The position numbers and the translations under genes are program-made. DNA of 28,192 bases from Methanospirillum sp. (GTDB lineage: Archaea; Halobacteriota; Methanomicrobia; Methanomicrobiales; Methanospirillaceae), in NCBI GenBank assembly GCA_028695895.1, contig JAQVIE010000001.1, positions 1 through 28,192 on the forward strand, written 5' to 3'. Positions 1 to 28,192 of this stretch are shown one piece after another. The notes under the pieces were generated by a model. The model made no database searches. It saw only the letters and a program-made list of their open reading frames with translations, and had not been told where the DNA came from. How positions within the stretch are numbered: the stretch's first letter is position 1; the number at the start of each line of letters is the position of its first letter.

Positions 1-1191
1 AAGTAATCCGGTTATTGTTTCTTCATCACAGAGCCCGTCACCATCTTCATCTCTGCAGAACTCTGCAAAAGTGCATTCTGATGGATCAGAACAGTCCATG
101 ATTAAAAGAATATCAGAATCGCAATTATTATCCCTGCTTTCCATGTAATTCAGACCCCACTTACCATTACATCGGATTATTGCTAAGTCAAGGATAGTAC
201 ATGCACCATCATCGTCAATGTCAAGGCAATATTTGCAGTCCTGGTATGGATCACATGCAACAATTGGTCTTACCCCACTTTGTGGAAGTTCTTCATAGTA
301 GTAGATAGTAGATTGCGGAGTTTCACTAAGCCCTCCATCAGCTGATACACTTGAAGGTATAACCGGAGAAGTCGCCGGGCCAGATTCTTGTGGCCTTGTG
401 CTTTCTTCAGTTGTCCCGGTATATGGTTTGGTTCCTGTAATCACCGGTGTTTCGTATGATTCTGTTTCATCACAGACTCCATTCTGGTTACAATCATCAC
501 AATATCCGGATGGGCACGAGTCACAGATAATTCTGCACGGATGTTCTGCTGAAGCCGGAGTTCCTACAGATGACCCTCCTGCCGCAATAATGGGTGGGGT
601 ATCAGAAGGTGAAGAATAGGTTGGTGTGGGGGATGGAAAAGGACCGGTTTGTGTTTCTGACTGCCCTAATGCACCAGAGGATTGAACTGAATCTGCAGGG
701 CCCATGAATGTTGCCCCGGTTTTCATATCTCTGAAAACGCCGGATTTGGGATCATAATAAAATTGTGCATATATTTTCCCTTCTTTTGTAAACTGAGTTA
801 CTAAAAACCATCCATAGGTGGGAGTGTAAAATTTTTGCAGTACATTATCGAAAAACCAGCTGGTTTGAGTAACAGGATCAAAAAATGTCCCGGATCTGGT
901 GCCTGCATTCCAATGTGGAGGTATTATTTCACTTGCAGGAATTATGCCAGGGCCACCAGCAGGAATTGAGGGTGCTGCAGCGGCAGGTTTTGATGGGGTT
1001 CCTCCAGTCATGACAAGTGAAGTTGAACTAAATCCAAGATTACTGGAAGTGCTGCCTGAAGATGAAAAACCTCCTGAAGAAGTAGAGGAGGAAATTCCGG
1101 ATGACATTGAGAACGCTGCCACACACCAGACTGTCATAAGAATAAAACATCCAATGACTATGGCGACCTGAATAATTCGTAACTTTTTCAT
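1..1191 (-). CDS. Exported Cys-rich protein with Ca-binding-like Asp loops (3' end beyond window)
   Basis: The frame is open from the ATG at 1191 to base 1, giving 397 visible residues; the C-terminus lies outside the window. The start has a ribosome site (AGGTGAT) about 6 nt upstream. Residues 1-25 form a signal peptide: KKLR, then a hydrophobic run ending near VAAFS. A Ser/Gly/Thr/Pro-rich linker follows, then a middle part with aromatic repeats (FFDPVTQTSWFF and FYYDPKSGVFRD), then a Cys-rich C-terminal half. That half has Asp loops typical of EF-hand-like, dockerin or thrombospondin-3 calcium sites (DIDDDGACTILD and DEDGDGLCDEE). I infer a cell-surface protein. It sits 55 bp downstream of the PKD gene on the same strand, so the two may be co-transcribed. 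I do not recognise a named family for the full length. Confidence 0.8.
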   Translation of the reverse strand, partial: MKKLRIIQVAIVIGCFILMTVWCVAAFSMSSGISSSTSSGGFSSSGSTSSNLGFSSTSLVMTGGTPSKPAAAAPSIPAGGPGIIPASEIIPPHWNAGTRSGTFFDPVTQTSWFFDNVLQKFYTPTYGWFLVTQFTKEGKIYAQFYYDPKSGVFRDMKTGATFMGPADSVQSSGALGQSETQTGPFPSPTPTYSSPSDTPPIIAAGGSSVGTPASAEHPCRIICDSCPSGYCDDCNQNGVCDETESYETPVITGTKPYTGTTEESTRPQESGPATSPVIPSSVSADGGLSETPQSTIYYYEELPQSGVRPIVACDPYQDCKYCLDIDDDGACTILDLAIIRCNGKWGLNYMESRDNNCDSDILLIMDCSDPSECTFAEFCRDEDGDGLCDEETITGLL

Positions 1192-1246
1192 AAAAATATC
1201 ACCTTTTAAATATAATCATAAACTCTGCGTTAACTTCTCAAAAGAA

Positions 1247-2443
1247 TTATGGCTGAATTATCAGCTCCAATTGCTCTATACATCCCTCTTCATTCTCTGT
1301 TTCCTCTGTTATCGCATTAGCAATAAATATCCCGGGAGCAACTTTTTCAGTCTGCACAGTTACTTTGTGTTCTCCGTTTTTGTCAAGAGCTGTCATCCCG
1401 TATAACCTGGTTAAGTACTGGGATTGATTATTAATTATCAGATCAATAATAGATTTACCTGTTTCTTTAACTGGTATAAATGAACCGATTGTGAACGGGC
1501 CTTCAGGTTTATCAAATACCATCTCATCATCAGTTATCAAAGGATGAGTTGCAGAATCCAATATTTTTTCTTCTTCTGTTGATATCCAGAAATAAATTTT
1601 TTCAAGTGGTTTGCCGGTAATGACAATAACAAATTTCTCATCCGGCTGATTTTTTTCAGGTTCCAGAGTCATAGATATTTCAGGATCACAAAAGCTGGTT
1701 TTATCATATATTGCATTAGTCAGAAAAGCAGTACCCATTATCTCATCACTTGTGGTTAATAAGTGAACAGATGTTTCCGGAATTGGAGTATTTAATGTTG
1801 AATTTAGTGCATATTGCTCATGAATGTTTGTTCCTTGACCTACTGTAATATAATTTTTTCTTTCTTTCATGCCGGTACTGGAATCCTTTGATATCTTTAA
1901 CATTACTGAATAAGTCCCTGGAGATGAATAAATATGAACAGGATTTTGTTCAATTGAGTTTGTCCCATCTCCAAAATCCCAAAACCAGGTATTGGGTTCT
2001 CCTTTTGAAAGATCAGAGAAAGAAACAGATAATGGTGCCAGGCCCGACTGCGGCCCTCCGGTAAAATCAGCAGAAAAGGATGGCATTACCATAGGTATAA
2101 TCGGCATAAAGGGATTGGCAGAAACTGAAATAATCTGGTTAAAAGTTACAGTATCTGATAAACCCCGGGCATCAAGGACAAGAAGAGTAACTGTGTATGT
2201 TCCTGGTACGGTGTAAGTATGCATTGTTCTTGGCCCATCCCCTGCATACCCGTCACCAAAATCCCAATGCCATTCAATCGGTTTTCCTTCCGATAAATCA
2301 GTAAACATAACATTTAATGGTGCAGTTCCATGTACTGGCATTATTCCGGCATCTGCTTTTATTGCTGATGTCTGCACACATAAAAGCCCTGTTATTGTAA
2401 GAAAAAGAATAATAAATTTAAGAAAAATTTTTAGATTTCCCAT
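1247..2443 (-). CDS. Exported protein with two PKD domains
   Basis: 398 residues. Residues 1-29 are a signal peptide (basic start, then a long hydrophobic run). Two PKD domains follow at about 30-108 and 123-203, each with the hallmark W-x-W-DFGDG motif and a Y-x-x-PGTY-x-V strand. PKD domains are beta-sandwich modules of extracellular proteins that mediate protein contacts; they are common in surface layers of methanogens. Residues about 215-398 form an unassigned beta-rich C-terminal domain with no membrane anchor. The start is supported by a GAGGG ribosome site about 7 nt upstream and a TATA box at 2491-2497. The gene lies upstream of another secreted protein gene on the same strand. No enzymatic motif is seen. 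Confidence 0.88.
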   Translation of the reverse strand: MGNLKIFLKFIILFLTITGLLCVQTSAIKADAGIMPVHGTAPLNVMFTDLSEGKPIEWHWDFGDGYAGDGPRTMHTYTVPGTYTVTLLVLDARGLSDTVTFNQIISVSANPFMPIIPMVMPSFSADFTGGPQSGLAPLSVSFSDLSKGEPNTWFWDFGDGTNSIEQNPVHIYSSPGTYSVMLKISKDSSTGMKERKNYITVGQGTNIHEQYALNSTLNTPIPETSVHLLTTSDEIMGTAFLTNAIYDKTSFCDPEISMTLEPEKNQPDEKFVIVITGKPLEKIYFWISTEEEKILDSATHPLITDDEMVFDKPEGPFTIGSFIPVKETGKSIIDLIINNQSQYLTRLYGMTALDKNGEHKVTVQTEKVAPGIFIANAITEETENEEGCIEQLELIIQP

Positions 2444-2490
2444 AATCAGCCCTCTTTGTTATCAGGTAAAGAAAAATTGATGGATAAGAA

Positions 2491-2497
2491 TTTATAG
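2491..2497 (-). promoter_or_regulatory. TATA box of the PKD gene
   Basis: On the minus strand the sequence reads CTATAAA. It is about 50 bp before the ATG at 2443, which places transcription start near 2467 and gives a leader of about 24 nt that holds the GAGGG ribosome site. Confidence 0.5.
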
Positions 2498-2541
2498 ATG
2501 CCTCTTATGGAAATAATTTGATAATATTAATTATTATTGAA

Positions 2542-3660
2542 TTATAATGATGGATTTATTTCATTTTTATTATGCGCCCATATTGATATAAAATGCTGGA
2601 GAATGATCCCGACAAAGGCACAAATCAGCCCGCCAATTGCACCCTGTATGATATAAGTTATACCTAAATCCTGTGTAACAGGAAATTGATCCAGGTTCAG
2701 ATTTGAAAGAGTATAACTCATTCCTCCAAAGGCAAGTACCCCTATTGCACTGATAAAATAAGAAAAAATCACTGCGCGTGAAAGGCTTTCATGTTCATAA
2801 AGAAAGCTGTCAATAATTGATCCAAGCGACGTCGTAATTGCAGCAAGAGTGAACCATGCAATAGCGCCCCAGAGAAAGAGGATAGCCATCGGAAATATCC
2901 CGCTTCCATCCCAATAACTGGTAAGTGCTGAAGTGCCCTCCATTACTCCTATGATGGCAAAAATTACTCCTCCAACATATGTAACAAAGGAAAATCTTCC
3001 CCTGTAAAGAGTAGACTTTAGATCAATCACTTCGCTTCTGACAATTTCATCTAATGAAAAACCTTTATATAATAAATATCCGCCGACACATCCTGCAATT
3101 ACCATTGTAGCAATTTCAGGTCTGTTAACTGCATAACTTATTGCATATAGCATAAGTGTAAGTCCGGGTAATACCAGGACAATTTTTGAAATTTTTGGAT
3201 CGCTTACCAGTTTTTTGATGATATAATATGTCCCTTCAAGGTTTGGTATCTGGGATACAACGACCCTCTGGATTGATGTTATGTTAATTTTACTTTGGAT
3301 GATTGGAAGAATATATTCATCTTCCCCCCCGTCGGTGACAAGAATACACTGGTTACATCCAGTCTCAATTAATATTTCATCAAGTAATCGTGCAATTTTT
3401 CTGTCACCCTCGATGAATCTAAAATGGTTTCCTCCAATTACGACAACTTCTGCATCTTCTCCGTCAGCAACAAGTTTGTCATAGGTGGAAATTGCCTGAA
3501 ATATTGCATTGAGATCCGAATCTTCAGGATCTGCAAGGGCAAGAAGAATTGCAGCGTCAAGGCATGCTGCTCTGCCTACAACAGGACTTTCAACACCAGC
3601 TTTAAAACCAATATCATCGTCGCGGTCGATATTGAGGACTAATGTCCTGATAAAACCCAT
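2542..3660 (-). CDS. DUF373 family membrane protein
   Basis: 372 residues from the ATG at 3660. The frame stays open upstream to 3870, but that extension would overlap the next gene and is low-complexity, so the later start is preferred. Residues 1-150 are a soluble alpha/beta part with conserved-looking NIDRDDDIG near the N-terminus and DGGEDEYILP near 110-119. After it come about six membrane segments (roughly 159-178, 183-200, 223-246, 257-282, 296-317 and 333-360). This matches the archaeal DUF373 family, whose function is unknown. A TATA box at 3684-3690 puts transcription start at about the ATG, so the mRNA is probably leaderless. It lies 55 bp downstream of the coiled-coil gene but seems to have its own promoter. 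Confidence 0.85.
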   Translation of the reverse strand: MGFIRTLVLNIDRDDDIGFKAGVESPVVGRAACLDAAILLALADPEDSDLNAIFQAISTYDKLVADGEDAEVVVIGGNHFRFIEGDRKIARLLDEILIETGCNQCILVTDGGEDEYILPIIQSKINITSIQRVVVSQIPNLEGTYYIIKKLVSDPKISKIVLVLPGLTLMLYAISYAVNRPEIATMVIAGCVGGYLLYKGFSLDEIVRSEVIDLKSTLYRGRFSFVTYVGGVIFAIIGVMEGTSALTSYWDGSGIFPMAILFLWGAIAWFTLAAITTSLGSIIDSFLYEHESLSRAVIFSYFISAIGVLAFGGMSYTLSNLNLDQFPVTQDLGITYIIQGAIGGLICAFVGIILQHFISIWAHNKNEINPSL

Positions 3661-3683
3661 TACAATGATATTAGTTACTTTCC

Positions 3684-3690
3684 TATAAAT
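3684..3690 (-). promoter_or_regulatory. TATA box of the DUF373 gene (leaderless arrangement)
   Basis: ATTTATAGG on the minus strand is centred about 26 bp before the ATG at 3660, and no ribosome site lies between. That spacing fits transcription starting at the initiation codon. Confidence 0.5.
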
Positions 3691-3715
3691 GATCTCGTTA
3701 AAAAAGAAGATGGAA

Positions 3716-4576
3716 TTATAAAAGCTTTGAACGCTGAAGAAGAAGGAGGTCTTCAGTGGTGAGTTTTTCACCGGCTTTAAATTGTGAGAAGATCTGTTCT
3801 GCTTCTTTTCTGACTTCCTTTTGTTCTTTTGTTGATCTGACCTTTTTATTCTTCTTACGAAGACCACCAATTACCTTATCATAATCGCGGAGTTCCTTCT
3901 GGCATGCAATGAAGAGCTTATGTTCATTGTCAGCTGCTTCTTGGGCTTCTACAAATTTTTTGTGTGATTCATCTGCTTTTTCGCGGGACGAATCAGCTTT
4001 CCGGTAACACTCCACCATAAGGTCATGGTGTTTTTGAGCATCTTCTGCCAGCTGGGTAACATGGTCATGGATCTCAGAGGCCTGCCGACGAAGATCCTTT
4101 GCAAGCGCTATTTTTTCCCTTATCTCTTTGTTCTGTTCAATTTCAGCTTCCTGCTCACGAAGCTGTTCCTTCAGGGCTTTTATCTTTTCAATGAGTTCAC
4201 GTTCTTTTTCTGTTGTAAATACTTCAGTCTGTTGTCTGAACTCAAGGTGTTCAATCTGTTTATGAAGTTCTTTGATACTCCGGCTTTTTATACCGCCATG
4301 TTCTTTTTTGAAAGCGTCAATATCTCCAAAAAGAACATTTGCCTGTTCATTGAGTTCATTTCTCTTATCTTTAAGATCCTGAACTTCCTTGTTGAACTGA
4401 TCCCGGAGTTCTTTGTGCTTTTGAGCTTCTTCAACACATTCACGGGTCTGATTGTTCAGAGTATTTCGCTCCCTGGCAAACTGGCTTGCCTGGGCATTAA
4501 ACTCATTTCTTTTATTCTTGTGATCTTCAGATCCCGAGATAGTAACTTTTCTTTTATCAATCAGTTCATTCAACAT
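3716..4576 (-). CDS. Archaeal coiled-coil protein (COG1340-like)
   Basis: 286 residues, almost entirely charged heptad-rich helix (Lys, Glu, Gln, Arg, Asp) from about residue 10 to 255, with repeated R-N-E-x-N and L-R-D-x-x-N patterns in the first 80 residues. There is no signal peptide or membrane segment, so it should be cytoplasmic. The pattern matches the uncharacterised archaeal coiled-coil family COG1340; SMC-like rods look similar, but no ATPase heads are present. The start at 4576 has GAGG about 11 nt upstream. The gene follows a long structured non-coding stretch (4577-4889), and a DUF373 membrane protein gene lies 55 bp downstream. Function is unknown. Confidence 0.85.
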   Translation of the reverse strand: MLNELIDKRKVTISGSEDHKNKRNEFNAQASQFARERNTLNNQTRECVEEAQKHKELRDQFNKEVQDLKDKRNELNEQANVLFGDIDAFKKEHGGIKSRSIKELHKQIEHLEFRQQTEVFTTEKERELIEKIKALKEQLREQEAEIEQNKEIREKIALAKDLRRQASEIHDHVTQLAEDAQKHHDLMVECYRKADSSREKADESHKKFVEAQEAADNEHKLFIACQKELRDYDKVIGGLRKKNKKVRSTKEQKEVRKEAEQIFSQFKAGEKLTTEDLLLLQRSKLL

Positions 4577-4889
4577 CGTTAACCAATCCTCGCATTAAAA
4601 GGCACGTTCTGGTATCCCCTACCGGTGCGAGAGATGGGACATACGTAAGAGCAATTCGTAGTATGTACAAAAAGACGTGTTAAAACGTGCAAAATCAGAG
4701 ATATACAACGTTTCAGGATTCCCCTCAGGGATGCCTGCCACCTGGAAACAGTGAAGTGGCATTCATCTGTTCGACTACAGTTCTTGTTCGCTACACGATC
4801 CACGTATGTTCGACTCCCAATACCAAAAGGCTCTGAAACAAGAGACCCATCGTTCATTAAATCGCGAAGGGATCCTGTGTGACCTTCTA
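4577..4889 (-). ncRNA. Candidate structured RNA or long structured 5' leader
   Basis: A stretch of about 310 nt lies between a minus-strand TATA box (4911-4918) and the coiled-coil gene. It is dense in perfect or near-perfect complementary arms: 4866-4870 with 4883-4887; 4602-4608 with 4684-4690 (7 bp); 4609-4614 with 4620-4625 (one G-T pair, 5-nt loop); 4639-4644 with 4661-4666; a competing 8-bp long-range pairing of 4639-4646 with 4802-4809; 4710-4714 with 4745-4749; and 4736-4741 with 4756-4761. The motif AGTCGAACA occurs twice on the minus strand (4807-4815 and 4768-4776), with a third partial copy at 4785-4792. The inferred start near 4889 falls right at the first hairpin. I compared it by eye with archaeal SRP RNA and RNase P RNA and did not find their conserved cores. 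A 92-codon open frame (4579-4857) runs through it but has odd composition and no recognisable domain. Confidence 0.45.
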
Positions 4890-4910
4890 TTATTAAGATG
4901 ACAGCATCAT

Positions 4911-4918
4911 TTTTATAA
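4911..4918 (-). promoter_or_regulatory. TATA box for the structured RNA and coiled-coil gene transcript
   Basis: The minus strand reads AATTATAAAA. A start about 26 bp downstream falls near 4889, at the edge of the first hairpin of the structured region. The rest of 4890-5087 is AT-rich spacer with no gene that I can see. Confidence 0.5.
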
Positions 4919-5032
4919 TTAATGTCACACTTTTAAAAATATGAGGAGAACAGGAAAGAAAATCTTACATTCCTTTAAAAAATCTATATATCAAAATTTA
5001 AAACAAAAATTAAAAACTTCTTTTGGCGAAAT

Positions 5033-5042
5033 AGAAAAAAAA
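5033..5042 (-). terminator. T-rich tract after ftsZ
   Basis: About 45 bp past the ftsZ stop the minus strand has an uninterrupted run of T followed by more T-rich sequence. Archaeal RNA polymerase stops at such tracts. No clear hairpin precedes it. Confidence 0.4.
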
Positions 5043-5087
5043 GGAAATATCCAATATTGAGGTCTATGGCAGTTGTTTCAGGTAGTT

Positions 5088-6257
5088 TTACATCCAGATG
5101 ATATCTGGCCCGCTGGCATAATCCATAGCTGCGGTAATGGAGTGGGATTTTATTCGCGCAATGTCGGGGGATTTAGGATAACGAATCTGCTCTTCAATTC
5201 GATCCAGTTTTTCCCTGTAGGGTTGCTTTGGCTTAGCTATGGTGTCGCCATTTTTTACTCCTGTCATAATGGCAAGGACGCGGACTTTTCCTTCCATGTC
5301 AGGTCGAATTCGGGCTCCCCAAATAACATCAGCATGTGGATCAAGCTCATAAGTAAGAGAGGAAGCAATCTCTTCAGATTCAATGAGCGTCAGATCACTT
5401 CCGCCGGTAATATGGATCAATGCCCCTGTGGCACCACGATAATCGATGTCAAGCATTGGATTGGAAAGACATTCTCTTACAACAGATTCTGCTTTATTCT
5501 GTTGTTTTGATTCTCCAACGAGCATGGTTGCCACTCCACCCTTACTCATGATAGCTCTGACATCCGCATAATCAATGTTAATGAGTGAAGGTTCTGTAAT
5601 TGTTTCAGTAATTCCTTTAACTGTCTCTCCAATTAACTGGTCCATGACGGAGAAAGACTGTGCAAGAGGAAGGTTAGGAACAAAACTTTTCAACCTGTTA
5701 TTATCAAGAAGAATTACAGAATCACATGCTTTTGACATGGCTTCAAGACCGTCTTCAGCCCTGATAAGTCTGGCTTTTTCTACGTCAAACGGGTAGGAAA
5801 CCATGCCGACAACAATAGCTCCTTGTTCTTTTGCTATTTGCGCGACAGCTGGTGCAGATCCTGTACCGGTACCCCCTCCCATACCTGCAGTGATAAAACA
5901 GAGATCAACAGAATCAAGAAGGCTTTCCAAGGTTGGGCGAGCCATTTCCGCTGCTTTACGACCAACTTCCGGGTATCCCCCTGCGCCAAGACCTTTTGTC
6001 AGACTTTTACCAATTAGAATCCGTTTATCCGCCTGAATCATGTCCAGGTGTTGTTTATCTGTATTTATGGCAATGGTCTCAGCACCGGAGACGCCCATGT
6101 GATGAAGACGGTTAATGGTATTATTTCCGGCTCCCCCACACCCTATGATGACAATTCTTGGTTGTCCATCCATATCATCATCATAGTTTTGCGACATATT
6201 CTTGAGTTCTTTTTCTCGTTCCGCGTTAATTACTGCGGCATTGATGATACTCTGCAT
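5088..6257 (-). CDS. ftsZ: Cell division protein FtsZ
   Basis: 389 residues from the ATG at 6257. FtsZ is the tubulin-like GTPase that polymerises into the division ring. The sequence shows the glycine-rich N-terminal nucleotide loop (GCGGAGNNT at about 39-47), the tubulin signature GGGTGTG at 127-133, the T7 region [11 protein letters not shown], and a C-terminal domain ending in a short tail. The N-terminus ([13 protein letters not shown]) resembles the FtsZ1 style of other euryarchaea, but I do not assign the paralogue firmly. The frame is open up to 6347, but that extension would overlap the upstream gene; the chosen start has a strong ribosome site (GAGGGGG) 8 nt upstream. It begins 19 bp after the cdrS-like stop, so the two form one operon. 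Confidence 0.96.
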
Positions 6258-6276
6258 ACTTTTATCCCCCTCACAT

Positions 6277-6447
6277 CTAAAATGACAGTTGATCACTGTC
6301 GGCGAGCACTCTGGTTGCCCGCTTTTCGATGAGCATACGTACAGCATCCCTTATGGCTTCAGAGACGGTGGGAAACTCGCCCGCCTCTACCATCTTCTCC
6401 AGCATCAGTATCTGCTGGTCAGGCAACCGGATGGTGATTCGCTTCAT
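6277..6447 (-). CDS. cdrS: CdrS-like ribbon-helix-helix regulator
   Basis: 56 residues, starting [12 protein letters not shown] and ending DSDQLSF. It has the classic ribbon-helix-helix plan: an N-terminal DNA-contacting strand (KRITIRL, 2-8), helix A with [10 protein letters not shown], the turn PTVSE, and helix B with [12 protein letters not shown]. In euryarchaea a very short protein of this type, CdrS, is encoded beside ftsZ and controls cell-division genes (known for haloarchaea). The order cdrS then ftsZ with a 19-bp gap is that arrangement. A start at 6447 is the only one that gives the full strand-helix-helix. Six repeats with exact 11-bp spacing lie 15-80 bp upstream and are the likely operator. 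The name is by sequence style and position. Confidence 0.85.
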
Positions 6448-6461
6448 ACTTAAGCCTCATG

Positions 6462-6527
6462 ATCTGACAATTGTCTGCCACATGTCTGCCAGTCGTCTGA
6501 CAATAAGGTGACAACAGTCGGACACAA
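6462..6527. promoter_or_regulatory. Six 11-bp-phased operator repeats upstream of cdrS-ftsZ
   Basis: On the plus strand, hexamers CTGACA, CTGCCA, CTGCCA, CTGACA, GTGACA and CGGACA start at 6464, 6475, 6486, 6497, 6508 and 6519, each exactly 11 bp after the last. The fuller unit is GTCTGnCA plus three bases. The array spans the inferred 5' leader of cdrS-ftsZ, from about the start site at 6527 to 15 bp before the ATG. One helical turn per repeat suits cooperative binding of a dimeric regulator along one face of the DNA. Confidence 0.7.
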
Positions 6528-6548
6528 CGAGATACAGAGAATACAATC

Positions 6549-6557
6549 CATAAATAG
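6549..6557 (-). promoter_or_regulatory. TATA box in the cdrS/cobD divergent region
   Basis: CTATTTATG on the minus strand predicts a start near 6527, at the distal edge of the 11-bp repeats. The complement CATAAATAG could also serve the plus-strand cobD-like gene (start near 6580, ATG at 6638), so the element could be shared. Confidence 0.45.
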
Positions 6558-6637
6558 ATAAAGGTTTCGTTTTATTCACAGATGAAAATAGATAGTTGTA
6601 AACAATCTGGTGTTCATGAATAGGAAAGAGCTGCCAG

Positions 6638-7639
6638 ATGAGATACAAATCTGAACTTCGGGCCGTGCATGGAGGCAGAGGTAAATACATAACAGGAATG
6701 GATAAAGAACCTCTGGATTTCAGTGCAAATATTAACCCATATCCTCCGGAACTGGATCTTGCCATTCCTGAAGACGCACTTACCCGGTATCCTGATGATG
6801 AGTATCTTTTATTAAAGGAGACCATTGCACGCCATCACGGATGCAAACCAGAATATATCACCGTAGGTAATGGATCGGTTGAAGTCATACGGACATTATG
6901 TCACACTGTTTTGAATAATTCTATGAAATATTTTGTATCTGATCATACATTTGCTGAGTATGAATTATCAGCTCAACTTACAGGCGCGAGAAAAACTGCT
7001 GATGAAAAAGAATCCAGCCTCTCGTTCATCTGTAATCCAGATAATCCATCAGGAATATTAGTGCAAAAACAAGAGATATTATCACGTCTTTCACAATATG
7101 ACATCGACCATATCCTTTGTGTCGATGAAGCTTTCATCGATCTCTCAGATCCATCCCAATCGGTCTCTGATAAACTGGAACCAGGCCTGTTTGTCCTGCG
7201 ATCATTAACAAAAAGTTTTGCAATTCCTGGAATACGGTTTGGTTATGGGATAGGCGATCCTGACCTCATTGCTTCGATGGAGGTTATGCGCCCCCCCTGG
7301 ACAGTGAATGCTTTTGCAGAAAAGGTTGCTATCTCTGCATTTTCAAAATACGATGATCTGGAATACTCAAGAAATATGATTACCAGGGAAAAATCCCGGT
7401 TGAAAAATATTATAGAAAATTATGGTTGGTCATGTTCCAATGGAAGTGCAAATTATCTGCTTATTGAAACTTATCATCCGTCTGAATTAATTACAAATCT
7501 ATTTCTTAAATCAGGCATTCTTGTCAGGAATTGCAGTTCTTTTGATTTACCAACAAGCATACGTATAGCAATCCGGACAATTGATGAAAATAATAAATTT
7601 ATTGAAGCACTGGAGAAAATATCTTCATGTTTGCATTGA
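6638..7639 (+). CDS. cobD: Threonine-phosphate decarboxylase (CobD family)
   Basis: 333 residues of the PLP-dependent fold-type I aminotransferase family. CobD decarboxylates L-threonine-O-3-phosphate to (R)-1-amino-2-propanol phosphate, the linker that joins corrin ring and lower ligand in cobamides. Visible marks are HGG near 11-13, DFSANINPY near 27-35, NPDNPSG at 133-139, DEAFIDLS at about 163-170, and the PLP-binding SLTKSF with Lys192, followed by GIRFGY. Histidinol-phosphate aminotransferase has the same fold and is the main alternative. The neighbour cobY, overlapping by 13 nt, favours the cobamide role. A purine-rich ribosome site (AGGAAAGAG) precedes the ATG. Confidence 0.85.
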   Translation: MRYKSELRAVHGGRGKYITGMDKEPLDFSANINPYPPELDLAIPEDALTRYPDDEYLLLKETIARHHGCKPEYITVGNGSVEVIRTLCHTVLNNSMKYFVSDHTFAEYELSAQLTGARKTADEKESSLSFICNPDNPSGILVQKQEILSRLSQYDIDHILCVDEAFIDLSDPSQSVSDKLEPGLFVLRSLTKSFAIPGIRFGYGIGDPDLIASMEVMRPPWTVNAFAEKVAISAFSKYDDLEYSRNMITREKSRLKNIIENYGWSCSNGSANYLLIETYHPSELITNLFLKSGILVRNCSSFDLPTSIRIAIRTIDENNKFIEALEKISSCLH

Positions 7640-8220
7640 TAATGGCAGGAGGCAAGGCATCCAGGCTTGGAATGGGAGAAAAAGCCCTGACAAGGATACA
7701 TGATAAACCGATGTTATCCTATGTCCTTAAAGCTGTAATGAAAGCCGGTCTCACTCCGGTTGTAATTGTAACTCCCCTGACTCCTTATACAACTAATTAC
7801 TGTAGGATACATGACATTTTATGGATATGTACAGATGGAACCGGTTATGTCGAGGATATCTGGCAGGCGGTAGATGAATTATCCATAACTGGTTCTTTTC
7901 TTACAATCTGTGCAGACCTGCCGGGTATTACTGCAGATCATCTGAAGACAGTTCTTGAAAAATTTGAAAAATCAGGATGTCCTGCCTGTTCTGTCTGGGC
8001 ACCTCATCCTAATGGAGTTTTACAGAAAGATCTTCCTGGCATTCCTGTTGGAGTGAACATCCTTGACAGTAGTTTGAGAGACAAGGAACAAGAGGAGGTG
8101 CAAATTCTTCTTCCGGATCCTGTTCTTACAATGAATGTTAATACAAAGTTAGATCTTGAAGCAGCAGAAAAAATGTTAAATCATTTGAAATCTCCCAACT
8201 TTCAACCAACTCTCTTATAG
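7627..8220 (+). CDS. cobY: GTP:adenosylcobinamide-phosphate guanylyltransferase
   Basis: 197 residues of the nucleotidyltransferase (GT-A-like) fold. The N-terminal LIMAGGKASRLGMGEKAL is the NTP-binding loop. Further on, CADLPGIT (near 98-105) carries the metal-binding Asp in the usual position. CobY is the archaeal, non-homologous replacement for bacterial CobU: it transfers GMP to adenosylcobinamide phosphate in nucleotide-loop assembly of cobamides. Length matches the archaeal family. It starts inside the last codons of the cobD-like gene, so translation is probably coupled. A MobA-type molybdenum cofactor enzyme would share the first motif, but the context favours CobY. Confidence 0.88.
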   Translation: MFALIMAGGKASRLGMGEKALTRIHDKPMLSYVLKAVMKAGLTPVVIVTPLTPYTTNYCRIHDILWICTDGTGYVEDIWQAVDELSITGSFLTICADLPGITADHLKTVLEKFEKSGCPACSVWAPHPNGVLQKDLPGIPVGVNILDSSLRDKEQEEVQILLPDPVLTMNVNTKLDLEAAEKMLNHLKSPNFQPTLL

Positions 8221-8242
8221 GGTTAAGATCTAACTTTTCTAT

Positions 8243-9463
8243 ATGACAGAAACCCGGGAGATAGAACTCGACGGGCACATAATTGACTCAGGGATCATGG
8301 AACATGTTCTTGATTCCATCCTTGACATGGGTGGAGATTTTGAGATCCTTGAATTTACCGTAGGTAAAAGAAAGACAGATACCAGTTATGCCAGAGTTCT
8401 TGTTATTGGAACAGATGATGAAAATCTGGATTCAATCATCAGCACTCTTCATCGGCATGGAGCACGACTTGTTGACTCTGAAGATGTCGCCCTGGTTAGA
8501 GCAGAAGGTAATCGGATCGTTCCAAAGGGATTTTATTCAACAACAAATTATCCTACCCAGATTCGAATTGGTGATGAATGGATTCATGTTGAAAACATCG
8601 AGATGGACTGCCTGATAATGGTGTCTTCCGATAAAAAAACAGCTAAAGCAATTCCAATGTCAAAACTTCAGAAAGGAGATCTTGTTGTTATTGGTGAGTA
8701 TGGTGTGAAAATCAAACCACCTGAAAGATCCAGATCTCATGAAGATTTTGAATTTATGGGTGGAGTGGTCTCTTCAGAACGTCCGACTGTGACTACTATA
8801 AGAAAAATTGCGAGAGAAATAATTGATACACACAATAAGGGATTAAAAGTAGCACTTGTAGGCGGGCCGGCAATTATCCACACAGGAGCCGGAGAGGCCT
8901 GTGCATCATTATTCAGAGAAGGATATATTGACATACTTTTCGGTGGAAATGCAATAGCTACTCATGATATCGAATATAATTTATTTGAAACATCCCTGGG
9001 GATGAATATCAGCACAGGAGAACTGGTCTCTGCTGGTCATAAAAACCACCTTTATGCCATTAGTGAAATTATGCGAGCCGGGTCGATAAAAAAAGCCGTT
9101 GATATGGGAATTTTAAAATCAGGTATCATGTATGAATGTGTAAAAAATAATATTCCTTATGTTCTTGCCGGTTCAATCAGGGATGATGGTCCACTCCCTG
9201 ATGTGATAACTGATTCCATGGTTGCACAGGATGAAATGCGAAAATACATACCGGAAATAGGGATGGTTCTAATGATTGCAACCATGCTGCATTCAATTGC
9301 AGTAGGCAATTGTCTTCCGTCATACGTGATGACAGTCTGTGTTGATATCAATCCTTCAACCCTTACAAAGCTGATGGACCGTGGAACTTCTCAGGCTATC
9401 GGTGTTGTGAGCGATGCAGGAGCATTTTTCCCAATGCTTCTTGACCAGCTTCACCAATTGTAG
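8243..9463 (+). CDS. Archaeal ornithine cyclodeaminase-type protein (LOR/SDH conserved region family)
   Basis: 406 residues. The sequence matches the archaeal family TIGR00300: an N-terminal domain beginning REIELDGHIIDSGIM with an alpha/beta ACT-like arrangement to about 100, then a central part, then a C-terminal NAD-binding half with KVALVGGPAIIHTGAGEA and FGGNAIATHDIE. A Methanococcus member has been characterised as an ornithine cyclodeaminase (ornithine to proline plus ammonia), and cyanobacterial relatives act in the arginine/ornithine cycle. The role here is by homology. The gene begins 22 bp after cobY with no strong ribosome site, so it may sit at the end of the cob transcript. It converges on the radical SAM gene with an 11-bp gap. 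Confidence 0.85.
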   Translation: MTETREIELDGHIIDSGIMEHVLDSILDMGGDFEILEFTVGKRKTDTSYARVLVIGTDDENLDSIISTLHRHGARLVDSEDVALVRAEGNRIVPKGFYSTTNYPTQIRIGDEWIHVENIEMDCLIMVSSDKKTAKAIPMSKLQKGDLVVIGEYGVKIKPPERSRSHEDFEFMGGVVSSERPTVTTIRKIAREIIDTHNKGLKVALVGGPAIIHTGAGEACASLFREGYIDILFGGNAIATHDIEYNLFETSLGMNISTGELVSAGHKNHLYAISEIMRAGSIKKAVDMGILKSGIMYECVKNNIPYVLAGSIRDDGPLPDVITDSMVAQDEMRKYIPEIGMVLMIATMLHSIAVGNCLPSYVMTVCVDINPSTLTKLMDRGTSQAIGVVSDAGAFFPMLLDQLHQL

Positions 9464-9474
9464 AAAAAATAATC

Positions 9475-10464
9475 TTATCTGGTAAGTGGCATGGACCAGG
9501 GTTTTTCCTGATTCATAACATATTCCCATTCTTTTTTGCATTTACAGTCCATCTCCATTACTGATTTTATCAGGTCCTGGTCAGCACTAATATTATAATC
9601 CCTTATTGCATCAAGTATCATACTATCACATAAACCGCAGTTATGTGGACCTCTTACTTGTCCTCCACCTATCGGGTCACATGTTACATGAGCGTCTGAT
9701 TGAGCAATTATTGAGGCAACGGTCCACAGGTAAGGCGGACGGTATGCCTGTTGCTTCCATAATGTTTCCAGATGAGTATTTTTTTGAACAGTACATGGGT
9801 TCATGGAGATTAGATCGGTTATTGGAATTATTTCTTTGATTGAACGAACCATATCGTCATATCCTTCTTTTTCAGTTAAGTACGGCGGTTTATGAAGAAG
9901 ATATGTTTTGATTTTTCCACCGGTTTTATGGATTAGTTCTGCGGTTTTTTTATAACTGGAAAATGAGAGACCTTTATCTATACATTTTTCTCTAATATCA
10001 TCTGATGTTGTTTCAAGACCTATAGCAACAAATATTTCTCCGTTTTCTCCATCTCCCTTTATATTTTCAACATGTCTTGATAACCGGTCTTCGTTAATGT
10101 AATCACATCTTGATTCCACTATAAGAATTCTTCCTCTGACAAGTTTTACAATCAGATTCTGAATCTCTTCCGGCACTTCCGCAGGATCGAAGAAACTTCC
10201 TGAGGTATAAATTTTTACAATCTCTGGATTATTTTTCTCAATCAGGTCTTTAACCCGGTTTACCTGTGCAGACATCAGTCGGACAAGTTCTGATTTATCA
10301 AGTCCAAAAAACCGTTCATGACGATATTGACAGATTTTACATCGATTCCAGGAACATCCTCCGGATCTTATGATTGCAGTTACACTGCTATATTGCTTAT
10401 CTGATATACGATCCTGACCTGACCAGATTGCCAGTGGTTCTTCAGGGTTTTTTATAGGTCTCAT
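9475..10464 (-). CDS. Archaeosine biosynthesis-type radical SAM protein (RaSEA-like)
   Basis: 329 residues. C37-x4-C42-x2-C45 in the N-terminal third (SGGCSWNRCKICQY) is the likely cluster-binding motif. Then follow barrel strands with KIYTSGSFFDP, ILIVESRCDYI and VAIGLETTSD, and a Cys-rich tail with GGGQVRGPHNCGLCD and CKC. The layout matches COG1244, whose archaeal members act with ArcS to convert preQ0-lysine at G15 of tRNA to archaeosine; ArcS is not visible in this window. A general Elp3-like radical SAM protein is the alternative. AGGAT lies 5 nt before the ATG. Transcription diverges from the surface-protein gene at 10667 across about 200 bp. Confidence 0.75.
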   Translation of the reverse strand: MRPIKNPEEPLAIWSGQDRISDKQYSSVTAIIRSGGCSWNRCKICQYRHERFFGLDKSELVRLMSAQVNRVKDLIEKNNPEIVKIYTSGSFFDPAEVPEEIQNLIVKLVRGRILIVESRCDYINEDRLSRHVENIKGDGENGEIFVAIGLETTSDDIREKCIDKGLSFSSYKKTAELIHKTGGKIKTYLLHKPPYLTEKEGYDDMVRSIKEIIPITDLISMNPCTVQKNTHLETLWKQQAYRPPYLWTVASIIAQSDAHVTCDPIGGGQVRGPHNCGLCDSMILDAIRDYNISADQDLIKSVMEMDCKCKKEWEYVMNQEKPWSMPLTR

Positions 10465-10666
10465 AGTTATCCTGTTAGTATAGTTATTCTGGATTTGCCT
10501 GCCACAACCCGGGTTTTTGATTTAAGAATAATGGATTGCAATTAAAGTCTTTAAAATCCTGTCTTTGAATAAGTGGTTGAACAAACAGATCAATATTCAT
10601 TACCCGACCAACAATATATTAGGTTCCAGAGTTCCACAATATCACCAAACTGATTAGAGGATCAAT
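10465..10666. promoter_or_regulatory. Divergent promoter region, radical SAM gene and surface-protein gene
   Basis: No open frame of note. On the plus side a TATA-like AATATATTA at about 10612-10620 predicts a start near 10640, with GAGG just before the ATG at 10667. On the minus side the AT-rich part around 10520-10545 could supply the promoter of the radical SAM gene. A CCCGGG palindrome lies at 10508-10513. Confidence 0.4.
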
Positions 10667-11872
10667 ATGAATTTCCATTATGTTAAATCAGCAATGGCAC
10701 TGTTTCTCTTTATACTGATATGTGCCCCGGTCAGTGCATATTATCTTTCAATTGATGCGCCTACCCAGGTTAAGGTGGGAGAGTCAATCCTTGTTTCAGG
10801 ATCTACGAATACTCCCCCTCCCGATAGAATTGATATCGTTTTTTCCCATTCACTTAATGTCCCATTGGAAGTTGACAGAAAATCAATTCAAATTACGGAG
10901 AAAGGTGATACTTACTTCAATGTGACTTTTGATACTAATGGTCTTGAAAAAGGAAATTATAAGATAGAAGGCCTTTCACAATCACAAAGAGCTTTTTCAG
11001 CCGGTTCACGATCAATCAGGGTGGTGAAATTAATAGATAGATCTGATATGATAACTATTAACTCTCCCACATGGCAGGAATTTGAAAAAACTCTTTTAAT
11101 AGAGGCAAAAATTTCAGGATATTCTGAAAATGCCATTCAGATGGAAGTGACAAGGGAGAATGAAACAGTTTTTGGACCTGAGTCAATACCGGTATCGGGT
11201 GGACGGATAAAATACGAACTCCCTGTTCAAAACCCAGGAACATATGATATATCATTCTCAGACTATGATGGTTTTATTGGAAAATACTCCATAGTTTTAG
11301 AAGAAAAGGATCAACACCGTCTAATTGAAACGGTTGAAAACCATGAGTTAACTGCTGCATTAATCAAAGATACAGAAAAGATTGAAATAGTAAAGGAAAC
11401 ACCAATACCCACATCCGGCGAACCTAAAAAAATTTCAGGTATTACTGCTGAGGCAGATGTTTCCAGGGATAATCCTGGGTTTTTTACCATCACAACAGAT
11501 AAGACTCCGATAACCATTCAGGTGGCAGGGAATTCCGACCTGGTATTTGAATATAAAACATCACCAGATGCTGCCAATATAAAAGTCAATGAGGAGATGA
11601 GTTCTTCACCTGAGACAGTTACCATTACAGATGTTTCTTCAGAAATATATCTGAAGGTTTATCCTTACAGTTTTAAAGCTGCTGAAAGAGCAACCATCAC
11701 AGCAGATATTGCGACATCTATTGTTCTGTCAGATACTGCAGCAAAGACATTTGGGTTTCCGCCTCGTTATGGTAATTCAGAAGAAAATGATGGAACTAAA
11801 ACACCAATTTCTGCCTTTTCTGTCCTGTTTGGACTTATATCAGGACTTATGATTTTTATAAAAAGAAATTAA
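10667..11872 (+). CDS. Surface protein with C-terminal membrane anchor (DUF3821-like)
   Basis: 401 residues. Residues 1-24 are a signal peptide ending PVSA. The mature N-terminus (YLSIDAPTQVKVGESILVSGSTN) resembles the DUF3821 beta-sandwich domain found in Methanomicrobiales surface proteins. Residues 110-330 are beta-rich with no catalytic motif. The C-terminus has a small hydrophobic segment (about 381-398) followed by KRN, preceded by the polar linker EENDGTKTP. That tripartite form (short motif, transmembrane helix, basic end) is like archaeosortase-type sorting signals or a simple tail anchor; the exact class is uncertain. Transcription is convergent with hypE, with a 5-bp gap. Confidence 0.75.
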   Translation: MNFHYVKSAMALFLFILICAPVSAYYLSIDAPTQVKVGESILVSGSTNTPPPDRIDIVFSHSLNVPLEVDRKSIQITEKGDTYFNVTFDTNGLEKGNYKIEGLSQSQRAFSAGSRSIRVVKLIDRSDMITINSPTWQEFEKTLLIEAKISGYSENAIQMEVTRENETVFGPESIPVSGGRIKYELPVQNPGTYDISFSDYDGFIGKYSIVLEEKDQHRLIETVENHELTAALIKDTEKIEIVKETPIPTSGEPKKISGITAEADVSRDNPGFFTITTDKTPITIQVAGNSDLVFEYKTSPDAANIKVNEEMSSSPETVTITDVSSEIYLKVYPYSFKAAERATITADIATSIVLSDTAAKTFGFPPRYGNSEENDGTKTPISAFSVLFGLISGLMIFIKRN

Positions 11873-11877
11873 TTTTT

Positions 11878-12873
11878 TTAACAGACACGTGGTACAGGAT
11901 CCCCCATGGGTGGTTCAATAAACCGCTCTCCACCGGCTGCAGTCTCCATTATTACTCCTTTTCCTTCACAAACAGTTCCTATAATTGCTGCATCCCTGCC
12001 ATATTTATGCTTTTTAAGGATCTTAAGAATAGTTTCTGCTTCATCTTCAGGGACACCCATCACAACTTTTCCCTCATTGGCAACTTCCAGTGGATCAATT
12101 CCAAGGAGCTGAGCAGCTGCCTGGACATTTGAACGGATTGGAACATTTTCCTCTAAAATACGAACCATCACATTGGATTTTTCTGCCATTTCATTAATTG
12201 CACTTGCAAATCCTCCTCTTGTGGGATCCTTCATGGCATTTATTGTTCCGGAATTCATTACAGAATGAACCATTCCATAAAGGGGAGCTACATCAGAGAC
12301 TATCTGATCAGCAAAATCAAACTCTTCTCTACTTGTAAGGACTGCAAATCCATGATCACCAAGTGTTCCGGATACAATAATGGCATCGCCGGGTTTTAGC
12401 CCATTGTCCCTGATAACGGTATCAGCCTCTCCAATTCCTGTTGTATTAATAGCTATCTGATCCAGCGCACCTTTCTCCATCACCTTGGTATCACCAGTTA
12501 CGAGGGGAACTTTCTCTTCATTAAGTGCATCATCCATGGATTTTACAATTTTAGAGAGAGTATCAAAGTCAAACCCTTCTTCAATAATTAGTCCGCAAGA
12601 AAGTGCAAGAGGTCTGCCTCCCATCATGGTAACATCGTTTATTGTTCCACAAACAGATAATCGTCCAATATCTCCACCAGGGAAAAAAAGGGGCCGGACA
12701 ATATGTGAATCCGTAGTAAAAATAACCTGTTTACCGCCAATAGGTATCACAGCTCCATCATCCAGAGCTTCAAGTCCGATTCCTCCGGCATTGACATTTG
12801 TTAATTTCGAGAAGAGATCCACAACTTCGCCCATTACCTCTCCTCCTGCTCCATGCATTAAAGTAATTTTCAT
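11878..12873 (-). CDS. hypE: Hydrogenase maturation protein HypE
   Basis: 331 residues of the PurM/AIR-synthetase-like fold. HypE dehydrates the thiocarboxamide that HypF places on its C-terminal cysteine, to thiocyanate, the source of the cyanide ligands of [NiFe]-hydrogenases. The C-terminus is PRVC, with the essential terminal Cys331. Other family marks are MHGAGGEVM at the N-terminus, FTTDSHIVRP, NDVTMMGG, TGDTKVMEKG near 120-130 and DPTRGG near 215. The ATG abuts the hypA stop, so the two are translated from one message. Length is normal. HypC, D and F are not in the window. Confidence 0.96.
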   Translation of the reverse strand: MKITLMHGAGGEVMGEVVDLFSKLTNVNAGGIGLEALDDGAVIPIGGKQVIFTTDSHIVRPLFFPGGDIGRLSVCGTINDVTMMGGRPLALSCGLIIEEGFDFDTLSKIVKSMDDALNEEKVPLVTGDTKVMEKGALDQIAINTTGIGEADTVIRDNGLKPGDAIIVSGTLGDHGFAVLTSREEFDFADQIVSDVAPLYGMVHSVMNSGTINAMKDPTRGGFASAINEMAEKSNVMVRILEENVPIRSNVQAAAQLLGIDPLEVANEGKVVMGVPEDEAETILKILKKHKYGRDAAIIGTVCEGKGVIMETAAGGERFIEPPMGDPVPRVC

Positions 12874-13209
12874 TTAATTAACCTCAATTTTGACTCGTGT
12901 TACTACTACTTCTTTACCTTTTTCTATCTCCGGGAGTTGTCCACACCTGGGACAGACAAATATTTCATCTCCGACATAGCCGCATGAACACCGGGTAAGC
13001 GGTGCAATTTTTGTGCATATCAATTTTGCATTCTTAAAAAGTGAGTCATCTTCAATTATGGCATAAAATAGAAATTCCACCTGTTCAGGATTGATTATTG
13101 AAAGTTCTCCCACATCTACATAGATATGAGTTATCTCAGTTGCATTGTTATCGAGGGCCACTTCCCTTGACGTAACAACAATATCATAAGCAATTCCATA
13201 CTCGTGCAT
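12874..13209 (-). CDS. hypA: Hydrogenase nickel incorporation protein HypA
   Basis: 111 residues from the ATG at 13209; the frame opens 13 codons earlier, but HypA proteins begin MHE, where His2 binds nickel, and AGGAG lies about 11 nt before this ATG. HypA delivers nickel to the large subunit of [NiFe]-hydrogenase. The zinc site is formed by Cys74, Cys76, Cys86 and Cys89. The first pair is C-x-C rather than the common C-x-x-C, so one ligand spacing is shorter than in typical bacterial HypA. The gene directly precedes hypE. A small palindrome GCTGTAACAGC at 13275-13285 lies upstream. Confidence 0.94.
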   Translation of the reverse strand: MHEYGIAYDIVVTSREVALDNNATEITHIYVDVGELSIINPEQVEFLFYAIIEDDSLFKNAKLICTKIAPLTRCSCGYVGDEIFVCPRCGQLPEIEKGKEVVVTRVKIEVN

Positions 13210-13294
13210 TAGAAAAAAACTCCTGCGCAAAAAATTTGTAGGATCCAAGGTTTACCGGATACAAGTTAAAAGGTGCTGTAACAGCTAATGGTTT

Positions 13295-14092
13295 TCATCT
13301 AAATATTCTCTCAAACAGGTTTGACAAACCCGGAATCTGCATGATACTATCTTTTAAATATTGCCTGAATTGTTGTAGGTGTCCGGACACAAAATTACAT
13401 ATCTTGGAACCTGTTTTTGTTTTATGTAATCCAAACATTAAAACCGGGATGAAAATTATGATAAATAGTACCCCGGCAAGGACATACCAGATATTTACAT
13501 CCAGGTATTCATGAATGGCATATACTGAGTAGCCAATGAGAAAACTCGAAAAAAATGAGCCAATTGTTATTGCTCCAAAGATCTCTGTTGATTTTAATCC
13601 AAGAATTTTACCTATAATCGAACCGCTAACAGAACCTGTGCCCTGAAGTGGGAAAAAAACAAAAAGAGTCAGGCTGATAAAATATAAATGTTCAAGCCAT
13701 CTGTGGCTTTCAAGATATAATTCTCCTCTTCTGATAAGATACCGGATTATATTTCCCAGATATGGAATTTTACAAATCAGTTCAAAATTCCAGATCATAA
13801 AAAGACAACAGGCAATATCAATCCAGACTATTGAAAAACAAATGATTTGAAATGGAAAACCAAGCGCAATTCCTGCAGGTATAATTGTCTCTTTTCCTGC
13901 AGGTGGAAGAAAATACAGTAATAAAAGTCCTCCCAGCTGAAGGGCGGTTGTATCATCATATAGCCAGAAGATAACCCCTACCAGAGCTCCGGCTAATAAG
14001 AAAGGTATGGTTAAGCGGATAATACGGTTGATAATCGGGGAGAACCAGATAAGTCCTCCTGAAACATAACAACCAAGGGGTTTTAAGTCCAT
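13295..14092 (-). CDS. Small multidrug export family membrane protein (COG2426-like)
   Basis: 265 residues with about six to seven membrane segments (roughly 24-45, 50-65, 75-100, 133-155, 165-190 and 197-220) and a basic cytoplasmic tail. The PLQGTGSVSGSIIGKILGL segment and the early FLPPAGKETIIPAG segment match the putative small multi-drug export family (PF06695), whose substrates are not known in archaea. A TATA box at 14123-14130 predicts a start about 9 nt before the ATG, so the mRNA has almost no leader. It is upstream of hypA on the same strand but separated from it by 85 bp, so a functional link is not implied. Confidence 0.78.
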   Translation of the reverse strand: MDLKPLGCYVSGGLIWFSPIINRIIRLTIPFLLAGALVGVIFWLYDDTTALQLGGLLLLYFLPPAGKETIIPAGIALGFPFQIICFSIVWIDIACCLFMIWNFELICKIPYLGNIIRYLIRRGELYLESHRWLEHLYFISLTLFVFFPLQGTGSVSGSIIGKILGLKSTEIFGAITIGSFFSSFLIGYSVYAIHEYLDVNIWYVLAGVLFIIIFIPVLMFGLHKTKTGSKICNFVSGHLQQFRQYLKDSIMQIPGLSNLFERIFR

Positions 14093-14122
14093 AAATTCTC
14101 GTCAGGTAATATTTAAAAAATC

Positions 14123-14130
14123 TTTATAAA
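14123..14130 (-). promoter_or_regulatory. TATA box of the COG2426-like membrane protein gene
   Basis: TTTATAAA lies about 35 bp before the ATG at 14092, which implies a very short leader of about 9 nt. Confidence 0.45.
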
Positions 14131-14141
14131 TTTGGTTTTTA

Positions 14142-15209
14142 TTAGAGATATATAAGACCAGTGTTGTTCACTTTTGTGCTGACTGCAATATCCAGCTTCA
14201 GGGGAGCCAGTACGGATAAGAGTTTATCATGAGACATATCAGTAATTATTGCGATTGAAGGCCCTACTGAACTCATCCCTACAAATTCAAGACCCGATTT
14301 TCTAAGCTTATGCATATACTGGTATAATTCAAATGAGTGGTGTTCAATTTCTGCTCTTTTTGAACCCCTGAATTCCATCTCCCAAATTAAATCTCCCATT
14401 TTTTTCAGGTTTCCATTATTTAAAGCTGGAATAAAGTCCATCATGATAATGTATGCCTTCAGCTCCCGGTCGCGATAATCAAATGACCTGGCTTTGTTCA
14501 TAAGCAGAGAAAATTCCTCCTCCCCTGCCGATGATATCGAGCTTGGTGGAATTACAACATGGAGATTTTTTCCCTCTGCAAACTGATGCTGGTAAACGAC
14601 TGTGAGATTATCTCCAAGGATGGCCATTCCTCCTTTTCCACTCACTGCCGGACCTACCCCGGTTTCAAAACCAAATGCAATCTTTCCGCCCTCAGTCTCT
14701 TCAATGTAATTATTACCAATAAGGATCCGGAGCTGGTCAGGTGTCAGGGGTTCTCCAAAAGCCCGGTTTGTCGCGGCAGATAGGGCGGTAAGAATGGTAC
14801 TGGTTGAACCAAGCCCGACATGTTTAAAATTATGATCCCTGGCAGTTACAGAAAAACCTCCTGTGTATCCAACAGTTTTTGAAAATACTGAAAGAAAGTG
14901 CCTGATAATTGAGGGTCGGGAATAGTTTATTTCAAATCCTTTTTCAATACACAGAACTTCAACTTCTGCAAATACATCAATTGCAAATCCAATTCCCCCA
15001 CCACCTGGCTGCCCTGGAGCAAACCGGTTCATATCCAGAACTGTAAGGTGAATTCTTCCAGGAGCCTTTGTACGTATTGGTACCTGTGAAAGAGAAAGCG
15101 CATAGGTCCCTTCAAAACCACAGGTATTAATATTTTCACCAGGAAGAAAAGATGTGAAATCATATTCAACTAAATCCATGTCTCCCCCCCTGATTTTTAA
15201 AATAGTCAT
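14142..15209 (-). CDS. Beta-RFAP synthase family GHMP protein (MptG or paralogue)
   Basis: 355 residues of the GHMP-kinase-like family COG1907. MptG joins p-hydroxybenzoate and PRPP to make beta-RFAP, the first committed step of the methanopterin arm. The core APGRIHLTVLDMN (about 49-61) with GQPGGGGIGFAID, and the nucleotide loop GLGSTSTIL (132-140), are typical of the fold. The N-terminus is extended by some 40 residues relative to usual MptG, and the loop reads GLGSTS where MptG normally has GLGSGTQ, so it may be a paralogue with another substrate. The start at 15209 has GGAGG 8 nt upstream and overlaps the previous stop by 4 nt. A second possible start at codon 11 follows a G-rich run. 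Confidence 0.7.
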   Translation of the reverse strand: MTILKIRGGDMDLVEYDFTSFLPGENINTCGFEGTYALSLSQVPIRTKAPGRIHLTVLDMNRFAPGQPGGGGIGFAIDVFAEVEVLCIEKGFEINYSRPSIIRHFLSVFSKTVGYTGGFSVTARDHNFKHVGLGSTSTILTALSAATNRAFGEPLTPDQLRILIGNNYIEETEGGKIAFGFETGVGPAVSGKGGMAILGDNLTVVYQHQFAEGKNLHVVIPPSSISSAGEEEFSLLMNKARSFDYRDRELKAYIIMMDFIPALNNGNLKKMGDLIWEMEFRGSKRAEIEHHSFELYQYMHKLRKSGLEFVGMSSVGPSIAIITDMSHDKLLSVLAPLKLDIAVSTKVNNTGLIYL

Positions 15210-15793
15210 GGTATTAACCTCCGGTCAAAAAAAATATTCTTTCCGGTAGCAGAGAGAGGAATGCCATAGGCACAGGTGCACCCGGGAAGCATGTTAAGTG
15301 ATAATGCAGCTACTCCGGCAGTAAACAGTATCCGGTTATCTGCATTGTGCATCTGCGCAGTTTTTGCAGCCGATCCTAATGCAATGCCAAGGTCTGCCAT
15401 TCTAATCACACAGTTAGGCCCATTGAAAAGTGAGTTTACCGGGTCTGTTGCAATTTTTTCACGCATATCCTTACAGGACAGAAATCCACATCCTCCACAA
15501 TTCAGACCCAGATCTTCTGTTCCCTTGCAGCCAATCAGAACACATACAGTACTGTCCCGTAAGTTTTGTGCATCCCTGGGAAAAGGGGAAAGCCCGGTCC
15601 TGTTTCCTATTTCAATCATCACATCAGCAACCCGTTCCATCTCATCACCAAAAATAATCCGGGTTACAATGGTATCTACACCTTTTCCTTTTGGTGCTGT
15701 CCGTGCTGATACTGCCATAAGTGATGCGATAAGCATCATGGCATCCTGTTCAGGATCCATAATCAGAATATCCTGTAGAGTATTTATCTTCAT
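15206..15793 (-). CDS. DUF2148 ferredoxin-domain protein
   Basis: 195 residues. RTAPKGKGVDT near 31-41 and LNCGGCGFLSC (97-107, with Cys99, Cys102 and Cys107) identify the DUF2148 family. The second motif resembles the 4Fe-4S motif of corrinoid iron-sulfur proteins, so metal binding is likely; further cysteines stand at 84, 89, 128, 172 and 174. The function of the family is not known, but it is frequent in anaerobes. It begins 2 bp after the upstream stop and overlaps the downstream GHMP gene by 4 nt (ATGA), so it is translated as part of a three-gene operon. Confidence 0.85.
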   Translation of the reverse strand: MKINTLQDILIMDPEQDAMMLIASLMAVSARTAPKGKGVDTIVTRIIFGDEMERVADVMIEIGNRTGLSPFPRDAQNLRDSTVCVLIGCKGTEDLGLNCGGCGFLSCKDMREKIATDPVNSLFNGPNCVIRMADLGIALGSAAKTAQMHNADNRILFTAGVAALSLNMLPGCTCAYGIPLSATGKNIFFDRRLIP

Positions 15794-15795
15794 TG

Positions 15796-16920
15796 TTACC
15801 GGGCTTTGGTATGTTGATTAATATATGAGAGAATCGCACTGTAAGCCATTTCAGAACCATAATATGCCTCCTGGCGTGCAGGGTCAGGTTCTGCCATCGC
15901 ACGGTTTTTCATCTCTTCATATTCATGTAAAAGGAAGTTCATGAAAAGGAAAAGATCAGAACATTCAAATCCAAATCGTTCAACTGCAAGACCGCACGCA
16001 CGATCCCACCCCTGTTTTGCATAAGATGATAAATTATATTTTGTAGGACTGTGTTTCATTTCTATTAACATCTCAAGCATTTCATCCGCGCTGACTGCTC
16101 CTTTATGTTCCCTGAACTGATATGTAACTTTTTTGAAGAGTTCAGACCAGTCATTATTCCATCTCTCCTGTAATTGTTCTGAAAATTCTTCTCCTGGTTT
16201 TGGTATACGTTTAATATACATCTTTGAGATTTCATTCTCAAATCCTTCAATTTCCTGGGGAAATGAGAATATAATTGATATTTTTTTATCAGGTTCCTGC
16301 TCTGAACGATAAAAAACAGAATAAGGAATGATAAAATAATCACCAGATTTTATCTTCACAATCAGTCGGGTGTTTGTTGCATATACCATGCAGGATTCAT
16401 AATAAAAGTCATCAAACCAGACCTGCATTTTTTCTCTTGTTTTTACAATCTCGAATTGATCCAGCCCTTTTTTTGATCTTACAACTCCTTCGATTAGTAG
16501 TAAATCATCTTCCTCTGTTTGCATGGATTTTTTCTTTAATGCAATATCTGCCTGGAACCTGAGCACCTGCGCATTGATGAATTTTTTCCAGTAATTTGGC
16601 CATTTTGGTCCATCAAATATCGTTAGTCCACCTCCTTCTTTGCGTTTTAATCCATGCATGAAAATTCTGACATACTCTTCCTTACCATCAAAAAATCTTA
16701 AAGGAACATTACATCTTATACAGACATAAGTATTATTTTCAACATAAATTTCATGAATAAGTTCATATGATAGTTTTATAAGCTGGTTTTTTTGATTTTT
16801 AATAATCAGACGAAAATTAGTTACATAAAATTTCGTGATGTAACGGTTTTTTTGATTGAAAAAAATGGCTGCTACTCCTTTTTTAAGTAGCTTTTCCCCA
16901 TTTAAACAGCCGGTATTCAT
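15796..16920 (-). CDS. Uncharacterised protein with two PH/GRAM-like repeats
   Basis: 374 residues, soluble and charged. Two similar segments at about 8-65 and 140-205 each have a G-x-x-(x)-x-x-F start and the core (V/A)TN-x-RLI(I/V)-K (YVTNFRLIIKN and YATNTRLIVKI), as in bacterial PH-like or GRAM-like domains. A helical C-terminal part (about 235-374) follows, with WNNDWSELFKK and several aromatic-rich helices. It is the first gene of a tight operon with DUF2148 and the beta-RFAP-family gene. AGGAAAT lies about 7 nt before the ATG. I do not recognise the full-length protein, and the role is unknown. Confidence 0.7.
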   Translation of the reverse strand: MNTGCLNGEKLLKKGVAAIFFNQKNRYITKFYVTNFRLIIKNQKNQLIKLSYELIHEIYVENNTYVCIRCNVPLRFFDGKEEYVRIFMHGLKRKEGGGLTIFDGPKWPNYWKKFINAQVLRFQADIALKKKSMQTEEDDLLLIEGVVRSKKGLDQFEIVKTREKMQVWFDDFYYESCMVYATNTRLIVKIKSGDYFIIPYSVFYRSEQEPDKKISIIFSFPQEIEGFENEISKMYIKRIPKPGEEFSEQLQERWNNDWSELFKKVTYQFREHKGAVSADEMLEMLIEMKHSPTKYNLSSYAKQGWDRACGLAVERFGFECSDLFLFMNFLLHEYEEMKNRAMAEPDPARQEAYYGSEMAYSAILSYINQHTKAR

Positions 16921-17006
16921 ATTAATTTCCTGATTTTTTGGAAAATTCCCTGAAGTGTATATGCATCATCTGATATATGTTGAGAATCTAAAACCCGTGA
17001 GTTATC
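16921..17006. promoter_or_regulatory. Divergent promoter region between the PH-like operon and the HyuA-like operon
   Basis: 86 bp, AT-rich, with minus-strand AGGAAAT before the ATG at 16920 and plus-strand GTGAG before the ATG at 17007. AT-rich blocks near 16955-16980 could carry both TATA boxes. No strong operator is seen. Confidence 0.35.
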
Positions 17007-18452
17007 ATGTTTGCCGGGATTGATATCGGAGATACAAATACTGATATAGCTATCATAGATTCTCAAATTAGCACATATAAAGTACCAAACAATGAAGGAC
17101 TAAATAATGCCCTTAAAAAAATTTCTCCAGGCGGGCGCCTTGCAATAAGCACTTCCCAGGCACTTAATGAGATTATCACAGGTCATCCCGCAGACATCCG
17201 GACAATAAACATACCAGGTCCTGGCCTTGTTTATCCTGACGCTGTGAAAGGAGCGGTCTCCCATCGCGGAGATATTATTGAACCAATTGATCCGGAAGAG
17301 ATAAAAAAGATTATGAAAGGACAATATGCAAAGGCTGTTGCGATTGCGGGAAAATTTTCTGTCAGAAATGACATATTAGAAAAACAGGTATATGACATTG
17401 TTTCACATTTTTATTCAGATGAGCAGATATCAATAAGCTCTACTATCGGGGCATTAAATTTCCCTGCCCGCATTCACACAACAAAGCTGAATGCAAAAAT
17501 AAAAAGAAAAGTTGCTTCTTTAATAAAAAAAATCCATAAAGTTAATCCCGATTTTTATTTTGTAACATCTACCGGAGGGCTTATATCCCCTGCCAGGGTT
17601 CTTGACAATCCAATGTTATTGTATCATTCAAGTCCTGCAACCGTGGCAAATGGTGCATATTATCTTAGTAAAAATGATAACTGCCTGGTAATTGATATCG
17701 GAGGGACAACTACAGAACTTGTTCCGTTAAAAAATGGAAAACCGATATATGAGACAATCATAATAGATGGTTTAAAAACTCTTATTCAGGCTGTGTCAGC
17801 TACAGGGATTCCATTTGGAGGTGATTCCTGTATCAGGACAGAATTATGTCCCTTCAGGGCAGGTTCTTCAAGATCTTTTGGAGGTAGTGAACCTACATTA
17901 ACTGATGCTTTAAATGTAATGGGTGCGAGAATCGGTGATTTTGAAAGGTCTGAAATTCTTGATCGCACATCTGCAGAAAACGCCATTCATAAGTATCTGG
18001 ACACAGTTGCATCAGCTGTCAGGGATTATCAACCCGAAATCCTTATCGGAACTGGTTACCTGGCTCATTACCTTCTTTCCGATATTGCAGAACGCTCAAA
18101 TACTGTCGGTATTGTTCCTGAACACGCAGCTTCTGCAAATGCTGTTGGTGCTGCAGTGTCTAAAGTAAGCCTGGAAGTGTATATTCATGTTGATACTGAA
18201 AGAAAAAGAATGACCCTGAATGGTATGGCTTACCCATATAAGGAAACGAAAGATGACGAACATCTGATTGCTTATGCCACTGAACTGGTGAGGGAAATTG
18301 CCATGAATGAGGGTGCACCGGAAGAAGATGTCGAAGATATCAAGGTTCTTTATTTCTCTTCGTTTGATGTGGTCAGGGGATGGAGGGTTTCAGCAAAAAT
18401 CACTGATATGATTCTTGCGGTTGCTCCCGGTATTTCTGTGGAGGCATTATGA
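17007..18452 (+). CDS. Hydantoinase/oxoprolinase (HyuA) family protein
   Basis: 481 residues of the actin/Hsp70-like ATPase fold. Two phosphate loops stand out: GIDIGDTNTDIAI (4-16) and VIDIGGTTTELV (228-239). The mid part TGIPFGGDSCIRTE and the C-terminal half up to TGYLAHYLL fit the family. Members hydrolyse ATP to open hydantoin, oxoproline or related rings, but the substrate of the archaeal single-subunit forms is unknown; a HyuB partner is not present here. The last about 95 residues form an extra beta-alpha domain ending just before the overlap. The stop overlaps the start of the HDAC gene by 4 nt (ATGA), so the pair is translationally coupled. Confidence 0.82.
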   Translation: MFAGIDIGDTNTDIAIIDSQISTYKVPNNEGLNNALKKISPGGRLAISTSQALNEIITGHPADIRTINIPGPGLVYPDAVKGAVSHRGDIIEPIDPEEIKKIMKGQYAKAVAIAGKFSVRNDILEKQVYDIVSHFYSDEQISISSTIGALNFPARIHTTKLNAKIKRKVASLIKKIHKVNPDFYFVTSTGGLISPARVLDNPMLLYHSSPATVANGAYYLSKNDNCLVIDIGGTTTELVPLKNGKPIYETIIIDGLKTLIQAVSATGIPFGGDSCIRTELCPFRAGSSRSFGGSEPTLTDALNVMGARIGDFERSEILDRTSAENAIHKYLDTVASAVRDYQPEILIGTGYLAHYLLSDIAERSNTVGIVPEHAASANAVGAAVSKVSLEVYIHVDTERKRMTLNGMAYPYKETKDDEHLIAYATELVREIAMNEGAPEEDVEDIKVLYFSSFDVVRGWRVSAKITDMILAVAPGISVEAL

Positions 18453-19534
18453 CCTGCGGTATTGTATATGATCCTTCTTACCTGGCTCATGAGCAAAGTT
18501 CATCTCATCCTGAAAGAAGGGAACGTCTTTCATATTCCTTGGACCAGCTTGAGGAGGAAGGAATTTTTGATTTACCGCAAATCAAGCTTTTCCTCCCAAA
18601 ACCAGCGACGAGAGATGATGTCCTGCTTGTCCATACTCCGGAATATTTAAAGTTTTTAGAAGATGCATCGATTAATGGTGGAATTATTGATTCTGATACA
18701 TATATACCAAGGAATCTGATTCATGACGCACTTCTTGCTGCCGGTGGGGCAATTACAGGGGCTGATGCTGTCCTGAACCAGGAAGTTACCAATAGTTTTG
18801 TTCTTGCAAGACCTCCAGGACATCATGCAGGCCGTTCACATGGTGCAGGTTTTTGTTACTTGAATAATGTGGCCATTATGGTCAGACATCTTCAACGGAG
18901 AGGACTTCGAAGGATCATGATTCTGGACTGGGATGCCCACCATGGAAACGGCACCGAAGAAATTTTTTATGACGATCCTTCGGTTTTATTTTGTTCTGTT
19001 CATCAATACCCTTTTTATCCAGGTTCAGGAAGATTTGAAGACATTGGGATAGGAGATGGAAAAGGTTACAATGTTAATTTACCAATCCCTGCCGGCAGTT
19101 CTGATAGGGTTTACAAGTATCTTCTTGAAGAGATGATTATTCCACTGGCAGATGAATACATGCCTGATGCTATAGCAATTTCTGCAGGTCAGGATAATCA
19201 TTTCACAGATCCGCTTACTGGCCTTGCACTTACTGCGCGAGGATATGCCGAATTAATGAAAGAGATGTGCATTCTGGCTGATTCAATCTGTCATGGCAGG
19301 ATCATCGCTGTCCTGGAAGGGGGATATAGCATGGAGGGGGGCCTTCCTTATACAAATCTCGGTCTCATTGCAGCGATGGCCGGATTAGACTTATCAGCCA
19401 TTAGAGAGCCTGAAATCTACCAGAATTTATTAAAGGAGTCAATATCTGAAGATGCTTTTCCTCAAGTTGTTAAAATGATCTCTGAATTAAAGAAAAAGTT
19501 AGCAGCTCACTGGTATTTCATACAAAGATATTAA
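18449..19534 (+). CDS. Histone deacetylase family (AcuC/HDAC-type) hydrolase
   Basis: 361 residues of the zinc-dependent deacetylase family. Motifs are RPPGHHAGRS with the catalytic His pair (His125, His126), the zinc site DWDAHHGNGT (Asp162, His164) with a third ligand Asp249 in SAGQDNHFTDPL, and the ligand-gate EGGYSMEGG near 289-297. In archaea and bacteria such proteins deacylate proteins or small molecules (acetoin utilisation type). A one-domain archaeal histone is encoded in this same window at 26591, but nothing in the sequence links the two. The gene starts within the HyuA stop, so a metabolic amidohydrolase role is at least as likely as chromatin work. Confidence 0.9.
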   Translation: MTCGIVYDPSYLAHEQSSSHPERRERLSYSLDQLEEEGIFDLPQIKLFLPKPATRDDVLLVHTPEYLKFLEDASINGGIIDSDTYIPRNLIHDALLAAGGAITGADAVLNQEVTNSFVLARPPGHHAGRSHGAGFCYLNNVAIMVRHLQRRGLRRIMILDWDAHHGNGTEEIFYDDPSVLFCSVHQYPFYPGSGRFEDIGIGDGKGYNVNLPIPAGSSDRVYKYLLEEMIIPLADEYMPDAIAISAGQDNHFTDPLTGLALTARGYAELMKEMCILADSICHGRIIAVLEGGYSMEGGLPYTNLGLIAAMAGLDLSAIREPEIYQNLLKESISEDAFPQVVKMISELKKKLAAHWYFIQRY

Positions 19535-19544
19535 TCTGGTTAAT

Positions 19545-19568
19545 AAATTTCATTACTGATTGAAATTT
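19545..19568 (+). terminator. Hairpin after the deacetylase gene
   Basis: AAATTTCA (19545-19552) pairs perfectly with TGAAATTT (19561-19568) across an 8-nt loop, 11 bp past the stop. T-rich sequence follows (CTATTTTATT), which would also be the promoter of the next gene. Confidence 0.45.
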
Positions 19569-19609
19569 CTCCTGCTATTTTATTATGAAAGAGAACTAGT
19601 ACCAGACAT

Positions 19610-19897
19610 ATGACTATAACTCCTGTTCACGTTGACGGAACTGATAAAGGAAAAATCATGTTATATGCCCTGTCCACCTGTATTCATTGCAAGCAGACAA
19701 GGCAATTTCTTGATGAGTTAAAAGTGGCATATAATTACCTTTATGTTGATCTACTAAGTCGTGAAGAGATGGATGAAATTTTAAAAGAAGTAGAAAAGGT
19801 AAATCCACGAGGATCTTTTCCAACCATAGTAATTAATGAAGATATAGTAATTGTTGGAAGCAGACTTGACGAGATAAAAGAGGCGTTAAAGTTATGA
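19610..19897 (+). CDS. Glutaredoxin/NrdH-like redoxin
   Basis: 95 residues of the thioredoxin fold. After a short extra N-terminus the first strand and active site read IMLYALSTCIHCKQT, with the redox pair Cys24 and Cys27 (C-I-H-C). The cis-proline loop is SFPTIVIN, and the C-terminal helix begins GSRLDEI. Similar redoxins in methanogens pass electrons to disulfide targets. It overlaps the ferredoxin-disulfide-reductase gene by 4 nt, which strongly suggests that reductase as its electron source. No ribosome site is seen; the TATA-like CTATTTTATT at about 19575-19585 gives a very short leader. Confidence 0.87.
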   Translation: MTITPVHVDGTDKGKIMLYALSTCIHCKQTRQFLDELKVAYNYLYVDLLSREEMDEILKEVEKVNPRGSFPTIVINEDIVIVGSRLDEIKEALKL

Positions 19898-20397
19898 TCC
19901 AGGATATTAATCAGGAAACACTTGAAAAAAGGTTTAAAACACTCAATCAGGAAGCTAAAAATAGTGGATATAATTTAAACACAGACAAAGATTTCACAAT
20001 GGGGCTGGTCGAAGGGCTCTTAATGAATGCTGGACGGTACGGGTACGAATCATGTCCATGCAGACTATCTCTTGGAGAGAAACATGCAGATATGGATATT
20101 ATCTGTCCCTGTGATTATCGTGATGGTGATTTAAGTGAATTTGGTGCATGTTTTTGTGGACTTTATGTATCTGACGAGATCGCGTTAAAAAAACTACCTG
20201 CCCCTGTTGTCCCTGAACGCCGCCCTCCCTCCTCTGAACGAAGTAAAATAAAAACATCTTCTATGCGAACCGAAAAACTGCCTTTTCCTGTATACCGATG
20301 TAAAGTGTGTGGTTATCTTTGTGCAAGGAACAATCCGCCGGAAAAGTGCCCAATATGTAAGGCAGGAAAAGAACGATTTGAAATCTTTCTAATTTAG
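19894..20397 (+). CDS. Ferredoxin:disulfide reductase (FTR catalytic subunit fused to rubredoxin)
   Basis: 167 residues in two domains. Residues 1-100 are the ferredoxin-thioredoxin reductase catalytic subunit with its three Cys-x-Cys pairs: Cys54/Cys56 (ESCPCRL), Cys71/Cys73 (ICPCDYR) and Cys86/Cys88 (ACFCGLY). These bind the 4Fe-4S cluster next to a redox-active disulfide. After a Pro/Ser-rich linker (about 101-130), residues 133-160 form a rubredoxin-like domain with YRCKVCGY and EKCPICKAG (Cys136, 139, 152, 155). Such fusions in methanogens accept electrons from ferredoxin. There is an extra Cys143 in the rubredoxin part. The coupled glutaredoxin-like gene upstream is the likely partner. 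Confidence 0.9.
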   Translation: MIQDINQETLEKRFKTLNQEAKNSGYNLNTDKDFTMGLVEGLLMNAGRYGYESCPCRLSLGEKHADMDIICPCDYRDGDLSEFGACFCGLYVSDEIALKKLPAPVVPERRPPSSERSKIKTSSMRTEKLPFPVYRCKVCGYLCARNNPPEKCPICKAGKERFEIFLI

Positions 20398-20444
20398 CCA
20401 GTCTACCAATAACCTCTTATCTTATTCTGCTGATATTTATTCCA

Positions 20445-20810
20445 GTGTCAGCATCGATATCAATTGAGATAGTGGGTTATTCAGATTCAGAATGTTCACC
20501 TTTTCCCTGCGATGAGAACAGAACCTGCGGTCTTTCCTCATGTGCCCCATCAGGAAGTCTTGTGAAAGCTTTCGAGGCTTTAAAAGAAGAAGTTTATAAA
20601 GAATTTGAAAATCGAGTTACTTTGAAACTTACCCTTCTTGATGATAATGTACCTGAATACATAAAAGATATTTATAATTTGGACCATCCTGCAATTCCCA
20701 TGATTCTTCTCCAGAAAAAAGTAATTCCAGTTGGAAGAATCTCATGGAAACCCATCAGGGATGCAATTTATTTAGAAATTGAAAAGAACAATCCTGATCT
20801 CATACATTAA
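20445..20810 (+). CDS. Four-cysteine thioredoxin-fold-like protein
   Basis: 121 residues, GTG start. ISIEIVGYSDSEC begins like a thioredoxin-fold strand, followed by an unusual cysteine set Cys17, Cys22, Cys28 and Cys33. The rest (a helix, the strand LKLTLLDDN, helix, AIPMILLQKK and a final helix) fits a thioredoxin-like alpha/beta unit, somewhat like DUF1462/YuzD proteins. No ATG start and no ribosome site are seen upstream; a start at the next GTG would remove the first strand. It follows the reductase gene by 47 bp and is probably a third member of the same redox cluster. Its partner is unknown. Confidence 0.65.
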   Translation: MSASISIEIVGYSDSECSPFPCDENRTCGLSSCAPSGSLVKAFEALKEEVYKEFENRVTLKLTLLDDNVPEYIKDIYNLDHPAIPMILLQKKVIPVGRISWKPIRDAIYLEIEKNNPDLIH

Positions 20811-20848
20811 AGTATATTACTATCTTAAAGAGAAATAACCTTAAGAAG

Positions 20849-21874
20849 ATGACCTTTAACAACATTTCGGATGATCTCTATAACTCAGCACCAGTTATTG
20901 CCTTTGAGAGAGATAGTTCAAACATATGGAAACTTAAAAATATTTCTGCAAATCATAAAAAACATGAAATATTGGTGGAAATACCAGGTAAAGAGACAGA
21001 CATTCTCTCTCACATTCATGAAGAAGATAAGGAGATTATCTCAAGGAAACTGGGTGGAGCAATACTTCAAAATAAATCAGAGATAGAGCTGAGGTACCGC
21101 ATTAAAGCGGGTATATCTTACCGGTGGGTTGAAGAATACTGTTCTTTCTTATACGATGGATATGGAAAACTGGACAAAGCAGTCAGTTATTTATGGATGA
21201 GTTCACTTCCAATTGAATGGTTTTTTTTATATAAGGGTTCTGAAATATGGAATGAATTAAATTCTAAGATAAGACATGATATTTTTAATCAACTGACGGC
21301 CATTCTTGGATATCTGGAACTTTCAAGTGATATAATTACAGAACCAATGCTTATTGATTTTACCCAGAAAGAACAAAAGGCAGCTGAGAAAATTCGTGAC
21401 AGACTTATTTTTACCAGAGAATATCAAAAAATCGGAATGCTTGAATTTTCATGGTCCCCTCTTTCTGAAATCATCAGGGAAGCACTTGATGAAACAGTAA
21501 TGAAATCATTCAAAATAGAAATTTATACTGATAAAACGGTTATTTTTGTAGATAAAAACTTCAAGCATGCCTTGGAAAAGATATTTGAAAATATCCCTGT
21601 ACATGCAACAGGTGCTACCAATTTAATAATTAAAATGGAACCAATAACAAGTGGAGGTAAGTTGATTATAGAAGATAATGGGTGTGGTATTAATCAGGAA
21701 AATAAAACCAGGGTTTTTGATCTTGGTTTTGGGAAAGGAAGTGGATATGGTCTTTTCCTTACCGAAAAAATTTTATCAGTATTTGGAATTGAAATAAAAG
21801 AAAATGGTGTTCCAGGTAAAGGAGCAAGATTTGAGCTTTTTATACCTTCTCATATACTGAAAATACATTCCTGA
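20849..21874 (+). CDS. Soluble PAS-domain sensor histidine kinase
   Basis: 341 residues without membrane segments. Residues 1-115 look like a PAS domain (ISDDLYNSAPVIAF; YRIKAGISYRWVEEYCSFL). The dimerisation helix holds the phospho-acceptor His143 in KIRHDIFNQLTAILGYLEL, and the ATPase part shows an N-box FEN (Asn248), the G1 box DNGCGI (276-281) and GSGYGLFL (297-304). The N-box is degenerate (FENIPVHATGA), so activity is not certain. There is no response regulator in the window; it is an orphan kinase that may sense an intracellular signal, and the redox genes just upstream are a possible context. An AAGAAG ribosome site is next to the ATG. Confidence 0.85.
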   Translation: MTFNNISDDLYNSAPVIAFERDSSNIWKLKNISANHKKHEILVEIPGKETDILSHIHEEDKEIISRKLGGAILQNKSEIELRYRIKAGISYRWVEEYCSFLYDGYGKLDKAVSYLWMSSLPIEWFFLYKGSEIWNELNSKIRHDIFNQLTAILGYLELSSDIITEPMLIDFTQKEQKAAEKIRDRLIFTREYQKIGMLEFSWSPLSEIIREALDETVMKSFKIEIYTDKTVIFVDKNFKHALEKIFENIPVHATGATNLIIKMEPITSGGKLIIEDNGCGINQENKTRVFDLGFGKGSGYGLFLTEKILSVFGIEIKENGVPGKGARFELFIPSHILKIHS

Positions 21875-21875
21875 A

Positions 21876-22955
21876 TTAACATATTTTTTGAGCAATCATC
21901 ATTGTTACCTTATAATCCTTGACATAGGGATCTGATACTCTTGTTATAGAATGAATATTTAATTTATTTTCTTTGAGAGCAGCAAGATATTCATCAGTAA
22001 GGAATTTTTTATTTTTTGTCCAGGTTTTTTTCGGATGGTTTTCATTGTTAAAAGTCCAGAGAAAAAATTCCAGTTCATGAAGTGGATCATATGGTGTGAT
22101 TTCATCACCTGGCTGAATACTGACAAAAAATCCATCATTTTTTAGTGCATCAGAAATTTTTTCCAGCATATCAGCTCTTTTACCACTTGGATTGGAGGAT
22201 GAAATGATTAAATCATAATCTTTGCCAATTGGTTCATTAAAAAAATTACCACCTTTTGTTTTAACTCTGGAAGTAAGATTATACTTTTTTATATACTCTT
22301 CTGCTAAAGGAATGACACCAGGTAAATCAAAAACAGTTGCATTAAGGTCCGGGTTGTGGCATGCAAGTGCAATTGAATAAAGACCATGTCCTCCGCCTAA
22401 ATCTATCATTTTTTTCATTTTAAAAAAAGAAGGAAGTGAGGTTACTTCTCTGACCACCTCCTGCAGTCTTCCACATATTGTATTCTGCGCCATGGATGGC
22501 AACGATAAAGTGGCAAAAAATTCTTCCTCATCGTATGATTCAGGACCTGACATCAAAATATCAGAGAGGTTTATCCAGAGGTCTTCTAAATGTTTGATTG
22601 ATTTATCAATGTATGCACCCTGAAAATACGGTGACTGTCTGTTAAGGTAAGTTGAGGCAACAGGCGTGTTACGAATTTTTTCATCTTTGTAATCAACAAG
22701 CCCTGTTTTAATAAGACTATGGAAAAAATCAGTCGCAGGGTGAGGATATTTGATGAAATTTTCAATCTCTTTTTCAGATTTCCAGTCTTCAAGTATATCA
22801 AATATTCCCAACCTGACTGATGCACCAATAAGACAGAGAAGTCTTGCGCCATGGTTGAATTTACTCATAGTTGAAAAAAAGTTATCCGGGTGAACCGGAG
22901 GAAATTCCCATAATGTTTTACAGGTATTATTTCTGTTGTCTGATGTATTTTTCAT
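21876..22955 (-). CDS. SAM-dependent O-methyltransferase-like protein (Methyltransf_2 type)
   Basis: 359 residues. Residues about 20-110 form a winged-helix dimerisation region (GARLLCLIGASVRLGIFDIL) and residues about 180-359 a Rossmann methyltransferase, with the SAM loop MIDLGGGHGLYSIALA (183-198) and the acidic loop ATVFDLPGVIPLAEEYI. The plan is that of plant-type and hydroxyneurosporene-type O-methyltransferases; the acceptor is unknown. The start has CAGGAT about 6 nt upstream. It is transcribed divergently from the SAM synthetase gene across a 146-bp region, which may simply reflect gene order. Confidence 0.8.
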   Translation of the reverse strand: MKNTSDNRNNTCKTLWEFPPVHPDNFFSTMSKFNHGARLLCLIGASVRLGIFDILEDWKSEKEIENFIKYPHPATDFFHSLIKTGLVDYKDEKIRNTPVASTYLNRQSPYFQGAYIDKSIKHLEDLWINLSDILMSGPESYDEEEFFATLSLPSMAQNTICGRLQEVVREVTSLPSFFKMKKMIDLGGGHGLYSIALACHNPDLNATVFDLPGVIPLAEEYIKKYNLTSRVKTKGGNFFNEPIGKDYDLIISSSNPSGKRADMLEKISDALKNDGFFVSIQPGDEITPYDPLHELEFFLWTFNNENHPKKTWTKNKKFLTDEYLAALKENKLNIHSITRVSDPYVKDYKVTMMIAQKIC

Positions 22956-23010
22956 GTTTTATCCTGAATCTGATTACTAAATTTTGGGATACACAGAAAG
23001 GTTCTATCGG

Positions 23011-23020
23011 TAATATATTA
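23011..23020 (+). promoter_or_regulatory. TATA box of the SAM synthetase-his operon
   Basis: TAATATATTA predicts transcription start near 23040, exactly where the palindrome 23040-23055 begins. Confidence 0.5.
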
Positions 23021-23039
23021 TTCCAATCTCACCGAATTA

Positions 23040-23055
23040 GTACAGTATTCTGTAC
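23040..23055. promoter_or_regulatory. Palindrome at the SAM synthetase start site
   Basis: GTACAG-TATT-CTGTAC, a perfect 6-bp inverted repeat with a 4-bp spacer, lies at the inferred transcription start and 46 bp before the ATG at 23102. A repressor bound there would block initiation; alternatively it could form a small hairpin in the leader. Confidence 0.5.
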
Positions 23056-23101
23056 CTGCCATGGGTATATCTTTCTTATTCAAACCATACAGAGGCCTTT
23101 G

Positions 23102-24304
23102 ATGAGTAGAAATATTGCAATTGAAATGCTGAACCAGACTCCTGTTCAGGATCAGCAGATTGAACTGGTCGAACGAAAATGTCTTGGCCATCCGGATAGT
23201 ATTGCTGATGGAATTGCTGAAGCAATAAGCCGTGCATTATGCAATACCTATATTGACCAGTTTGGCGGAGTTCTTCACCACAATACTGACCAGGGTGAGA
23301 TAGTTGCAGGTGAATCAATGCCCCGGTTTGGTGGTGGAAAAATCATCAAACCAATATTTATCCTTCTTGATGGTCGTGCCACTAAAGAGTTTAAAGGAGA
23401 AAAAATAACAGCAGATACTGTTGCATTAAAGGCAGCTAAAGATCACCTTCGCTCAATTGTCCCTGAACTGGATCTTGACCAGCATTTAATTATGGACTGC
23501 CGGCTTGGAACGGGTTCTACTGATCTTCGTGATGTTTTCAATCCTGAAGAAGGAAAAATACCAAGGGCCAACGATACATCTTTTGGGGTTTCATATGCTC
23601 CGTTTTCTGATATTGAAAGATGTATCAGGGAAATTTCTTCATATATTGATAACACCTTGCGCCCAAAATATCCGGTTTATGGACAGGATATAAAAATTAT
23701 GGGACTTCGTCAGGGTAATACAATAAAACTCACGATCTGTTGTGCGATGATTGACCGTTATGTCTCCTCTCTTTCAGATTATGTAAATTATCGTGAAAAA
23801 CTGGCTGAAGAATCTCTTAAAGTTGCTAAAACCTGCACAAATAACAAAGTTGAAGTGTATGTAAATGCTGCAGACTGTGATGCTGAATGCAGTCTTTTCC
23901 TGACTGTAACCGGAACATCTGCAGAAATGGGTGATGATGGTTCAGTAGGAAGAGGAAACCGGGCAAACGGACTGATAACCCCTCACCGGCCCATGAGCAT
24001 GGAAGCTACCAGTGGAAAAAATCCAATCAATCATATTGGAAAGATATATAATCTGCTTTCAAATGAAATGGCACATGCATGTGTTGAAAAGGTTGATGGT
24101 ATTGCAGAAATCCAGATAAGACTTTTATCTCAGATTGGAGCACCCATTGATCAGCCACTGATTGCAAGTGCCCAGATAATTCCTAAACCATCTTTTACTG
24201 TAAAAGATATTGAAAAAGATGTGTATGAAATTATAGATAGTGGACTTGAAAATATTACCTCTGTTACTGAACGGGTAATAAGAGGCGAATTAAAGACATT
24301 TTAA
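23102..24304 (+). CDS. mat: Archaeal S-adenosylmethionine synthetase
   Basis: 400 residues. The start at 23102 follows GAGG by 6 nt and gives the family N-terminus [18 protein letters not shown]; the open frame extends 77 codons upstream, but that part overlaps the divergent gene. This is the archaeal MAT class, distinct from bacterial MetK: it makes SAM from methionine and ATP. Marks include [62 protein letters not shown] and [15 protein letters not shown]. Its stop shares one base with the hisG start, so hisG is translated from the same message. Confidence 0.96.
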
Positions 24305-25206
24305 TGACAAAAAAAAAATCTCCGATTCCAAATCGGACCTCTGTTTTTAACATTCGTATTGCCATTCCAAATAAAGGAAGAATATCTGTCCCAATCAGAG
24401 AGCTTATCGAAAAGTCTGGCCTTGGAATTATTGATAACGGAGAAAGAACCCTGATTGCACAGACACGTGACCAGCATATCGAAATTTTGTATGCACGCCC
24501 TATTGATATCCCTGAATATGTTTCATCAGGAGTTGCAGACCTGGGAATCACTGGACATGACATGGTTATCGAAAGGGGATCCGAAGTTACAGAACTTCTT
24601 AATCTGGGATTTGGTTCTGCATCAGTTGTTCTTGCAGTCCCTGATAATTCTGATATAAACTGCCCGCAGGATCTTAACAACAGAAGAGTTTCTACAGAAT
24701 TTCCTGCAATAACACGAAAATATTTTAAAAAATTAGGAATAAAACCAGTGATTGTTCCGGTTGGAGGGGCTTGTGAAGCAACACCTTCTCTTGGTATCTC
24801 TGATGCCATAGTGGATATTTCAAGCTCAGGAACAACTCTTCGCCAGAATCATCTGAAAATTATTGATATCGTACTTAAAACCAGTACATACCTTATTGCA
24901 AATCCCAGGTCTTGTGTAAATAAAAAAGAAAAGATTGATGAAATTCACCTGGCACTTGAGAGTGTATTAAATGCAAAGGGAAAATGTTACCTGATGATGA
25001 ATGTGAGTCGCAATTCACTGGATGATATCAGGACAATAATCCCGGGAATGGGCGGCCCTACAATAATGGATGTTGCTTCTTCTACTGACATGGTTGCAGT
25101 TCACGCTGTTGTAGAAGATGAGATGATCTATCAGCTCATTAACCGGCTGAAACAGGCAGGTGCAAAGGATATACTTGTAATGAATATTGAACGCCTTATT
25201 AGATGA
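24304..25206 (+). CDS. hisG: ATP phosphoribosyltransferase, long form
   Basis: 300 residues. HisG catalyses the first step of histidine synthesis, condensing ATP with PRPP. Marks are RIAIPNKGRIS at the N-terminus, the PRPP-binding loop DAIVDISSSGTTLRQN (about 169-184) and GITGHDM. The C-terminal about 75 residues (from RNSLDDIRTIIPGMGGPT to IERLI) are the regulatory ACT-like domain of long-form HisG, which mediates feedback inhibition by histidine. An extra basic N-terminal run ([13 protein letters not shown]) precedes the usual start. TAATG overlap with the SAM synthetase; hisA begins 4 bp after its stop. Confidence 0.96.
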   Translation: MTKKKSPIPNRTSVFNIRIAIPNKGRISVPIRELIEKSGLGIIDNGERTLIAQTRDQHIEILYARPIDIPEYVSSGVADLGITGHDMVIERGSEVTELLNLGFGSASVVLAVPDNSDINCPQDLNNRRVSTEFPAITRKYFKKLGIKPVIVPVGGACEATPSLGISDAIVDISSSGTTLRQNHLKIIDIVLKTSTYLIANPRSCVNKKEKIDEIHLALESVLNAKGKCYLMMNVSRNSLDDIRTIIPGMGGPTIMDVASSTDMVAVHAVVEDEMIYQLINRLKQAGAKDILVMNIERLIR

Positions 25207-25210
25207 AAAG

Positions 25211-25921
25211 ATGATCATTTTTCCAGCTGTTGATATCCTGGATGGTAGATGTGTTCAGCTTGTTCAGGGGAAAAGAGAAACCGCAACTGCGTTTGGTGAA
25301 CCTCTTATATGTGCAGAATCCTGGTTAAGCCAGGGTGCAAAAGCTCTTCATATTGTAAACCTTGATGGAGCATTTGGTTCGTCAATACTGAACGCAGAAA
25401 AGATAACTGAAATTATCACAAAGACCGGAGTTGAGATACAACTCGGAGGGGGGGTCAGATCACTTGAAGATGCAAGATCCTGGCTTGATTGCGGGGTTGA
25501 CCGTATCATCATCTCAACATTTGCTGCAAAAGACCCTGAATGCCTTACTATCCTATCTGATGAATACGGTAGTAGCAGGATCATGGCAGGAGTGGATGCA
25601 CGAGCAGGTGAGATGGTTACACATGGATGGAAGAGTTCTGTTGGTAACTTCCTGGAATGGGCTGACCTGTTTACCAGGAAAGGAGCAGGTTCATTATTGT
25701 ATACAAATGTAAGTGTGGAAGGTTTATGTAATGGAATTGATCCACAGCCTGTACAGGACCTTATCAGGTCTGCAAATGTGCCTGTTATTGTTGCAGGAGG
25801 GGTAACATCTGTTGCAGACATTACTACACTGAAAAAATCAGGTGCAGCCGGGGCTGTACTTGGATCAGCTCTCTATTCAGGTAAAATATCTCTTCAAGAA
25901 GCATTGGAGGCAACAGGATGA
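25211..25921 (+). CDS. hisA: Phosphoribosylformimino-5-aminoimidazole carboxamide ribotide isomerase
   Basis: 236 residues of the TIM-barrel HisA family, which opens the ribose of ProFAR to PRFAR in histidine synthesis. The N-terminus is IIFPAVDILDGRCVQL with the catalytic Asp (Asp7) in VDI. Further marks are IVNLDGAFG, IQLGGGVRS, the second catalytic region GVDARAGEMVTHGW, and the phosphate-binding VIVAGGVTS and AVLGSALYSGK. The open frame reaches 25187, but MIIFPAVD is the family start. ATGA overlap with hisB. Confidence 0.96.
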   Translation: MIIFPAVDILDGRCVQLVQGKRETATAFGEPLICAESWLSQGAKALHIVNLDGAFGSSILNAEKITEIITKTGVEIQLGGGVRSLEDARSWLDCGVDRIIISTFAAKDPECLTILSDEYGSSRIMAGVDARAGEMVTHGWKSSVGNFLEWADLFTRKGAGSLLYTNVSVEGLCNGIDPQPVQDLIRSANVPVIVAGGVTSVADITTLKKSGAAGAVLGSALYSGKISLQEALEATG

Positions 25922-26499
25922 GATTATCAGAAGTAAAAAGAAAGACTAAAGAAACCAATATCGAAATTAATTTTTCTCTTGATGGATCAGGTCGTTCAAC
26001 AATAAATACCGGTATTCCTTTTTTTGATCATATGCTGGATACATTTTCAAGACATGGCAGGTTTGACCTTGATATTAAAGCAACCGGAGATCTGCATACC
26101 GGTTGTCATCATACCATCGAAGACATTGGTATCGTTCTGGGACAGGCTTTTTTAAAAGCTTTAGGAGAAGGAAAAGGCATTCAGAGATTTGCCAGCATTA
26201 TTATTCCAATGGATGAATCAAAAGCAGAGTTAGTTATCGATGTTGGTGGTCGTCCTTATCTTGTTTTTGAAGGTTCATTTAGCGGCCCGATTGAAGGCGT
26301 AATCGAACCCTGGCTTATCCGGCATTTTTTTGAAAGCTTCATTCAAAATGCAAAAGTAACAATTCATGCGAATATATCCGGTTTCTCTGATCATCATAAG
26401 TGTGAAGCCCTTTTTAAATCATTTGCAATTGCACTTCACAATGCAACAAAAGTTGTCTATGATGATGGATTGGTTCCTAGTACAAAAGGTGTGCTTTAA
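25918..26499 (+). CDS. hisB: Imidazoleglycerol-phosphate dehydratase
   Basis: 193 residues, the stand-alone dehydratase without the phosphatase domain. It dehydrates imidazole-glycerol phosphate in histidine synthesis. Two metal-binding histidine repeats are seen: FFDHMLD with CHHTIEDIG, and SDHHKCEALFKSFA. Length is normal for the monofunctional enzyme. It is the last gene of the SAM synthetase-hisG-hisA-hisB run. Further his genes, such as hisH, hisF and hisC, are not in this window unless the cobD-like aminotransferase also serves. Confidence 0.96.
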   Translation: MRLSEVKRKTKETNIEINFSLDGSGRSTINTGIPFFDHMLDTFSRHGRFDLDIKATGDLHTGCHHTIEDIGIVLGQAFLKALGEGKGIQRFASIIIPMDESKAELVIDVGGRPYLVFEGSFSGPIEGVIEPWLIRHFFESFIQNAKVTIHANISGFSDHHKCEALFKSFAIALHNATKVVYDDGLVPSTKGVL

Positions 26500-26590
26500 C
26501 GAAAAAAAATCAACCCCATCCGAGCACACATATATTTTTCATTGAGGTAAGGATTTACTTTTCTTAATAAGTCAAAAGTGGAGAATGTTT
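26500..26590 (+). other. Convergent hisB/histone spacer
   Basis: 91 bp between two converging genes. On the plus strand there is AAAAAAAA and then TATATTTTTC at about 26526-26538, which could end the his message. No open frame of note. Confidence 0.35.
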
Positions 26591-26602
26591 TTAGGCATTC
26601 TC
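26581..26602 (-). terminator. Hairpin at the end of the histone gene
   Basis: GAGAATG (26581-26587) pairs perfectly with CATTCTC (26596-26602) across an 8-nt loop, overlapping the histone stop codon; a short T run follows on the minus strand (CACTTTTGACTT). Confidence 0.4.
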
Positions 26603-26797
26603 TGCTGCCATTTTGACGTCTTCTTCTTTAATTGTTTTTCTACCTGCATGCTGGGCAAGGCGGTTTGCTTCCCTTGTCAGGTTGGCAATGTAGTCTTCAG
26701 CTTTTGCAACAAGAGCTGCTGCTGCATCGCTTCCCACACGCTCAGCCCCATTTTTTTTTGCAATTCTTACAACTGCTGCAATAGGTAAGTCTGCCAT
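26591..26797 (-). CDS. Archaeal histone
   Basis: 68 residues, a single HMf-type histone fold. The sequence LPIAAVVRIAKKNGAERV begins helix 1 and loop 1, the long helix 2 runs through VAKAEDYIANLTREANRLAQHA, and GRKTIKEEDVKMA gives loop 2 and helix 3. The end is short with no basic tail. Homologues pack DNA in tetramers and longer stacks. Start: GAGGTAGAGG before the ATG and TATA box 26832-26842. Confidence 0.97.
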   Translation of the reverse strand: MADLPIAAVVRIAKKNGAERVGSDAAAALVAKAEDYIANLTREANRLAQHAGRKTIKEEDVKMAAENA

Positions 26798-26831
26798 AGT
26801 CCTCTACCTCAAAACAAAGTATATTGATATC

Positions 26832-26842
26832 TATTTAAATAT
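26832..26842 (-). promoter_or_regulatory. TATA box of the histone gene
   Basis: ATATTTAAATA on the minus strand, about 26 bp before an inferred start near 26811. Just upstream are two copies of CGAGATT on the plus strand at 26845 and 26856 (11 bp apart), in the region where activators or TFB act. Confidence 0.55.
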
Positions 26843-26953
26843 TTCGAGATTAACCCGAGATTTTCGACATTCTGACAATATAAGAGTAGATTTTTATATT
26901 TTATGAGATTAGATTTCAGAGTTGACCAATCAGATGCATAATTGATAAGAAAT

Positions 26954-26980
26954 AAATTACCCGGCTAAATAGGGTTATTT
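26954..26980 (-). terminator. Hairpin at the end of mtxX
   Basis: AAATTACCC (26954-26962) pairs with GGGTTATTT (26972-26980), one mismatch, overlapping the stop of mtxX. It may stop the transcript before the histone promoter. Confidence 0.35.
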
Positions 26981-27758
26981 AGGAGGAAGATAACTCAATA
27001 AGATTATCAGCGAGATTTATTGCGTTTAGATACTCCGGGTTAACGCGCGAAGTGTCTACGAAGATTTTACTGATATTCAGGGCTGGTGCCCCATGAGAAT
27101 GTCCACTGCCAAGGAATAATAAAGTTCTGAAGATCAAATTTCCGGATATACCATCAGGAGCCAGTATAAATCCTGAATCACGTACAGCTTCTTCGATAAG
27201 TATACCTCTGTGAATGGCTCCTGTGAGCCTTGCAATCAGTTCTGCATCAGCAAGACTTCTATCAACCAATGGGTGGCGTCCAGCATCATCAAGTCGTCCA
27301 CCAGATAAAACTGTCACTTTATCAGGAAGATTGAATTTTCGACATAGTGGCCTGACCTTTTCAATAAGAGAGATTTTTTCAGACAAAGTCCAGCCTTCAT
27401 CAATACCCACAGGACCCATAAAAAACCGATTTCCATCTGCAGTCTCAAGCAGGACTACCCGTTCAAGTTTTGATACTCCTGCCAGGTCTTTGAGTATTCG
27501 AAGTGTGTGATTTGAAGATAAAGTTCCCCTGACTGCTGCATCAATTGTGCCAGAAAAGAGATCATTGATTAACTCATTTTCCGGATGGTCAGAGATGCGA
27601 AGATGAAAAACAGATGGTACCGGAGCCTTCACATCCGTATGAATGTATAAAGCAATTTTTGATTTACCGGAATATTTCAACAATCCTGAAATCACCCGTT
27701 CAGGATCACTTTTTATTCCGATACCTACAATTGCAGGCCTGTTATGGATATGTCCCAA
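26979..27758 (-). CDS. mtxX: Methanogenesis marker protein 4 (MtxX)
   Basis: 259 residues of the phosphotransacetylase-like family. It carries AIVGIGIK near the N-terminus, DAAVRGTLSSNHTLRIL near 94-108, the MGPVGIDEG segment, and VLSGGRLDDAGRHP with GAIHRGILIEEAVRD. This is the methanogenesis marker 4 type, found only in methanogens and near relatives; it is not a proven enzyme. It overlaps the marker 2 gene by 17 nt, so the two are in one operon. Confidence 0.85.
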   Translation of the reverse strand: MGHIHNRPAIVGIGIKSDPERVISGLLKYSGKSKIALYIHTDVKAPVPSVFHLRISDHPENELINDLFSGTIDAAVRGTLSSNHTLRILKDLAGVSKLERVVLLETADGNRFFMGPVGIDEGWTLSEKISLIEKVRPLCRKFNLPDKVTVLSGGRLDDAGRHPLVDRSLADAELIARLTGAIHRGILIEEAVRDSGFILAPDGISGNLIFRTLLFLGSGHSHGAPALNISKIFVDTSRVNPEYLNAINLADNLIELSSS

Positions 27759-28192
27759 GATGCATTACCCCTCCGTTTTTCGAAAAATCAAAGACTACTG
27801 CAGAAGAGTCATTATGATATATTCGCAGCTCACCTGAATCATTAACCGTTCCAATTGAACATACTGTCATGTCATATTTTTTAAATAATTCTGTTATTGT
27901 GCTGACATGCTCTTCCTTTGCAGTCAGAATGAACCCCATCCCCGGGTACATTCTTAACCAGTGTTCAAATGTGATATTGTGTTCTTTCAGGTCGGGGTGA
28001 GGCATTTCATTCAGATCTACATCTGCTCCTTTTCCTGATACTTCAAGCAGCATCCCGAGTGAACCGATGATTCCAGGGTTTGAAATATCCTTTCCTGCAG
28101 TTACAAGTTTACCGGCGCCTATCTTCTGCATTACAGAAATCTGACCCCTGACTTCATCTGCTGTACGTAAGGTTGCACTATCCCAGTTTAAC
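27742..28192 (-). CDS. Methanogenesis marker protein 2, AIR-synthase-related (5' end beyond window)
   Basis: Open from the right edge of the window to the stop at 27742, so only the C-terminal about 150 residues are seen, and the in-frame ATG at 28131 is internal rather than the start. It shows TAGKDISNPGIIGSLGMLLEVSGKGADV (a PurM-type C-terminal domain) and MYPGMGFILTAKEE. This fits the AIR-synthase-like marker 2 family of methanogens. The gene for MtxX follows with a 17-nt overlap. Confidence 0.85.
   Translation of the reverse strand, partial: LNWDSATLRTADEVRGQISVMQKIGAGKLVTAGKDISNPGIIGSLGMLLEVSGKGADVDLNEMPHPDLKEHNITFEHWLRMYPGMGFILTAKEEHVSTITELFKKYDMTVCSIGTVNDSGELRIYHNDSSAVVFDFSKNGGVMHLGTYP

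Follow-up and report, generated by a model that had tools for sequence, protein, structure and literature searches.

The cdrS-ftsZ operon of a Methanospirillum species is preceded by an array of near-palindromic 9-bp sites phased at exactly 11 bp, which is probably the operator through which the CdrS-like protein would repress its own operon. The array was found in a stretch of 28,192 nucleotides (GCA_028695895.1, contig JAQVIE010000001.1, positions 1 to 28,192), called here the window, which is one contig of a 319-contig assembly with an estimated completeness of 76%. Hexamers starting at 6464, 6475, 6486, 6497, 6508 and 6519 had been listed in the preliminary description of this DNA, and they are found exactly there. 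Within the 66-bp stretch, 36 of 55 positions are identical at a lag of 11. Dinucleotide shuffling of the whole 190-bp intergenic region yields 19.3 on average (sd 2.6), and the value of 36 is never attained in 5,000 such shuffles. When the best of lags 5 to 30 is taken, the observed z is matched by no shuffle, and the top lag-11 score of the whole window falls on this same stretch. The 11-bp-phased array upstream of cdrS-ftsZ is real.

Read on the coding strand, the operator unit is the 9-bp near-palindrome TGTC-W-GACA (TGTCWGACA). Its registers begin at 6524, 6513, 6502, 6491, 6480 and 6469, running downward, and the final 9-mer ends at 6461 (Table 1). The earlier count of six sites stands for the in-phase registers but not for the sites themselves, of which five are good, register 2 being degenerate across the family. 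The array is thus better described as one site, a skipped register and four phased sites. The counterparts of register 2 in the family loci often show recurring letters of their own, such as TTCTC or AGCT.

Table 1. Features of the cdrS-ftsZ region, in window positions. Counts give the family loci in which a register reaches at least 7/9; the BRE, the TATA-like box and the Shine-Dalgarno site are predictions from sequence.
Feature	Positions	Strand	Description
Putative BRE	6565-6569	-	CGAAA
Putative TATA-like box	6555-6563	-	CTTTATCTA
Operator register 1	6516..6524	-	TGTCCGACT; 91/94
Register 2, degenerate	6505..6513	-	TGTCACCTT; in phase, single half kept; 1/94
Operator register 3	6494..6502	-	TGTCAGACG; 92/94
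Operator register 4	6483..6491	-	TGGCAGACA; 81/94
Operator register 5	6472..6480	-	TGGCAGACA; 88/94
Operator register 6	6461..6469	-	TGTCAGATC; 73/94
GAGG, probable Shine-Dalgarno site of cdrS	6455..6458	-	right after register 6
cdrS-like gene	6277..6447	-	56-aa ribbon-helix-helix protein (RHH_1); strand residues R3, T5, R7
ftsZ (FtsZ2-like, 389 aa from ATG at 6257)	5088..6257	-	TIGR00065, E 1.5e-124

The product of the first gene matches the RHH_1 profile (PF01402; CopG/Arc/MetJ) with an E value of 2.3e-8 and 34.1 bits, over a curated cut-off of 20.5, and the RHH domain is the only one that Pfam gives. Its top NCBIfam model is CdrS NF058555 (TransRegCdrSHalo), at 60.1 bits under a cut-off of 100; thus, we name the protein CdrS-like and place it outside that haloarchaeal equivalog. 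A single-sequence model of the monomer (the ribbon forms in the dimer) has a mean pLDDT of 80, with helices at 10-22 and 28-51 and no strand assigned. The gene lies directly upstream of ftsZ2, as expected for cdrS, its stop codon being 19 bp from the ftsZ start. Over the matched part, the FtsZ protein is 58-63% identical to the cdrS-adjacent FtsZ of 21 putative haloarchaeal genomes. In the window, the upstream neighbour of cdrS is not cdrL but an aminotransferase gene that diverges from it. The C-terminal tail of CdrS (6280-6310 in the window) is mostly of the SDQ-SF or SEQ-SF type in the order and often WAKV or similar in putative haloarchaea; it may possibly be a partner-binding peptide.

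From the position of the TATA-like box, transcription would start near 6533, and the array would begin about 9 nt downstream of that start. Such a box turned up in 92 of the 94 family loci scanned, and in 77 of these it precedes the array by 35-39 bp. The letters immediately before the array (6525-6534) are conserved too, as TATCTCGTTG in most of the window's genus and as TCATCTG in many others, and perhaps represent an initiator.

The array is a property of the whole family. Of 108 genomes in the family, 94 have a cdrS match, among them 57 of the 59 high-quality ones, and the best match per genome was examined; these 94 loci span 17 genera and are related, so that the counts are not independent events. 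Every one of them has ftsZ downstream of cdrS, and in every one the start of the best six-register array precedes the ATG by 69-88 bp (median 78). In 85 of the 94 loci the array scores higher than all 1,880 shuffled scores, and in the other nine it does not. In seven loci merely two or three registers reach at least 7/9, and the weakest arrays belong to genera g3, g9 and some of g15. Phasing is conserved as well: when copies of GWCWGWC lying within 60 bp of each other in the 200 bp upstream are compared, 252 of 255 distances are multiples of 11.

A search of the phylum gave a cdrS match in 249 of 392 genomes. We examined 30 of the 48 matching sister-family genomes, as well as 20 other and 20 putative haloarchaeal loci hand-picked among the matches listed. 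In the sister families of the order, 29 of 30 loci exceed all of their own shuffles, and the distance between motifs is a multiple of 11 in 43 of 45 cases; the figures for the other, putative non-haloarchaeal loci are 13 of 20 and 22 of 27. A clear array is absent at several of the phylum loci examined (L206, L207, L212, L216). The search of related Methanomicrobiales that the preliminary description had proposed thus supports its interpretation, and relatives that keep cdrS-ftsZ and lack the repeats, which would have spoken against it, are largely missing within the order. The exception is given by the putative haloarchaea (families f13, f17, f21, f23, f29, f33 and f35, assigned from their CdrS sequences; only genus g106, in f23, is linked to Haloferax, through its PCNA against PDB 3hi8), where another element is found.

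Two lines of evidence argue for the CdrS-like protein as the binder, as had been suggested from the window. The first one is covariation between protein residues and bases. In the E. coli NikR protein, strand residues 3, 5 and 7 touch DNA. NikR (PDB 1q5v) aligns in register with the CdrS profile over residues 1-46. Among 136 distinct CdrS proteins, R7 occurs in all, R3 in 131 and T5 in 131, and the exceptions are in families f9 and f31. For f9, 48 of the 51 matching genomes were examined, leaving out three weak matches, and all 48 loci encode K3/S5/R7. In their promoters (190 bp) the central base of the site is A/T in 5 copies and G/C in 74 (GTCSGAC), 44 loci having S only and 4 having both. 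At 139 R3/T5/R7 loci (those not putatively haloarchaeal, 150 bp), W outnumbers S by 286 to 23, with 118 loci having W only, 18 both and 3 S only; to prevent doubling, the covariation count excludes the four f9 loci already contained in the earlier set. The single f31 locus (K3/A5/R7) has one W copy and one S copy. Most f9 promoters hold one or two strict copies only, many of them just one, and the commonest spacings between strict sites (L404-L451) are 21 (16 cases), 10 (10) and 11 (7), corresponding to one or two turns of the helix. The covariation comes from essentially one deep lineage, f9, and the loci are thus not independent. Despite representing essentially one evolutionary change, it supports a tie between the CdrS protein and the sites in its own promoter.

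The second line is the match to known targets in Haloferax. In H. volcanii, CdrS occupies 18 ChIP-seq sites, including the ftsZ1 and the divergent hisB/HVO_2987 promoters, and the cdrS promoter is not among them (PMC8406309). Our motif scans were run on other Haloferax species, including H. denitrificans, whereas the ChIP table is that of H. volcanii. In the H. denitrificans genome, exact GTCWGAC-N4-GTCWGAC occurs twice. One copy is placed in the gap that separates hisB from a divergent reading frame of 48 codons, which includes a hydrophobic stretch; the other lies 49 bp upstream of the ftsZ1 ATG. Both genes are listed as CdrS targets in the H. volcanii ChIP-seq table. With up to one mismatch the number of places rises to 9 (1 in the reversed control), and the two exact ones are the only clear ChIP targets. 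Another one, with one mismatch, lies about 350 bp before uvrB, and the six remaining places, in or near other genes, could not be matched to the ChIP table. Genes near those six include trkA-like, RNB-domain and dihydropteroate-synthase-like ones (the trkA-like and dihydropteroate-synthase-like genes were named by eye).

The same pair recurs upstream of ftsZ1 beyond Haloferax: 14 of 20 putative haloarchaeal ftsZ1 upstream regions have a GTCWGAC pair scoring at least 12/14, a level reached by 0.2% of shuffles, and among spacings of 8 to 15 bp, 11 alone stands out. A good pair is absent in three of the 20 regions (L249, L253, L256). At dacZ, the half-site GTCAGAC is found at one place in four of four Haloferax genomes, and at a putative psmB (named by eye, from its N-terminus) in three of four. 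The partner halves at both genes are weak, with pair scores of 8-11/14 that are reached by 8 to 297 of 300 shuffles, and eight other Haloferax proteasome promoters have no half-site within 500 bp. Taken together, these matches support, short of proof, GTCWGAC at 11-bp spacing as the recognition unit of CdrS.

In our view, the array likely serves CdrS as an operator for the operon that encodes it and mediates negative autoregulation of cdrS-ftsZ. The tandem sites, about one helical turn apart in the promoter region of cdrS itself, fit the pattern of an RHH autoregulatory operator array. One CdrS dimer would bind each TGTC-W-GACA, its beta-ribbon reading both halves through R3, T5 and R7. Successive dimers, spaced by one helical turn (11 bp), would all occupy the same face of the DNA, and could thus bind side by side. 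Within the transcribed leader, the array would begin at about +9 and reach as far as the Shine-Dalgarno site, so that its occupancy should block promoter clearance or elongation, most likely as a cooperative roadblock. Rising CdrS would then lower the synthesis of both CdrS and FtsZ, with a steep response. It is the location downstream of the predicted start site that makes negative autoregulation the most likely outcome.

CdrS could instead bind the array and activate its own operon. In H. volcanii, 15 of the 18 CdrS sites are followed by a start site 41-110 nt further downstream, and ftsZ1 drops upon cdrS repression (PMC8406309). However, the array lies downstream of the predicted start, which is the position of a repressor, while the ftsZ1 sites lie upstream of the predicted promoter. 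Activation is therefore unlikely in our opinion.

A different DNA-binding protein, for instance a second RHH protein, might also read the array. There is a precedent in Halobacterium salinarum, where the distinct RHH protein CdrL shows reproducible binding at the cdrS-ftsZ2 promoter only (PMC7439475); moreover, a complete genome of the window's genus (G074, 3,544,738 bases) has three further RHH_1 matches over the cut-off. Yet CdrL is reported solely in Halobacteria and as absent outside them, most putative haloarchaeal cdrS promoters carry a different element, and the sites track the CdrS strand residues and match known CdrS targets. We thus regard another binder as quite improbable.

The haloarchaeal promoters deserve attention in this respect. 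No pair of the array motif was found at the 20 putative haloarchaeal cdrS promoters, and a single GTCWGAC was found in three of them. Fourteen of the 20 carry an exact GTAAGAC-N4-GTCTTAC, one more differs from it at one base, and at L225, L236, L242 and L244 the GTAAGAC and GTCTTAC halves are present at other spacings. The H. denitrificans cdrS promoter has the element too (L376:1375-1392). At L225-L244 and L376, it sits close after the predicted start site. The sites of the window array are of the GTCWGAC type and do not include GTAAGAC-N4-GTCTTAC. This element scores 12/14 against the CdrS-type pattern, and binding of CdrS there is thus compatible with the sequence. In putative haloarchaea, GTAAGAC-N4-GTCTTAC stands at nearly the position that the array has here, and CdrL is the natural candidate for binding it. 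The strand of H. denitrificans CdrL reads MSKITFR, with K3 in place of R3. It is tempting to hypothesize that control by CdrL replaced self-control by CdrS in haloarchaea, or the reverse.

Coming back to the window, the array could also be centromere-like, with a CdrS-DNA complex coupling a chromosomal place to FtsZ, as in ParR/parC or TubR/tubC, and autoregulation as a by-product. The layout of a DNA-binding adaptor, repeats and a filament gene is shared with the partition loci ParMRC and TubZRC. In addition, ParR of plasmid R1 requires at least two 11-bp repeats (PMC9426499). Against partition, CdrS of H. volcanii behaves like a regulator of transcription, with 18 dispersed binding sites (PMC8406309), the window protein consists of an RHH domain alone according to Pfam, and the available portions of PMC8406309 and PMC7439475 describe no partition role for CdrS; we find it very improbable.

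A structured RNA element in the mRNA leader has hardly any chance of being the explanation: the array does lie in the presumed leader, its near-palindromic units can pair mutually and the mean folding z-score is -1.9 (27 of 94 family leaders), but the window leader has a z of -0.78, with 29 of 200 shuffles folding equally well, the antisense strand folds comparably, structures vary among genera, complementarity between the central bases of sites is about as frequent as expected, a search of Rfam gave nothing at E values of up to 1, and an RNA fold would not be expected to keep a strict 11-bp period.

We looked for a wider regulon of CdrS in 26 of the family's 108 genomes, by searching for site pairs with up to two mismatches. 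A match was obtained in 24 of them, and the other two (G073 and G090) have none even at their own promoters. From the 20 non-cdrS places inspected, no regulon beyond the cdrS promoter could be established: some are within genes, some are in a repeated element and one is recurrent in three genomes. In L145, L146 and L148, which come from three genomes belonging to two genera, a CdrS-type pair occurs at a comparable position (near 1500-1550), upstream of a gene of about 106 aa without a clear family match and beside a YGR210-like GTPase gene. The repeated element (L155, L156 and L157, from two genomes of the same genus) reads TTCTATATTTC ... TGTCTGACAAA ... TTCTTTATA and contains a near-perfect pair; in L155 it occurs three times, at intervals of about 421 bp. 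A loose pair pattern is uninformative in the genome of the window: each strand has 10 such places, 4 of these 20 belonging to the array itself, compared with 3 and 5 in the reversed control.

How archaea control the amount of division ring is largely open, and the array provides a concrete operator candidate for CdrS across methanogens and their relatives. The proposed letter-level recognition code also fits the known CdrS targets in Haloferax, and haloarchaea are suggested to have rewired the cdrS promoter from CdrS self-control to CdrL control. CdrS was already known, and so were RHH proteins acting on tandem repeats at their own operon. In the open-licence literature we found no published account of the array or the recognition code; so far as that literature was searched, the recognition code is new, and so is the array with its phasing, its skipped register and its distribution.

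Several known systems resemble the one proposed here. NikR of E. coli (PDB 1q5v) shares the alignment with the CdrS profile, but it has a nickel-responsive C-terminal domain and a different operator. The closest relatives are the CdrS proteins of H. volcanii and Halobacterium salinarum, which are likewise small RHH proteins encoded in a cdrS-ftsZ operon (PMC8406309, PMC7439475). The GTCWGAC unit and the 11-bp spacing are shared as well, there upstream of ftsZ1 in putative haloarchaea. They differ in that a single pair stands upstream of another promoter, while here a six-register array occupies the promoter of cdrS itself, downstream of the predicted start; the haloarchaeal cdrS promoter mostly has GTAAGAC-N4-GTCTTAC. 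CdrL is also an RHH protein at the cdrS-ftsZ2 promoter region, but it contains an extra middle region and zinc ribbons and is reported only in Halobacteria (PMC7439475); the element there is GTAAGAC rather than GTCWGAC, with CdrL as its hypothetical binder. Finally, in ParR/parC of plasmid R1 an RHH-type protein likewise binds tandem repeats of 11 bp at the operon that encodes it (PMC9426499), and autoregulation figures in the title of a work cited there. Its partner is actin-like, its function is plasmid partition, and both its sequence and its protein family are other than those of the CdrS array.
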